Assembly (NCBI GenBank): GCA_030446715.1
Contig: JAUJMU010000006.1
Location: forward strand, 1 to 64,000
Direction: 5' to 3'
Source: Cytophagales bacterium
GTDB taxonomy: Bacteria; Bacteroidota; Bacteroidia; Cytophagales; 172606-1
DNA length: 64,000 nt
Shown here: piece after piece, positions 1-64,000 of the stretch
Layout of the letters: each line of letters starts with the position of its first letter
Numbering within the stretch: position 1 is the stretch's first letter
Program-made: the position numbers and the translations under genes
The notes under the pieces: model-generated
What the model was told of the DNA's origin: nothing
The model's input: the letters and a program-made list of their open reading frames with translations, nothing else
Database searches by the model: none

Positions 1-59
1 CTTTTATTTTTTCATTCGTCCGGTTACGGATTCCGTCGTCTCTTTCCGGCTTTCGTTCC

Positions 60-285
60 GCTTCGCCAAACGTCTTTGTATCTTTTCGATAACTTGTGGT
101 TCATCTGACTTTTCCGACTCAGTTTCCGGCCGCAAACGTCTTTTATTCATCCGCTGACTTTGGGCTACTTTTCTTGTTTCGTATTTGTTCCGGCTCAGCA
201 CCGTTTATCTTTTCGTTCCAACCGCACAGTTCTGACTTTTCCGGCTTACGTCTCCTCACGCCAAACGTGTTTGTTCTCCGCTGGC
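60..285. repeat. degenerate approximately 65-bp pyrimidine-rich repeats
   Basis: The phrase CAAACGT followed by a T-rich stretch recurs near 67, 132 and 261, spaced about 65 and 130 bp, and TCTGACTTTTCCG occurs at about 107 and 231. No convincing gene is visible in the first 345 bases. A Lys/Arg-rich open frame on the minus strand (4-201) looks compositional. This could be a decayed repeat array or intergenic sequence continuing to the left of the window. Low certainty. Confidence 0.3.
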
Positions 286-348
286 ATACAACACTTGTGT
301 ATACGACATATGCCGTTTATCTGCCCTATACCCGAACCCCACCCTCTC

Positions 349-636
349 CTACTCCGCCCGGCCCTTCCGGAATTCAATGGTAGCCACGTCGAAAGTAGTC
401 CAGATGCTGATGTCCTTGTTCTGACTCCGCAGCACGAAATACAGGTCGTGCACGCCGTCCGTTGGGGTGAGGGCAGCCGTTACCTCCTGCCCTTTCTCGT
501 TGACGTTGATAAACTGGCTGTTTACCAGCTTGCCCTCCGGTGAGCCCAGCCGCACTTCCATCGTTCCATCTTTGGTACACGACCAGGTGAGCAATAGGGT
601 TGCCAACAGGGCAGGAGTGGTAAGGTTTGCAGTCAT
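349..636 (-). CDS. small CBM6-like lipoprotein
   Basis: A 95-residue protein. It starts with a short hydrophobic segment (residues 5-18) ending in Cys at about residue 20, a weak lipobox (LTWSC). The rest resembles the C-terminal half of a family 6 carbohydrate-binding module: a TMEVRLGSPEGKLV strand, a variable loop, then GVHDLYFVLRS and a final strand. In CBM6 the HDLYFVF-type motif is a conserved core strand. A full CBM6 is about 130 residues, so this is either a minimal sugar-binding lipoprotein or a remnant of a larger enzyme. It lies downstream of and co-directional with the GH2 gene, 257 bp away with a small inverted-repeat element between, so co-transcription is uncertain. The family call rests on motif reading only. 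Confidence 0.5.
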   Translation of the reverse strand: MTANLTTPALLATLLLTWSCTKDGTMEVRLGSPEGKLVNSQFINVNEKGQEVTAALTPTDGVHDLYFVLRSQNKDISIWTTFDVATIEFRKGRAE

Positions 637-751
637 TCGGCGAAACAGGTTTGGAAATAATCAGGTTACGCTAAACGCATCGGGCTAAAACTGAATGATC
701 AGAACGGGTGTTTGGGGCGATTATATACTTCTGCGGAATGGGTACACAGGT

Positions 752-826
752 GTCATTCCCGAAGGGAATCTTTTTCAGTTGGAATATACTTTAACCTAAA
801 CAAAAAGGATTCCTTCCGGGAATGAC
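752..826. repeat. inverted-repeat element, GTCATTCCCG family (copy 1)
   Basis: Two arms, GTCATTCCCGAAGGGAATC and, in reverse complement, GTCATTCCCGGAAGGAATC, each followed by a T-rich stretch, bracket an AT-rich centre. The same arm sequences recur at 8968-9041, 33328-33374 (one arm) and 42736-42812. All copies are intergenic. It looks like a short non-autonomous inverted-repeat element. Confidence 0.7.
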
Positions 827-893
827 GCATTGAGAAGGCAGGTGCTTCAATCTCAGATCAACTGGCCCTTCACCGGCGGCCTGTCTGATCTGT

Positions 894-2753
894 TCACCGC
901 CCCAGACTACCCAGCGACGGGTTGTACAGTTTGCTGTGCAGTTGCTTCAGGCGGGCTTCCGGCATTTTGATCACCTTGCGGTCATACGTCATCAGGCCGT
1001 TGGTTTCGATTTCCACGTCAGTGGTCTGGGTGTACACCGCCGCTGATAACCCCTTCGGAATCAGCTTTTCCAGACTTTCCATAAAGACCGCGTACTTATC
1101 GAGCAGTTCTTCCTTGTTTTTGAAACTCTGGTATCCCCAGTTGTTTTTTTCCTGCCAGGTATGCCCTTCCAGCGGCAGCCCGAGGCCACCAAATTCACCC
1201 AGCACAATCACCTGCTTTGCGCCGTACAGCGCCGGGTCGGGCATTACGGGTTCGGGGTAGTTGTGCAGGTCAAGAATGTGGCCCACCAGGTGAAAGTTAC
1301 CGCCGCTGGCACTGTTCACCAGGCGGCTCGGGTCGTACTGCATCGTCCACCTGGTGATTTCTTCGGTCCTGAACTGGCCCCACGCCTCGTTGAACGGCAC
1401 CCATACCACAATTGACGGGAAGTTATAGTTGGCGTCCATGATGGCTTTCCATTCGGTGCGGAAAATCTTTTCAGATCCGGCGGTACGGTCTTTTTCAGTG
1501 CCCTTGCCGATAATACCCGGCCGCGACTCCCAGCGGTTGCCCATATCGCCGCTCGGCATGTCCTGCCATACCAGCATGCCTAGTTTATCGCAGTGGTAGT
1601 ACCAGCGGGCCGGCTCCGCCTTCACGTGCTTGCGGATCATGTTGAAGCCCATTTCTCTGGTCTTCTCCACGTCAAACCGCAGGGCCTCGTCGGTGGGAGC
1701 CGTGTAGAGGCCATCCGGCCACCAGCCCTGGTCAAGGGGACCGTACTGGAATACAAAACGGTTGTTGAGCAGCATCCGCTGGATGCCGTCTTTATCGGGC
1801 TGCATCGAAATTTTACGCATGGCAAAGTAGCTCCTCACTTCGTCTACTACCTTGCCGCCGCGGACCACGGCTACCCGGAGGTCGTACAGGTGCGGGTTTT
1901 CCGGCGACCACAGTTTGGGATTGGCCACCGGCAGCACCGCCGGCGCATCGGCCGCAACGGTCTGCTCAGCAATTTTCAACTTACCATCGGAGGCAGTTAC
2001 CCGGACCTGATCTCCGGCCTGAAGGTTCTGCACCTGAGCCGTTACCGTCAGGTTGCCCTTGTCGATGTCGGGCGTGTGCCGGGTAGCGGAAAGATAAGTT
2101 TTGGGCACTCCTTCCAGCCAGACCGTCTGCCAGATGCCGGTTACCGGCGTGTACCAGATGCTTTCGGGTTTCTTGACCTGCTTGCCACGCGGCTGAGGTC
2201 CGTCGTTGGATGGGTCCCACACCCGGACGGCAATTTCCTGCGCTCCATTGCCCTTTACCAGCGGCGTGATGTCGAGGGTGAACGGGTCGTAACCGCCCTG
2301 GTGGCTACCGGCTTTCCGGCCATTTACGTACACGTCGGCCTGCCAGTCAACGGCACCGAAGTGCAGCAACACGTTGCCGCCGCGCATTTTGGCGGGCAGC
2401 GACACGGTACACCGGTACCACAGTACGGTATCCTTTCCGGCTGTTTTACCTACGCCCGATAAGGCAGACTCCACCGGATAAGGCACCAGTATTTTACCAG
2501 AGAAAGCAGAAGGCATATTTTCGCCCTGGGCGGCCGGCAGCAGGGCGTAATCCCACAGGCCATTGAGGTTAAGCCAGTTTTCGCGGACCATGTGGGGCCG
2601 CGGGTATTCGGGCAGCGGGCCGGCTGGATTCACCCTGGCGGCCCACGGACTGGCAATGCGGCCTTCCACCATTTTCCAGCCAGTCTGCTGGGCCTGAAGA
2701 AGATCTGCACCGGAAAAAGAAAGAATGGCAATCAATAACAAAAATCTTTTCAT
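894..2753 (-). CDS. secreted glycoside hydrolase family 2 protein
   Basis: A 619-residue protein of the beta-galactosidase/beta-glucuronidase family. Signal peptide about residues 1-21 (ends LLQA/QQ). The GH2 sugar-binding jelly-roll spans about 55-215 (LNLNGLWDYA, GGYDPFTLDITPL), an Ig-like domain about 217-310, and the TIM barrel about 315-610. The acid/base is Glu456 in FNEAWG and the nucleophile is Glu520 in LGEFGG, both intact. It is short for GH2 because the C-terminal domains of LacZ are absent, as in many Bacteroidota periplasmic GH2 enzymes. The product should act in the periplasm on oligosaccharides imported by Sus-type systems; the exact sugar cannot be read from sequence. A decayed sigma-factor fragment lies upstream. 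Confidence 0.9.
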   Translation of the reverse strand: MKRFLLLIAILSFSGADLLQAQQTGWKMVEGRIASPWAARVNPAGPLPEYPRPHMVRENWLNLNGLWDYALLPAAQGENMPSAFSGKILVPYPVESALSGVGKTAGKDTVLWYRCTVSLPAKMRGGNVLLHFGAVDWQADVYVNGRKAGSHQGGYDPFTLDITPLVKGNGAQEIAVRVWDPSNDGPQPRGKQVKKPESIWYTPVTGIWQTVWLEGVPKTYLSATRHTPDIDKGNLTVTAQVQNLQAGDQVRVTASDGKLKIAEQTVAADAPAVLPVANPKLWSPENPHLYDLRVAVVRGGKVVDEVRSYFAMRKISMQPDKDGIQRMLLNNRFVFQYGPLDQGWWPDGLYTAPTDEALRFDVEKTREMGFNMIRKHVKAEPARWYYHCDKLGMLVWQDMPSGDMGNRWESRPGIIGKGTEKDRTAGSEKIFRTEWKAIMDANYNFPSIVVWVPFNEAWGQFRTEEITRWTMQYDPSRLVNSASGGNFHLVGHILDLHNYPEPVMPDPALYGAKQVIVLGEFGGLGLPLEGHTWQEKNNWGYQSFKNKEELLDKYAVFMESLEKLIPKGLSAAVYTQTTDVEIETNGLMTYDRKVIKMPEARLKQLHSKLYNPSLGSLGR

Positions 2754-2872
2754 AAGGCTGAATGAGGTTATCGGAACCGGAAACCTTTGTTTTGTCCGTT
2801 TCCATACGAATGGGACAAGTTAATATCTTATTTTGTCACGGTAAAATACATTTTGCGGTAAATGGTCCGTTT

Positions 2873-2932
2873 GCGGCGGCAGAGGCAGTACACGACGTTT
2901 TCCTGAAGGTATGGGAAAACCGGCAATTGCTG
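2873..2932 (+). pseudogene. ECF sigma-70 factor remnant (region 2 only)
   Basis: The plus-strand frame reads AAAEAVHDVFLKVWENRQLL, which matches the region-2 signature of Bacteroidota ECF sigma factors (AEDIVQDVFLKLWE-like). No region 4 follows, and the upstream codons do not resemble region 2.1. It is therefore a short relic rather than a gene. It lies just upstream of, and divergent from, the GH2 gene, a position that fits a lost sigma/FecR locus. Confidence 0.5.
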
Positions 2933-3076
2933 AACGATAACTTATCCAATAAAAGAAAAGAAGGTTTTCTGAGGTTGCGATTCCGGCGGCGGGCTGGTAT
3001 ATTGAAAACGTGGGGTGAAAGGTTTCCCGCAGATTGGTGTTTCCCGCAGAGGAATGCAGATTAAACCGCAGATTTT

Positions 3077-3150
3077 CGCAGATGAAAAGGGAATCAGCAT
3101 GAAAAATCAGCGCCAATCTGCGCCCTTATCTGCGGAAATCTGCGAGAAAC
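3077..3150. repeat. CGCAGAT intergenic repeat, copy A
   Basis: A 74-bp stretch that recurs at 9902-9975 with a single mismatch. It is built from repeated CAGAT/ATCTGCG words that form inverted pairs, so the RNA could fold into hairpins. Similar words (CCCGCAGATTGG, TTTCGCAGAT) extend the copy to the left. It lies between the GH2 gene and the M19 dipeptidase. Confidence 0.8.
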
Positions 3151-3192
3151 CCTCCCCCAAAAAAGTGAAATTATAGCTTAAACCACTGATCC

Positions 3193-4461
3193 ATGCGAAA
3201 TTTTCCTATTCTTGCCCGGTACGTTTTTCCCCTCATTCTTACCGGTACCATGGGCTACAGCCAGACCAAAGACGACGAGGCGCTGCGCCGCAAAGCCGCC
3301 AAAATTCACGAAAAGGTGCTTACGCTGGACACGCACGGCGACGTACCGACCCACATGGTGTCGCACCCGGAATTCGACATCGCTCACGAACACGACGCTA
3401 CTACCGGCTCCCAGATTGATTTCCCAAGGATGAAAAAAGGCGGTCTGGACGCCATGTTTTTTGCCGTGTACGTCGGCCAGGGGCCCCGCACGCCGGAGGG
3501 CAACGCGCAGGCGAAGGAAAAAGCCATGAAGCTGTTTGACCTGATCCATACTTCCGTCAAGAACAACCCGGATCAGGCCGAACTGGCTACCACGCCCGAA
3601 GACGCCTACCGGATCGTGAAAAAGGGCAAACGGGCCATTTTCATCGGCATCGAAAACGGCTGGGTGACCGGCCGGGACCTGTCACTGCTGAAAACCTGCT
3701 ACGGCCTCGGGGCCCGCTACGTCACCCTTTCCCACACGTCCAACAACGACATCTGCGACTCCTCCACCGACCCCAAAGGTCCGGAGCACAACGGCCTGAG
3801 CCCGTTCGGGGAAGAAGTCGTGGCCGGGATGAACCGGCTGGGCATGATGGTGGACATTTCGCACACCTCCGATTCTACCTTCTACGACGCTTTGCGCCTG
3901 TCGCAGGCCCCGCTGATCGCCTCCCATTCCTCGGCCCGGGCCGTGTTTGACCACCCCCGCAACATGAGCGACGACATGATCATTGCCCTCGCCAAAAAAG
4001 GCGGCGTAATCCAGATGAACATGCTCAGCGGTTACCTCGTCACTCAGCTCCCGAACGCCGAACGGGACGCAGCCATGCAGACCCTCCGCGAAAAATACGG
4101 CGACCCGGCCAGACTGAGCGAAGAAGACCAGCAGAAGATGTACGCCGAATTCCGGGAACTGAGAAAAAAGTATCCTGCTGAGCTGGCTACCCTTGAGCAG
4201 GTCGCAGATCACATTGACCACATCGTGAAGCTGGTGGGCGTTGACCACGTCGGCATTGGTGCCGACCTCGACGGCGGCGGTGGGGTAAAGGGCATGAACG
4301 ATGTGGGCGAAGTAGGCAACATCACCCTTGAACTGGTCCGGAGGGGCTACTCCGAAAAGGACATTGCCAAAATCTGGAGCGGCAACCTGTTCCGCGTCAT
4401 GAAGGAAGTGGAACGCGTAGCCGCCCGGCTCAATCAGCCGGTGGGCCATGCGGGGAGGTAG
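3193..4461 (+). CDS. secreted membrane-dipeptidase family protein (peptidase M19)
   Basis: A 422-residue zinc dipeptidase of the renal dipeptidase family, which cleaves dipeptides. Signal peptide about residues 1-23 (ends GYSQ). Metal-binding positions are intact: His48 and Asp50 in DTHGD, the bridging Glu154 in GIENG, His224 in DISHTSD and His245 in SHSSAR, followed by the C-terminal IGADLDGG signature. Length is normal for the family with a leader. It is likely periplasmic, salvaging peptides. The next gene, a transporter, is 317 bp downstream behind a long inverted repeat, so they are probably separate units. Confidence 0.92.
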   Translation: MRNFPILARYVFPLILTGTMGYSQTKDDEALRRKAAKIHEKVLTLDTHGDVPTHMVSHPEFDIAHEHDATTGSQIDFPRMKKGGLDAMFFAVYVGQGPRTPEGNAQAKEKAMKLFDLIHTSVKNNPDQAELATTPEDAYRIVKKGKRAIFIGIENGWVTGRDLSLLKTCYGLGARYVTLSHTSNNDICDSSTDPKGPEHNGLSPFGEEVVAGMNRLGMMVDISHTSDSTFYDALRLSQAPLIASHSSARAVFDHPRNMSDDMIIALAKKGGVIQMNMLSGYLVTQLPNAERDAAMQTLREKYGDPARLSEEDQQKMYAEFRELRKKYPAELATLEQVADHIDHIVKLVGVDHVGIGADLDGGGGVKGMNDVGEVGNITLELVRRGYSEKDIAKIWSGNLFRVMKEVERVAARLNQPVGHAGR

Positions 4462-4479
4462 GGACAAAGTCGTAAGTAC

Positions 4480-4756
4480 AGAGTCGTAAGTGACAAGTGG
4501 TAAGTGATTAGTGGCCGATCCCCGGAGGGGTTGGGTTACCGGCAGATTACTTGTATTCCGGTTGAATGTAAGGCAGCATAAAACCCACCGCTTCCCCTCC
4601 CATGAGGGGAAGCGGTTCTCCGGAAGCACTTCTGATAATGGCATAAATCTTATGAAGAGACCCAATTGTTTATTCTTCCTGAACCATCCCAACGCCTCCC
4701 CCACCGGCTCCACAATGCTTCCACGTTACTACTTACCACTTGTCACTTACGACTCT
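4480..4756. repeat. perfect 26-bp inverted repeat pair
   Basis: The word at 4480-4505 (begins AGAGTCGTAAGTGACAAG) is repeated as its exact reverse complement at 4731-4756. The 225 bp between hold no gene. A further hairpin lies inside at 4587-4616, with perfect 13-bp arms (ACCGCTTCCCCTC) and a 4-nt loop. Related TAAGTGGTAAGT/ACTTACCACTT words recur at 51291-51394, so this is a dispersed inverted-repeat family. Confidence 0.8.
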
Positions 4757-4778
4757 GAACTAACTACTCCCCTCCCCT

Positions 4779-6098
4779 ATGCCTCCCCAAGCCGCGCAGA
4801 CTGTTGTGAATACTGAAAAGCAGGCGGTAGCCGGCTGGCGGATCAAGGCCATCATGGGCGGGGCCGCAGGTAACCTGGTGGAGTGGTACGACTGGTACGC
4901 TTACTCGGCATTCTCCCTGTACTTTGCGCCGGCTTTTTTCCCCAAAGGCGACCTGACGGCCCAGTTGCTCAACACGGCCGGCATCTTTGCCGTGGGCTTT
5001 CTGATGCGGCCCGTCGGCGGCTGGCTGTTCGGCCGCATCGCCGACCGGACCGGCCGCAAAAAAGCCATGACCTCATCGGTGCTGCTGATGTCGTTCGGCT
5101 CCCTGATTATTGCCCTGACCCCTTCCTACGCCAGCATTGGCATTGCCGCCCCGGCCCTGCTGCTGCTGGCGAGGCTGCTGCAGGGACTCAGCGTGGGCGG
5201 TGAATACGGCACTTCGGCCACGTACCTGAGCGAAATTGCCACCCCCGGCCGGCGTGGTTTCTACGCCAGTTTTCAGTACGTGACCCTCATTGGCGGGCAA
5301 CTGGTGGCGCTGGGCCTGCAACTGCTCCTGCAAAAGGTGTTTCTTACTTCCGACGAACTGCACGACTGGGGCTGGCGGATTCCGTTCTTGCTCGGGGCCT
5401 TTCTGGCCGTGGTAGCCCTGTACCTGCGCCGGCAGCTGCACGAAACCGAATCGTTCCGCAAAACCAGTAATACTGACAAAAAGAGAGGTTCGGTACGGGA
5501 ACTGATGCGCCACCCGAAAGCCGTTGCTACGGTGGTGGGCCTCACCCTGGGCGGCACCATTGCCTTTTATACCTACTCCACCTACATGCAGAAGTTTCTG
5601 GTCAACACCGTCCACCTGACCAAAGATCAGTCTACGCTGCTCACATTTGCGTCGCTGCTCATTTTTGCCCTGATCCAGCCACTGTTCGGCCTCCTGTCAG
5701 ACCACATCGGGCGGCGTCCGCTGCTGATCGGGTTCGGGGTACTGGGTACGCTCTGCACCGTTCCCCTGCTGACCACCCTCAGCCACACTACCAATCAGTG
5801 GCAGGCATTCGGACTGCTGATGGCGGCGCTGGTGATTGTGAGCGGCTACACGTCCATCAATGCGGTGGTGAAAGCCGAACTTTTTCCGGCAGGGGTCCGG
5901 GCCCTTGGGGTTGGCCTGCCGTATGCGCTTACCGTAGCCATTTTCGGTGGTTCGGCGGAGTATATCGCCCTTTACCTGAAAGACATCGGCGTCGAAAGCT
6001 GGTACTACTGGTTCGTGACCGGCTGCATCCTGATTTCACTGCTGGTCTATTTCTTTATGGAAGACACCGGTAAAACATCCCTGATTGAAAAAGACTGA
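4779..6098 (+). CDS. MHS-family MFS transporter (alpha-ketoglutarate permease-like)
   Basis: A 439-residue inner-membrane protein with about 12 transmembrane helices. It belongs to the metabolite:H+ symporter branch of the major facilitator superfamily. The first helix carries GNLVEWYDWY, the loop 2-3 signature is GRIADRTGRKKAM, and helix 5 has LLQGLSVGGEYGTS, all hallmarks of KgtP/ProP-like carriers. A second loop signature, LLSDHIGRRPLL, follows the central loop. It probably imports an organic acid or a zwitterion by proton symport; the substrate cannot be fixed from sequence. ATG at 4779 is used; an alternative at 4854 would cut into the first helix. Confidence 0.88.
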   Translation: MPPQAAQTVVNTEKQAVAGWRIKAIMGGAAGNLVEWYDWYAYSAFSLYFAPAFFPKGDLTAQLLNTAGIFAVGFLMRPVGGWLFGRIADRTGRKKAMTSSVLLMSFGSLIIALTPSYASIGIAAPALLLLARLLQGLSVGGEYGTSATYLSEIATPGRRGFYASFQYVTLIGGQLVALGLQLLLQKVFLTSDELHDWGWRIPFLLGAFLAVVALYLRRQLHETESFRKTSNTDKKRGSVRELMRHPKAVATVVGLTLGGTIAFYTYSTYMQKFLVNTVHLTKDQSTLLTFASLLIFALIQPLFGLLSDHIGRRPLLIGFGVLGTLCTVPLLTTLSHTTNQWQAFGLLMAALVIVSGYTSINAVVKAELFPAGVRALGVGLPYALTVAIFGGSAEYIALYLKDIGVESWYYWFVTGCILISLLVYFFMEDTGKTSLIEKD

Positions 6099-6303
6099 AC
6101 GAGGTAACAGATAAAACAATTTTTTCACAGAAAAGTAAAAACTTTCTCCCTTATAAACCGCTTCTGTCTCAGGGAAATAAGTTTTTAACATGCGGCTTTT
6201 AAACGAATATTTTATGGCTGGCACCCTGTTCATGTTTCAATAATTCTGATAAATCAGTATTTTACGGAATAATAATCTATTCCCGTTCTTAATTTTTTGT
6301 AAA

Positions 6304-7740
6304 ATGAGAAAAAGCCTACCAACCCCCAAAAACGTCCTTGCAGCGGCAGTCCTGGCAACCATGATCCTGACGGGCTGCGAAAAAGAATCTTTCCTGAACG
6401 AAAAGAATACCACAGCGCAGGAAAGTACCGCGGGCAACTCCGGCAGAGAAAGCCAGCCGGGGCAGGAGTACGTGCCCAACGAGATGCTGGTGAAATTCAA
6501 GGCCGGGGTATCGGAAAATGCCAAAGCTGCCCTGCTGAGCCGCGTGGGTGGCAAAGCCGCCGAAAAGATCCTGACCAAAACCATGAAGCGTTTTGGTGAC
6601 AATGAAGGCATTACGCTGGTATCTACTCCCCTGGCGGCTCTTGAAGCGCTGAGCCGGATCAAAGGCGCGGCTGAGGTTGAGTATGCGGAGCCGAATTACA
6701 TTTATACGCATAGTGCTACATCTGCCGATCCTTCTTATACCGACGGAAGTTTGTGGGGCATGTACGGGGATGTAACCTCTCCGGCAAACCAGTTTGGCAG
6801 CCAGGCAGGTGAGGCCTGGGCAGCGGGTAAAACCGGGGCTTTATCGGTAATAGTTGGAATCATTGATGAAGGAATCCAGGTAGATCACCCTGATCTGAAA
6901 GCCAATATATGGGTAAATCGTTATGATCCGGCTGATGGCGTGGACAATGACGGGAACGGATACGTAGATGATGTAAACGGCTGGGATTTTGACGGCAATA
7001 ACAATTCGGTTTATGATGGTGGCAACCGGGGCAGTCTCGACAAGCATGGCACTCACGTGGCCGGCACCATCGGCGCGGTAAGCAATACAGCCGGTGTAGT
7101 CGGTGTGAACTGGAACGTGACCATGATCTCCGGCAAGTTTCTGGGTCGCCGGGGCGGCACTACTGCCAATGCCATCCGGGCGGTTGATTATTTCACTGAT
7201 CTGAAGACACGGCATGGACTGGATGTGGTTGCAACCAATAATTCATGGGGCGGCGGTGGCTTTTCTCAGGGATTATATGATGCCATCGAAAGAGCCAATA
7301 CAGCAAATATTTTATTTGTAGCTGCCGCCGGCAACGGAGGCAGCGACGGGGTTGGCGATGATAATGATCTTACTCCCCATTACCCGTCCAACTATGCCAA
7401 TGCCAATATCATTTCCGTTGCCTCCATCACCTCTTCCGGAGCAAAATCAAGCTTTTCAAATTACGGAACCACTATGGTGGATATTGGCGCCCCGGGATCA
7501 GGAATCAACTCTACGCTGCCACCCAACACTTACGGTTCCTACAGCGGCACATCAATGGCTACTCCGCATGTAGCGGGTGGTGTTGCGTTGCGTGCTGCCC
7601 ATAGTACCGAAAGAGGAGAGACATTGAGAAATACAATTTTAAATTCTTCAGCGCCTACTGGTTCCCTTTTGGGCATAGTCGTGACTGGTGGGCGGTTGCA
7701 CGTCAGCAGGGCCCTGGGAGTTGATGCTGTTAAACAATAG
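6304..7740 (+). CDS. subtilisin-like (S8) lipoprotein protease
   Basis: A 478-residue secreted serine protease. The lipoprotein signal has hydrophobic AAAVLATMILTGC with Cys at about residue 25. A fervidolysin-like propeptide covers about 55-140 (VPNEMLVKFKAG to VEYAEPNYIYTH). The S8 catalytic domain follows with Asp188 (GIIDEGI), His248 (HGTHVAG), the oxyanion Asn344 (AAAGNGG) and Ser417 (GTSMATPH), so the triad is complete. It should be anchored to a membrane by the N-terminal lipid and to act after propeptide removal. It is a single gene with its own strong terminator directly downstream. GC content is a little lower than its left neighbours. Confidence 0.93.
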   Translation: MRKSLPTPKNVLAAAVLATMILTGCEKESFLNEKNTTAQESTAGNSGRESQPGQEYVPNEMLVKFKAGVSENAKAALLSRVGGKAAEKILTKTMKRFGDNEGITLVSTPLAALEALSRIKGAAEVEYAEPNYIYTHSATSADPSYTDGSLWGMYGDVTSPANQFGSQAGEAWAAGKTGALSVIVGIIDEGIQVDHPDLKANIWVNRYDPADGVDNDGNGYVDDVNGWDFDGNNNSVYDGGNRGSLDKHGTHVAGTIGAVSNTAGVVGVNWNVTMISGKFLGRRGGTTANAIRAVDYFTDLKTRHGLDVVATNNSWGGGGFSQGLYDAIERANTANILFVAAAGNGGSDGVGDDNDLTPHYPSNYANANIISVASITSSGAKSSFSNYGTTMVDIGAPGSGINSTLPPNTYGSYSGTSMATPHVAGGVALRAAHSTERGETLRNTILNSSAPTGSLLGIVVTGGRLHVSRALGVDAVKQ

Positions 7741-7773
7741 GAGAATTATTATTCTTGATCAAATTGAAAGGGA

Positions 7774-7808
7774 AACCTTCCGGATATAAAGTCCGGAAGG
7801 TTTTTTAT
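7774..7808 (+). terminator. rho-independent terminator of the S8 protease
   Basis: An 11-bp perfect stem (AACCTTCCGGA / TCCGGAAGGTT) with a 7-nt loop is followed by a run of T. It starts 34 nt after the protease stop codon. Confidence 0.9.
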
Positions 7809-7980
7809 TTGTACCTGATACTTTCTCCGAACGTTTGAGGCTTGCCGCAGGGCTGGTATTTTGTAACTGTCTGCCCGGCAACTGAATCCGATTAAAAACT
7901 GAAGTTGAAGTTATCGGCTAAAAGCCAAATAGAATCAGGTCAAGCCCGATACTGGCTGATAGTAGTACAACAGCCGATTG

Positions 7981-8911
7981 TTATTCCGTCCGCCAGCCTT
8001 GCGGCAAACCTGATGTTGCCTGCTGTGCTTTGTGGCCTGCCTGAACAATGTCGCCAAAGCGATTTTTGCCTAAGTATTTTACTAAGATATGGTCAATACC
8101 ATCGCAGCAAATTTCGTTACGAATTGCTTTTAGTCTTTCGTCTTTAGTTGCACCCGGTATATTTGTCCAACCCCTGGGGCATCCCAATTCTTGTTCAAAA
8201 TCTTCAATAGTCTTCCCTGTCTTTTCTGGGTCAATAACAGTTCCAAAATTTTGGTAACAATCAAAAATGACTTCTAAAAGCAATACAAAATATTTTTTAC
8301 AAGCAGATAGCACATCATCTTCGGGAACATATTCCGCAAGTTCTTCTGTGAATGTGTCAAAATGATATTCAGCTCTCAGTACATTGTTACTGTCACGATA
8401 AGCCCGCCCACCTGTCAATGGATAGTAGCCAATTTTCTGTGAATTATTCCGTGCCTCTAAAAAATATTTTGCTAAGCGATTTTGCCGCATTACTTGTTGA
8501 TGTTTGTCTATTGCCATTCTGGAAACCTGATAGGCCAGTCAGTGAAGCTTGAAGTGAAAAAGTTATACTTCTTAAGGATGCTAAGAACGCACTTAAATAA
8601 TAGACTTGTTGGTTATTGAAAATCAATGAATTACTTAAAAACCACCCCGGCCCCTCCTTGATAAGGAGGGGAGTCTGTACCACCCTCTCCGGATCAGGGG
8701 CTGGAGGTCAGCATTTCCCCTCCTTTTTTTCAAGGAGGGGGCAGGGGTTATCCTTCGTAATAAATATAACTTATTGAAAATCAAATACTAACAAGTTTGA
8801 TTCCCTTGCTTCAAAAAAATAAATACTGCCGAATGTAGTTTGTTCTAATTTGTTAAGAAAAAAGTCAGTCTCGGCAATTTTGAATTCTACTATCTGAAAA
8901 GTACGAGCCAT
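7981..8911 (-). pseudogene. uncharacterised gene interrupted by a small repeat element
   Basis: Three open pieces tile one protein. Piece 1 starts at 8911 (MARTFQIVEFKIAETDFF). Piece 2 begins near 8616 (VYYLSAFLASLRSITFSLQ) and piece 3 runs from about 8517 to the stop at 7981, ending near GIDHILVKYLGKNRFGDI. Pieces 1 and 2 are separated by a repeat insertion (8627-8770). Pieces 2 and 3 join if one A is dropped from AA at about 8525. The codons are clearly more AT-rich than the neighbours, suggesting a transferred gene. I do not recognise a function. The start, the SAFL-SLRSITF segment and the RLAKYFLEARN segment look like a conserved soluble protein of about 260 residues. With the element present no full product can be made. 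Confidence 0.55.
8613..8784. mobile_element. small inverted-repeat element with 14-bp direct repeats
   Basis: The word TTATTGAAAATCAA occurs exactly at 8613-8626 and again at 8771-8784. The 144 bp between contain two opposed copies of a CCCCTCCTT / AAGGAGGGG palindrome (about 8650-8675 and 8715-8745). The direct copies look like a target-site duplication. The core resembles the CCCCTCTCCT / AGGAGAGGGG elements found inside leuS. It encodes nothing and splits the gene described above. Confidence 0.65.
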
Positions 8912-8967
8912 TTGTTTGATTATGATGAAAGTGTTCGATAGCATAGCAGGCAACTGCCCTCTCCCAA

Positions 8968-9041
8968 GTCATCCCCGAGGGAATCTTTGTAGTATTTGCA
9001 ACGATTGTCGTACCCTGCAAAGATTCCCCTCCGGGAATGAC
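8968..9041. repeat. inverted-repeat element, GTCATTCCCG family (copy 2)
   Basis: The left arm GTCATCCCCGAGGGAATC and the right arm, in reverse complement GTCATTCCCGGAGGGGAATC, both continue into TTTG and bracket a short centre. It lies between the interrupted gene and the metallo-beta-lactamase-fold gene. Confidence 0.75.
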
Positions 9042-9076
9042 AGTACCCAAAAAGTGCGCTGAACGTCAGCAGACTG

Positions 9077-9830
9077 CTACTTCGCGTACCAGTCTTTCAG
9101 CCGCACTTCAATCGCCTTATTCCCTGCGTTGACCTGCTTTTTGAAGCTTTCCACGTCGCTCAGTCCGTTGGGGCCGCGGTAGTGGTACGGGTATACGATT
9201 TCCGGCCTGAAGGCCAGCACACCCTGCGCCGCCTGCTCTACCTCCATGGTGTAGGGCTGGTTCATGCAGACAAAGGCCACGTCAATGTTTTTGAGGGACC
9301 GCATTTCGGGAATGTCTTCAGTATCCCCGGACAAATAAACGTTCTTGCCGCCCATATTGAGCACGTAGCCGTTGCCGCGGTTTTGGGGTGCCGCGAATCA
9401 GGGGCTTCGGGCAGGTTGTACATGGGCACCGCCGTGATTTCTACGCCAGCCTGACTGGTTTTTGCCATTGCCCAGCACCACTACCTTGCCTTTGAAACCC
9501 TTTCCCAGTTTGTCAGCCACGGCCTGCGGAGCCACCAGTGTAGAATTGGTCGTGTTGAGGCTCTCCAGCGTTTTCGGGTCGCAGTGGTCACCGTGGATGT
9601 CGGTGATCAGGATCAGGTCGGGAGCCGGTAGACCCTCGAACAGTTCAGCCCTCCGGCGGGGTCCACGTAGATGGTTTATTGTCCCATGTCAGCACCATGC
9701 TGGCGTGCTGGATAGGCTGAACCGCAACGGGGCCTTTTTTGGTATCAATCCGGTCGGGCGGGGTCCGCTGGGCATTGGCCTGAAGCAGGGTGAAGCAGAG
9801 GAGCAGGGTAAGGATGTGGTTTGTTTTCAT
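9077..9830 (-). CDS. MBL-fold metal-dependent hydrolase (frameshifted)
   Basis: Read through four single-base indels, the gene gives one protein of about 250 residues. It has a signal peptide (about 1-20, ends ANAQ), the DNKTIYVDPAGG strand, the metal motif TDIHGDHCD and a C-terminal part with LSGDTEDIPEM and the late histidine in VYPYHYRGPNG. This pattern is that of UlaG-like zinc hydrolases secreted by Bacteroidota. The breaks lie at 9675-9677 (one base short), 9649-9651 (one base short), 9459-9463 (one base long) and 9381-9384 (one base short), all in homopolymers. Since everything else is conserved, sequence error is more likely than decay. Substrate unknown. Confidence 0.75.
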
Positions 9831-9901
9831 GGGTAGGTAGTTACGGGTTTTGAGATGAGTATCTGGCAGAAAGGGTTTTCGCAGATTAGCGCTGATTTAA
9901 C

Positions 9902-9975
9902 CGCAGATGAAAAGGGAATCAGCATGAAAAATCAGCGCCAATCTGCGCCCTTATCTGCGAAAATCTGCGAGAAAA
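9902..9975. repeat. CGCAGAT intergenic repeat, copy B
   Basis: The second copy of the 74-bp element at 3077-3150, differing at one base. Here it lies between the MBL-fold hydrolase and the end of the beta-lactamase-type gene. The flanks carry further GCAGATT/AATCAGC words. Confidence 0.8.
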
Positions 9976-9995
9976 CTTTAATCAAGAATCGGCCC

Positions 9996-12209
9996 TTAAT
10001 CCGCCTCCGCCACCAGCGTACCACCCGGCAGCATGGCTTCGTAGACCACCGTCTGCACCTTCTGGCGTACCTTGTAGCGGGCCAGTTTGGTATTGTTTAC
10101 GTCAGGATACACGCGGTTAGACAGGAAAATGTACACCAGATCCTGATCGGGGTCAACCCACACGCAGGTACCGGTAAAGCCAGTGTGGCCGAAAGAGTTG
10201 CGCGAGGCAAGTTCCGACACATTTCCCATCGTCCGGGGCAGCGGCCGGTCCCAGCCCAGTCCACGCGGATTGCTGTCCTGATACGTGCGGGTAAAGTAAG
10301 GAATCGTATTTTCGTCAAGGAATTGCCGTCCGCCGTAGTAGCCGTTCTGCAGGTTCATCTGCATCAGCACGGCAAGGTCGTTGGCGGTGCCGAAAAGCCC
10401 GGCGTGTCCGGCCACGCCACCCGCCAGTGCCGCTGACTGGTCGTGCACGGTGCCGCGTACGAGCCGGCCCCGGAAACGGTTATCGAGTTCAGTGGGCGCA
10501 ATGCGGCTTTCGCCGAACTGGCGCAGCGGGTTAAAGGTCAGTTCGTCCAGACCCAGCGGCCGGTAAAAGTGCTGGCTCAGGTATTCGTCCAGCGGCTTTC
10601 TGGCTACGCGTTCAACCAATTGCTGCAGAATGTCGAAGCCAACATCGCTGTACTTGAAGGTATAATGTTTCTGGGCAGGGGGCTTCCTGAGCAGCCGCGA
10701 CTTGATTGTCCAGTGCCAGAGAGAATCCTTCAGGGCAGCAATGCCATAGAGGCCGGGAGCCACCATCAGCGGGTGCCGCTCGTCGGGCTCCACGCTGTAA
10801 AAAGCCGAATCAAGACTGACCGCGTTACGGGTCCGGGTCCAGTGGTCCTGGAAGGCGATGAGGCCCGCCTGGTGCAGCAGCAGGTCCTGAATCCCGATGG
10901 TTTCCTTGTTGGTACCCTTCAGTTCCGGCAGGTAGTCCGAAGCCCTGCGGTTCAGATCCAGTGCGCCTTTTGCGTGCAAAGACATGACCGCCTGCAGGGT
11001 AGCCGCCACCTTGGTTACTGACGCAAGGTCGTACAGAGTATTAGTCGTTACCCGGTAATCGTTTTCATACGTCTGGTAGCCATAGCCTTTTTCAAAAACA
11101 ACCTTGCCTCCTTTGGCAACCAGCACCTGACCGCCCGGCATTACGCTGTCGCGGATGCAGCTTTCCATCATGCGGTCAATGCGCTCCAGCACCGACGACT
11201 GCAAACCGGCTCTTTCGGGCACTGTATAACCCAGCCGCTTCAGCGACGGGGTAGCAATGCCGCTGCCCGCCTGCAGGGAAGCCGTAACCGTTACCGGGAG
11301 TTTGCCCTTGCCCGGTATGGCGCCAAACAGCAGCTGAGGTGCCAGCCGCTGGGTGACGGTATTGTCGTCGTAAGCGCACACCAGGTAATCCAGCCGGTCG
11401 AAATACTTCAGACTGAACGGGGTGCCGAATACCACCAGCGCCACGTTGGTACGGGTACGGAGCCGCTCCAGAAAAGTACGGGCCGGCTGCGGAATACCGT
11501 ATGACTGCAAGGGAGAATCGGAAAGGTCATGCAGGCTCACCACCACTACTTTGTAATCCTTCAGTTTATCCAGCAGTCCGTCGTACACTTCATTTTTGCT
11601 GTTCTTGTCAGGAATGGCAAAGTGCCGGAAACGGGTGTATTTGTCAAGGTGCTCCTGAAAGAGATTGCCCCGCGTCTGACCGATGGCCACGGAGGCGAAC
11701 GTAAGGGTATCCAGTTCCCGGAAAGGAATCAGGTTCTGTTTATTGTGGAGCACCGTCATGGTTTGTTCGTAGTGGGCGTACTCCAGGGCCAGCAGGCGCG
11801 GGTCAGCCGTTTCCCGGGTCAGCAGGGGCATGGGGAGCCGATTGTCCCGCAGTCCCGTCGGTAAAGGTTCCCGGGACGTGTTATCAAAGCCAGCCAAAGC
11901 TGCCGGCCGGAAGGGAATTACAGTTTCGGAGGGCTGCTGTCCCGGAAAAAGCATCTGCCAGAGGAGGTTCTCCGCGCTGAACAAACCGACCGTCTCCTGA
12001 TTGCGGTAAATTTTTGGGGTGGCATCAGGTTGGGCTCCGAAGGTAAAACCCAGCAGCCGGGCAGTCCACCTTTTGCCGGTACCCATAAAATCGGATACGG
12101 CCGTACCCACCTCCTGTTTGAAATGAACAGACAGGAACAGAAAAGTCAAAGGAAGAAGTATAATGGCGGTTTTTCTCAATGCCCTTTTATTCCGGATTTC
12201 CTTGATCAT
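9996..12209 (-). CDS. serine beta-lactamase-type hydrolase fused to a GH3 C-terminal-like domain
   Basis: A 737-residue exported protein. An N-terminal membrane segment (about 13-29) is followed by about 100 residues without clear similarity. Residues about 130-345 resemble the GH3 C-terminal domain (TVLHNKQNLIPFRELDTL, LFGAIPGKGKLPVTV). Residues about 355-730 form a class-C-like serine hydrolase with Ser397 and Lys400 in SVTK, YSD in KYSDVGF as the Tyr motif, and HTG in FGHTGFTG as the KTG equivalent. Related Bacteroidota proteins of about 1000 residues carry a GH3 catalytic domain ahead of this pair; here it is missing. The remaining esterase or D-Ala-peptidase-type activity is expected in the periplasm, perhaps on cell-wall fragments. 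It need not confer drug resistance. Confidence 0.82.
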   Translation of the reverse strand: MIKEIRNKRALRKTAIILLPLTFLFLSVHFKQEVGTAVSDFMGTGKRWTARLLGFTFGAQPDATPKIYRNQETVGLFSAENLLWQMLFPGQQPSETVIPFRPAALAGFDNTSREPLPTGLRDNRLPMPLLTRETADPRLLALEYAHYEQTMTVLHNKQNLIPFRELDTLTFASVAIGQTRGNLFQEHLDKYTRFRHFAIPDKNSKNEVYDGLLDKLKDYKVVVVSLHDLSDSPLQSYGIPQPARTFLERLRTRTNVALVVFGTPFSLKYFDRLDYLVCAYDDNTVTQRLAPQLLFGAIPGKGKLPVTVTASLQAGSGIATPSLKRLGYTVPERAGLQSSVLERIDRMMESCIRDSVMPGGQVLVAKGGKVVFEKGYGYQTYENDYRVTTNTLYDLASVTKVAATLQAVMSLHAKGALDLNRRASDYLPELKGTNKETIGIQDLLLHQAGLIAFQDHWTRTRNAVSLDSAFYSVEPDERHPLMVAPGLYGIAALKDSLWHWTIKSRLLRKPPAQKHYTFKYSDVGFDILQQLVERVARKPLDEYLSQHFYRPLGLDELTFNPLRQFGESRIAPTELDNRFRGRLVRGTVHDQSAALAGGVAGHAGLFGTANDLAVLMQMNLQNGYYGGRQFLDENTIPYFTRTYQDSNPRGLGWDRPLPRTMGNVSELASRNSFGHTGFTGTCVWVDPDQDLVYIFLSNRVYPDVNNTKLARYKVRQKVQTVVYEAMLPGGTLVAEAD

Positions 12210-12304
12210 GCCAATCCTTTTGTTTTAGTCAACCTGTCCTTTAACGGGAAAATACTAAAAAAGGCTACCGGTCCACTTTATTTACATAAACTTCCCCCCT
12301 GCCG

Positions 12305-12694
12305 TCAGTAGCGGCAACTCATTGTTTCAATATTGATTTTGGCTGTAATCCGTTCCCGCCGGTGATACGCCGGAAAAGACATCTTTCCGGATTTCCGGTG
12401 CGCCGTGCATCGCACAGTGATATAAAGTATTTCTTTAGTCATATTTGTGCGTATCTCTATAACGAAGGAACCTGCCTGTGAGTTCGGTTGAGGGTAGTAA
12501 AACAAATATGCTTCCCAGACGCATCGAACACAAACCTGCTGGTTCCTTTTACATCGTATCTACCCGTGAACTGATCTCTCGGATCGAATGCCGGCTCTTC
12601 CTTTCCGCAGCCGGCTGATCCGGAAAGTATCCCCAGCAGTAGAAGAAGGAAAGTAGAGTAACCACTTACTTCCTTTACAATGTACCCGATGCAT
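12305..12694 (-). CDS. small lipoprotein, probably frameshifted
   Basis: A minus-strand frame near 12600 reads STFLLLLLGILSGSAGC, a clear lipoprotein signal with Cys, followed by GKEEPAFDPRDQFTGRYDV. Such short DPRDQF-starting lipoproteins are common in Cytophagales. An ATG at 12694 comes into frame if one A is removed from AAA at 12674-12676. The downstream part (NSQAGSFVIEIRTN to the stop at 12305) joins if one base is added at about 12504-12506. So the likely product is about 130 residues, beta-rich, membrane anchored, and of unknown function. Both breaks are in homopolymers, as in the MBL-fold gene. Without repairs only fragments are translated. Confidence 0.5.
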
Positions 12695-12714
12695 TGAATC
12701 CGTTAATTTGGCCC

Positions 12715-12743
12715 AAAAAAAGCGCGGAGCCTGAGCCCCGCGC
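12715..12743 (-). terminator. terminator of the GMC oxidoreductase gene
   Basis: On the minus strand a GCGCGG / CCGCGC stem is followed by seven T residues. It lies about 40 nt past the oxidoreductase stop codon. Confidence 0.8.
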
Positions 12744-12784
12744 CTATTATATTAATCATCCTTTCCGCTTACCAAAAATTACGG

Positions 12785-14513
12785 CTACAGGTTCCCCTTC
12801 TTCATCTCACCCATCGCAAAATCAGCGGCCCGGGCCGTAAGCGCCATGTAGGTCAGCGACGGGTTCTGGGTGGAGGTGGAAGTCATGCAGGCGCCGTCCG
12901 TCACGAATACGTTTTTGCAGGCGTGCAGCTGGTTCCACTTGTTGAGCAGGGAAGTCTTCGGGCCTTTGCCCATGCGGGCACCACCCATTTCGTGAATGTC
13001 CAGACCCGGATTGCGCTTGTCGTCGCGGGTACGGATGTTGGTAAAACCCGCAGCCGTAAACATTTCGGTAAACTGCTCAAGATAGTCCTTCACCATCTTC
13101 TCGTCGTAAGCCACCGAAATCTTCAGCTGCGGAATGCCGAACGGATCTTTCCGGGTGGTGTCAAGCGCAACATAATTGCTGTCCTTCGGAATGCACGTAA
13201 TTGCTTTGCTTCGGAATGGTTTCGCCCATCATGTGCGAACCAACGCGCCAGCCGCTCATTCTGGGGTTGATCAGACTTTGCTTCAGATCGGCACCAAGGC
13301 CACTCTGGTCGGAGCGGGAAATACGTCCGGCGTTGAATCCGGCGGCGTACCCGCGGAGAAAGCCGGTTTCCTGCTTGTATACATTCCGGAAACGGGGAAT
13401 GTACGGGCTATTGGGCCGGCGGCCTTCAGTCGTTGATTCAAGGTGGCCGTCGTATTCCGCCGAAACGCCCGCCCGGTAGTTGTGGAACGCCACGTACCTG
13501 CCCAGCACCCCGCTGTCGTTGCCAAGGCTGTTGGGGAAGCGGCGGGAAGTGGAGTTGAGCAGGATCAGGTTGGTGTTGAGCGCAGCCGCGTTCACGAAGA
13601 TGATCTTCGCGTAAAACTCGGTCATTTCTTTGGTGCCGGCATCAATCACCCGCACACCGGTGGCTTTGCCTTTCGCTTCATCGTAAATGATCGAATGCAC
13701 GACGGAATTGGCGCGGAGGGTCATTTTGCCCGTTTTAGCCGCCCAGGGTAGGGTAGAAGAGTTGCTGCTGAAGTACCCGCCAAACGGGCAGCCCCTTTCG
13801 CAGATGGTCCGGTGCTGGCACTGGGCCCGCCCCTGCTGCGTGTGGATGGCGTTCGGTTGGGTGATGTGGGCGGCCCGGCCCATGATCACGTGGCGGTCCT
13901 TGTACATACTGGCTACCTTGTCGCGGAAATACGTTTCGGCGCAGTTCCATTCGTGCGGCGGCAGAAACTCCCCGTCGGGCAGTTCCGGCAGACCATCCTT
14001 GTTCCCGGAGATCCCGGCAAACTTCTCCACGTAGCTGTACCAGGGGGCAAGGTCCTTGTAACGGACCGGCCAGTCAACGGCAAAACCGTCGCGGGCGGGG
14101 CCTTCAAAGTCAAAGTCGCTCCACCGCTGGGTCTGGCGGGCCCACATCAGCGATTTACCGCCTACCTGGTAGCCGCGGATCCAGTCAAATGGCTTCTCCT
14201 GCACGTAGGGGTGTTCGTTGTCCTTCACGAAAAACTGGGTAGTGCCTTCGTAGAAAGCGTAGCATTTGCTGATGATGGGATTTTGCCGGCGGACTTCGAG
14301 CGGCAACTGCCCGCGGTGCTCAAACTCCCACGGATTCATCATGGTGGTGGGGTAGTCGGTTACGTGCCTCACGTCGCGGCCGCGTTCGAGCACCAGCGTG
14401 CGGAGGCCTTTGCCGGTCAGTTCCTTGGCGGCCCAGCCACCGCTGATGCCCGATCCGATCACAATGGCGTCGTAGGTTGCTTCTTTTTTGGCATCAATGG
14501 AAAAGTTTGCCAT
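12785..14513 (-). CDS. GMC-family oxidoreductase (frameshifted)
   Basis: An FAD-dependent sugar/alcohol dehydrogenase of about 570 residues. The start at 14513 gives MANFSIDAKKEATYDAIV with the dinucleotide motif VIGSGISGG immediately after. Then come the family motif QVGGKSLMWARQ, a CERGCPFGGYF segment, and at the C-terminus the histidine-containing HEMGGARMG and the TSTSTQNPSLTYMALTARAA end. The frame is broken near 13190 by a 25-bp imperfect tandem duplication (13168-13217); removing one copy joins SHMMGETIPK to DSNYVALDTTRKDPFG. The subunit-3-like gene lies just upstream (14671-15192), and the pair should form a periplasmic dehydrogenase passing electrons to the respiratory chain. It is exported, if at all, through the partner's signal. 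Confidence 0.85.
13168..13217. repeat. 25-bp imperfect tandem duplication inside the GMC gene
   Basis: Positions 13168-13192 and 13193-13217 match at about 20 of 25 bases (shared core TAATTGCT and CTTCGGAAT). The extra 25 bp shift the oxidoreductase frame. The mismatches between the copies look like strain-level variation, which would fit an assembly join as well as a real duplication. Confidence 0.65.
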
Positions 14514-14670
14514 GATTGGGTAAATAAGTAAGAAAACAATTATGAATTCTGAATTTTGAATGAGTATGATCACATACTGTCCGTGAGAGATTTAAATTCA
14601 AAATCCAGAATCTAAAATCTATAATTTGATTCTGATCGGGTAAATATCTGGGGGTAGGATTAAGTAAAGT

Positions 14671-15192
14671 TTATTTGGCGGCTACGGGCACGCAGCCGTG
14701 GTAGCGGCCGGGAATCAGCTCATAGTGGGTCAGGTTGGTCATCACGTATTCAGAGTTCAGGTAACCCCGGATGGTGAGCCCTTTGACCAGTGCAAAAAAT
14801 TCCTTCTTGTCGGGATCCGTGTTTTTCTCCATCTTCAGGAGGATATCCATGCGTTTGGCGGCATCCAGCGTGGCGAATGATTTGCTGAAGGTGCCTTTTG
14901 CCATTCTCTCCACCGCGTCCACGCCCTTTACCAGCTTCTCCTGCACTTTCTCATCGTAGCAGTCGGTTACCATCTTCTGCACAAAGGAGTGAATCCCCAG
15001 TTCTTTGGCCCCGGGAGTATCAGTAGCCGGAATGATGGTTTCAACGATCCCGGCCAGCACGGCGTCCTGCCCGGCCGACAGGTAAGGTGCCGCGGAGGCT
15101 ACCGCAGATTTGTTCCAGCCGCTTGCCCATGCAGGCATACTGACCAGTCCGGCGGCGGCGGCCAGGTTTTTGAGGGCTACTCTTCTTTGCAT
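14671..15192 (-). CDS. gluconate 2-dehydrogenase subunit 3-like protein
   Basis: A 173-residue protein with an N-terminal MQRRVALKNLAAAAGL segment, a Tat-like leader for folded export. The body has the subunit-3 pattern: LAGIVETIIPATDTPGAKE near residues 46-65, then helices ending in RGYLNSEYVMTNLTHYELIP and a final GRYHGCVP. This family accompanies GMC-type dehydrogenases and is thought to carry the catalytic subunit across the membrane and help electron transfer. It is followed 158 bp later by the GMC gene on the same strand, which supports a two-gene operon. The gap carries AT-rich inverted words (ATGAATTCTGAATTTTGAAT) of the kind dispersed in this genome. Confidence 0.85.
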   Translation of the reverse strand: MQRRVALKNLAAAAGLVSMPAWASGWNKSAVASAAPYLSAGQDAVLAGIVETIIPATDTPGAKELGIHSFVQKMVTDCYDEKVQEKLVKGVDAVERMAKGTFSKSFATLDAAKRMDILLKMEKNTDPDKKEFFALVKGLTIRGYLNSEYVMTNLTHYELIPGRYHGCVPVAAK

Positions 15193-15586
15193 GATAAATG
15201 TTGGAGTGGGAATAGCAGGTTGACTAAAAAAGAAGCATTTCGGTCCCTGAAATTACGAAATAAAGCCCAATTTCTTTAATAATACCAGGAAGTATCAGGC
15301 ATTGATAAATTGTTTTCGGTACTAAACCCGGAATTTTATAACTCTCTGACGGCTTTGGGAGGGTGCATTTACCACAGCAATGCGCACCGGCGTGGATAAC
15401 CGGACCACCCGGCTGGCTGCTTCTTTCCGGAATCCGGGAAAAGACCGGGTTTGATTATCCGCCGGAATACACGCTGAATAAAATTATGCACCGGGGGCAG
15501 TCTTTTCCCTTTAGTTATTATCTTTTATCTTTATCAGGCCGCTCCGGACCGGACGCAGTATGCAGGTCTCTCTAAACCACTTCATC

Positions 15587-16279
15587 ATGTCCCAGCTTAT
15601 CCGTCAGCTCCTGACCAACAACCGCGAATGGGTACAGGAAAAACTCGCCCTCGACGCTGATTTCTTCAACCGGCTGGCCGACGGCCAGCACCCGAAGATC
15701 CTCTGGATCGGGTGTTCCGACAGCCGGGTATCTCCCGATCAGCTGACCAAAACCCAGCCCGGCGAAATTTTCGTGCACCGCAACATTGCCAATCTGGTAG
15801 TACAGACCGACATGAACCTGCTCAGTGTGCTGCAGTATTCGGTGGAGGTGCTTAAAGTAGAACACATCATTGTGTGCGGACACTACGGCTGCGGCGGCGT
15901 GAAAGCCGCCCTGGGTACGCACCAGTACGGCCTGATCGACAACTGGCTGCGCCAGATCAAGGACACCATCAACTTCTACTGGGAACTGGTCAGAGACCTC
16001 GGCGAACAGGCCCGCGAAAACCGCATCGTGGAACTGAACGTAACCGAGCAGGTCTATAACCTTGGCAAGACCAACATCGTGCGCAATGCCTGGGAGCAAA
16101 CCGGCAAACCCTCTCTGCACGGCTGGGTGTACGATATCAAAACCGGCCTTGTCAGCGAACAGACGCCAGCCATCAGCAACGACAGCGGCATCGACCAGAT
16201 CTGCAAATACGCCGCCTCTCAGATTAACCTGAAGGTCAGACCTCTCAATCAGCAAACGCCGGTTGACAGTTTGCTATAG
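15587..16279 (+). CDS. beta-class carbonic anhydrase
   Basis: A 230-residue enzyme that interconverts CO2 and bicarbonate in the cytoplasm. Zinc ligands Cys43 (in CSDSR), His99 and Cys102 (HYGCGG) are intact, as is the Asp45/Arg47 dyad. I chose ATG 15587 (MSQLIRQLLTNN), because it begins at the usual first helix; an in-frame ATG at 15560 would add nine residues. The 390 bp upstream (15193-15586) hold no gene I can support. It is a single gene followed by an inverted-repeat element. Confidence 0.95.
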   Translation: MSQLIRQLLTNNREWVQEKLALDADFFNRLADGQHPKILWIGCSDSRVSPDQLTKTQPGEIFVHRNIANLVVQTDMNLLSVLQYSVEVLKVEHIIVCGHYGCGGVKAALGTHQYGLIDNWLRQIKDTINFYWELVRDLGEQARENRIVELNVTEQVYNLGKTNIVRNAWEQTGKPSLHGWVYDIKTGLVSEQTPAISNDSGIDQICKYAASQINLKVRPLNQQTPVDSLL

Positions 16280-16290
16280 AGTTATAGAGT

Positions 16291-16402
16291 TATAGAATTG
16301 TTGGGATATGTTTATATGGTTAAACTGTTGAATTGTTGTCTGACCGGAATCTTACAATGCAACAGATAATAAGCAATTCAGCCATATAACCATCCAGCCA
16401 TG
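16291..16402. repeat. TGTTGAATTGTTG inverted-repeat element (copy 1)
   Basis: Left arm ATATGGTTAAACTGTTGAAT near 16314 and right arm GCAATTCAGCCATATAACC near 16373 are imperfect inverted copies. The right arm runs into the start of the kinase gene. A related element with the same words lies at 48842-48957. Confidence 0.55.
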
Positions 16403-17811
16403 CAACCACCCAATCCCATATCCATGACCCTTCACGATTTAGGTGATATTGAGCTTTTTGCTGATCTGGACGCTGAGGAACTGAGTTGCGAGATACGGGG
16501 CGAAACGGTTCACTACCGGGCCGGAGAAGTCATGTGGCAGGAAGGCGACGAGGCCAGGGCCTTCATGCTGGTACTGGAGGGTGAATTTGAAATTTACCGC
16601 AACATCAAAGGAGAAAGGCTGCACATCAGCATTTTCCGGAAGGGTATGTCGGGCGGCGAACTACGGGCAATGCGCGGGCTCTTACCGACGTAACCCTGTT
16701 CCGGATCGGGGAACAGGACTTCTGGCAGCTGCTGGCCGAGTGCGGTGCGGTGCGGCGCAAAATCCTGAGAAACATGGCCGAAAGGCTGCAGGAAATCAAC
16801 CAGTTGTCTTACCAGCGCGAAAAGCTTATTTCTCTCGGCACCATGGCCGCCGGACTGGCCCACGAACTCAATAACCCGGCCTCGGCGGCAAGGCGGGCTT
16901 CCCAGCGCCTCCGCAGCACCCTCGATGAGTTTGACCAGCATTCGTCTTCCATGCTCAAAAACTTCATTTTCAAGCCGGGCATCGATGTATCGGGGTATCC
17001 GTTTCAGCCCTTGCTGGATAACCGGCGGCTGGAAAACTTCCAGCTGGATTCGCTGGACCGGTCTGACAAGGAAGACGACCTGATCGGCTGGCTGGAAGAG
17101 AGAGGCATTGACGATCCGTTTGACATGGCCTCCGCTTTCGTGGAAGTGGGCTACAACAAGCATCTGCTGGCCAGCTTTTCCGAGAAGCTCCTGCCCGATC
17201 AGGTGGATAATTTTCTGCGGTGGGTACACAAGGAAACAGAGATGCTCCGCCTTGCGCAGGATCTGCAGGAGAGCACTTCGCGTTTGCAGGCGCTGGTAAC
17301 GGCCGTAAAGGAATATTCCTACATGGACCAGGGTTCGCAGGTGCAGGACGTAGACCTGCACCGAAGCCTCGACAACACCATACTGGTACTCAAGCACAAA
17401 TGGAAACACAAAAACATTCAGCTGATCCGGGATTACAGCCCCGGACTGCCCCCCATCCAGGCGTACGGCGGTGAACTCAATCAGGTCTGGACCAACCTCA
17501 TTGACAATGCCATTGACGCGGTGCCCGAAAAAGACGGCCGGATCACGGTCCGCACTTTTCAGGATTTTACCTGCACCACTACTCCCACGGTAGCCGTCGG
17601 GATACAGGACAACGGAACCGGTATCCCCGAAGAGATCCGGAACCGCATTTTCGATCCGTTCTTTACCACCAAAGAACCCGGCAAAGGCACCGGCATCGGC
17701 CTTGAAATCTCGCACCGGATTGTGGTGGGCCAGCACAAAGGCTCCATTGAAGTAGAATCGGCTCCGGGCAATACGCGCTTTACGGTTTATTTACCCGTAT
17801 CCCTCAGCTGA
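16400..17811 (+). CDS. CNB-domain sensor histidine kinase 1 (one frameshift)
   Basis: About 470 residues. Residues about 1-115 are a cyclic-nucleotide-binding-like (CNB) beta-roll (ELFADLDAEEL, YRAGEVMWQEGD, MLVLEGEFEIY). A helical linker and a kinase core follow: the H-box is LAHELNNPAS, the N-box [15 protein letters not shown], and the G-boxes DNGTGIP and GKGTGIGLEI. A single missing base near 16661-16667 (ctacggg) breaks the frame; restoring one C gives GELPGNARALTDVTLFRIG and joins the halves. No transmembrane helix is visible, so it should be cytoplasmic and sense a small ligand or a partner. Start ATG 16400 or 16424. It is a close paralogue of the next gene, 37 bp away, and no response regulator is adjacent. 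Confidence 0.82.
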
Positions 17812-17847
17812 CCCGTAACATTTCTCCACTCACGAATTTACCTCACC

Positions 17848-19260
17848 ATGCCCGACAGCCAGCCCCAGCCGATACCAAACCTCCAGGAAGCCTTATCCCG
17901 GATACCAACCTTCGAAGGACTGCCCGCTTCCGAATTGGAATGGCTGATGAGACATTCGGTGATCAGGGAGCTGGCCCCCGACGATTACCTGTTCCGGAAA
18001 GGACAGCCGGCCGACCACATGTGGGTGTTTCTCGAAGGAAAAGTGCAACTGCTGCTGGAGCAGAACGGGCAACTCATTCCGGCCAGCGTACTGTCTGCGG
18101 GCAGCATTACGGGCCTTCTCCCCTTTTCCCAGCTGAAAATAGCCGCCGGCACGGGTATGGCGGTTCAGAAAACGGTGGTGCTGGCCCTGCACCGGAAGGA
18201 TTTCCGGGAGATGGAACGGGAATGCCCCCAACTGGTGCGGCGGCTCGTGATGGTGATGACCTCCCGCATCCGGGAGTTTACCAGGGCGCAGGAGCAGCGG
18301 GATAAGCTGCTCTCGCTGAGTAAGCTTTCAGCCGGGCTGGCCCATGAGTTCAATAATCCGGTGGCGGCCATTTCCCGGACTACTTCTGAACTCAAGAAAC
18401 GCATTTCCCGCCTGCCGGAGCAGATGTACGAGCTGATCAGGCAGCAGATCACTACCCGCCAGATCGGATCCATTACCGGCTTTCTGTCCGAAAAAGCGGA
18501 GGTTGTGCCCTCCGGGTTGTCTTCCTACGCGCTGAGTGCACAGGAAGACGCCCTGACGGGCTGGATGGACGACCGGCAGATTGAGGACAGCTTTATTCTG
18601 GCCGAATCCTTCGTCCGGAGCGGCTTCTCGGTGGAAGACCTCGAAATGCTGTCGGGGCAGATTCCGCCGCCTGCCCTGCCGCCCCTGCTGAACTGGATCG
18701 AAAGCACCCTGGAGACGGCGCGGCTGGTGCAGGAAATTGAAGATGCCTCGCGCCGCATTTCAGATCTGGTGGAAAGCGTGAAGATCTATACCCACATGGA
18801 TCAGGCGGCGGATAAGCAGCCCGTCAACCCGCACAAGGGAATTGAAAGCACGATTACCATCCTGCACCACAAGCTGAGCGAAAAGCAGATCCGGGTGGGG
18901 ACGGAGTTTATGCCCGACCCGCCGGTACTGATAGCCTACGTTTCGGAGCTGAACCAGGTGTGGACCAACCTGATTGACAACGCCATTGACGCCATGCCGG
19001 AGGGCGGAACCCTGCGCATCCACACCTCGCAGGAAGGCAACTTTTTTGTGGTGCGCATCACCGACAACGGCACGGGCATTGACCCGGAGATCATGCCCAA
19101 AATCTTCGATCCGTTCTTTACCACCAAACCCGTGGGCAAGGGCACCGGCCTCGGCCTCGACGTGGTCAACCGGCTGCTCCAGAACCACCAGGCTGTCATC
19201 AACGTGAAATCTGTTCCGGGAAACACCGAGTTTACCGTGAACTTTCCGCTGGGGGAGTAG
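17848..19260 (+). CDS. CNB-domain sensor histidine kinase 2
   Basis: A 470-residue soluble kinase. The CNB-like domain (about 15-135) has [18 protein letters not shown] and [19 protein letters not shown]. His166 in [12 protein letters not shown] is the phospho-acceptor. A long helical middle is followed by the N-box [26 protein letters not shown], and [11 protein letters not shown]. The same architecture as kinase 1 and the same direction suggest an ancient tandem duplication and a shared transcript. Such kinases in Cytophagales often lie beside CNB/thioredoxin-reductase genes, but none is seen here. They may phosphorylate a remote regulator or form a heterodimer. The ligand of the CNB domain is unknown. 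Confidence 0.88.
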
Positions 19261-19378
19261 AGGTTGTTGGTTATTCGTTATTGGTTGTTTGATTCTGCCA
19301 CTCCTTCTCACCCGCAGTCGCCCGGCTCGGGCCGGGTGACAATAACCGGGGCCTCCCGGCCCGTGGCTACGCAGGCTG

Positions 19379-20239
19379 TTACAGTTGGTTGATCTGGTCT
19401 TCGGTGAGTCCGGTCAGTTTGGCGATATCAGTTACTGATAGCCCCATTTGCTTTGCTGACTTTGCTACTTCCACTTTGCCTTCCATTTTGCCCTCTGATC
19501 TGCCTTCCGTTTTTCCTTCGTCAAAAGCAGTATCAATCACCCCTTTCAGATCCCGGTAAACTTTCAGGCTGTTTTCGTACCAGTCCCGTTCGGATTGCCC
19601 CAGATTGGCAAGTTCCGCTTTCCCAAAGGCTTGCATGAATACTTCATCCCTGAATATGGCCGGGATGGTTTGAAAATCTTCCAGATTCCGGATAAAATAA
19701 AGCCACTTGTCTAAACGCGTAGTTAACTCGCTTTCCGACTTTACGAAATTGGGCATTTCGAGGTAAATATAAGTCAGCTTGTCGTAGAAAACCTTTCCAT
19801 TCTGATTTTTCAGCCGGATCGTATGCACCACCTCGCTGCGCTCAGGCTCCGTTTCGTAATCATCAAAGGTAAAATCGAGAATGCCAACGCAGTAAACCGC
19901 TTTGAGATTGTAATTCCATTCTCCCTTCTCTGCCTGCTCCCGGATGGGGAAGGTAGAGTAGTAAATGGTCCTGTCTTTGAAATAATTTTGTCTGGCTTTC
20001 TGCAACTCTACGATGAATTTTTCGCCGCGGTCGTTTTCGCAGTAAATATCGTATATCGCTTTCCGGTCAATATCAGTGGACCCGAGTTGTTCGCTGTTTT
20101 TGAATGTCAGGTCAATGATTTTATTTTTCTCGGGCAACAGCGCATTCAGGAAGTCAATCAGCAACGGCTTGCTGGCTTCCTCTCCGAATATCTTCTTGAA
20201 ACCAAAGTCGGTGTAAGGGTTTATGTACCTGGCTTTCAT
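19379..20239 (-). CDS. Rpn family recombination-promoting nuclease / PD-(D/E)XK transposase-like
   Basis: A 286-residue protein. The start MKARYINPYTDFGFKKIFG is the family hallmark, followed by LLIDFLNALLP, then the nuclease core with DIYCENDRGEKFIVELQ (acidic D...E-x-Q of the PD-(D/E)XK fold). Residues about 235-260 form a Gly/Glu/Lys repeat (EGKTEGRSEGKMEGKVE), and the last 25 residues are a short helix-turn-helix-like segment. Rpn proteins in E. coli stimulate RecA-independent recombination and act as DNA endonucleases. Members are often multicopy and horizontally moved. It sits alone, convergent with the kinase operon, and codon use is somewhat more AT-rich than the neighbours. Confidence 0.85.
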   Translation of the reverse strand: MKARYINPYTDFGFKKIFGEEASKPLLIDFLNALLPEKNKIIDLTFKNSEQLGSTDIDRKAIYDIYCENDRGEKFIVELQKARQNYFKDRTIYYSTFPIREQAEKGEWNYNLKAVYCVGILDFTFDDYETEPERSEVVHTIRLKNQNGKVFYDKLTYIYLEMPNFVKSESELTTRLDKWLYFIRNLEDFQTIPAIFRDEVFMQAFGKAELANLGQSERDWYENSLKVYRDLKGVIDTAFDEGKTEGRSEGKMEGKVEVAKSAKQMGLSVTDIAKLTGLTEDQINQL

Positions 20240-20421
20240 CTCTTCGGCGCTGATGTTGGAAGCCCGAATTTACGGAAAATCATGGTACAGACACTGCTGT
20301 AATGGCCTTGGCCGGGACTATGCCTTTCGTCCCCGGCAACAACTTCTCCCCATTCAGCAAATACCTCAACCTAACCCCGATTGTGCCGTTAGTTAAAACC
20401 AAACCCTAAAATTTTTTACCT

Positions 20422-20868
20422 ATGGCTAATCAACAAAATCAATCCGGCGGCAACGCTTCCTCATCGCGCCTGCCGCAAAACGCTTCAGCGGAACAGGCAG
20501 CCCAAATCCTTGGCTACGGCATCGGCGACACGGTGATGCTGGGTACTTCCGTAACCTCGGACAAACAGAGTGGCGGGACATCCGCTGACAACACCCCCAA
20601 TTCCACCAATTCACCGGGCACGACACTGGGCAACTCCCCGATTGCCAGCATCAATGTGGATTACAGCTCAGGCAACTCAGCCAGCAATCCAAGTGATTCG
20701 CACCAGGCCAGCATGTCCAATGCGCCCGAGGACCAGCGGTTTGTGGTCAGCAGATTTGACGAGGTGAACGGCCAGTTCTATGCCGTTAAACTGAATGAGG
20801 ACGGCACCCGCGACACAACTGAGGTTCCGCTGGCGGCTGATGAGAACTTTCAGGTGGTCAGGGAGTAG
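20422..20868 (+). CDS. uncharacterised Ser/Asn/Gly-rich protein
   Basis: A 148-residue protein without a signal peptide. Residues 1-110 are low complexity and probably disordered, rich in Ser, Asn, Gly and Thr. The last 35 residues (FVVSRFDEVNGQFYAVKLNE...) look like a small folded beta segment. The ATG is preceded by an A/T-rich leader (CCTAAAATTTTTTACCT). I do not recognise a family. A strong hairpin (20911-20943) follows the stop codon. It may be a stress or desiccation type protein; that is a guess from composition. Confidence 0.6.
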   Translation: MANQQNQSGGNASSSRLPQNASAEQAAQILGYGIGDTVMLGTSVTSDKQSGGTSADNTPNSTNSPGTTLGNSPIASINVDYSSGNSASNPSDSHQASMSNAPEDQRFVVSRFDEVNGQFYAVKLNEDGTRDTTEVPLAADENFQVVRE

Positions 20869-20910
20869 TGCAGCATAACCCTGAATTATGAATTATGAGT
20901 GGGTGGTTTT

Positions 20911-20943
20911 CTGCTCCCGCAAGGCTCAGCCTTGCGGGAGCAG
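20911..20943. terminator. perfect 15-bp hairpin between convergent genes
   Basis: CTGCTCCCGCAAGGC and its reverse complement are separated by a 3-nt loop. It lies between the 148-residue gene and the SNF2 gene, which converge. There is no clear T run on either strand, so it may be a bidirectional terminator or a REP-like hairpin. Confidence 0.55.
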
Positions 20944-20975
20944 AGAACGAATAACGAACAACCAATAACCAACAA

Positions 20976-24749
<3,774 letters not shown>

Positions 24750-24838
24750 AAGCGTCAGATGTCCGGAAACAAATACTTTGTTCTGGTTAGTATCGGCGGA
24801 CCCGCAAATTTAGGAAGGTCCGGGCACTTTAGGTACCC

Positions 24839-24955
24839 TTCCCCTACCTTTGTCTGATGCTACTGTTTAACCAACTTCCCGCCCTGACCGGCGGAACACT
24901 GCTGGCTTTGTACCAGGATGCTCCCGTCGAAAACCTCCTGATTGACAGCCGCAAG
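24839..24955 (+). pseudogene. duplicated promoter and first 33 codons of murF-alr
   Basis: These 117 bp match 25757-25873 with only two mismatches. They include the promoter box TACCTTTG (24845-24852), the ATG (24857) and the codons for MLLFNQLPALTGG onward to LLIDSRK, after which similarity stops abruptly. The orphan frame continues for about 90 codons into unrelated sequence. It is the left copy of the direct repeat bracketing the DUF433/DUF5615 pair. It is probably still transcribed, but its peptide is not MurF. Confidence 0.85.
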
Positions 24956-25027
24956 GTGGATAGCGGGCAAAAAAAAGTCTTTACCCGCCAGTCTGTATTT
25001 TGGCAAGCCAATGTCAGCGGCAGACGG

Positions 25028-25360
25028 TCAATCTGCAGTGATTACCGAAAGTTTAGGCAGTTCTGTGCCGCTTCGCAACAGTTCCTCTATTCTGCCCACA
25101 AAGGGCTGCAGCGTCTGGTGCTTGTTATTTTGTGCAAGCAGCACTATAAACTTGAGAACCACTTTGTCAAGATTCTGCTGATTTCTCAGGTTTTTGTCCA
25201 GGGTAACAAAAATGTCAAAGCCTGCAAAGGCTGCTAATCCGAGTAACTCGCCGTTCTTTTTGCCCAGCCAACCCATATCTCTGACAGTGCGCACCTCATA
25301 GCCCTCACCAAAGTCATACTTCACTTTGGTTGGCATGTTCTCATCAAGCAAAATTTTCAT
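25028..25360 (-). CDS. DUF5615 PIN-like protein, probable toxin
   Basis: A 110-residue protein with the PIN-like start MKILLDENMPTKVKYDF (first acidic position in LLDEN), then VRTVRDMGWLGKKNGELL and the second acidic strand IFVTLDKNLRNQQN. This is the Mut7-C/DUF5615 type, a PIN-domain RNase fold. It overlaps the end of the DUF433 gene by 17 nt, which is the usual toxin-antitoxin-like arrangement. The predicted action is RNA cleavage, but activity is not established for this family here. It reads against murF-alr. Confidence 0.8.
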   Translation of the reverse strand: MKILLDENMPTKVKYDFGEGYEVRTVRDMGWLGKKNGELLGLAAFAGFDIFVTLDKNLRNQQNLDKVVLKFIVLLAQNNKHQTLQPFVGRIEELLRSGTELPKLSVITAD

Positions 25361-25574
25361 GGAGTACCTTTTCTGATGTCAGCGTTTTGCTTGCCATCTG
25401 CAGCACCTGAATTGCATCCTCCCGCTTCACGGTGGGGAAGTTCTCCAGGAACTCATCCAGCGTCTCCCCGGTCTCTATATAGTCAAACAAGGATTGGATG
25501 GGCACCCGGGTTCCGGTAAATACCGGGGTACCGCCCATGGTTTCCGGGTCTATGCTGATTGGTCCGTAGATCAT
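25344..25574 (-). CDS. DUF433 protein, probable antitoxin
   Basis: A 76-residue protein from ATG 25574 (MIYGPISIDPETMGG), with the DUF433 core GGTPVFTGTRVPIQSLFDY and TLDEFLENFPTVKREDAIQV, a winged-helix-like fold. An upstream in-frame ATG (25643) would add 23 non-conserved residues. It is the first gene of the pair. DUF433 and DUF5615 genes commonly occur together in mobile or accessory regions. Here they lie between the two copies of the murF 5' end. Confidence 0.8.
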   Translation of the reverse strand: MIYGPISIDPETMGGTPVFTGTRVPIQSLFDYIETGETLDEFLENFPTVKREDAIQVLQMASKTLTSEKVLHENFA

Positions 25575-25756
25575 TGCCGTAGAGGTTGAAACAAAGTCTA
25601 AGTTACAAAAAAGCACGTTCCGCAGCATTTGGTGGCCGGGCACCGGCTTTTGGCTGATGCGCGCATTGCCGCAACTTTTGCTGCACCCGGCCCCGGCCCG
25701 GGCGTTGGTTGCTTATGGGTCAGATCCAGCGTTCAGATTCCACCCTTTTCGGCTCG

Positions 25757-25873
25757 TTCCCCTACCTTTGCCTGATGCTACTGTTTAACCAACTTCCCGC
25801 CCTGACCGGCGGAACACTGCTGGCTTTGTACCAGGATGCTCCCGTCGAAAATCTCCTGATTGACAGCCGCAAG
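25757..25873 (+). repeat. right copy of the 117-bp direct repeat
   Basis: This is the functional copy: it contains TACCTTTG (25763-25770), ATG 25775 and the first 33 codons of murF-alr, and continues into the intact gene. The distance between copies is 918 bp, so 801 bp of foreign sequence lie between. Confidence 0.85.
25763..25777 (+). promoter_or_regulatory. leaderless promoter of murF-alr
   Basis: A Bacteroidota -7 box TACCTTTG lies four bases before the ATG, so the transcript should begin at or within a few bases of the start codon and lack a ribosome-binding site. The box decides the start at 25775 over an in-frame ATG at 25709. Confidence 0.6.
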
Positions 25874-28234
25874 CCCGTTGCCCCGGCCGGCACGGTGTTT
25901 TTTGCCATCCGGGGTGAGCGGCACAATGGCCACCGGTTCGTGGGGGAGTTGTACGACCAGGGCATCCGGCAGTTTGTGATCGAATACGAAGCCGGAATTG
26001 ATCAGAACCATTTTTCTGAGGCCAATGTGCTGCGCGTAGAAAATACCGTGGCGGCCTTGCAGGCCGTGGCTGCGCACCACCGGCAGCAGTTCCGGATTCC
26101 GGTGATCGGCATTACCGGCTCCAACGGCAAAACGATTGTGAAGGAATGGCTGGCTGCCCTGCTGGAAGAAAGTTTCCGGGTGGCCAGAAGCCCAAAAAGT
26201 TATAATTCTCAGGTAGGCGTGCCACTATCGGTCTGGGAAATGAACGAAACCCATACGCTGGCTCTTTTTGAAGCCGGCATCTCCCGCCCCGGTGAAATGG
26301 TGCAACTGGAAAGAGTGATCCGTCCGACGATTGGCATCTTTACCAACATCGGCCCCGCCCACGACGAAGGTTTTACGGACCGGACCCAGAAAATCCGCGA
26401 AAAGGCACAGCTTTGCCACGCCTGCCAGACGGTCATCTGCTGCCTCGACCACCACGTGGTGTACCAGACCCTGCGGGAGGTTTTGCCCGAAACGGTGGCA
26501 TTCTTCGGCTGGTCGGGAGCGGCAGATGCTCCGGTAAGGTTGAAGCAGGTGCAGAAAAAGGCGCGGGAAAGCCGGCTGGACATTGGTTTTGGAAGTGGTG
26601 ATTTTTCCCTTACCGTTCCCTTCACCGATGAGGCTTCGCTGGAAAACGTAATGCACGCCATTACGCTGATGCTGCACCTGGGCATTGCCCCGGAAACGGT
26701 CAGCCAACGGGTCGGCCTGCTTCAGCCTCTGTCCATGCGCCTGGAGTGGAAAGAAGGCATGAATGGTTGTTACCTGATCGATGATTCGTACAGCAATGAT
26801 CTGGCCGGCCTGTCCATTGCACTGGATTTCCTGAATGGTCAGGGCATCCGCAAGCCCAAAACGCTGGTGCTGTCGGACGTGCTTCAGTCGGGTCTGCCCG
26901 AAGCCGAATTGTACGGCCGCATCGCGCGGCTGCTGCGGAGCAAAGGCATCAGCCGGCTGGTGGGCGTGGGCGAGGAAATCTCCCGGCACGGACATCTTTT
27001 CGGCTCCGACGCCTTATTTTTCCCCTCAACGGAATCGCTGCTGGCCGCCATGCCTGCATTCCGCGACGAACTGGTGCTGGTGAAAGGAGCCCGTGCCTTC
27101 CGGTTTGAGCGGATTGCCGGGCGGCTGCAGCGTAAAACGCACGGCACAGTGCTGGAAATCAACCTTGATGCGCTGGCGCACAACCTCAATTATTTCCGGC
27201 GGAAGCTGAAGCCGCAAACAAAGGTAATGGCAATGGTAAAAGCCTTTGGCTACGGCAGCGGCGGGGCCGAAATTGCCGGCGTGCTGCAGTTTCACCGGGT
27301 CGATTACCTGGCGGTGGCTTACGCCGATGAAGGCATGGCGCTGCGCGAAAAAGGCATTACGCTGCCCATCATGGTGATGAACCCGTCGGCTGATGCATTC
27401 GGGCAGATGATTCCGGCAGGACTGGAACCGGAAATTTACTGTTTCCGGATTCTGGAAGAACTTCTCTCTTATCTCCACCGCACCGGGCAAACTGCCTCGG
27501 TTCACCTGAAACTGGAAACGGGCATGAACCGGCTCGGCTTCGCGGAAGATGAAATTCCCCAACTCTTGTCCGTGCTCCGGCAGAATCCGCAGTTGCGCGT
27601 GGCAGCTCTTTTCAGTCACCTCGCCGCCTCCGACGATCTTCAGTACCGCGCATTTACCCTGGAGCAGGTCCGCCGTTTTGAAAAAATGTCAGGCCAGATT
27701 ATCCGGGTACTCCGCTACCAGCCCATCCGGCATATTCTCAATTCAGCGGGAGTGGCGCATTACCCCGAAAGCCAGTTTGATATGATCCGGCTGGGCATCG
27801 GCTTGTACGGCGTGGGTGCCAATGCGGCCGATGCAGCCGGATTGCAGCCAGTGGGAACCCTCAAAACCACCATTTCGCAGATCAAGCACCTGAAGGCCGG
27901 GCAGACAGTAGGCTACGGCCGGCGCGGCCAGATTACCCGTGACAGCGCCATTGCCACCATTGCCGTTGGCTACGCTGATGGCTTTGACCGCCGCCTCGGC
28001 AACGGCAATGGCCGGGTTTGGATCAACGGACACTTTGCCCCCACCATCGGCAGCGTGTGCATGGACATGACCATGGTAGACATTACCGGTGTGCCGGCGG
28101 GGGAAGGAGATGAGGTAATGATATTTGGCAGTGAGCTGCCGGTAACGGAACTGGCAAAAAGTTGCGGCACCATCCCTTATGAAATCATGACGGGCCTCGG
28201 CGAAAGGATCAAACGGGTGTTTTATAGCGGATAA
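25775..28234 (+). CDS. murF-alr: bifunctional MurF ligase / alanine racemase
   Basis: An 819-residue fusion typical of Bacteroidota. The MurF half (about 1-450) adds D-Ala-D-Ala to UDP-MurNAc-tripeptide. It has the ATP loop GITGSNGKT with Lys119 and the FNIGPAHDEGF-like segment (TNIGPAHDEGF). The racemase half (about 460-819) makes D-alanine with pyridoxal phosphate on Lys489 (MVKAFGYGSG). The catalytic Tyr is in TVGYGRRG, and RLGIGLYG and SVCMDMTMVDIT are conserved. It supplies both substrate and product steps of peptidoglycan precursor synthesis, in the cytoplasm. Its 5' 117 bp are duplicated upstream. A strong terminator follows. Confidence 0.95.
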   Translation: MLLFNQLPALTGGTLLALYQDAPVENLLIDSRKPVAPAGTVFFAIRGERHNGHRFVGELYDQGIRQFVIEYEAGIDQNHFSEANVLRVENTVAALQAVAAHHRQQFRIPVIGITGSNGKTIVKEWLAALLEESFRVARSPKSYNSQVGVPLSVWEMNETHTLALFEAGISRPGEMVQLERVIRPTIGIFTNIGPAHDEGFTDRTQKIREKAQLCHACQTVICCLDHHVVYQTLREVLPETVAFFGWSGAADAPVRLKQVQKKARESRLDIGFGSGDFSLTVPFTDEASLENVMHAITLMLHLGIAPETVSQRVGLLQPLSMRLEWKEGMNGCYLIDDSYSNDLAGLSIALDFLNGQGIRKPKTLVLSDVLQSGLPEAELYGRIARLLRSKGISRLVGVGEEISRHGHLFGSDALFFPSTESLLAAMPAFRDELVLVKGARAFRFERIAGRLQRKTHGTVLEINLDALAHNLNYFRRKLKPQTKVMAMVKAFGYGSGGAEIAGVLQFHRVDYLAVAYADEGMALREKGITLPIMVMNPSADAFGQMIPAGLEPEIYCFRILEELLSYLHRTGQTASVHLKLETGMNRLGFAEDEIPQLLSVLRQNPQLRVAALFSHLAASDDLQYRAFTLEQVRRFEKMSGQIIRVLRYQPIRHILNSAGVAHYPESQFDMIRLGIGLYGVGANAADAAGLQPVGTLKTTISQIKHLKAGQTVGYGRRGQITRDSAIATIAVGYADGFDRRLGNGNGRVWINGHFAPTIGSVCMDMTMVDITGVPAGEGDEVMIFGSELPVTELAKSCGTIPYEIMTGLGERIKRVFYSG

Positions 28235-28270
28235 AAAAAGGGAGTGCACCCGAAAGTACACGCCCTTTTT
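28233..28270 (+). terminator. terminator of murF-alr
   Basis: AAAAAGGGAGTG pairs with CACGCCCTTTTT around a 12-nt loop (one mismatch), ending in a T run. It begins at the murF-alr stop codon and may also serve the convergent lipoprotein gene. Confidence 0.85.
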
Positions 28271-28310
28271 ACTTCTATGTTATCTGGTGCTTCAGCTACC
28301 AGCGTTATCG

Positions 28311-29036
28311 TTACTGATTGCCGTTGCCAGTACCAGTTCCGGTGCCGGTTGTACCGGTTCCTGTGCCTGAAGTTCCAGTACCGGTGCCGGTTCCTGAAGT
28401 GCCAGTGCCGGTTCCTGTCCGGGTTCCGGAACCAGTGGTGCCTGAGCCAGAGGTACCTGTTCCGCTGCCAGAGGTGCCAGAACCGTATGTTCCGGAACCT
28501 GTAGTGCCTGAGCCAGTACCGGTGGTGCCGGTTCCGGAGCCGGTAGTACCTGATCCGGTGGTGCCAGAACCAGTAGTTCCAGTGCCACTGCCAGTTGTAC
28601 CCGTGCCCATTGAGCCGCTGCCGGTAGTGCCTGAGCCCATTGTACCAGTACCAGAACCGGTGGTTCCGGTGCCTGAGCCAGAGGTGCCTGTTCCGCTGCC
28701 AGAGGTGCCAGAACCGGTGCCGGTTCCTGTAGTGCCTGAGCCAGTACCGGTGGTGCCGGTTCCGGAGCCGGTAGTACCTGATCCGGTGGTGCCAGAACCA
28801 GTAGTACCTGAGCCTGTGGTTCCGGTGCCAGTGCGGGTTCCGGAACCGGTAGTGCCGGTGCCTGAGCCTGAGGTGCCTGTTCCGCTGCCAGAGGTGCCAT
28901 AGGTATCAGTTCCGGTGTTGCCGCTCTGGGCGCTGGTGCCCGGTGCGCATGCAAACATGAACGACATACCTACTACAGATACGGCAAAGAAGCCTTTGGC
29001 AATAAGTGATTTTACTGTTCTTTCAATCTTAAACAT
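28311..29036 (-). CDS. Gly/Ser/Thr-repeat lipoprotein 1
   Basis: A 241-residue protein. The N-terminus (about 1-30) is a lipoprotein signal: positive start, a hydrophobic stretch and FACAPG with Cys at residue 30. From about 40 to the end it is almost only Gly, Ser and Thr in units such as GSGTGTT and TGSGTTGSG. The DNA beneath is a repeat of codons in 9- to 24-bp units, with whole blocks duplicated (28501-28565 resembles 28732-28795). It should be surface or outer-membrane exposed and unstructured. Array length can change by slippage. Function is unknown. It lies 93 bp from a shorter paralogue on the same strand. Confidence 0.75.
   Translation of the reverse strand: MFKIERTVKSLIAKGFFAVSVVGMSFMFACAPGTSAQSGNTGTDTYGTSGSGTGTSGSGTGTTGSGTRTGTGTTGSGTTGSGTTGSGTTGSGTGTTGTGSGTTGTGTGSGTSGSGTGTSGSGTGTTGSGTGTMGSGTTGSGSMGTGTTGSGTGTTGSGTTGSGTTGSGTGTTGTGSGTTGSGTYGSGTSGSGTGTSGSGTTGSGTRTGTGTGTSGTGTGTGTSGTGTGTTGTGTGTGNGNQ
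28320..28910. repeat. in-gene tandem repeat array (Gly-Ser-Thr codons)
   Basis: Short units related to GGTACTGGCTCAGGC (minus strand) vary by codon third positions and are arranged in larger duplicated blocks. The array stays in frame and covers four fifths of lipoprotein 1. Expect length variation among strains and assembly collapse. Confidence 0.8.
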
Positions 29037-29129
29037 AACTTTAGATGGTTAAAGAGATCGGTGTCTGAATTGATTATATACAAAAAAGCAGTTAACTGAC
29101 AGGATTGCCGTTAACCGCCGTACTCTTGT

Positions 29130-29516
29130 TTATTGATTTGAACCGGTTCCTGTCCCGGTACCCGTGCCCGTTCCTGAAGTGCCGGTCCCGGTGCCTGTAC
29201 CAGTTCCGGTTGTTCCGGTACCCGTTCCTGTACCTGAGGTACCAGTGCCTGTGCCGGTACCCGTTCCTGAAGTACCTGTACCCATTCCAGTACCTGTTCC
29301 CATATTCATGGTATCAGCGGCTGCGCCTGTAGCTGTACCCATTGTATCGGCTCCCATGCTGGTCCCGGTGCCTGTACCGGTTTCCTGAGTATTTGCATCT
29401 GAATCACTCGTTCCGGTTCCCTGGCTGCAAGAGTACAGGCCAGTCACTGAAACCACAGACAACACAAACATTCCCCGGGTCAACAGATTTTTAGCATTTA
29501 TCCACTGCTTGTTCAT
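29130..29516 (-). CDS. Gly/Thr-repeat lipoprotein 2
   Basis: A 128-residue paralogue of the next gene. Its leader (about 1-29) ends in GLYSC, with lipidated Cys at about residue 30. A short acidic linker (SDSDANTQE) is followed by GTGTG and GTGTSG repeats from about residue 45 to the end, interrupted by MGADTMG and ADTMNMG units. The leader resembles that of lipoprotein 1 ([15 protein letters not shown] against LIAKGFFAVSVVGMS), so the two arose by duplication and then diverged in repeat type. It is likely expressed with lipoprotein 1. Function unknown. Confidence 0.72.
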
Positions 29517-29529
29517 AAAATTTTGTTTG

Positions 29530-30088
29530 TTCAGTTTTATTTATTCAGGTTAAGGTTTTATTGGTTTATCCGGATTAACCGGCTCTGCTCTTTTCAGGCG
29601 TATTTTTATGTCTATCCCCTTCCATCCCGCAGGATAAAATCCACCCGGGATAAAGTTGATTTGTCAGAGAAATCGGGTCAAAATTCTGATGAGATAGGTA
29701 TGAAAGCCAGATGGCTTCTGTATCTCCCGCCGTTGCAGCTCTTTGGGCTCCGGTGCTCATGCCATCAGCCGCTATAACCTTCCTGTGTTCGGGCTTCCGG
29801 TGATGCTCCCCAGAAGTGTATTGTATGCACTTCTATTGTGCTCAAAGCTTCTTTTGTATGGTTCGAGGATCTTTTACGGAAAAGCCAGAATAAAGATTTG
29901 AAAAATTTGTACTTATTTTTCAAAATCGTAATTTATACGGATAAGCAGAGTATAAACTTATCGTTGACAAATATTTCAGGAATTCCCGCCACAATGGCTC
30001 CAAACAACCTTAATTGTAAATAAGGAAATTCCTCCGGTCCTTGCCCTGTCTTTCCTTCAAACTGCTGCGCCTTGTAATACAAAAAACA
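29530..30088. other. gene-poor AT-rich stretch
   Basis: Between lipoprotein 2 and the hairpin at 30089 I see no gene I can support. Short frames exist (for example 29838-30023, plus), but they lack recognisable features. The stretch presumably carries the lipoprotein 2 promoter near 29520-29570. Confidence 0.5.
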
Positions 30089-30110
30089 AAGCCCCGACAG
30101 GTCGGGGCTT
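30089..30110 (-). terminator. hairpin terminator on the minus strand
   Basis: AAGCCCCGAC and GTCGGGGCTT pair around a 2-nt loop. On the minus strand the stem is followed by TGTTTTTTG, a good terminator. It ends the gene remnant at 30119-30268. Confidence 0.75.
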
Positions 30111-30118
30111 CTATTTGG

Positions 30119-30268
30119 TTAGCGTTGCACGGTTTCAAGCACCATACAACCAGTATCTTTTTCAATATTTTTTAACGTTTTCAGTATGGTTAACTCTGCC
30201 TTCCCTTCTGATCCTTCTGCAGTGTCACCAATATGGTAATTATATATTCGTAGCCAACCCCTCTTGCT
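30119..30268 (-). pseudogene. C-terminal remnant of an unknown gene
   Basis: A minus-strand frame without a usable start reads GWLRIYNYHIGDTAEGSEGK and ends LKNIEKDTGCMVLETVQR just before the terminator. The codon pattern and the terminator suggest the tail of a lost gene. I do not recognise the family. The upstream part is replaced by the glycosyltransferase promoter region. Confidence 0.35.
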
Positions 30269-30343
30269 TTATTGTAGTGTCTTGTACGTGAACAAGGCCC
30301 TGAAGGTTACAATTTCCATTTTTTCTTCCCACCCATTCCTGCA

Positions 30344-30357
30344 TAACTTTGGCCATG
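30344..30357 (+). promoter_or_regulatory. leaderless promoter of the glycosyltransferase
   Basis: TAACTTTG at 30344-30351 lies three bases before ATG 30355. It matches the Bacteroidota -7 consensus TAnnTTTG and implies a leaderless transcript. It favours ATG 30355 over the in-frame TTG at 30349. Confidence 0.55.
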
Positions 30358-31269
30358 CGTCCTCTGGCTCCCATCGCCCTGTTTGTGTACAACCGTCCGC
30401 ACCACGTGCAGCAGACCATCCGGTCTCTCCGGCACTGCGATCTGGCGGCTGACAGCCAGCTGATCATTTTTTCCGATGGCCCCAAAAGTGAGGCGGATAC
30501 CACTAAAGTAGCTGAGGTCCGGAGTTCCCTGCGTGGCATCACCGGCTTTGCCAGCGTCGAAATCCGGGAACAGACCGCCAACCGCGGACTTGCCCGGTCC
30601 GTAATTGAGGGGGTTACATCCATGCTGGCGGCGCACGGAAAGGCAATTGTGCTGGAAGACGATCTGCTTTTTTCCCGCGATTACCTCTCTTTCATGAACG
30701 ATGCCCTGAATGCTTACGGGGGTAGTCCGGAAGTTTTCTCCGTATCGGGATATCTGTATCCCATTCCCATCCCGGCCGGTTACCCCGATGACGTGGTGCT
30801 GCTGCCACGGGCCTCGTCGTGGGGCTGGGCTACCTGGAGGGACCGCTGGGAGAAAGCCGACTGGCAGGTAAAAGATTATGAGACTTTCTTCCGGGACAGG
30901 GCGCTGAGGGAAGGCTTTGCGCAGGGAGGCGAAGACCTGGTGGCCATGCTGATCCGCCAGCAGAAGGGAATGATCGATTCGTGGGCCGTCCGCTGGAGTT
31001 ATGCCCACTTCCGGAACGGGTCCTGGTGTCTGTTTCCGGTCCGGTCCAAGGTGCAGAATACGGGTAACGACCTTTCGGGCACCCACTCCCCGAGCACATC
31101 CCGCTACCAGACTACGCTGAGCAATGATCCGTACACGCTGCCGGTCTCGCCTCAGGTAAACCCAGTTATGGTAAAGTCGCTGCAACGGTTCTTCCGCCCC
31201 AGCCCCATCCGGAAAGTGATTAACTATCTGACCCTGAGCATCATAAAAGATAAAGCATCCAACCCATAA
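30355..31269 (+). CDS. glycosyltransferase, GT2/GT13-like fold
   Basis: A 304-residue cytoplasmic enzyme. It opens with PLAPIALFVYNRPHHVQQTI, the nucleotide-sugar-binding start of GT-A transferases, followed by IIFSDGPKSEAD and the metal-binding acidic motif VLEDDLLFS near residue 100. SSWGWATWRDRW is typical of a Bacteroidota family often annotated as sugar transferase or glycosyltransferase family 2. Probable role: adding a sugar to a surface polysaccharide or glycan; donor and acceptor are unknown. It is alone on this strand. A 12-bp inverted repeat (31252-31263 / 31276-31287) overlaps the stop codon and may act in termination. Confidence 0.85.
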   Translation: MRPLAPIALFVYNRPHHVQQTIRSLRHCDLAADSQLIIFSDGPKSEADTTKVAEVRSSLRGITGFASVEIREQTANRGLARSVIEGVTSMLAAHGKAIVLEDDLLFSRDYLSFMNDALNAYGGSPEVFSVSGYLYPIPIPAGYPDDVVLLPRASSWGWATWRDRWEKADWQVKDYETFFRDRALREGFAQGGEDLVAMLIRQQKGMIDSWAVRWSYAHFRNGSWCLFPVRSKVQNTGNDLSGTHSPSTSRYQTTLSNDPYTLPVSPQVNPVMVKSLQRFFRPSPIRKVINYLTLSIIKDKASNP

Positions 31270-31300
31270 CCAGGCGTTGGATGCTTTAAAATCCTCGGTT

Positions 31301-31427
31301 AAATTTTGTCAGACACCGCCGGTGAGTTCACCAGCACGAGATCCAATCAAAACCACACGAAGGTAACGTCTCTGAATTCGTCAGATGGCTACACCTGTTT
31401 GGTGATTGGTAGCGTGTGACAAAATTT
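31301..31427. repeat. inverted-repeat remnant
   Basis: AAATTTTGTCAGACAC at 31301-31316 and, in reverse complement, AAATTTTGTCACAC (31414-31427) bracket about 97 bp without a gene. It looks like the ends of a small non-autonomous element. The DNA from 31428 to about 31765 also shows no gene. Confidence 0.4.
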
Positions 31428-31767
31428 GTTTGGGACTAGACATTTGTACCTCCTTTCTTTAAAGCCATACATAAGCAAACAGGAGCTCGAAAAAATATAC
31501 ACGTATGGGACGCCAGTGAGTCTTTCTATCCTGCAGCCGGTGACGACCGTCACCACTTAAATTAACAGAATTTCTACCGGATAGTTCAAGCGAATCTGCA
31601 AATATATTTACCATTCCGGAAAGAATTTTCCGGCCCTTCCGCAATGGTCTGAATACCAGAGTTAAGTCAGAAACTGCAATAAGAATGACCTGAAAGTTGG
31701 GAGGAATAGGCGCAGCAAAAGGCTTCGGTTCGGGCCAGCTTTGTGATGCTTTACAACTGCGGCGTAA

Positions 31768-32154
31768 CGGTGGCTCAACGGCATGACCGGCATCGTGTCG
31801 TCGCCGGAGCCCCTGAAAGTGAAGGACGTGGTACTCAACGGTGCCTTCGACACCTACGGCCGGGGCCGCGTATCCAACATCCTGAAGGTATTTGACTTCG
31901 CCAATATGGATCTGGAAGTGGATGGCCGCCGGCTGAGCCGTGCCGGCATCAGCAACTACACCCAGACGCTGGACATGCAGCGGGCCTCCCTCACGACCAC
32001 CTTCGGCCACGCCGGCAAAGTAAGCGTAAAACATGGTGCTGGCCCTGCGTCACCTGCCGCATACCGCCATGATCGACGTTGAGATCACCGCCCGCAGGGC
32101 CGGCTGCTTCTACAGGTACTTTCCGGCCGCCCGATCCACAATTGCGTATACTTG
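31768..32154 (+). pseudogene. GH65-like glycosidase remnant
   Basis: The frame from NGMTGIV through LKVKDVVLNGAFDTYGRGRV, SNILKVFDFANMDLEVDGRR and LDMQRASLTTTFGHAGKV matches the N-terminal domain of GH65-type (trehalose/kojibiose phosphorylase-like) hydrolases of Bacteroidota. The reading then shifts near 32030 and continues as LALRHLPHTAMIDVEITARR before ending. The first tens of codons, the catalytic barrel and the C-terminus are all missing, so it is a true remnant of about 130 codons and not one indel away from a gene. Confidence 0.6.
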
Positions 32155-32173
32155 AGGCGTATCCACCGGACTG

Positions 32174-33253
32174 ATGCTCTTTCCATATGCCAGACTTTCG
32201 GGAATTATCCTTACCCTGCTCTTTCTGACAGGCACCCAAAACCCTGCCTTCTCCCAGAGGCGGGGTACCCTGTTCAAATCTGCAATCGATACCAGCTACG
32301 TTCAGGATTTTACCCGCGACCTCACCACCCGCTTTTTCTTCTCCCGGAAATACACCCGCTTTAATATCCGGGATTACGACCAGAACCAGGAGCTGCGTTA
32401 CCGGCCCAATGACCGGCTCAACGTCGGGATTGGCATCAACTATTACTTTCTCGGCCTCAATCTGGGCATAAACATGCCCTTCGTGAACGACGACGACCAG
32501 TTGTACGGCAATACCCGCTACATCGACGCCCAGTCTCACATTTACCTTCCAAAGCTGGTTACTGATCTGTACCTGCAGTACTATAAGGGCTACTACTTGT
32601 CCAATCCCCAGAACTGGATCGACGACTGGAACCGGAACCAGCTTTTCCCCCAGCGCGGCGATATGCGCACCATCAGTACCGGCCTGAACCTGCATTATAT
32701 TTTCAACCACCGGCGTTTTTCGTACCGGGCGGCTTTTCTGCAGAATGAATGGCAGAAAAAAAGTGCCGGCACCTTCCTGCTCGGCGGAGAATGTTACCTG
32801 ATTGACGTAAAGGGAGACTCCTCGCTTACCTTTCCGGCGGCAAATACCCCCTTTCTGGACGGAATCCAATACAACCGGTCTTTTCAATACAGCCTCGGTG
32901 CCAATGCCGGGTACGCGCACACGCTGGTCTACCGGACAAATTACTTTTTAACCCTGTCGCTGGTGACTGGAATCGGCGTTGGTGCTTCCAGTCTGCAGGC
33001 GGAGCCGGAAGCAGAAATCACCCGGGCCGCGTTGCGTCTCAGCACCACTGCGCGGGTGGCAATCGGTTATAACTCCGCCAGGTACTACGCCGGCATTTCG
33101 GTGGTAAATCTGTCTCTGCGCAGCCAATTGCCGGTAAACCGCAGTACTGCCTCATTCAATACCGGAAACATCCGGATTAATTTCTGCCGGCGGTTCCCGG
33201 TGGAGCCTCCCAGACTGATGCGGCGGCTCCGCAAAAAGCTTACAATAGATTAA
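32174..33253 (+). CDS. DUF4421 family protein
   Basis: A 359-residue exported protein. The signal peptide covers about 1-28 (ends AFSQ). The DUF4421 pattern is visible: DTSYVQDFTRDLTTRFFFS near residue 38, then RYRPNDRLNVGIGINYYFLG, and alternating hydrophobic strands ending in FNTGNIRINFCRRF. It probably forms an outer-membrane beta-barrel; the family has no established activity. It is followed by a copy of the GTCATTCCCG repeat. The start at 32174 lies 19 bp after the GH65 remnant. Confidence 0.78.
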   Translation: MLFPYARLSGIILTLLFLTGTQNPAFSQRRGTLFKSAIDTSYVQDFTRDLTTRFFFSRKYTRFNIRDYDQNQELRYRPNDRLNVGIGINYYFLGLNLGINMPFVNDDDQLYGNTRYIDAQSHIYLPKLVTDLYLQYYKGYYLSNPQNWIDDWNRNQLFPQRGDMRTISTGLNLHYIFNHRRFSYRAAFLQNEWQKKSAGTFLLGGECYLIDVKGDSSLTFPAANTPFLDGIQYNRSFQYSLGANAGYAHTLVYRTNYFLTLSLVTGIGVGASSLQAEPEAEITRAALRLSTTARVAIGYNSARYYAGISVVNLSLRSQLPVNRSTASFNTGNIRINFCRRFPVEPPRLMRRLRKKLTID

Positions 33254-33327
33254 CTGGGGAAGTTTACAGGTTTTACTCAATTTTATCACACTAAGCAGAT
33301 CACTACAATTACTTCAGACTACCATCT

Positions 33328-33374
33328 TGTCATTCCCGGAGGGAACTATCTCAGCGAAGCTAATCTTTGTAGTT
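33328..33374. repeat. GTCATTCCCG family, partial copy 3
   Basis: One full arm (TGTCATTCCCGGAGGGAAC) followed by TCTTTGTAGTT without a matching second arm. It is a degraded copy of the elements at 752, 8968 and 42736. Confidence 0.5.
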
Positions 33375-33444
33375 AACCACACTGCTGTCCAGAAAACTAC
33401 CCCTACCCGGTTCACCGGTTCATTCTGAAATCAAAATACTCTAC

Positions 33445-33873
33445 ATGAAAGCGGTTGATATTTGTCTGCTGGCTTCCCTTTGCGGCGTTGTATTGCTGGC
33501 AGGCCCCGGCATGGCACAGGAATCACCCCCCCGGAAGCAGGAAAAGCAGGACTTACCCGCCCAGGGAGCAGAAAAAAAGGGAACGGAATCACCGTTTCCG
33601 GGTGACGATATGCCCACCTACCAGACCGACCTGCGGCCTCACCGGATGCCTATGCCCAAAATGTGGGGGATGCAGACGGACCCCGAAAACGGCCGGGTCC
33701 TGACCTACACCGATCCGCAGAAAGGCTTGCGGTACGATTTTGAGAAAAAGGAAATTACCGACCTGAGAACCGGAAAGGTGTACACCTTCTCCGGGAAGGA
33801 CCGGCCCCGGCAGCCGGATGCGGAGCCAGGAGAAGATAAATCCCGGCATGAGAAGAAGCCCTTGCTGCTATAA
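33445..33873 (+). CDS. small secreted protein of unknown function
   Basis: A 142-residue protein. The signal peptide spans about 1-24 (LASLCGVVLLAGPGMAQ). The mature part is Lys/Glu/Pro rich, with a Met/Pro-rich centre (PHRMPMPKMWGMQTD) and a beta-rich segment LRYDFEKKEITDLRTGKVYTF. No family recognised. It would be periplasmic or surface exposed. It stands alone between DUF4421 and the convergent isomerase gene. Confidence 0.6.
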   Translation: MKAVDICLLASLCGVVLLAGPGMAQESPPRKQEKQDLPAQGAEKKGTESPFPGDDMPTYQTDLRPHRMPMPKMWGMQTDPENGRVLTYTDPQKGLRYDFEKKEITDLRTGKVYTFSGKDRPRQPDAEPGEDKSRHEKKPLLL

Positions 33874-34059
33874 AATATGTCCCGCCTGCACATTTGATGC
33901 AATCCCCTTCAGAACTTTCTCGAAGAACTGCTGCGGGTGACACTGGAGCTGGTCCAGACGTGGACGACCGGACCAGCAGGGCAGAATGTATTTGAGAAAT
34001 TCCTGCTACAGTCAGATATGTGGTTAATTCAAAATCTATACTTAATAATTTCTCCATGG

Positions 34060-34929
34060 CTATCCCATCATCTTCCGCACATAAGCCCGGTTGGCGACGT
34101 AGCTTTCCACCGTGTCGGCGCCTTTGGGGATGGAAGATTCGATCTGAATCCAGCCCCGCCAGGCAATTTCGTCAACCGCCGCGCGGACTTCCCGGAAATC
34201 CACGATGCCGCCGCCCAGCAGGGCATCGTACTCCTTGAAGTGAAATTCGCAGATTTGCTTCTCCTTGCCCAGCCACCGGATTTCCTCGTAAATGTCGTAA
34301 CCCATGTCGCTGGAATTACGGACGTCGTAATACACCTGCACATTCCGTGAACCCACTGCTTCAGTGATTTTCAGGTGATCGGCCGCATTGAGATAAGATT
34401 CTATTCCCAGAATAATGCCGGCTTTCTCCGCTTTGGGAGCCACCCCTTTCAGCTTCCGGATCACCACCTGCTGCCCATCCGGGTCGTTGCGCAGGTCATT
34501 CTTATTGAAGAACGCCAGCAGGATTACCTTCACGCCCATCGCTTTGGCTACGTCAATGCTTTCGCTTACCCAACGGTCGGTGCGGTCATCGGCTTTGTAG
34601 GGTACGTTGTTCAGTTCGCCCAGGGCAAGGCCACCGATCTGCACCCCCAGCTTCCGCGCTGCGTCTTTGTACTGGCGCTGCACTTCCGGCTGGCGGAGGT
34701 GCATTTCGTTGGCAAGGTTTCCCATATTCACCTGAATGCCATCCAGCCCCATCCGGCGGCCCAGCTCCATGGCCCCGATATCACTTGACTTGCCGATGGA
34801 CCAGTCACAGGCCCCCACGGAAAAGCGGCTCCTGCCGGCAAGGGCGTCTTCGGGCCGGAAAAATGAGGCCAGACTGGTGACACCCATCATGGCGGCAGTT
34901 TTTTGGAGGGCGCTTCGGCGGGAGATCAT
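34060..34929 (-). CDS. exported sugar phosphate isomerase/epimerase-like protein
   Basis: A 289-residue TIM-barrel protein of the xylose-isomerase-like / AP endonuclease 2 family. The N-terminus MISRRSALQKTAAMMGVTSL is a Tat-type leader, so it works in the periplasm. The barrel has GACDWSIGK, GLDGIQVNMGN, GIILGIESYL, VYYDVRNSSDMGYD and CEFHFKEYD, which hold the acidic and His metal-site positions. It is probably an isomerase or epimerase of a sugar or inositol. A hairpin terminator separates it from SusD upstream, so it may or may not belong to the Sus locus. Confidence 0.83.
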   Translation of the reverse strand: MISRRSALQKTAAMMGVTSLASFFRPEDALAGRSRFSVGACDWSIGKSSDIGAMELGRRMGLDGIQVNMGNLANEMHLRQPEVQRQYKDAARKLGVQIGGLALGELNNVPYKADDRTDRWVSESIDVAKAMGVKVILLAFFNKNDLRNDPDGQQVVIRKLKGVAPKAEKAGIILGIESYLNAADHLKITEAVGSRNVQVYYDVRNSSDMGYDIYEEIRWLGKEKQICEFHFKEYDALLGGGIVDFREVRAAVDEIAWRGWIQIESSIPKGADTVESYVANRAYVRKMMG

Positions 34930-35009
34930 AATGCAAATGGTTGTGGCGATAATTTACGACAAAAAACAAAGCAAATCCTGCCTTCCTGTGTCTCACAACT
35001 CTGCAAATA

Positions 35010-35037
35010 GCAAAAGGGGAACAACGTCCCCTTTTGC
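35010..35037 (-). terminator. hairpin after susD
   Basis: GCAAAAGGGGA and TCCCCTTTTGC pair around a 6-nt loop, 40 nt past the SusD stop on the minus strand. It marks the end of the Sus operon. Confidence 0.7.
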
Positions 35038-35076
35038 CTGTTCCCATCAATGGTTGTTTTTGTGCCCTGTCCCGGG

Positions 35077-36525
35077 TCAGTAGCCCGGGTTCTGCCGGAT
35101 CATGGTGGGGTTTATGTCGATCTGGCTCTGGGGAATGGGAAATACAAGGTTGTTTTCGGTAATGGTCGTTTTGATGCCAATGTCGCCTGCCTTGGCCCGC
35201 AGCACTTCCAGCGCCTTACCGGTCCGCACGAGGTCAAACCACCGGTGGCCCTCAAAGGCCAGTTCCACGCGCCGCTCCTGCAGGATGGCGTCACGGAACG
35301 CCTGCTGATTGGGCACGCGGGTCGAATTCAGGTCGCCCAGCCCGGCCCGGCGACGGACGCGGTTCAGCAGCCCGAATGCCTCTCCGTTTGGCTGGTAACT
35401 TACCTCGTTCAGCGCCTCGGCGTACATCAGCAGCACGTCGGCGTAGCGGATCACGGGGAAGTTGTTGTTATTATCATTGACGGCGGCCGGGTTGTCGAGA
35501 AACTTCCGGGAGTAACGGGCCTGCACTACGCTGCCGGTGGCGGTGGTGTAGCTGGTAGCCAGAGAGGCCGCCTTGCGCAGGTCACCCGGTTCGTAAGCGT
35601 TTTCAAGGTCGCGGGAAGGCTGGTTGTTGCCACCGCCGCCAAAGGCAATTACGTTGTTGCCGGAATTTTCGGGGGCAAAGGCATTGGGCAAAGGATTGCC
35701 TTCTCCCAGACCGCCGCCCAGATATTGGACATCGAACACCGACTCGCGGTGGTTTTTGTTGTCAGGGCTGAATACGCTGCGGTAGTCGGGCAGCAGGTCG
35801 TACACGCCGGATTCAACTACTTCTTTCAGCACGGCAGCCGCCTGGGGGAACTTCCGCTGCGTGAGGTAAACCTTACCCAGCAGTGCCCTGGCCGCGCCGC
35901 TGGTAGCGCGGCCCACATTGGCTCCGCTGTAGGTGGGGTCAAGCACCGGGACGGCTTCCAGCAGATCCTTCTCAATCTGGGCGTACACCTCGGCTGCCGG
36001 GGTGCGGCCGTAGGTATAGCCTTCCTGCTGGTTGGCTACTTCCTTCAGCACCAGCGGCACGTCCCCGAAGAAGCGGACCAGGTTGAAGTAGTACAAGGCC
36101 CGCAGGAACTTAACCTCGCCGGCGTACCGGCTTTTCAGCGGCTCGCTGATGGTTACGCCATCAATCCGGTCGAGCACGGCGTTGGCCCGGGCAATGCCGC
36201 GGTAGGCGTCGTTCCAGCGCTGGAGCAGGAAGGGATTGGTGGTACGGAGGTAAAATTTATCGAACTCATCCTGATCGGTAACCGAACCGGATACGGCCGG
36301 GTAGGTATCATCAGACGGGATATCCCCGGCAACGTAGAGCTGCCCGAAGTTGCCCGGAAACTGCAGGGCGGCGTAGGTACCGGAAATGGCAATCCGGATG
36401 TCGTCGGCGGTGCGGTAAAAGTTGGTAGTGGCTACTTCGGAGATCGGCTTCCGGTCAATGAAGTTTTCGCCGCAGGCGGTAAAAAAGAGCAGGGCCACGC
36501 CGGTAAAATATATTTTGGTTCGCAT
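35077..36525 (-). CDS. SusD/RagB family nutrient-binding lipoprotein
   Basis: A 482-residue outer-membrane lipoprotein. Signal and lipobox VALLFFTAC (Cys18), then the SusD start NFIDRKPISEV, the TPR-like helices (KFLRALYYFNLVRFFGDVPLV near residue 135) and the C-terminal RRVELAFEGHRWFDLVRTGKA. It binds oligosaccharide or glycan at the surface and caps the SusC channel. The SusC gene lies 50 bp upstream, as usual. No enzyme gene follows before the terminator; the GH2 and GH39-like enzymes elsewhere in the window might share substrates, which is speculation. Confidence 0.95.
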   Translation of the reverse strand: MRTKIYFTGVALLFFTACGENFIDRKPISEVATTNFYRTADDIRIAISGTYAALQFPGNFGQLYVAGDIPSDDTYPAVSGSVTDQDEFDKFYLRTTNPFLLQRWNDAYRGIARANAVLDRIDGVTISEPLKSRYAGEVKFLRALYYFNLVRFFGDVPLVLKEVANQQEGYTYGRTPAAEVYAQIEKDLLEAVPVLDPTYSGANVGRATSGAARALLGKVYLTQRKFPQAAAVLKEVVESGVYDLLPDYRSVFSPDNKNHRESVFDVQYLGGGLGEGNPLPNAFAPENSGNNVIAFGGGGNNQPSRDLENAYEPGDLRKAASLATSYTTATGSVVQARYSRKFLDNPAAVNDNNNNFPVIRYADVLLMYAEALNEVSYQPNGEAFGLLNRVRRRAGLGDLNSTRVPNQQAFRDAILQERRVELAFEGHRWFDLVRTGKALEVLRAKAGDIGIKTTITENNLVFPIPQSQIDINPTMIRQNPGY

Positions 36526-36574
36526 GAGCTTATGATTTAAAATTCAAATAGGGCATTTAAAATTGTGCATTTCC

Positions 36575-39500
36575 TCAAAATCCCAGATTTACGCCGAACG
36601 TAAGCGTGCGGGGCACCGGGTAAGCGCCGTAATCCACACCGGCCGTCAGGGCAGTGGCTTCGTAGTTACTGGTTTCGGGGTTGTAGCCGAGGTATCTGGT
36701 AAACGTAGCCAGGTTCTGCACCGACCCGTACACCCTTACCCGCTGGAGCAGGTACTTGCTCATCAGGGCAGAAGGCAGGCTGTAGCCGAGGGTCAGGTTC
36801 TGGATGCGGAGGTACGAAGCGTCTTCCACCCAACGGGTAGACAAGGCGTTGTTCAGTCCGGTGGTCCGGCTGTTGGCCCGGGGCGTGATGCCGTTGCCGG
36901 GCTGCTCCGGTGACCGCCAGCGGTCCAGTACGGTGGTCAGGTTGTTGGAGTTGCCTTCAAGGTTTTCGTAAAACCGGCGGCTGAGGTTCAGAATTTCCCC
37001 TCCCTGCACGCCCTGAATGGAAATGCCCAGGTCAATTCCCCTGAAGGAGAAGCTGTTGGTCAGGCCGTAAATAAAATCGGGCTGGTTGTTGCCGATCATC
37101 GTCCGGTCGTTGGCGTCAATGATGCCGTCAGGCACACCGTTGGGGCCGCCCAGGTCGGCGTACTTCACGTCGCCGGGGCGGGAGTTATTCGTCCGGGGCG
37201 AAGCATCAAGGTCGGCCTGGTCGCGGTACACGCCGAGCTGGCGGTAGCCGAAGAAGTTGCCCAGCGGCTGGCCGATCATGGTAATATTGGTTTCGCCGAT
37301 GCCGGTACCGCTCCGGATGGGGTCGCCGTTCGGGCCGAGGGCCAAGACCTTATTGCGGTTGAAGGAAATATTGACACTGGTATTCCACCCAAAGGCACCC
37401 GTCAGGTTTTTGGAATTGACCGCAAACTCCCAACCCTTGTTTTCCACCTTGCCCAGGTTCTGCACCACTTCGCGGAAGCCGGTCAGCGTAGGCACGGGTA
37501 CGTGAAGAGCAGGTCGGTGGTGAGGCGGTCGTAGTAGTCCACCATCAGCGTAAAGCGGTCGTTGAGGAAGCCTACGTCAATCCCGGCGTCTATCTGACGG
37601 CTTTTTTCCCAGCCCAGCTGCGGGTTGCCCAGGGCAAGGGCCGGGGCCAGACCACTGGCAAGGGCGTTGTTGAATACGTAATTGTCCGTTACCAGCCGGC
37701 CCACGTAGGGATAGTTGCCAAAAGCATTATTGCCCGAGAAGCCGTAACTGGCCCGCAGCTTCAGGTTGGACAGGAAGGAAAACTGCTTGAGGAATTCCTC
37801 TTCGGAAGCCTGCCAGCCCACGGAGGCTGCCGGGAAGGTACCCCAGCGGTTTTCGGGACCAAACTGCGAAGAACCGTCGGTGCGCACGGAGAAGTTGGCA
37901 ATGTACCTGCCTTTGTAATTGTACCCGATGCGGCTGAAGTAGGAAGCTACCGCAAATTCGCCGTCCCCAAAGTTGGCATTGGTGTTGTTTACAGTGCCGG
38001 CGTTGAGCGTACGTACTACGTCGGAGCCGAAGTTGATGGCCCGCACCCCGCTGAACTGCGACTTGCTGCGGGTGGCTTCCATGCCCACAAGTACATCAAT
38101 ATTGTGCACACTGCCCAGCGTCCGGCGGTAGTTGAGGGTCTGGTTAAAGAGCCAGTTGACGTTCAGGCCGGACGACGTGCCGCCGAAGGCCTGCGTCGGG
38201 GGCAGCAACTGATTGAGCGGCATGCGGGAGGTCCGGAACTCATCCCGGCGCAGTGACCCTAAGTTGACGTTGCCGGTAACCCGGTACTGGAGGCCCTGGA
38301 TGATTTCGTACTCCGCAAAAGCGTTGCTCAGCAGGGTCATGTTCTGGATTGTGTTGTTGTATTCAGTGATATTGGCCAGCGGATTGGTGATGCCCGGCCA
38401 GCCGTATGCCCCCGCAAGCTCAGTCTGCGAGGAATAAGTGATGCCGTCGGCCGCGTAAACCGGCGCCATGGGCACTGCTGAAAGTGCGGCATTGATCACT
38501 CCATTATCCGCCCAGTGCCCATCGGTTAACGGCTCAGCGGTCCGCCGGAAGGAAGGGTTCAGGATCAGGCCAACCCGGAGTTTGGGCAGCAGTTCAGCGT
38601 TGACGTAGGCCCTGACCGAATAGCGGTCAAAGCTGCTCTGCTTCACGACTCCATCCTGCGTGAGGTAGCCGCCGGAGAGGAAGTACCGTACCTTATCGGT
38701 GCCGCCGTTGATGTTTACCTGGTAGTTGCTGATGGGAGCCCGCTGGAAGATCAGATCCTGAAAATCCGTGTAGGGCAGGTTGGCCACCGCCTGCGGATCA
38801 TCGAAATTGAGCCAGGCAAACTCTTCGCCGCGGGGGTACCGGAAGCGGTCGGAAGGCAGCCGCCGCACCGGATTGGGATCGTTAAGATTGGCACCGGGTA
38901 CGTTGTCGAGGTAGCCGTTGTTGAAGGCATCTTTGGAAAACTCCGCAAACTGCTGTGAGTTCAGCACGTCCATTTTCCGCTCGATCTGCTGGAAGCCGGT
39001 GTAGTAGTTGAGGTTGACGCTGGTTTTGCCGGGCGTACCCGCTCTGGTCGTGATCAGCACCACGCCGTTGGAGCCCCGCGAACCGTAAATGGCCGTGGCA
39101 GAGGCGTCCTTGAGTACGTCAATCCGGTCAATTTCACTGGCATCCAGAATGTTGAAAATGTCGCGGTCCACGATGTTGCCGTCCAGCACGATCAGCGGAT
39201 TGTTACCCGCCGAAATGGAGCCGAAGCCCCTTACGCGGATGGCGGGAGTTGCCCCCGGACGGCCCGTAACCTGCTGGATCACCACGCCCGGTACCCGGCC
39301 CTGCAGGGCAGTGGCAACGTTGCTCACCGGCATGTCCTGAATTTCCTTCAGGTCTACCGTGGCAATGGCGCCGGTCACTTCGCGCCGCTGCTGGGTACCG
39401 TAGCCTACTACAACCACTTCGGAAAGTGCCTGCATATCAGGGGCCAAAGCCATATTGATCGTGGTGCGGCTGCTGATGGGTACCTCCTGCGTCACGTAGC

Positions 39501-40140
39501 CGATAAAGGAAAACACCAGCGTGCCGCTCCCGCTGCCATCAGGCAGGGCTAAGGAGTAACTACCGTCGCTGCCGGTGGTGGTACCGGTGCTGGTGCCCTT
39601 CAGGAGTACGTTTACGCCGGGCAGACCCTCTCCGGAAGTCTGGTCGGTCACCCGGCCGGTAATGGTCAGTGCGGCGGCAGTTTCGCGGGTGATCTGCGCG
39701 GCCGGGTTCCCTTCTCCGGATGAGGAGGTGGACTCCGGTGAAGGTGGCAGGCTGCGCTCTGGTTGCAGGCCGGTGGTGCCCGGGGCTTTGTCAATGATCA
39801 CGTAATGCGCTTCGTCCAGCCTGCGGTACGAAAGATTCACCTTGTCAAGGGCTTCTTTCAGGCGCTGAGGCAGTTTTTTGGCTCGCAGAGGCAGCGTAAT
39901 TACTTTTTCCGATACCACTTCGGGGGAGTAGATGAATGACACCTTGTATTCTTTTTCCAGTTCCGACAGCACGTCGGTGAGGGCCATCCGCGCGGAAGAC
40001 TGTACGGCGGGATTGGTCTTTTCCCCGGAACCGGTAATCGGGCGGGCGGAAGCCAGGTGCTGGGCAGCGGCTCCGTGGCTAAGCAGGCATACCAGCAGGC
40101 CACCAGCCCAGCGCCGGGTTGTTTGGTAAACACGTTTCAT
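36575..40140 (-). CDS. SusC/RagA TonB-dependent transporter (one frameshift)
   Basis: A protein of about 1190 residues. An N-terminal secretin/STN domain (about 50-110, EKEYKVSFIYSPEVV) is present, which in this family contacts a FecR-type anti-sigma factor. Then come a CarboxypepD-like domain (ITGRVTDQTSGEGLPG), the TonB box region (SEVVVVGYGTQQ), the plug (ALQGRVPGVVIQQV, IRVRGFGSI) and a long barrel ending RTLTFGVNLGF. The frame breaks near 37500: one missing G would give FTVPVPTLTGFREVV and restore the sequence through the end. With STN, sigma and FecR present, this is a signal-transducing transporter that senses its own substrate. It is the first structural gene of the locus. Confidence 0.9.
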
Positions 40141-40154
40141 AAGCGGTTGAGGTT

Positions 40155-41123
40155 TTATTGTTTTCGGTTAAGGATAATCTGATTGCCGCGTATTTCGTAC
40201 CGGACCGGGTGCGTGGCCGAAAGGGCTTCGAGCAGCAGCATTACGTCGCCGATGCCGATTTTACCACTGAGCCGCAGGTTTTCGAGGGAATCATCCTCAA
40301 ACAATACTTTAAGGCCGTACGTCTCTTCGGTCAGAATGGCGATTTCGCGGAGGGTATGGTTATTGAGCACCCAATGCTCCCGTTTCCATTCCACAAACGG
40401 CTGCGGATTCACCCTTTTCTGCACCAGGTTGCCTTGCCGGGAGGAATATTCCACTAACTGCCCCGGCTGCATGAGTACTTCCTTTGGTACGGCTTCACGA
40501 AGCCGGAGCTGCACTTTGCCTTCCTGCAGCACAACCCGGGTGCGGGCCAGTTTTTGAGAAACATTGAACCGCGTTCCGAGCACTTCCACGTCGAGGTCGG
40601 GGGTATGGACCACAAACTTTACCCGTTCACCGCCTGCAGTTTCCGGCTGACGGCGAAGTACCCCTCCTTCCAGCCATACTTCCCGTCCGCTGGCCTGATC
40701 CCAGTTTTTCCCAGCTTGAGCCGGGAGTGGGCTTCAGGTACACCACCGAGTGGTCGGGCAGTACAAACTGCTGCGATTCATCCGAGGCAGCGTACACCAC
40801 CGGTCCGGTCGCCTGCCGCAACCACCAGATCACCGCCAGCGAAGTGAACAGCAATGCCACTGCCGCCGCCCGGTACCACGGACGGAGGAGAACTTTTTTT
40901 TGCGCAGTACTTTTTCATTTCCGGCCGGGTCACCGAGCCGCTCCCGGAGCCGGGCGTATTCGGCTTCGCGGGTAAAGAAGGCAGAAGGCCCGGTTTTACG
41001 TAGTCCGGCTCTGGTGATGGAAGATTCTTTTGCCGGGTCAGCGGCCCCCTCCACCGTCGCCCGGCTGAGGTCACCGAACAGGGGCTTTGGTTGTGTGCTC
41101 CGGGGGTTGGGGGATAGCTCCAT
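40155..41123 (-). CDS. FecR-type anti-sigma factor (frameshifted)
   Basis: About 320 residues when repaired. A cytoplasmic N-terminal part (from ATG 41123) leads to a transmembrane helix (AAAVALLFTSLAVIWWLRQ). The FecR domain follows (FVLPDHSVVYLKPNSRL, LDVEVLGTRFNVSQK), and the C-terminal DUF4974/STN-like part ends RYEIRGNQIILNRKQ. A homopolymer of eight T at 40894-40901 shifts the frame before the helix. Two further single-base losses in 40705-40735 shift it inside the FecR domain. The protein should hold the adjacent sigma factor and release it when SusC is loaded. Errors in homopolymers or real decay are both possible. Confidence 0.8.
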
Positions 41124-41308
41124 TGGATACTGTCTGTTTTGGGTATAGAGCAGCAAGCCCGGGTTTTTCAACCCAGTATTTTTAAACTTTTTCCTAAAAT
41201 TTTGTAAGATTTTCCGGTGGGTCCGCAGAGATACGGGTGAGCACCTACTCCTGCTGTCGGCCGGAGCCAGACAACTACAAGGCGACTAATCCCGCAAAAT
41301 GAATTTAT

Positions 41309-41941
41309 TTACCCGAGGGCGGAAAATACAATGGCCAAGCCGGTTGTGCAGAGCAGGGCGGCCAGTTGGGCGGGGGTGATCTGGGAACGGACTTTAAGGA
41401 AGGCCCGCTGGAGGTGGTTGATCACCGACTGGTAGTTGATATTGAGCATTTCTGCAATCTCCGGCAGGCTCAGGTCTTCATAATAGCGCAGGTAAACGAT
41501 TTCCCGCTGCCGGTCGGTGAGCGAGTTGAGCAGTCGGGCCACCAGTTCCTTTTTCAGGGAAGTGCTTTCGTCAAGAATCACAACGTCTTCGGGCGAGAAG
41601 CCGGAGAAACCAGCCTGCGTTTCGTAGTCACCGGACCACAAGGTATATTTTTGCTGGTCCCGGATTTCCTGCATGAGCAGCCGGCGGAGGGTACTCAGCA
41701 GGTACGCCTTTACGGAATGTGCTTCCCCAAGGGTCTGCCGTGTATTCTACAGCCGGAGAAACAATTCCTGAATGGCATTGAGGGCCGCTTCCTAACTCAG
41801 AATGATCCGTTTGGCGTAGCCGTATAGGTCGTCGCGGTAGAGATGGCAGAGACCGTGCAGGGCTTTTTCTTCTCCCAGCTGCAAGCCGCGCCATAACTGG
41901 TGGGTATTTTCTTCCGATAGGGGCATTCCGCTGGTATGCAT
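41309..41941 (-). pseudogene. ECF sigma-70 factor with two in-frame amber codons
   Basis: From ATG 41941 one continuous frame of 210 codons encodes an ECF sigma factor. Region 2 spans about codons 20-90 and region 4 is LTDRQREIVYLRYYEDLSLP with a helix-turn-helix near 165-185. Codon 50 (41794-41792) and codon 65 (41749-41747) are TAG, in the contexts ILS-TAG-EAALNAIQELF and FLRL-TAG-NTRQTLG, where relatives have Glu and Trp. A single base change explains each (GAG and TGG to TAG). A shorter product could start downstream at the ATG of MQEIRDQQ but would lack region 2. This would have driven the FecR-SusC-SusD genes. Confidence 0.75.
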
Positions 41942-42159
41942 CTGAAGAGAAAGGGACAATGAAGTAGGGAACCTGAAATCCCGTGCTGCCGGACGGATAT
42001 CGCAAAGTAATTGAACTAAGGTAAGAAAATTTTAGACGAATCTGCAAATTTTTCTAAGATGGGGGGATAGACTTCCCCAAAGTGCAGGGGCGCGGGCAGT
42101 TTCCGCCACCCTGAGCCTGCATCCGGCGGCAAGAAACCGAAACTGTGGCAGGTGGAAAA

Positions 42160-42633
42160 TTATTCCGGAACCGTAAAATCTTCATTGATTACCTGCAACT
42201 GCCGGGAGAGGAATTCTGCATCCGTTCTCGCATTATCATAAGTACCGGCCGAAACCACGTAATGATCGCGGGAACCCGGCGGATACAGATGCACTTCAAA
42301 GGTCTGCTGCCGGTAATCGGCAGACTTGCCCGTACGGCTGCCATAGACGGTGTACGTTTTCCGGACTGGCACCAGCGTAAGCCGGTCAACGCCGGGCAAC
42401 CCATGCCACGACCCAAACCGCAAGCCGGCCACGCCAGTATAGATCCGGATGCGTTTCCCTGAAAATTCAATTTCTATCCCTTCGTGCATGGTGAGGGTAA
42501 CGGCAGCTACGGCCACAAAGAGGAGCCCCACCGGCAGATTCTGGGTACAGGCATAAAGCCCGAACAGCAATACCCCGAAAGCCGGTCTCCGGAGGGGCAT
42601 GGGAATGGTTTTGATTTTGCGGCGGTAGTGCAT
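42160..42633 (-). CDS. small membrane protein of unknown function
   Basis: A 157-residue protein from ATG 42633 (MHYRRKIKTIPMPLRRP); an upstream ATG at 42741 would include repeat-like sequence and a terminator. Two short hydrophobic segments (about 17-29 and 33-50) form a membrane hairpin. The remainder is a beta-rich cytoplasmic domain (IEIEFSGKRIRIYTGVAGL, RQQTFEVHLYPPGSRDHY), like many Bacteroidota PH-type small proteins. No specific family recognised. Downstream of leuS on the same strand but separated by an element and a terminator. Confidence 0.6.
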   Translation of the reverse strand: MHYRRKIKTIPMPLRRPAFGVLLFGLYACTQNLPVGLLFVAVAAVTLTMHEGIEIEFSGKRIRIYTGVAGLRFGSWHGLPGVDRLTLVPVRKTYTVYGSRTGKSADYRQQTFEVHLYPPGSRDHYVVSAGTYDNARTDAEFLSRQLQVINEDFTVPE

Positions 42634-42673
42634 GGGGAGGAATTTGGGACTTGATTGGCGGCCTCCCGAAAAG

Positions 42674-42705
42674 TAACCCCACCGGCTGGGCACCAGTGGG
42701 GTTTT
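42674..42705. terminator. hairpin terminator between leuS and the small membrane protein
   Basis: AACCCCAC and GTGGGGTT with a longer imperfect stem (ACCGGCTGGGCACCAGT) and T-rich flanks on the plus side; on the minus strand it is followed by TACTTTT. Confidence 0.6.
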
Positions 42706-42735
42706 ATTTCCTTTTCCACACTTGTTTGTAATGGT

Positions 42736-42812
42736 TGTCATCCCCGGAGGGGATCCTTGTCAGGTACACCAATCGTTCACTTCAACTGCAAAGATCTCCT
42801 CCGGGGATGACA
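42736..42812. repeat. inverted-repeat element, GTCATCCCCG family (copy 4)
   Basis: The best-preserved copy: TGTCATCCCCGGAGGGGATC and, in reverse complement, TGTCATCCCCGGAGGAGATC followed by TTTG, around a 29-bp centre. It lies just past the leuS stop codon. Confidence 0.8.
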
Positions 42813-42875
42813 GATGAGAGAGCAGGCTGCTGACAGGCTTCTTACAACCCGGCAATAATTCCCCAACAACTACCC

Positions 42876-45800
42876 CTACAGCACCACGTTCACGATCCGC
42901 TTCGGCACCACGATTACCTTCTTGGGTTGCTTGCCCTCCAGCCACTTCTGTACGGCTTCCGCGGCCAGCACCGCCTGTTCGATTTCGGCCGGAGCCGTAT
43001 CGGCGGGGAAAGTCATTTTAGCCCGCACCTTGCCGTTGATGGAAACGGGGTATTCGAAGGAATCTTCCACCAGATACGACTGGTTGTAAGCCGGATACGG
43101 TTCCCTGGTTACGCTGCCGGTGTTGCCCAGCAGGTGCCAGATTTCTTCGGTGATGTGTGGCGCAAACGACGACAGCACCACCGTCAGGTCCGACAGCACG
43201 GCCCGCTTGTTGCACTTGGGTGACGACAGTTCATTGACGCACACCATAAAGGCGCTGACGGAGGTGTTCAGCGACAGGTTGTCAATGTCTTCGGCCACCT
43301 TTTTGATCAGCTTGTGGAGGCTTTTGAGTTCCTCTCTGGCCGGCTCGGCGTCAGATACCGTGAAGTCGCCCTTTTCGGTATGGAACAGCCGCCAGTACCT
43401 GCGCAGGAAGTTATGCACGCCGGTAATGCCGTTGGTATTCCAGGGCTTGGAATCGGTCAGTGGCCCGAGGAACATCTCGTACATGCGCAACGTATCCGCG
43501 CCGAAGCGGGTCACTACGTCGTCGGGATTTACGACGTTGTACTTGGATTTGGACATCTTTTCGACTTCCGAATATAAATCGATGTATTCACCTTTCTCGT
43601 CTGTTTTCCAAAGCACACCTGAATTAATATCAATCTCTATGTCATATGATTTGAACAATGGAGTATGCACAAATTCTTCAAAAGAACTCTTATATAGTTT
43701 TCCTGTGTCAGTATACTCAATAGGAATTCTTCTTCTCTTTTGAGAACCAACAATTTCTTTCCCCCGAAATTCTAAATGATGACTGTTTAAATGAGCACTA
43801 AAATAATCTGAGGAGGCACAGACAGTATACTCTTGTCCATGACCTATGGGATGAGTATATGTGTCGTGGTCAAAGCCTTTATAAAAATCAACAAAATAAG
43901 AATAACTGGAAATCATCCCCTGATTCACCAGCTTCCTAAAAGGCTCGTCCACGGTGACGTGGCCGAAGTCGTAGAGGAACTTGGTCCAGAAGCGGGAGTA
44001 CAGCAGGTGGCCGGTGGCGTGTTCGGAGCCGCCGATGTACAGGTCCACGTCCTGCCAGTACTGCCGGGCTTCTTTCGAGCAGAATTCGGTGTCGTTGTGC
44101 GGGTCCATGTACCGGAAGAAGTACCAGCTTGAACCGGCCCAGCCGGGCATGGTGCTCAGTTCGTAGGGGTAGGCCCCCCCGCCCCCGAAGGGGGAGCCTT
44201 TTCCTCCCCTCTCCTCAGGAGAGGGGCCGGGGGTGAGGTCAACTCCCACTTCGGGGGTTGGGGGGCAGTATTTCCAGTCTTTGGCGCGGCCCAGCGGTGG
44301 TTCGCCGGTTTGGGTGGGCTTGTACTGGTCAATTTCGGGCAGCACCAGCGGCAGTTCGCTTTCCGGCAGCAGGTGCGGAATGTCGTCTTTGAAATAGACC
44401 GGCACCGGTTCGCCCCAGTACCGCTGGCGGCTGAATACGGCGTCGCGCATCCGGTAGTTGATTTTTCCTTTCCCGATGCCCATTTCCTCAATCCGGCGGA
44501 TGGCGGCGGGTACCGCTTCTTTTACCGGCAGTCCGTTCAGAAAACCGGAATTGATCATGGTACCGGCTTTGGGATCGAAGTCGGGGGCGGAAATATCCGT
44601 CCGGTCGCCTTCCTGCACGGGCACGATGGACAGATTGAAGTGTTTCGCAAAAGCATAGTCGCGGGTGTCGGACGACGGAACGGCCATGACCGCGCCGGTG
44701 CCGTAGCCGGCCAGCACGTAATCGGCCGTCCAGACGGGAATGTCTTCACCGGTAAAGGGATGCTCCACGTAAAAGCCGGTAAAAGCGCCGGTAATGGTTT
44801 TTACCTCGGCCATCCGTTCCCGTTCAGAGCGGTTCCGGGCGGTTTCCACGTAAGAGACGAGGTTGTCATAGGTTTCCTGCAGCTCCGGATTCCGCGACAG
44901 TGCTTCTTGGGCCAGCGGCATCAGCCGTTCGTGCTCCGGGGCAATGACCAGGAAGGTAACGCCGAAGATGGTATCCGGGCGGGTGGTGAAGACTTCAAGG
45001 GCCTCATCCCCAGAGGACCTCACCCCCAGCCCCTCTCCTGAGGAGAGGGGAGCTGATGGAGCGTTGGCCTGAACGGATGGTTTTCTTCTTTTTTCCAGAA
45101 CGGCTTTGATTTTCTGAACAACGGCCGGGGTATTTCTGGCTACTTCTTCATTGGTGAACCGGATCACCCCGAATCCTGACTCTTCCAGCAACTGTGTCCG
45201 CCGCGTATCATACGCTGCCTGTTCCGCTTCCCGATGGATTCCTCCATCTACCTCCACGACCAGTTGTTCGTCAATTGCCACAAAATCAACTATGTAAGCG
45301 TTGATTGCGTGTTGCCTTCTGAACTTTGTACCAAGCTTCTGATTCCGAAGCTCGTTCCAGAGTATAGCTTCTGCCTCCGTCTGCTCTTTGCGCAATTCTC
45401 TTGCCTTTGGCTTGGCGTGCTGCCATTGTTCATGGCTGGAAGTGTAAGCAGGATTGACCTCACTCCCTGATCTCGCCTCCTCAGAGGGATATCCGGAACG
45501 CAGGTTGCCTTCTCCCCTCTCCTCAGGAGAGGGGCCGGGGGTGAGGTTCACTCCAAACCGCACACTCGCCCCCTCAGATCGCCCGATCCAGTTGCGTTGC
45601 ATTTCCTTCAGCGGCTCGGGCCAGTCGATGGTGTCGAGACCCCGCAGCAGCCGGTCGGCGTAGGCGGTGATGCGCATGGACCACTGCTTCATTTTCTTGC
45701 GTTCGACGGGGTAGCCGCCGCGTTCCGACACGCCGTCTTTCACCTCGTCATTGGCCAGCACCGTGCCAAGGGCGGGGCACCAGTTCACCACGGATTCGGC

Positions 45801-46427
45801 GAGGTAGGTCAGGCGGTATTTGAGCAGAATGTCGGCCTTTTCCTTTTCGGTATAGGCTTTCCAGTCTTCGTTGGTGAAGGCAAAGGTATCTTCGTCGCAG
45901 ACGGCGTGCACGTTGCGGTTGCCGGAGTGTTCAAACTTTTGGACCAGGGCGGCAATGGGCTCGGCCTTGTCAGTTTCCCGGTTGTACCAGCCGTTGAACA
46001 ACTGCATGAAAATCCACTGCGTCCATTTGTAGTATAACGGGTCAGACGTGCGGACTTCGCGGTCCCAGTCGTAGGAAAAACCAATTTTCTTTAACTGACG
46101 CTTATAGGTTTCAATATTATTAGCGGTGGTGACGGCCGGGTGCTGGCCGGTCTGGATGGCGTACTGCTCGGCGGGCAGGCCGAAGGAGTCGAAGCCCATC
46201 GGGTGCAGCACGCTGAAGCCCCGGCTGCGCTTATACCGGCTTACGATGTCGGAGGCAATGTAGCCCAGCGGGTGCCCAACGTGCAGCCCCGCCCCGGACG
46301 GGTACGGAAACATGTCCAGCACGTAGTACTTAGGCTTCGACGGGTCGTTTTCGACTTTATAAATCCCCTCCGCTTCCCACTGCTGCTGCCACTTCTTCTC
46401 TATTTCTTTCGGGTTGTAATCGGCCAT
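42876..46427 (-). CDS. leuS: leucyl-tRNA synthetase with two in-frame insertions
   Basis: Residue count is 1183 against about 920-930 for Bacteroidota LeuRS. It charges tRNA-Leu in the cytoplasm. The catalytic motifs are intact: HVGH at residues 49-52 and KMSKS at 957-961. The editing domain threonine-rich TTRPDTIFG and GTGAVMAVPSSDTRD are also intact. Insert 1 (about 294-470) contains a DUF559 nuclease-like domain between inverted repeats. Insert 2 (about 721-751) is a nuclease-free repeat (PGPSPEERGGKG) before YPYELSTMPGW. Residues about 834-952 are encoded by AT-rich DNA unlike the rest. Both inserts keep the frame, and none of the usual intein splice residues (N-terminal Cys, C-terminal His-Asn) is visible, so the product probably carries them. 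Confidence 0.9.
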   Translation of the reverse strand: MADYNPKEIEKKWQQQWEAEGIYKVENDPSKPKYYVLDMFPYPSGAGLHVGHPLGYIASDIVSRYKRSRGFSVLHPMGFDSFGLPAEQYAIQTGQHPAVTTANNIETYKRQLKKIGFSYDWDREVRTSDPLYYKWTQWIFMQLFNGWYNRETDKAEPIAALVQKFEHSGNRNVHAVCDEDTFAFTNEDWKAYTEKEKADILLKYRLTYLAESVVNWCPALGTVLANDEVKDGVSERGGYPVERKKMKQWSMRITAYADRLLRGLDTIDWPEPLKEMQRNWIGRSEGASVRFGVNLTPGPSPEERGEGNLRSGYPSEEARSGSEVNPAYTSSHEQWQHAKPKARELRKEQTEAEAILWNELRNQKLGTKFRRQHAINAYIVDFVAIDEQLVVEVDGGIHREAEQAAYDTRRTQLLEESGFGVIRFTNEEVARNTPAVVQKIKAVLEKRRKPSVQANAPSAPLSSGEGLGVRSSGDEALEVFTTRPDTIFGVTFLVIAPEHERLMPLAQEALSRNPELQETYDNLVSYVETARNRSERERMAEVKTITGAFTGFYVEHPFTGEDIPVWTADYVLAGYGTGAVMAVPSSDTRDYAFAKHFNLSIVPVQEGDRTDISAPDFDPKAGTMINSGFLNGLPVKEAVPAAIRRIEEMGIGKGKINYRMRDAVFSRQRYWGEPVPVYFKDDIPHLLPESELPLVLPEIDQYKPTQTGEPPLGRAKDWKYCPPTPEVGVDLTPGPSPEERGGKGSPFGGGGAYPYELSTMPGWAGSSWYFFRYMDPHNDTEFCSKEARQYWQDVDLYIGGSEHATGHLLYSRFWTKFLYDFGHVTVDEPFRKLVNQGMISSYSYFVDFYKGFDHDTYTHPIGHGQEYTVCASSDYFSAHLNSHHLEFRGKEIVGSQKRRRIPIEYTDTGKLYKSSFEEFVHTPLFKSYDIEIDINSGVLWKTDEKGEYIDLYSEVEKMSKSKYNVVNPDDVVTRFGADTLRMYEMFLGPLTDSKPWNTNGITGVHNFLRRYWRLFHTEKGDFTVSDAEPAREELKSLHKLIKKVAEDIDNLSLNTSVSAFMVCVNELSSPKCNKRAVLSDLTVVLSSFAPHITEEIWHLLGNTGSVTREPYPAYNQSYLVEDSFEYPVSINGKVRAKMTFPADTAPAEIEQAVLAAEAVQKWLEGKQPKKVIVVPKRIVNVVL
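43570..43925. other. AT-rich segment inside leuS
   Basis: By eye this stretch is roughly one third G+C, whereas the surrounding leuS DNA is near 57 percent. It corresponds to the variable region between the catalytic domain and KMSKS (the leucine-specific part). The reading frame is maintained. It fits replacement by DNA from a low-GC relative. Confidence 0.6.
44174..44265. mobile_element. nuclease-free repeat inserted in leuS
   Basis: A 92-bp element with outer arms CCCCCCCGCCCCCGAAG and CTTCGGGGGTTGGGGG. Its internal palindrome is CCCCTCTCCT / AGGAGAGGGG, followed by CCGGGGGTGAGGT. The same palindrome and tail appear at both ends of the nuclease-bearing insert. It encodes a Pro/Gly-rich loop in frame. 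Confidence 0.75.
45016..45549 (-). mobile_element. DUF559 nuclease insertion in leuS
   Basis: The ends are inverted: ACCTCACCCCCAGCCCCTCT reads inward from 45018, and ACCTCACCCCCGGCCCCTCT reads inward from 45546 on the other strand, each continuing into AGGAGAGGGGAG (about 35 bp, one mismatch). Between them, in the leuS frame, lies a Vsr-like DUF559 domain: RELRKEQTEAEAILWNELRN, then GTKFRRQHAINAYIVDFVAI, LVVEVDGGIH, and RTQLLEESGFGVIRFTNEEV. The acidic Asp (VDF) and Glu/Asp (VEVDG) positions of the PD-(D/E)XK fold are intact. Stand-alone DUF559 proteins are about 120 residues, so the domain is complete. It has no start or stop codon of its own that is needed; it is translated within LeuRS. 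Confidence 0.8.
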
Positions 46428-46460
46428 TGTCTTAATCAGAATTCACAGATGAACAGAATG

Positions 46461-46611
46461 TCAGAATCATAATTTTCAGGATTTACAGGATCAAAGGGTT
46501 GCAATCAGTTTAAATCCTCTTCATCCTCAAGGGAGATTGAATGGAGCAAAGGAATCGAATTAACCGGTATCCTGTTCGTCCTTTCATCCCGTAAATCCTG
46601 ATTCTGACGAA
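46461..46611. repeat. CAGGATTTACAGGAT inverted-repeat element
   Basis: GTCAGAATCATAATTTTCAG and TTTACAGGAT near 46463-46492 match, as reverse complement, ATCCCGTAAATCCTGATTCTGAC at 46587-46610. It fills the leuS-asnS gap, leaving little room for a separate promoter. Comparable words are dispersed in many Bacteroidota genomes. Confidence 0.6.
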
Positions 46612-46612
46612 T

Positions 46613-48058
46613 TTAAAACTCCGCGTTCTGCGGGGTGCGCGGGAACGGGATCACGTCGCGGATGTTGGTCATGCCGGTCACGAACAGGATCAGCCGCTCG
46701 AAGCCGAGGCCGAAGCCGGCGTGCGGCGCGGTGCCGTACAGCCGCGTTTCGAGGTACCACCAGATGCTTTCCATCGGAATGTGCATTTCCTGTACCCGGC
46801 CCAGCAGCTTTTCGTAATCCTCTTCCCGCTGCGAACCGCCGATGATTTCGCCGATGCTAGGGAACAGAACGTCCATGGCCCGCACCGTTTTGCCGTCGTC
46901 GTTCTGCTTCATGTAGAACGATTTGATCTCCTTCGGGTAGTTGACCAGAATGACCGGCTTCTTGAAGTGCTTCTCCACCAGGTACCGTTCGTGCTCCGAC
47001 TGTAGGTCGGTACCCCACTTAACCGGGTACACAAACTGCCCCTTCTGCGCCGGTTTGGACCTCACCAGGATGTCCACGGCTTCGGTGTAATTCAGCCGTT
47101 CAAATTTGTTGTCTACCACGAACCGGAGTTTTTCCAGCAGCGGCATCGGGCTGCGTTCTTCCTGCTTCTTGTTCTTTTCTTCTTCGATCAGCCGGCTTTC
47201 GAGGAACTGCAGATCATCGGTGCAGTTATCGAGGGCGTAGCGGATCAGGTACTTCAGGAAGTCTTCGGCAAGGTCCATGTTGTCTTCCAGATCATAGAAG
47301 GCCATCTCCGGCTCGATCATCCAGAACTCCGCCAGGTGGCGGGCCGTGTTGGAGTTTTCCGCCCGGAAGGTGGGACCAAAGGTGTAAATATTGCCCAGGG
47401 CAAGGGCACCCAGTTCGCCTTCCAGCTGCCCGGAAACCGTCAGGTTGGTGGCTTTGCCGAAGAAATCCTGCTTATAATCGACCTCGCCGGTGTCGGTCAG
47501 CGGCGGCTTTCTGGCATCGAGGGTAGTGACGCGGAACATCTCTCCTGCTCCTTCGGCATCCGAGCCGGTAATGATCGGCGTGTGCAGGTAATAAAAATTG
47601 TTGTCGTTGAAGTATTTATGGACGGCAAAAGCCATGGCATGCCGGATGCGCAACACTGCGCCGAAAGTACGCGTCCGCGGACGAAGGTGGCCGATTTCCC
47701 GCAAAAACTCCATGGAATGTCTTTTGGGCTGCAGCGGATATTTGTCGGGGTCGGCGGTGCCGTAAACCTTGATCTCTTTCGCCTGCACCTCCACCTTCTG
47801 GCCGGAGCCCTGCGAGGGAACCAGAGAACCGGTGACGCCGAGGCAGGCACCAGTCGTAACCTTCTTCAGGGTTTCCTCCCCGAAGTGGGCCACATCGGCT
47901 ACACTCTGCAGGTGGTGCACCGTAGAACCATCGTTGAGGGCAATGAAAGCGACGTTTTTGCTCTCCCGCTTCGTCTGTACCCAACCCTTGACGTGTACAT
48001 CGGTGCCGTGGGCGTCGGACTGCAGCAGATCCTTTACCGTAATTCTCTGTTTGGGCAT
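46613..48058 (-). CDS. asnS: asparaginyl-tRNA synthetase
   Basis: A 481-residue class IIb synthetase that charges tRNA-Asn. The OB-fold anticodon domain is at about 1-110 ([21 protein letters not shown]). The class II core has motif 2 [20 protein letters not shown] near residue 230 and motif 3 [15 protein letters not shown] near 455. Length and order are those of Bacteroidota AsnRS. It stands upstream of leuS on the same strand with a repeat element between. Start ATG 48058 gives [12 protein letters not shown], matching the family. Confidence 0.96.
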
Positions 48059-48296
48059 GGAAATAGTGGTTAGCCGTTAGCGTGTTAGCCGTTGGCTTTG
48101 ATAGTTGTTTGGCTATGTCGGATTTGAATTGTCCGGACTGATTCAATTCCGGCAGATAGCCCTTTCAGGAAAAGGAAAAAAGCCCCTCCGCCGGGGACCG
48201 CAAAATTATCAGAAAATACGGGAATCCGGGGAATAAGAAGCGGGAAGTGAGGAATGAGAAGGTGGGGCACTGACTTAAATCCGTTTCCGGAAACGA

Positions 48297-48334
48297 AAAA
48301 GACTTGCCGTTTTACATGAAAGGGCAAGTCTTTT
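48297..48334. terminator. hairpin GACTTGCC / GGCAAGTC
   Basis: AAAAGACTTGCC and GGGCAAGTCTTTT pair around about 13 nt, with T runs on both strands. It follows the LysM gene region and precedes asnS; it could terminate in either direction. Confidence 0.65.
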
Positions 48335-48341
48335 CAGCGTA

Positions 48342-48375
48342 TCATCAGGATCGGGTTTAAGCCCGATCCTGATGA
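48342..48375. repeat. perfect 14-bp hairpin upstream of the LysM gene's end
   Basis: TCATCAGGATCGGG and its reverse complement with a 6-nt loop. No T run follows. It could be a REP-like hairpin or a terminator for the LysM gene (minus strand), which ends 60 bp to the right. Confidence 0.5.
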
Positions 48376-48437
48376 GTGGAGAAACCAGACATGGTATTAT
48401 CCACGCCTGCTCCCCATTTTCAATTTTCAATTGAATT

Positions 48438-48758
48438 TTACTTATCGAGAGGAATTTTCAGCACCATGCCGGGCTTGATCTTGTCGGGATCGCTGATCTG
48501 GTCGCGGTTGGCGTCGTAAATCCTTGACCACTTGTGTACGTCGCCGTAGTAGCGGCCGGCAATCTTGGAGAGCCAGTCGCCTTCCTTTACGGTATACATT
48601 TCAAAACGCGGTCCCTGCTGGGCGGCCGGTGCCGGTTGAGGCTGGGCCGGACGCTGGGCTTGCGGTGCCCCCAGCGGCGACGATTGTGGCGCGGCTTGCG
48701 GCCTTGTCTGAGGGGCCGGTTTTTTGTCTCCTTTGTTCAGAAAATCAAATAATCCCAT
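48438..48758 (-). CDS. LysM domain protein
   Basis: A 106-residue protein from ATG 48758 (MGLFDFLNKGDKKPAPQ). A Pro/Ala/Gln-rich linker (about 15-55) precedes one LysM domain (YTVKEGDWLSKIAGRYYGDV to KIKPGMVLKIP) that binds peptidoglycan-type glycans. There is no signal peptide; it resembles the cytoplasmic YgaU/BON-LysM potassium-binding type, where LysM proteins of about 110-150 residues occur. The function is not certain. An upstream ATG at 48875 would add an unconserved segment from a repeat element. Confidence 0.78.
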   Translation of the reverse strand: MGLFDFLNKGDKKPAPQTRPQAAPQSSPLGAPQAQRPAQPQPAPAAQQGPRFEMYTVKEGDWLSKIAGRYYGDVHKWSRIYDANRDQISDPDKIKPGMVLKIPLDK

Positions 48759-48841
48759 AGCTATTAATGGTTTGTTAAAAATCAATTTTCGGTTCACCGG
48801 GAACCGTAGGTATGTTCCCTTATACGGGAGGGAACGGTTAT

Positions 48842-48957
48842 TTGGTTGTATGGTTGAATTGCTTAATTGCTGCATTGTTTAACTGTTGAATTGTTGAAGG
48901 CCCGGGAAATGACCGTTCAGCCTGACAACAATTTAACAATGCAGCCATTCAACCATC
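48842..48957. repeat. TGTTGAATTGTTG inverted-repeat element (copy 2)
   Basis: Left arm GGTTGAATTGCTTAATTGCT and right arm (reverse complement) GGTTGAATGGCTGCATTGTT surround a GC-rich centre. It shares words with 16291-16402. It lies just before the end of the DUF4440 gene. Confidence 0.55.
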
Positions 48958-48960
48958 ATG

Positions 48961-49410
48961 TTACTGCGGCATCCGCAGGGATTGCCACGTCATGAACTGC
49001 CATTTGCCGTTGCGCTTCACCCAGGCATCGGTGTATTTGAGGCGCAGGGTGGTTTTCTGTCCGTTCACCTCGGTGTCCACGCGGGCAATGCCGTTAATGA
49101 TGGCCGTATTGCTATACAGGCGCACCTGCATTTCCTCGGGCTCCACAGCATAGTACACGGACGTTCCCGACGAGAGGCCTTTCAGGTACTGTTGCTTGTT
49201 TTCGGTTACGCCGCTCGAATGCGTATAGACCAGGTCATCGGCCAGCAAATCGCCGAGGCTGGCAAGGTCTTTTTTGATCATCAGATCGTAGCGGCGTTTC
49301 TCTAACTGCCTGAAGGTTTCTTGAGTATCTCCTTTGCTGCTTTTGCCCTGTGCAAAAGCAGTGGCTGTCATAAGGCAAAGGAGAAGCAGGAAAAAAAAGG
49401 ATTGTTTCAT
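48961..49410 (-). CDS. exported DUF4440 / NTF2-like protein
   Basis: A 149-residue protein. The signal peptide covers about 1-21 (CLMTATAFAQ). The NTF2-like fold is seen in FRQLEKRRYDLMIKKDLASL, LLADDLVYTHSSG, TAIINGIARVDTEVNG and YTDAWVKRNGKWQFMTWQS, the closing WQF-W-S strand being a hallmark of DUF4440. It probably binds a small ligand in the periplasm; activity unknown. Flanked by a repeat element on its 3' side. Confidence 0.85.
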   Translation of the reverse strand: MKQSFFFLLLLCLMTATAFAQGKSSKGDTQETFRQLEKRRYDLMIKKDLASLGDLLADDLVYTHSSGVTENKQQYLKGLSSGTSVYYAVEPEEMQVRLYSNTAIINGIARVDTEVNGQKTTLRLKYTDAWVKRNGKWQFMTWQSLRMPQ

Positions 49411-49567
49411 GGATTCTTGGAAATTAAGGAACGGGTTGGCCTGTAATTTCTAAAAATCATTTAAAACTTTCCAAACAAAGTCAAATTCAATTCTAAAATA
49501 TTCCGGAAAACAACCCGGTGCAATTACCTGTTCAGGAGTTGGGATCAGGGAGGCAACAGAACAAAAA

Positions 49568-49612
49568 AAGGTACAAAGTGACTGATCAGAGCTGACCATT
49601 CCTTTGTACCTT
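49568..49612 (-). terminator. terminator of the DUF1206 gene
   Basis: On the minus strand AAGGTACAAAG pairs with CTTTGTACCTT, followed by a T run. It lies 22 nt past the stop codon. Confidence 0.85.
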
Positions 49613-49633
49613 ACTAATATTCAGTTCGCTGGC

Positions 49634-50470
49634 TTAAAACTCTGCCTGCACCTGATAGTACCTTGACTTCACGAACATGAACACGCCGTAGGCTATCACG
49701 CCCAGTGCCACAACCAGCAGCACCCAGCTACCACCCCACTGCTCAATGGTCTGGAAGGCACCGCCCGAGCCCTGCGCCTGGCTGGCGTCAGAGTTGAGGC
49801 CGGACTGGAGCAGGAAGAAGCCGACCAGCAGCCACACTACCCCGCGGGCGGCGTAGCCCACTTTTCCGATTTTATTGGCGTTTTCGCGCATCCCGGATTG
49901 TGCACCGCTGAAACTGAGTTTTTCCATGTATTCCTCTTTGTAGGCCCGGATCCACTGGTAAATGCCCGCAATCATGACCCCAATACCGGCCGCTGCTACC
50001 AGAAACGGACCAAAATCCATTTCAAGAACTTTACCTACCAATTGCTGCCGGCCGTTGCCGCTACCGCCACCGGAGCCCATAATCATGCGGATCAGGGTGA
50101 CGGCAAAAGCCAGGTAAATAAATCCGCTGAACGCATACCTGGCGCGTTTCAGCATAGTCTTGTTTTTGGAATTGCTGGTGTCTTTGCTATTGAAAGCCTG
50201 CACAAACCGCCAGACCACAAAGCTCAGAATACCGATCACGACCAGCACGGCCAGAAGCTTACCGAAAGGCTGATCAAAGATCATCTGGGCAGCGCCTTGC
50301 TTACTGGCGTTGTTACTACCCTGGCCAACGGCGGCCATCACGGCCAGAATGCCGATCAGAACGTACACGAATCCCTTTGCCGCAAAGCCCCACCGGGCCA
50401 GCTTTTCGATCCACTGGCGGGAGTTGCCGCCCATATGGGATGAAGAAACTATATTATCAAATGTTGCCAT
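49634..50470 (-). CDS. DUF1206 membrane protein
   Basis: A 278-residue inner-membrane protein with six predicted helices in three repeated pairs. Each pair starts with a short amphipathic motif: WIEKLARWGFAAKGFVYVLI, MLKRARYAFSGFIYLAFAVT and KIGKVGYAARGVVWLLVGFF. That three-fold repeat is the definition of DUF1206. No catalytic site is known. It is co-directional with upp, which lies 110 bp upstream, so they might be transcribed together. Confidence 0.88.
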   Translation of the reverse strand: MATFDNIVSSSHMGGNSRQWIEKLARWGFAAKGFVYVLIGILAVMAAVGQGSNNASKQGAAQMIFDQPFGKLLAVLVVIGILSFVVWRFVQAFNSKDTSNSKNKTMLKRARYAFSGFIYLAFAVTLIRMIMGSGGGSGNGRQQLVGKVLEMDFGPFLVAAAGIGVMIAGIYQWIRAYKEEYMEKLSFSGAQSGMRENANKIGKVGYAARGVVWLLVGFFLLQSGLNSDASQAQGSGGAFQTIEQWGGSWVLLVVALGVIAYGVFMFVKSRYYQVQAEF

Positions 50471-50579
50471 GGATTTTGTTGTATAGTGGTTAATAATCCG
50501 CAGTGATTACTAAGGCATTATACAGCAGCAGGCCACCGGAGGTTGCCCCGGAATAATAAGTTTTCAGGGGGATGCTCCC

Positions 50580-51236
50580 CTACTTCTTTTCACCAAAGGC
50601 AAGATCACCGGCATCGCCGAGGCCGGGCACGATATAAAACTTGTGGTTCAGGGTTTCGTCTACCGCTCCCGCCCAGATGTGGCACTCCGGCAAATGTTCC
50701 ATCACGTACTGTACTCCCGGACGGCTGGCAATGGCCGCTACAATGTGGACCTGGAGCGGCCTTCCGTAGGCCAGCAGGGCCTGGTAACTTTTCAGGATCG
50801 ACTTTCCGGTAGCCAGCATCGGATCAATCAGGATCAGAATCTTACCGTTCAGGTCCGGGGCAGTTATGTACTGCATTTCCACCTCAAAGGAATGGTCAGC
50901 CTGGTGCGGTCCGCGGTACGCTCCGATAAAGGCACTTTCGGCTTCTTCGAATACATTCAGAAACCCATTGTACAGGGGCAGGGCCGCCCGCAATACGGTA
51001 GTAAGTACAATGGGGTGGCGCATCCGCTGAGTGGCGGCCGTACCAAGCGGCGTGGTCACCTGAACGGGATCATACGGAAAGGCTTTTGATAATTCGTAGG
51101 CCATTATTTCCCCGATCCGCTCCATGTTCCGCCGGAATCGCATCCGGTCGCCCTGCACATCCACATTCCGGAGTTGCGCTATGTAATGTTGCACTACGGA
51201 GGACTGTGCAGTAAGAATAGTCAGGGAAGGGGCCAT
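50580..51236 (-). CDS. upp: uracil phosphoribosyltransferase
   Basis: A 218-residue pyrimidine-salvage enzyme converting uracil and PRPP to UMP. The PRPP loop ILIDPMLATGKSIL is near residue 135 and the uracil-binding end PGLGDAGDLAFG at about 205-216; both match UPRT. Start ATG 51236 (MAPSLTILTAQ). A box TAACTTTA lies six bases before the start on the minus strand, similar to the TAnnTTTG promoter, and a perfect 20-bp palindrome stands immediately upstream of it. Confidence 0.93.
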   Translation of the reverse strand: MAPSLTILTAQSSVVQHYIAQLRNVDVQGDRMRFRRNMERIGEIMAYELSKAFPYDPVQVTTPLGTAATQRMRHPIVLTTVLRAALPLYNGFLNVFEEAESAFIGAYRGPHQADHSFEVEMQYITAPDLNGKILILIDPMLATGKSILKSYQALLAYGRPLQVHIVAAIASRPGVQYVMEHLPECHIWAGAVDETLNHKFYIVPGLGDAGDLAFGEKK

Positions 51237-51251
51237 GGGAGATAAAGTTAG

Positions 51252-51271
51252 AGACGCAATGCATTGCGTCT
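51252..51271. promoter_or_regulatory. perfect 20-bp palindrome upstream of upp
   Basis: AGACGCAATGCATTGCGTCT is its own reverse complement and lies 16 bp before the upp start codon, beside the probable promoter box. It could be an operator. Similar GACGCAATGCATTGCGTC palindromes also occur as dispersed intergenic repeats in bacteria, so regulation is not proven. Confidence 0.45.
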
Positions 51272-51290
51272 GTACAAAGGGAAGCAGAGA

Positions 51291-51394
51291 TAAGTGGTAA
51301 GTGGTAAGTATATTAGTTATCAGTGAACAGGGGTAAGCGGACAGTTGAAAGCAGAAGTCCGTAAGTTATCGGGTTTTCCTTACCACTTGCCACC
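51291..51394. repeat. AAGTGGTAAGTGGTAAG inverted pair
   Basis: AAGTGGTAAGTGGTAAG (51293-51309) and, at 51379-51394, TTACCACTTGCCAC as reverse complement. It is of the same family as the 26-bp pair at 4480/4731. Confidence 0.55.
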
Positions 51395-51495
51395 TACAAC
51401 TGTTCACTCTCAAATGTGCGCATTTTTCTATCTTGCCGCAATTTTGAATTTTTCTGAACCGTGTAAAAACATTTTCTGATCAATAAGTACTGCTC

Positions 51496-53169
51496 ATGAT
51501 CCAATCTCTCAACCGGCTGATTGTAGTTTTTTTCCTGATCATTGTTACCTGTCCGACCCAGGCACAAAGTGTATACGCCCCACTGAACGCCGACTACTAC
51601 CTGGCGGACCGTTACGAAATCAAACACGGCCGGTTTGTCAACGGCTTTTTCAGCAACATCAGACCTTACGAACGGCAGAGAGTTGCCCAACTGGCAGATA
51701 GCGTAGCCGCTAACCACAATTTTCTCTCCGGCCGGGACCGCTTCAACCTCAATTACCTGCGCAACGACAACTGGGAGTGGGCCGACAGCGCCGAAAACGA
51801 AAGCAACAATCCGGTTTTCAATACCTTTTACCGGAAAAAATCTGACCTGTACCACCACCGCGACGATGATTTTGAAGTACATGTCAATCCGGTCCTTTCT
51901 TTCGGACTGGGTACTGAGGCTGGCGGAAGGCGCATTTTTACCAACACCCGGGGCGCCGAAATACGGGGCATGATTGCGAAGCGGATCGGCTTTTACAGTT
52001 TTGTGGCCGACAACCAGGCCATTTTTCCGGAGTACGTCAATGCTTTTACCCGCTTTTACAATGCCGTACCGCAGGAAGGCTACTGGAAGCGGTTCAGGAC
52101 CAACGGCACCGACTTCTTCACCGCCCGGGGTTATGTGACCTTCAACATCGTGAAACCCGTTCAGGTGCAGTTTGGCCACGACAAAAACTTTATCGGCAAC
52201 GGGTACCGGTCTATGATCCTGTCGGACTTTTCGGCGCCTTACCTCTTTCTCAAACTCAATACCCGGGTATGGCGCTTCAACTACCAGAATCTGTTTACGC
52301 AGATGAACGCCGACGTATTCAACTTTGCCGATGCGCTTTTCCCGAAAAAGTACCTTGCCTTTCACCACCTGAGCGTCAATGTGACCAAAAACCTGAACAT
52401 CGGCCTCTTTGAGTCGGTAGTGTTCGGGCGCGATTCCATCGGCAACGGAGCCTTTGATCTCAATTACCTGAACCCGGTCATCTTTTACCGCTCCGTGGAG
52501 CAGCAGCTGGGCAGCCTCGACAACTCCGTAATCGGCCTCGATTTCCGCCTGAACTTCCTGCGGCACATGCAGTTGTACGGACAGTTTGTGCTGGATGAAT
52601 TTCTGCTCAGCGAAGTACGGGCCGGCAACGGCTGGTGGAGCAACAAGCAGGCCGGGCAGATCGGCCTCAGATACATTGACGTGGCCAATATCCGCAATCT
52701 GGACCTGCAGGGAGAAGTCAACGTGGCCCGGCCCTACACCTACGCCCACGAAACCATTTACACCAGCTATGCGCACTACAACCAGCCGCTGGCACACCCG
52801 CTGGGGGCTAATTTCTACGAGCTGGTGGGCATTCTGCGGTATCAGCCGCTTAACCGGCTTCACCTGACCGGCAAGCTGATTTATGCCCGGTACGGTGAGG
52901 ACACCCCCGGCATCAACTGGGGCCAGAATGTGCGCCGCGATTACAGCACCTTCGAGCAGGTGTACGGCAACCGCATCGGTCAGGGAGCAGACACCCGGCT
53001 GGCTTTTGCTGATTTTACCGCCACTTACATGCTGAAGCACAATCTGTTCATCGACGCAAAAGCCATTGTCCGGCGTCAGGAAAGCGAACTTCCCGGGCGG
53101 ACCCGTAACTCGTACATTGGTTTTCTGGCGCTGCGGCTGAATATTCCCCAGCGGCTGCAGGAGTTCTGA
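51496..53169 (+). CDS. Wzi/RemB-like outer-membrane beta-barrel
   Basis: A 557-residue protein with a signal peptide about 1-23 (ends TQAQ). After an N-terminal helix (PLNADYYLADRYEIKHGRF) come many alternating strands, including FGHDKNFIGNGYRSMILSDF, a family signature, and a C-terminal RNSYIGFLALRLNIPQRLQEF barrel end. This is the pattern of capsule-assembly Wzi-like proteins and of RemB, a gliding-motility surface protein of Flavobacterium. It may take part in attaching surface polysaccharide or in adhesion. The nearby gmhA and sugar aminotransferase genes support a role in surface glycan biology, by context only. Confidence 0.75.
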   Translation: MIQSLNRLIVVFFLIIVTCPTQAQSVYAPLNADYYLADRYEIKHGRFVNGFFSNIRPYERQRVAQLADSVAANHNFLSGRDRFNLNYLRNDNWEWADSAENESNNPVFNTFYRKKSDLYHHRDDDFEVHVNPVLSFGLGTEAGGRRIFTNTRGAEIRGMIAKRIGFYSFVADNQAIFPEYVNAFTRFYNAVPQEGYWKRFRTNGTDFFTARGYVTFNIVKPVQVQFGHDKNFIGNGYRSMILSDFSAPYLFLKLNTRVWRFNYQNLFTQMNADVFNFADALFPKKYLAFHHLSVNVTKNLNIGLFESVVFGRDSIGNGAFDLNYLNPVIFYRSVEQQLGSLDNSVIGLDFRLNFLRHMQLYGQFVLDEFLLSEVRAGNGWWSNKQAGQIGLRYIDVANIRNLDLQGEVNVARPYTYAHETIYTSYAHYNQPLAHPLGANFYELVGILRYQPLNRLHLTGKLIYARYGEDTPGINWGQNVRRDYSTFEQVYGNRIGQGADTRLAFADFTATYMLKHNLFIDAKAIVRRQESELPGRTRNSYIGFLALRLNIPQRLQEF

Positions 53170-53319
53170 TGACAGATCTGAGACTGCCGGGGAGAGACGG
53201 GAGAAGTCAGCAACGGGACCGCTCCTGGTAAATCTTTCGGACCGCCTAAACGAATTGAGCGGATAGTACGTAAAATCAGAATGACTGAATGGTATAACCT
53301 TTACTAACCTCATCTGATT

Positions 53320-53877
53320 ATGACCGGTTTTAAAAAATTTCTATACGTCATCTATTCGTTGCTGTTTCTGGCAACCATTGGGATGGTGCTGTACAACAGC
53401 AGCCTGAACGCCACCTTCGGAGAATCCACCATGTACACCTTCTGGATGTTCTGGTCACTGCTGGGCTTTGGCCTGCTCATGCTGGAAAGCGTGTTTGAAA
53501 ACATTCACCTGTGGAGCGTAAAACGCGATACCAACCGGCTGGAACGCGAAAACACCCAGCTGAAAGCAAAACTTTACGACCTTGAAGGCGCTGACCGTGA
53601 CCGCACAGTTGTACGGGAGCGGGACACGGTATCACGTGACCGGACTGAGATTGATGACCGCGCCCGCATGGATCAGGTGCGGATGGAACAGGATCGTCTG
53701 GAGCGGGAGCGCCTCGACCGTGACAGAGCCGGCCGCCCCGTGTACGACGACCGCGCCAGCAGCCGCGACGACGTAATTTCTGCCCGCGACGAGGGAGATG
53801 TGATCCGGGTGCGGGAAAGCGACGGAAAAGAAAGGATCATTTACAAAGATGGTCGTCAGCGGCCTTCTTCCCGGTAG
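53320..53877 (+). CDS. two-helix membrane protein with charged coiled-coil tail
   Basis: A 185-residue protein. Two membrane helices (about 6-25 and 40-60; LYVIYSLLFLATIGMVLY, MFWSLLGFGLLMLE) are followed by a coiled coil (about 66-90) and a long Arg/Asp/Glu-rich tail (DRDRTVVRERDTVSRDR). Such a layout resembles LapA-type envelope proteins, but the tail is more repetitive. It may be cytoplasmic-facing scaffold. No family assignment. A terminator that doubles as the upstream region of gmhA follows. Confidence 0.65.
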   Translation: MTGFKKFLYVIYSLLFLATIGMVLYNSSLNATFGESTMYTFWMFWSLLGFGLLMLESVFENIHLWSVKRDTNRLERENTQLKAKLYDLEGADRDRTVVRERDTVSRDRTEIDDRARMDQVRMEQDRLERERLDRDRAGRPVYDDRASSRDDVISARDEGDVIRVRESDGKERIIYKDGRQRPSSR

Positions 53878-53974
53878 GTTACCCGGGAGAAATTGACATT
53901 TGGTAATTGACAATTTTCAATTGATGAGCAGGCAGAAACCGGAGTAATGATTTACTCCCACCAGAACAACATTT

Positions 53975-54005
53975 AAAAAACCTCTCCGGGTCGGGGAGGT
54001 TTTTT
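53975..54005. terminator. bidirectional hairpin terminator
   Basis: AAAAAACCTC and GAGGTTTTTT with a further CC/GG stem around GGGTC; A and T runs on both sides. Its end overlaps the gmhA promoter box by a single base. Confidence 0.85.
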
Positions 54006-54019
54006 AATTTTGCCCCATG
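54005..54019 (+). promoter_or_regulatory. leaderless promoter of gmhA
   Basis: TAATTTTG (54005-54012) lies four bases before ATG 54017, matching the TAnnTTTG box, directly after the terminator hairpin. It decides the start codon and implies a leaderless transcript. Confidence 0.6.
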
Positions 54020-54595
54020 CAACACTCTGCCCTTATTGCCGCCGAATTACAGCAGGCGGCCGACGTGCTCCACCAGTTTCTGAACGACCTCTCCCACCTT
54101 GCTGCGGTGGAGGCTGCCGCAACCACCATGGCGGAGGCCATCCGCAACGGAAAAAAAATCATAGCCTGCGGCAATGGTGGCTCCCACTGCGATGCCATGC
54201 ACTTTGCCGAGGAGCTTTCCGGCCGCTACCGCGATAACCGGCGGGCCCTGCCGGCGGTTGCCATTTCCGACGTAAGCCACATTACCTGTACGGGCAATGA
54301 TTACGGTTTTGAATTTATTTTCAGCCGCTTTGTGGAAGGTCTCGGCCAGCCGGGCGACGTGCTGCTGGGCATCAGCACCAGCGGCAACTCGGCCAACGTG
54401 ATCCGTGCCGCCGGGGCCGCCAAAGCCAGGGGCATGAAAGTGGTGATCCTGTCGGGTAAGGACGGGGGAAAACTAGGTCCGCTGGCGGATGTGGAAGTAA
54501 GGGTGCCGCACTTTGGCTACGCCGACCGGATTCAGGAAATACACATCAAAGTGATTCATATCCTGATTCTGCTGATCGAAAAGATGGTTGGGTAA
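54017..54595 (+). CDS. gmhA: phosphoheptose isomerase (SIS domain)
   Basis: A 192-residue enzyme that converts sedoheptulose 7-phosphate to D-glycero-D-manno-heptose 7-phosphate for LPS core synthesis. Motifs: [39 protein letters not shown] and [17 protein letters not shown], then a C-terminal [17 protein letters not shown] helix. The GmhA-type Ser and His positions are present. It was identified against other SIS proteins by the GNGGSxxDAxHFAEE and EIHIKVIH patterns. It ends 50 bp inside the 3' end of the convergent aminotransferase gene. Confidence 0.9.
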
Positions 54596-55724
54596 GCGTT
54601 TGGTAAAATCCGGTTACGGCTTCCGTTACCCGCCGCACCTGATCCTCCGTCAGTTCAAAGTACATGGGCAGGCGCACCAGACAATCACTGTAGTGGTCGG
54701 AGTTAGGCAGTGTACGGCCGTCGTGCTTATCGTGGTAGAAGGGACTGCTGTGCAGGGAGAGGTAATGAAACACCGCATGCACGTGATTGACTTTCAGATA
54801 CCGGAGTAATCCTTCGCGTTCTTCTCCGGTGCGGCAGACCACGTAAAACATGTGCGCGTTGTTGGTAGCGTAAGCTGGTACGTCGGGCAGGTGCAACAAC
54901 CCCGCCCCGGCCAGCGGGACCAGCCCGGCGTAGTAGCTTTCCCATATCTGCCGGCGCCGGCTCTGGATGGTGTCCAGATTTTCCAGCTGGGCGTACAGGA
55001 AAGCGGCAATGATATCCGACGGCAGAAAGGAAGACCCGACATCTACCCAGCCGTACTTATCCACTTCTCCCCGGAAAAAAGCAGAGCGGTTGGTGCCCTT
55101 TTCGCGGATGATCTCGGCCCGTTTGATAAACTGCTCATCGTTGATGGCCAGCATGCCCCCCTCCCCGGACATAATATTTTTGGTCTCGTGAAAGGAAAAT
55201 GCAGCCAGATGTCCGATGCTACCGAGTGGACGGCCTTTGTAACAGCTGTCAATTGCCTGGGCGGCATCTTCGATTACGTACAGGTTGTACCTGTCCGCCA
55301 GTTGCATGATCCCGTCCATGTCGCAGGCTACGCCGGCGTAGTGAACGGGCACAATGGCTTTGGTCTGCGCCGTGATCAGAGGTTCGATCCGGCGTACGTC
55401 CATATTGGGGTTGTCGGCGCAGCTGTCGGCAAAAACAATTTTCGCCCCGCGCAGCACAAAAGCGTTGGCCGTGGATACAAAAGTGTAGGAAGGCATGATT
55501 ACCTCGTCACCGGGTCCGATGTTGATCAGAATAGCGGCCATCTCGAGGGCATCAGTGCACGAAGTGGTGAGCAGCGCCTTCCGGAAGCCGTATTTTTCCT
55601 CGAAAAACCGGTGGCAGCGCCGGGTAAACTCCCCGTCACCGGAAATCTTTTCCAGCGCAACCGCCTGCTGGATGTAAACTGTTTCGTTGCCGGTCAGATA
55701 AGGTTTGTTGAAACCGATTTGCAT
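54546..55724 (-). CDS. DegT/DnrJ/EryC1-type sugar aminotransferase (WecE/RffA-like)
   Basis: A 392-residue PLP enzyme. Its start ([20 protein letters not shown]) and [21 protein letters not shown] match dTDP-4-amino-4,6-dideoxygalactose transaminases (WecE/RffA). The PLP lysine is Lys179 in [33 protein letters not shown] and the Asp of [11 protein letters not shown] are intact. It aminates a nucleotide-sugar used in surface glycan or LPS. The gene converges with gmhA with a 50-bp overlap of coding ends. Confidence 0.88.
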
Positions 55725-55743
55725 GCAAAGTAAAAGTTATGGT

Positions 55744-56253
55744 CTATCCGGGATCTGTGCGGTACCGGCGGATCTCGGGTTTCCACTTCCGGTCAAGGTC
55801 GTAACGGGCCGTTGTAAAAAGTTTAACGCTGTGAATGACAATCTCCAGCAGGCCCACCCCCGTAAGCACCTGCCCGATTATGAACTGTACCACTCCGTAA
55901 TTGCTCTCTCCGCTGATGTGGGTGAGCAGGAGTACGCCCCCGATCACGGAAGCCGTACCGGCCGCAATGCGGATTCCCAGCCCTCCTTCTCCGATGTAAC
56001 TCAGAGAATCAAGGCGGATATGCCTCTCATTGACCCACATTCCCGAATCGGTAACCACCTCAATCCGACCGCGTTCGATCCCGGGCAGTGGTGCATTCCT
56101 CAGGCGGAACCGCACGCGGTCACCTGCCTCAAAAATCCGGACCCTTCCGGAGGTCTTCCTGATAAGCTGCACGAAGTGTTGGGCAAGGCAGCAATTGCCG
56201 GTCAGCAGAACCGGCAGTACCAGCCAAAGCAATCGGAGTACAATCCGGCTCAC
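55744..56253 (-). CDS. exported membrane-linked protein of unknown function
   Basis: A 169-residue protein. The signal peptide covers about 1-25 (LPVLLTGNCCLAQ). The mature part starts with a beta segment (RKTSGRVRIFEAGDRVRFRLR, RGRIEVVTDSGMWVNE) and a later hydrophobic helix pair (AAGTASVIGGVLLLTHI, FIIGQVLTGVGLLEIVIHSV). It resembles periplasmic or membrane proteins seen next to glycan genes in Cytophagales, without a specific name. It stops 19 bp before the start of the aminotransferase gene on the same strand, so they are likely co-transcribed. Confidence 0.65.
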   Translation of the reverse strand: MSRIVLRLLWLVLPVLLTGNCCLAQHFVQLIRKTSGRVRIFEAGDRVRFRLRNAPLPGIERGRIEVVTDSGMWVNERHIRLDSLSYIGEGGLGIRIAAGTASVIGGVLLLTHISGESNYGVVQFIIGQVLTGVGLLEIVIHSVKLFTTARYDLDRKWKPEIRRYRTDPG

Positions 56254-56390
56254 ATTACGACAAGGTTAACAAACAGTAGTTATTTAGTATGGCTTGTAAC
56301 TATTTTTGGGTGCCGCCGTACTTACATAACACTGCATAATAAGCAGAATCGATCTTACAACCCATTTGTAACCCTTAAAAAATTTTAGTT

Positions 56391-56957
56391 ATGGACAACA
56401 CCACGAGAAGTACAACCGGCTACGGTACCAGTGCTGAGCGCCCGGGTATGGTAACCGGCTTATTCCGGGACCGCGAAAGTGCCGAACGTGCCTACAACTC
56501 CGTTTCGAGCCGCGGCTACAGCAAAGACGATGTCAGCCTGCTGATGTCGGATGATACCCGCAAGAAACATTTTGGCAACTCACAGTCTGATGATGACACT
56601 GATCTGGGCAACAAGGCTCTGGAAGGAGCCGGCGTAGGCGGAGCCATTGGTGGTACCCTTGGAGGTGTGATCGGAGCCATTGCCGCAATTGGCACTGCCG
56701 TTGCCCTGCCGGGTCTTGGTCTGGTAATAGCCGGCCCCATTGCTGCGGGTCTGGCCGGTGCCGGTGCCGGTGGATTAACCGGTGGCGTAGTAGGTGCACT
56801 GATTGGTGCCGGTATTCCGGAAGACCGGGCTCAGGAATATGAGCAGGGCGTTAAGCAAGGCGGTATTGTCATGGGTGTACAGCCACGCTCACGCGAAGAT
56901 GCTGACTATTTCCAGAGCGAATGGCAGCGCTCTCACGGAGAAGATATCCGCAGGTAA
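56391..56957 (+). CDS. glycine-zipper stress-type protein
   Basis: A 188-residue protein. The N-terminal part (MVTGLFRDRESAERAYNSVSSRGYSKDDVSLLMSDD) resembles general stress protein 17M-like domains. The centre (about 75-150) is a Gly/Ala-rich glycine-zipper membrane hairpin (GAGVGGAIGGTLGGVIGA, LAGAGAGGLTGGVVGAL). The C-terminus is charged. It has no signal peptide. Such proteins are induced by osmotic or general stress in relatives. A perfect 48-nt palindrome follows the stop codon. Confidence 0.75.
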   Translation: MDNTTRSTTGYGTSAERPGMVTGLFRDRESAERAYNSVSSRGYSKDDVSLLMSDDTRKKHFGNSQSDDDTDLGNKALEGAGVGGAIGGTLGGVIGAIAAIGTAVALPGLGLVIAGPIAAGLAGAGAGGLTGGVVGALIGAGIPEDRAQEYEQGVKQGGIVMGVQPRSREDADYFQSEWQRSHGEDIRR

Positions 56958-56973
56958 TAACTTTTAGTACCTG

Positions 56974-57021
56974 ATCCAAAAAGAAAGGCAGTAACCGCGG
57001 TTACTGCCTTTCTTTTTGGAT
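56974..57021. terminator. perfect 48-nt palindromic terminator
   Basis: A self-complementary sequence with 24-bp arms and no loop, centred on CCGCGG, with A/T runs in both arms (AAAAAGAAAGGCAG ... CTGCCTTTCTTTTT). It terminates the stress-type gene on the plus strand and the 37-residue gene on the minus strand. Confidence 0.85.
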
Positions 57022-57035
57022 ATACCTTCAGAGAA

Positions 57036-57149
57036 TTAATGATGAATGATAAACCGGGCAAACTCAACGATAAAAGTGAAAACGAGAATTGCGGAGCCAA
57101 TAGTAAGTTCGTCCTTTTTTGATTTGATCTGCTTGATGATACCTTTCAT
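57036..57149 (-). CDS. 37-residue single-helix membrane peptide
   Basis: A complete small gene. ATG 57149, stop TAA at 57036. The product reads MKGIIKQIKSKKDELTIG and then a single hydrophobic helix (SAILVFTFIVEFARFIIHH). The basic N-terminus would stay in the cytoplasm. The palindromic terminator is placed 15 bp past the stop, which supports transcription. No family recognised. Convergent with the stress-type gene. Confidence 0.55.
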   Translation of the reverse strand: MKGIIKQIKSKKDELTIGSAILVFTFIVEFARFIIHH

Positions 57150-57546
57150 ATGAATAATGAGATTATAAGATTACCCGGCTGGTGAACACCCGCGAAGGGC
57201 GTTTTAAAATTTTGTGGTGTAAAAATAGCAACGATACTGCTTTGCTGGTGCACTGGTAACCTGAAAGCCCGGGAGCACCGGAGTAAGTAACGATATATTC
57301 TGTACAAAAAGTACATATCAGAAAGTGCCGGAAAACTTCATTTTTTGCCTTAATCATGTAATAATCCTAAATCACGTTTATATAAATGTCTGAATATCAT
57401 ACTATTAAAACTTTGTTTTACCCTTCGTGTAAATTTTCAGGCAATTTCCCGCCTATGTAAGATTTGCCGGTCAAATTAAACAATACCGTAACCTCAGTAA
57501 CTTTTCCGATCTTTGAATTCGCGATCCGTCCGCTTCATAAACAGTG
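57150..57546. other. intergenic region before the penicillin-binding protein
   Basis: About 400 bp of AT-rich DNA with no gene I can support. It should hold the divergent promoters of the small membrane peptide and the penicillin-binding protein. TTAAAACTTTGTTTTACC near 57404 resembles a promoter but is far from the start. Confidence 0.5.
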
Positions 57547-59850
57547 ATGGGAATTAAAATAAAATTGCCAGCAGTAATGGTCCAGAGGTTTTCCGGCCGC
57601 AGCAAAAATTATCAGCTGATAATCCGCCGGGCCTGGCTGGTATTTTGTTCTGGTCTTCTGCTCTTCAGCTTTTATGTCTGGTCGGTGAGCACCAATCTGT
57701 TTGACCTGTTTGGCAAAATGCCAAGTCTGCGGCTGCTGGAAAATCCCCGCAACGACCTTGCCTCTGAAGTTTACTCGGCCGATGGGGTTTTGCTCGGCAA
57801 ATATTTTACCGAAAACCGCAGCCCGGTAGACTTCGGGGAAATTTCCCCGCACGTAATCAATGCCCTGCTTGCGGCCGAGGACATCCGTTTTGAACGCCAT
57901 TCCGGCATTGACTTCAAAGGAACTTTTGCCATTCCTGTCTATCTGCTTATCGGAGAAAAACGCGGCTCCAGTACCATTTCGCAGCAGCTGGCCAAAAACC
58001 TCTACAATATCCGCAGCACCGAAAATACCGGACCCATATCAGGTATTCTGATTGACAAAACCAAGGAGTGGCTGACGGCCATTAAAATAGAAGGCAGCTA
58101 CACCAAGCAGGAAATCATCACGATGTACCTCAATACGGTGTACTTCGGCAGCTTTACCTATGGGATAAAATCCGCGGCCCGCTCCTTTCTGAAAAAAGAA
58201 CCGCACCAACTGGAGCCTTATGATGCGGCGCTGCTGGTGGGCATGCTCAATAATCCGGCCCACTACAGTCCGGTACGGCATCCGGAGAGAGCCCGCTGGA
58301 AGAGAAATTCTGTGCTCCGGAAAATGCGGGATCATCATTTTATCGGCGACGAGGCCTGTAAAAAATTTTCCAGCCTGCCGCTTGGGCTGAAGTTCAGTCC
58401 CGAAAATGCCAGCCGTGGCCTCGCCACCTACCTGCGGGGGTACATCGAGCCTGAACTGGTGCGATGGGCCAACAAAAACAACTTTGATCTGTACACTGAC
58501 GGCCTGAAAATCCGGACCACCATTGATTCACGGCTGCAACGGCACGGCGAAGAAGTAGTAGCGGCGCAGATGGCTGCCCAGCAGGAAAAATTTGTGGCGC
58601 ACCTCGGCGGACAGACGCCCTGGGTGAGTACTGAAGGTCTGCCCCGGAAAGACTACATCCGGGATGCTGCCCTCCGGTCGGCCCGGTTCAGGCAGTTGAA
58701 AGAACAGTACGGAGATGAGGAAGACTCCATCTGGACGGTAATGAAAACCCCCGTGCCCATGCGGGTATTTTCGTGGAGTGGCGAAATGGATACCCTGCTG
58801 AGTCCCCTTGATTCGATCCGGTACTACAAGCAGTTTCTGCATACCGGACTGCTGTCCATGGACCCGGTTTCCGGTACCGTCAAAGCCTGGGTGGGCGGAA
58901 TCAATCATCAGTACTTCAAATATGATCACGTAAAGCAGGGCCGCCGCCAGCCGGGCTCGGCGTTCAAACCCATTGTATACGCGGTGGCGGTCGAGAAAAT
59001 GGGCTACACGCCCTGCACGCAGGAACTGGACGCCCCGATCTCCATCGGCGACTGGACAGCCCGCAATTACAGCCGGTCTTATACCAATGAACCCGTCATC
59101 CTGCGGCAGGCCATGGGGCAGTCGCTGAATACGGTACCGGCCCGGATCACGCAGAAAATCGGCGTTTCCACCATTATTGATTATGCCCGGCGGCTCGGCA
59201 TTACCAGTCCGCTGCGGCGGTACCCGGCCATCTGCCTTGGCACGGAGGCCCTGTCGGTGTACGAGTTGCTGGGGGCTTACAGCACTTTTGCCAACGGCGG
59301 CGTATGGGCCCTGCCCCGGATCATTACCCGGATTGAAGACCGTTACGGCAACGTGCTGCAGGAATTCACAACCCAGCGCCGGGAAGTAATGAATCCGGAA
59401 CACGCCTACCTGATGACTGATCTCCTGCAGAGCGGACTTCAGGCCCGGGGTTCGGCTCAGGCCCTGCTGCAGTACAGCTTTACCCGGGGCAACGGCGTGG
59501 GCGCAAAAACCGGTACGACCCAGAATTATTCCGACGGCTGGTGTGTGATTCTGACTCAGAAACTGGCGACGGCAGTCTGGTTCGGGGGCGACGATATGCG
59601 CATTCACTACCGCGACGCCAATGGCACGGGCTCCCGGACCGCTCTGCCCATTGCGGGTGAATTCATGGAACGGGCATTTGCCGACCCGGTGGTTGATCTC
59701 ATAAAAGCACCGTTCAGAGCTCCCGGTAACCTTTCGGTGAATCTTGATTGTAATTTCAATCAACAGACGGTGCATCAGGCAGATTCCACTTATTACGTGC
59801 CGCCCCGGGCAGATTCACTCAAGGACGTCGGGTTCAGGCAGGAATTTTGA
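57547..59850 (+). CDS. class A penicillin-binding protein (PBP1A-type)
   Basis: A 767-residue bifunctional peptidoglycan synthase. A transmembrane helix is at about 27-46, the GT51 glycosyltransferase domain at about 75-255 with Glu111 in AAEDIRFERH and the GSSTISQQLAKNLYN motif. The transpeptidase domain has Ser471 and Lys474 in GSAFKP, SLN in QSLNT, and Lys654 in KTGTT. All catalytic motifs are intact. It polymerises and crosslinks the cell wall at the inner membrane. The start is ATG 57547, preceded by an in-frame GTG. Single gene; DUF4268 follows 69 bp later. Confidence 0.93.
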   Translation: MGIKIKLPAVMVQRFSGRSKNYQLIIRRAWLVFCSGLLLFSFYVWSVSTNLFDLFGKMPSLRLLENPRNDLASEVYSADGVLLGKYFTENRSPVDFGEISPHVINALLAAEDIRFERHSGIDFKGTFAIPVYLLIGEKRGSSTISQQLAKNLYNIRSTENTGPISGILIDKTKEWLTAIKIEGSYTKQEIITMYLNTVYFGSFTYGIKSAARSFLKKEPHQLEPYDAALLVGMLNNPAHYSPVRHPERARWKRNSVLRKMRDHHFIGDEACKKFSSLPLGLKFSPENASRGLATYLRGYIEPELVRWANKNNFDLYTDGLKIRTTIDSRLQRHGEEVVAAQMAAQQEKFVAHLGGQTPWVSTEGLPRKDYIRDAALRSARFRQLKEQYGDEEDSIWTVMKTPVPMRVFSWSGEMDTLLSPLDSIRYYKQFLHTGLLSMDPVSGTVKAWVGGINHQYFKYDHVKQGRRQPGSAFKPIVYAVAVEKMGYTPCTQELDAPISIGDWTARNYSRSYTNEPVILRQAMGQSLNTVPARITQKIGVSTIIDYARRLGITSPLRRYPAICLGTEALSVYELLGAYSTFANGGVWALPRIITRIEDRYGNVLQEFTTQRREVMNPEHAYLMTDLLQSGLQARGSAQALLQYSFTRGNGVGAKTGTTQNYSDGWCVILTQKLATAVWFGGDDMRIHYRDANGTGSRTALPIAGEFMERAFADPVVDLIKAPFRAPGNLSVNLDCNFNQQTVHQADSTYYVPPRADSLKDVGFRQEF

Positions 59851-59919
59851 CTCCGGTATGGGTGTTTGAAAAGCAGTTGCCGACCAAATTGGCTGAAAAT
59901 TTTTCACAATCAGGCACCC

Positions 59920-60381
59920 ATGTATTCAAAGGCAGAAGCTTCACAAATCAGGCAGTCATTCTGGACTACGTTCGGGCGGTATATTGCCCCGCATCCTTCG
60001 GCAGAGGGGGTGAAGGTAAATTGGTTAAATTATAAAACGGGAGTAAAACACGTATACTTCCGCATGCATGCCGATAATCACCTGGCCAGTATCGGGATAG
60101 AAATTACCCACCCGGATCCTGGAGTTCAGGAACTGTTTTTCCTGCAGTTCACCGAACTGAAAACCATGCTGGGGAGCCTGATGGAAGAGAACTGGGAGTG
60201 GAAACTGCATACTACCGATGCACACGGCCAGAGTATCAGCCGGATATATAAAGAAATCACTCCGGTCAATGTATTCGATCGGGAAGACTGGCCAGCCCTG
60301 ATCTCCTTTCTGAAGCCCCGGTTAATAGCTCTTGATGAATTCTGGACCGATGCAAAGTACAGCTTTGATTCGTTAAAGTAA
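59920..60381 (+). CDS. DUF4268 domain protein
   Basis: A 153-residue protein from ATG 59920 (MYSKAEASQIRQSFWTTFGR). The DUF4268 pattern is visible: WLNYKTGVKHVYFRMHADN, IGIEITHPDPGVQELFF, NWEWKLHTTDAHGQSISRIY and VFDREDWPALISFLKPRLIA, closing with LDEFWTDAKYSFDSL. The fold is related to restriction-endonuclease-like proteins, but this stand-alone version is a small protein of unknown role. ATG 59866 would add 18 unconserved residues. It lies on the same strand 69 bp after the penicillin-binding protein. Confidence 0.8.
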   Translation: MYSKAEASQIRQSFWTTFGRYIAPHPSAEGVKVNWLNYKTGVKHVYFRMHADNHLASIGIEITHPDPGVQELFFLQFTELKTMLGSLMEENWEWKLHTTDAHGQSISRIYKEITPVNVFDREDWPALISFLKPRLIALDEFWTDAKYSFDSLK

Positions 60382-61231
60382 TGCTATCAACAGTAATACA
60401 ACCTATAATATACCTCCTCATCCGATGCTCTTTTCCAGATAGTTCGGCCGATCGTTCCTTCCCTGAAAGTCAGAATAAAGGCAGAGATCAACTGATTCTG
60501 AACCAAAATGCAGTTTTCCGGCTGTTTTTTTTGTTTTGGTGCTTCTCATTGATGAGGGAGCCAGACACTTTTTTTGAGTAAGCGCAATGCCCTGACCGGC
60601 CAGTGAGCAGTAGCTGCAAGTACTTGATCTGCCATTACATGCCGGATGAAAGGTATCTGCCTCTTTTATCAATCAGACACCATGCTATAACTGTCAAATG
60701 CCTTGTGTGCTTCCCTGCTTTCATTTACGGCAGGTGACTGCCCGGGGAATAAAATATTTCTTCTTTCCTGCAAAATCCCGGCTGATCTGCAAATCAGCCC
60801 ACTTTCTTCTTCTCCACCTCCTGGTTCAGAAGCCTTTTCTACAATAAACATTTTCCTGATAAAAGCGCTGGTTATACAGAGTTTACCCTGCCTCTCTGCT
60901 GATACTGATTATATCATCCAGGGGGGATAAAGTCCGGTAAGCGCCAGGAACCTACCCGAGTACCCAATACAAAAAGCATGAGGATCAAAATATTTATATA
61001 ACGCGCCTTCGCTGGCAATGTGCTTTCAGGGCCCATATTGGCAGGTGGACCGCAGGTAAGCCATTGTAGTTTTGAAAATAAGCTCTGACTGTCTGAAGTA
61101 TGGACAAGAAAATACCTGCTGATATGGCAAATAATTGAGTCCATTTCTTCAGTAATCCTTCTCTGAAGCTATTTGACCAACAGTCAGTACGGTTGCTTAT
61201 ATTCAGCTATAAAATTGAACCCATGTATTTC
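60382..61231. other. gene-poor region
   Basis: About 850 bp without a gene that I can support. Sequence is AT-rich with several long T runs, and short frames have no recognisable features. A decayed gene or regulatory region for the following glycosidase may be present. Confidence 0.5.
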
Positions 61232-63466
61232 ATGAAAAAGACGACACTATCTTTAGTCCTATTTTTCTTTTCACTTGTAAGTTTCTCCCAGACGGCCCCT
61301 TCCGGTCCGGCTCCTGGTAATAAAATACCTGTTGATGGAAGCAGGTGGTATACTTTAAACAGCAACGGCGACAAAATTGAAGATCTTTTTGACGGCCGGA
61401 CAAACGCCGGGCCTGAGATCGGCTGGGGGAAACTGATCAGCAGTTCTGATATTATTTATCCACTCTCGGAAGGTGAGGAGATGGTTATTGAAAGCATCAG
61501 GTTCTTTGATGGCGAAGGTATATTCAGGAACAACCCGATGACCCTTGCCATCATAGATGCCAACTGGAACCGGACGTCATTTGCCACATTTACCGGCGAA
61601 CAGTACCAGATGTGGGTTGGGCCTTATCCGGCCCGGCCCAACAGCTTCAGACTGGACACGCCGGTCAGAAATGCCAGATACCTGGTCATCACTACTTCCG
61701 GATCTTATCCGACTGAAATCGAGTTTTACGGTACTCACAAGCCCGGCCGGCAGCCCGGTACAGCATCTTCTGCCCTCCTTGCCAGCCAGAAACAGATAAA
61801 ACTCAAACAAACCACCGGAATCAACGCTTTTGAGTGGGACTATCAAAATCCCCGGGCTACCTCTGCAATTGACGAAAGCAAAATGTCAGTTATGCAGAGC
61901 TTCAAGGGTTTTCGCCATTATATGGACTGGGAGAAGCTGGAGCATACGGAAGGTAAATATACTTTTAACCCGACTTACAGTGGAAACTGGAACTATGACG
62001 TTATCTATGCCCGATGCAAAGCAGAGGGTATTTTAGTACTGGCATGTCTGAAAACCTTGCCTAAGTGGCTGGTGGATACCTATCCGCTTGAGCAGCGGGA
62101 TCATGAAAATGTCCCGGCCCGGTTCGGCAAGGATCTTAATGACCCCAAGTCATACATAGAGCAGGCGAAGGTTGCGTTTCAATACGCAGCCCGGTATGGA
62201 AGCAATAAATCAGTAAATCCTTCCCTTTTAAGTGTGAGCACAACCTTGAGGTGGACAAATGATCAGCCAAACCAGGTTAAGATCGGGCTGGACCTGATCA
62301 GGTATTTTGAATGCGAAAACGAAAGGGATAAATGGTGGAAGGGACGGCAGGCCTACCAGACTGGCCGGGAGTATGCCGCTAATTTATCGGCATTCTATGA
62401 CGGTCATAAAAATACCATGGGACCCGGTGTAGGAGTTAAAAATGCCGACCCCAATATGGTAGTTGTAATGCAGGGAATGGCCAGTCCAAACCTTGATTAC
62501 GTGAAAGGCATGATTGACTGGTGCAAGCAATACCGGGGCTACAAGCCCGATGGGAAGGTAAACCTGTGCTGGGACGTGATTAATTATCATTATTACACCA
62601 ATGATCTGAATGCCTCCCAAACGGGAACAAGGACACGGGGAGCTGCGCCCGAGGTGTCAAATGCTGCCGAAATAGCCCGCCGTTTTGTTCGCTTTGCCCA
62701 TGAGGAGGCTTACGGCATGCCCGTGTGGAATACTGAAGTGGGTTACGATATCCATCCCGGCAGTCCTCAGAAGGCCATTGCCATCGGCAACAAAAGCGTG
62801 CTGGAAACTCAGGCAGACTGGAGTCTGAGAACTTCGCTGCTTTATGCCCGCAATGGGGTTGAGGGTGTTTATTTTTACATGGCACAAGATGTGGTCAACG
62901 CCGGAACCCAGTATTCCACATGCGGCCTGCTCAATGGGGACGGCACACGCCGGCCCGCGGCCGATTACCTGTACCAGACCAACAAATTATTTGGTGAATA
63001 CTACTATCGTGAAACCATCAACGCTGACCCTATTGTAGACCGGTACGAACTGAATGGTAAGTCGGCATATGTAATGGTAGTACCGGACGAGAAAGGCCGG
63101 ACCGCTGATTATACGCTGAACCTTGGCAGCGCGGCTGCCGCAAAAATATATACCCCGAAGGCCGGCAGTGACAACATGACTGAACAGGTAGTGAATACTA
63201 CCAATGGCAGCGTTACCATCAGAGTTACGGAAACACCCGTGTTTGTAGTGGCTGTGGAAGCAACTACGGTAACTCCTCCGGCAAACCAGCGGCCTTCAGT
63301 GATCATCACCGCTCCGGTAATGAACACCCGGCTGCCGGCCCCGGCCACTATCAATATCAGAGCAACTGCCACGGATGCGGATGGCTCGGTGGCAAGGGTA
63401 GAGTTTTTTTCCGGAACCACTAAAATCGGCGAAGATACCGACGGCACCAACGGCTGGAGTTATTGA
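61232..63466 (+). CDS. modular clan-A glycoside hydrolase (GH39/GH5-like), interrupted near the end
   Basis: The open frame codes for 744 residues from ATG 61232 (MKKTTLSLVLFFFSLVSFSQ, signal peptide about 1-20). Residues about 35-170 form a discoidin-like beta-sandwich (TLNSNGDKIEDLFDGRTNAG). The TIM barrel (about 190-590) has the acid/base Glu364 in ECENERDKWW and the nucleophile Glu502 in WNTEVGYD. Residues about 685-744 are an Ig-like domain ending GTTKIGEDTDGTNGWSY. The frame stops at 63466, where sequence scrambles. The protein surely continued into a Pro/Thr-repeat linker and another Ig-like copy, as the right edge shows. It is secreted and acts on a plant- or algal-type glycan; substrate unknown. 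Confidence 0.8.
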   Translation: MKKTTLSLVLFFFSLVSFSQTAPSGPAPGNKIPVDGSRWYTLNSNGDKIEDLFDGRTNAGPEIGWGKLISSSDIIYPLSEGEEMVIESIRFFDGEGIFRNNPMTLAIIDANWNRTSFATFTGEQYQMWVGPYPARPNSFRLDTPVRNARYLVITTSGSYPTEIEFYGTHKPGRQPGTASSALLASQKQIKLKQTTGINAFEWDYQNPRATSAIDESKMSVMQSFKGFRHYMDWEKLEHTEGKYTFNPTYSGNWNYDVIYARCKAEGILVLACLKTLPKWLVDTYPLEQRDHENVPARFGKDLNDPKSYIEQAKVAFQYAARYGSNKSVNPSLLSVSTTLRWTNDQPNQVKIGLDLIRYFECENERDKWWKGRQAYQTGREYAANLSAFYDGHKNTMGPGVGVKNADPNMVVVMQGMASPNLDYVKGMIDWCKQYRGYKPDGKVNLCWDVINYHYYTNDLNASQTGTRTRGAAPEVSNAAEIARRFVRFAHEEAYGMPVWNTEVGYDIHPGSPQKAIAIGNKSVLETQADWSLRTSLLYARNGVEGVYFYMAQDVVNAGTQYSTCGLLNGDGTRRPAADYLYQTNKLFGEYYYRETINADPIVDRYELNGKSAYVMVVPDEKGRTADYTLNLGSAAAAKIYTPKAGSDNMTEQVVNTTNGSVTIRVTETPVFVVAVEATTVTPPANQRPSVIITAPVMNTRLPAPATINIRATATDADGSVARVEFFSGTTKIGEDTDGTNGWSY

Positions 63467-63615
63467 CCGTAAAAGCGGAACGGTGTGGCGGTTACTCCGG
63501 CACCTACGAACTGACCGTAAAAGCGACCGATACAGCCGGTGCCAACCTGGCACCTCCGGTTACTGCACCTCCCATCCGCACCACCGGCCGGTGCCGGTTA
63601 CCGTTTTTTTCGGCA
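63467..63615. other. scrambled segment between two Ig-like domains
   Basis: The words GACCGTAAAAGCG occur twice (about 63468 and 63512), and pieces of the expected GTYELTVKATDTAGA sequence are seen in two frames. The segment looks like a wrongly joined copy of the repeat or a recent deletion. Confidence 0.5.
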
Positions 63616-63619
63616 TCCA

Positions 63620-63812
63620 TCACAGTCCGGCAGCAGTGACTCCAGTTACTCCGGCACCTCCGGTTACCTCCGGCACCTCCGGTTACTCCGGCACCTCCGG
63701 TTACTCCGGCACCTCCAGTTACTCCGGCACCTCCGGTTACTCCGGCACCTCCGGTTACTCCGGCACCTCCGGTTACTCCGGCACCTCCGGTTACTCCGGC
63801 ACCTCCGGCAAA
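63620..63812 (+). repeat. 18-bp tandem repeat encoding a Pro/Thr/Ala/Val linker
   Basis: About nine units of CCGGCACCTCCGGTTACT, coding for (T-P-A-P-P-V)n in the frame of the Ig-like domains. One unit near 63672 has an extra base that shifts the frame. It joins two near-identical Ig-like copies, and array length should be variable among strains. Confidence 0.8.
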
Positions 63813-64000
63813 CCAGCGGCCTTCAGTGATCATCACCGCTCCGGTAATGAACAGTCAGTTTACCGCTCCGGCTTCAATTTCCATCCGCACCACTGCCACG
63901 GATGCGGATGGCTCGGTGGCAAGGGTAGAGTTTTTTTCCGGAACCACTAAAATCGGCGAAGATACCGACGGCACCAACGGCTGGAGTTATTCCTGGAACG
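63813..64000 (+). CDS. second Ig-like domain copy, running off the window
   Basis: It starts PANQRPSVIITAPVMN and repeats the Ig-like copy at 63283-63465; the last 110 bp are identical. The window ends in WSYSWN, which in copy 1 is disrupted after WSY. It is the continuation of the modular glycosidase, or of a homologous tandem repeat. Confidence 0.75.

Follow-up and report, generated by a model that had tools for sequence, protein, structure and literature searches.

Mobile DNA in essential genes is thought to need splicing or an intergenic landing in order to survive. The leuS gene in the window (the whole stretch of 64 kb of Cytophagales DNA analyzed here) displays a nuclease domain within its open reading frame. 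This raises the question of what the insert is, how it came to be there and how an essential tRNA synthetase accommodates it.

The leuS gene and its nuclease insert

leuS is found at positions 42876–46427 on the minus strand and consists of 1183 codons. Its product matches TIGR00396 at 884 bits (profile search), and it is the sole full leuS in the 6.4-Mb genome. The inserted element, at positions 45016–45549 of the same strand, starts directly past residue 293 of LeuRS and adds about 177 codons, both end arms counted, with the frame kept. The spacing between the NWIG and TRPDT motifs is 208 residues in the window LeuRS versus 31–45 in 15 other genomes, i.e. those among 38 LeuRS loci whose flanks fitted the search pattern. 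The frame length, the insertion point and the size of the insert given in an earlier, sequence-only reading of this locus are thus borne out.

The DUF559 nuclease domain is located at positions 45096–45416 (minus strand), which corresponds to LeuRS amino acid positions 338–444. PF04480 matches here with an E-value of 2.7e-34 and LeuRS domains are present on both sides. An alignment of 41 of the 46 rows in the clade of this nuclease (see below) displays 16 invariant columns, including Q, D, ExDG and H, and all of these are intact in the window domain. The model of the domain has a pLDDT of 88.8. Its fold matches 3hrl (Z 15.7), the homing endonuclease I-Bth0305I (Z 12.0) and Vsr (Z 10.5), and profile matches are found to 3hrl (E-value = 4.8e-32) and I-Bth0305I (PDB 3r3p, E-value = 2.4e-6); the earlier description of a complete, Vsr-like domain agrees with these results. 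The dN/dS ratio of DUF559 is 0.02–0.18, in the range of the host enzymes, as calculated from the eight of 15 pairs with usable dS, where several dS values are near saturation. Judged by these ratios, the nuclease is under purifying selection.

The Pfam matches of the window LeuRS contain no intein or further extra domain, and an Rfam scan of positions 42800–46600 gives no match at E ≤ 0.1, i.e. no known intron RNA is found. The absence of intein and intron signatures had also been pointed out in the sequence-only reading. By its sequence, the leuS insert is apparently never spliced out.

An AlphaFold2 model of the chimeric LeuRS has a mean pLDDT of 79.1 and a pTM of 0.69. Residues 351–450 of the nuclease form a block with pLDDT values of 81–95, and residues 331–350 show only 51–62. 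The stretches at 300–334 and 450–473, which correspond to the translated arms and their surroundings, are below 50. Since the well-folded block sits between stretches of low pLDDT, the model suggests that the nuclease is a free lobe joined to LeuRS by low-confidence linkers; the sequence-only reading had proposed modelling to see whether this is so.

There is no Met codon in the insert and therefore the nuclease is presumably produced within the LeuRS polypeptide. Among 35 inserts analyzed from 60 codons before the domain to 12 codons into it, 22 have an ATG and 13, including the window insert, do not. An internal start for the window nuclease was thus rejected.

Palindromic arms and the nuclease as one unit

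The insert is bounded by inverted-repeat arms of 41 nt at positions 45012–45052 and 45512–45552 with a complementarity of 93%. The one-base difference between the ends that had been noted from the sequence concerns the inner 36 nt of the arms. Both arms are in turn palindromic, each consisting of an outer tag CCTCACCCCC and CCCCTCTCC..GGAGAGGGG; the palindrome sequence is CCCCTCTCCTNAGGAGAGGGG. The arm on the N-terminal side of leuS (positions 45512–45549) has the palindrome CCCCTCTCCTCAGGAGAGGGG with the outward tag CCGGGGGTGAGGT and is translated as LTPGPSPEERGEG. That on the C-terminal side (positions 45016–45052) is the inverted copy with one base different, and is translated as PLSSGEGLGVR. 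Single-stranded arm DNA can form a 9-bp hairpin, which is not significantly better than those of shuffled sequences (z −1.2 to −1.9). Survival in a protein loop requires an open frame across both arms, and two of the three frames of the window arm are open on each strand.

The palindrome is present in three copies in the 64-kb window, compared to none in 100 shuffles, and in 54 copies genome-wide with up to two mismatches, compared to none for a reversed control. The genome has one DUF559 match. The ends of the insert are thus members of a family of tagged palindromes with many copies, and therefore the element is REP/MITE-like rather than the lone nuclease that had been proposed; the palindromic nature of the arms, the 54 genome copies and a solo in-frame copy at a second leuS site had been missed. 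Among palindromes of the genome that lie less than 260 bp apart, the tags point outward in 14 of 14 distinct pairs, as they do in the nuclease element (32 own-genome loci were read and 15 pairs listed, one of them seen twice in overlapping loci). This is as expected of deletion derivatives, and close pairs without the nuclease may be internally deleted, non-autonomous forms of the unit.

Intergenic palindromes of the genome are embedded in larger repeats having a different outer motif, and another transposase might move these. At own-genome loci such as L007, L012, L016 and L137, palindrome pairs lie inside longer repeats with outer ends close to TACTACGGTACATT and AATGTACCGTAGTA. By their sequence, the longer repeats are MITEs of one family, which has an outer inverted repeat of its own. 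At L137 (G000:C25:85428-85760) a palindrome pair directly follows the end of a Y1 transposase gene, the sole such case in 30 Y1 loci.

The solo copy mentioned above, the third in the window, is at positions 44204–44240. It has no nuclease and is found in frame at a second LeuRS site (site B, the site of the nuclease insert being site A), between GEPPLGRAKDW and TMPGWAGSSW. An inverted-repeat pair (44173–44196 and 44243–44266) encloses it, such that the whole spans positions 44173–44266. Site B is 62 residues long in the window LeuRS and 33 in most relatives read. In one relative (L084) the same site has a DUF559 domain enclosed by a similar outer repeat pair, and for this reason the repeat pair around the solo palindrome at site B is probably the remains of an earlier element.

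Nuclease and repeats occur together well beyond this gene. Terminal inverted repeats above the 99th percentile of 987 control flanks are found at 36 of 59 testable DUF559 loci of the same order, and 23 of the 59 show no clear inverted repeat; three of the 118 loci read in all were left out of the repeat test for Ns or short flanks. GC-rich flanking palindromes are present at 34 of 61 DUF559 loci, in contrast to 16 of 610 control positions and one of 30 Y1 transposase loci, the latter being the best-scoring ones plus those of the window genome. Other inverted repeats are seen at ten of these 30. The sequences of arm and nuclease co-vary (r 0.40, reached in 0 of 2000 permutations); this comparison covered the 66 loci, out of 111, whose arms are clear, and excluded pairs with an identity of at least 75%. 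The correlation is 0.39 between families and 0.64 within them, and may reflect linkage rather than recognition.

Seven of 14 loci outside Bacteroidota exceed the repeat threshold, which was derived from loci of the same phylum and applied to these 14 unrecalibrated. They are two Chloroflexota, three cyanobacterial, one Sphingomonas and one Sinorhizobium meliloti locus. Those below it are from E. coli, Neisseria, Shinella, a cyanobacterium, Sinorhizobium and Azospirillum (two loci), some with one-sided palindromes. One pass is just above the threshold (29 vs. 28.1) and two loci are just below it (28.0).

Host proteins and movement of the inserts

DUF559 matches are present in 43 of 98 genomes of the same order and in 170 of 296 genomes of the phylum, the window genome counted in both. 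Frames of at least 500 aa contain the domain at 58 of 118 loci read; many of these were chosen for long frames (L166–L205 mainly so) and the in-frame share of the latter carries no meaning. An unselected set of the same order consists of 61 loci fetched out of 73 matches, window included, the 12 left out being nearly all among the weakest; here 27 of the 59 repeat-testable loci are in frames of at least 500 aa. The host proteins in the loci read are LeuRS (sites A and B), IleRS, MetH, RecG, a RecB/AddA-like helicase, IcmF, PurQ, HsdR and HsdM. The two LeuRS sites are recurrent. Host names were checked by profile for 18 proteins, and the rest were assigned by BLAST to those proteins or by eye. 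The sequence-only reading had suggested a search for repeat-flanked DUF559 domains inside other genes, and related in-frame inserts do occur, e.g. in IleRS, MetH, RecG, IcmF and RecB/AddA-like proteins; four RecG inserts are below the repeat threshold.

Among the best 80 named loci of at least 579 confirmed in species genomes, ranked by likeness to a window-led profile, 61 share one frame with another gene and 19 are stand-alone. The 61 shared frames of these best 80 are LeuRS (34), IleRS (4), IcmF-like (3), MetH (3), RecG (3), PurQ-like (2), AddA-like (1) and others (11), and all are Bacteroidota by record title. Two other titles in the best 80, Viridilinea and Anaerolineae (Chloroflexota), are both stand-alone. 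Ten of the 11 other hosts were scanned and represent an AAA helicase, Lhr helicase, MazG, YgbB, AMP-binding/ACAS, SpoU methylase, GH31, UDP-GlcNAc epimerase, aconitase-family and DegT protein. The match to the host domain is split in two around the insert in the AMP-binding, GH31, epimerase and DegT proteins. The nuclease is at the N-terminal end in the YgbB, SpoU and aconitase-family proteins, and in MazG it is between two matches of a family that has two.

The leuS frame at locus L232 (G398:C58) is 1386 aa long and displays DUF559 matches at two sites. The site A loop of six other loci (L244, L249, L251, L252, L260 and L261) contains different repeats, also in frame and inverted by eye, with the peptides VSSFKSQ or VLSPESLVQSE, as if this loop were a general hot spot where repeats insert. 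At ten RecG loci (L196–L198, L201 and L206–L211) DUF559 is inside RecG and the palindromes are seen by eye as faint linker traces. These are candidate domesticated cases; the repeat test among them covered the first four only. Carriage by plasmids or phages was rejected, as matches are few (39 of 72,556 plasmid records and two of 50,697 phage records) and all are below 60% identity. PADLOC gives weak matches only, and identity with a defence system was likewise rejected.

A DUF559 tree of 111 rows, seven of the 118 loci having been removed because of stops or short domains, places the window nuclease in a clade of 46 rows with support of 100/96. This clade takes in every LeuRS, IleRS, RecG, AddA-like, IcmF and PurQ row and all but one of the MetH rows. 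The LeuRS inserts do not form one clade (p-AU 2.35e-5; 0.023 for site A alone), and at least eight changes are required on a 45-row tree (at least six for site A alone). Inserts from different genes of one genome or family group together with moderate support, e.g. LeuRS and MetH of G086 (92/90), LeuRS and IcmF of family f23 (87/87) and LeuRS and AddA-like of family f26 (95/83). The tree groups were named after the first tree was seen, and the dS pairs described below were picked after identities were seen.

Filled and empty alleles are found within one genus. A RecG-type nuclease match is present in 48 of 121 sampled genomes, and 30 of these loci were read: LeuRS 11, AddA-like 7, RecG 6, MetH 5 and stand-alone 1. 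LeuRS itself was found in 116 of the 121 genomes, and in 30 LeuRS loci fetched a nuclease-length insert is at site A in five and absent in 25.

Divergence of insert and host was compared in seven LeuRS pairs of 91 and in one RecG pair. The insert dS is lower than that of the host in five LeuRS pairs and higher in two. In the same-site pair L213/L219 it is 0.34 compared to 1.40 for the host (p 3e-10), and the RecG pair L197/L198 has synonymous changes at two of 88.5 sites in the insert and 127.5 of 455 sites in the host (p 3e-9). The pair L217/L233 is reversed (insert 1.44, host 0.55, p 5e-6); the insert is more diverged than its host gene, and thus unrelated inserts replaced each other or arrived independently. 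In other pairs insert and host agree, e.g. L081/L085 with 0.41 and 0.49. Inserts at one site are in some cases much closer and in others much more distant than the genes that contain them, and their sequences thus indicate that the inserts move independently of the host genes.

Near-identical nuclease copies at separate places in one genome were not found among 34 loci of 13 genomes, where the best likeness is about 71% DNA identity over 300 nt. No recent jump of a whole element was therefore caught, and recent intragenomic transposition was rejected for this set. In two genomes short arm stretches are more alike (82–100%) than the nucleases; gene conversion of arms within genomes was not borne out over 23 same-genome pairs (p 0.87). 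A target-site duplication, which comparison with empty alleles might have revealed, was not recognized by eye at the LeuRS sites, where the empty sites are too diverged.

Origin of the insert and its relation to known elements

The leuS insert is probably a nuclease-palindrome mobile element that is kept as an unspliced extra domain, with spread that the nuclease would promote. It would be a single representative of a widespread mobile unit, which consists of a DUF559 nuclease gene of Vsr/EDxHD fold with an inverted, tagged palindrome on either side. Members of one nuclease clade are found in loops and linkers of housekeeping proteins of Bacteroidota, with the frame open throughout. The palindromes are translated as linkers rich in Pro, Ser, Gly and Glu and the nuclease would fold alone, nothing being spliced; with such linker-like arms and a self-folding nuclease the host enzyme is proposed to still work. 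A host gene that is essential and always expressed would keep the insert expressed and make its loss by deletion harder. The nuclease most likely has the palindromes or empty alleles as its target, and break repair and recombination would then copy the unit.

The sequence-only reading had proposed a mobile nuclease that lands in frame in an essential gene. Mobility, the open frame and empty alleles all agree with this, but the element is confined neither to leuS nor to a single site. Its likening to a homing element has fared less well. An endonuclease that cuts uninserted leuS at one target and is copied by repair would account for two recurrent leuS sites, for transfer of inserts between species at the same site and for the kinship with I-Bth0305I, and both empty and filled alleles and host-independent transfer are features of homing elements. 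However, related nucleases are found in different genes rather than at one fixed target per lineage. Strict homing to leuS is very improbable because the same nuclease clade occupies many unrelated genes and sites and unrelated nucleases share one site. Recurrence of the LeuRS sites probably reflects tolerance of the loop, since quite different repeats, as seen by eye, also occupy site A. An assembly chimera or annotation artefact is scarcely credible, as in-frame inserts are found at the same site in independent genomes, the frame is open and leuS is single-copy.

In an unlikely alternative, mobility would belong to the palindromes, with a Y1/RAYT or other transposase acting on them in trans and DUF559 carried as cargo in the manner of a composite transposon. 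The excess of palindromes over DUF559 in the window genome is as this would predict, as is the pair just downstream of one of its two Y1 transposases, and nine of 33 genomes with the main-type palindrome lack DUF559, the co-occurrence of the two being weak (24/33 palindrome genomes compared to 146/263, p 0.064, hand tally). Against it, the presence of palindromes does not track that of Y1 (24/33 compared to 186/263, p 1.0; nine of 33 have no Y1 match), other inverted repeats are far commoner than these palindromes at Y1 loci, and the supposed cargo is the same domain in several phyla and co-varies with the arms. With one of 30 loci and no co-occurrence, RAYT was rejected as the mobilizer. A domesticated fusion, in which the nuclease benefits the host (e.g. 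against phages or in repair) and is passed on together with the host gene, is decidedly unlikely. Strong purifying selection is consistent with it, the four RecG inserts without clear repeats retain an intact nuclease, which fits domestication too, and some pairs such as L081/L085 share the site and a similar divergence of insert and host. Yet presence is patchy with empty alleles inside one genus, the histories of insert and host conflict in tested pairs and in the tree, and the host proteins are many and unrelated, with weak PADLOC matches.

The nuclease-palindrome element displays likenesses to several known systems. Rickettsia palindromic elements (RPE) are palindromic repeats of about 150 bp with a conserved peptide, found in frame in unrelated protein genes (PMC10969869, PMC3733652). 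The palindromes described here are likewise inserted in frame in unrelated genes; the leuS-type unit differs in having its own nuclease, and the available portions of the RPE descriptions mention no nuclease gene. Homing endonucleases of the EDxHD/Vsr fold, e.g. I-Bth0305I, are related to the window nuclease by profile and fold. Known members are intron-borne or free-standing with extended DNA-binding parts (PMC3943268), whereas the window nuclease consists of the catalytic domain alone, is lodged within a host enzyme, has palindromic ends and lacks a splicing signal. The same domain is found in stand-alone DUF559 proteins (3hrl; NCBIfam PRK09767), but the window copy exists only inside LeuRS.

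The REP/REPIN sequences with RAYT are similar in being high-copy tagged palindromes, single or in opposed pairs, that are linked to one enzyme gene. Here the linked enzyme is a Vsr-like nuclease and not a Y1 transposase, the tag is CCTCACCCC/GGGGTGAGG and not GTAG or CGTC, and the inserts are within essential proteins. Of the 30 Y1 loci, one has the same palindrome next to the Y1 gene, in a pair confined to one side. CGTC REPs are reported to be without a dedicated transposase (PMC3733652); they were rejected as the same family, as a CGTCAT-type pattern is absent near nine DUF559 loci.

A search of open-access literature, covering titles and the openings of abstracts with subscription papers mostly outside its scope, found neither DUF559 with palindromes or inside LeuRS, nor a nuclease-bearing palindromic element resident in essential enzymes. 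There is a fair chance that the nuclease-palindrome element is a class of its own. A broader and more tentative proposal is that of a new mobile-element class in several phyla, the nuclease counterpart of REP/RAYT, in which DUF559 would recognize its own tagged palindromes; in Bacteroidota it may have become a permanent unspliced domain of essential proteins, the palindromes serving as both DNA ends and protein linkers.

Many species appear to retain such an element as an added domain of tRNA synthetases, methionine synthase and repair helicases. One class of protein-coding palindromes would thereby gain a candidate enzyme partner, and the "unknown function" family DUF559 a testable function; the element also suggests a natural route by which proteins may gain domains. 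DUF559-LeuRS frames in the databases would represent recurrent invasions and not one conserved architecture.

Two further features of LeuRS were noted in the relatives. In G004 leuS (L133) a degenerate DUF559 is found at residues 637–727, a third LeuRS site near the leucine-specific region, with EIKG in place of E(V/I)DG; this is perhaps a dead or domesticated remnant. At positions 43600–43880 of the window (leuS residues ~850–943), the LeuRS matches of many relatives are interrupted between residues 849 and 944, and those of G019, G023, G026, G027 and G032 continue across. By sequence comparison, the leucine-specific region preceding KMSKS is of at least two types among the relatives.
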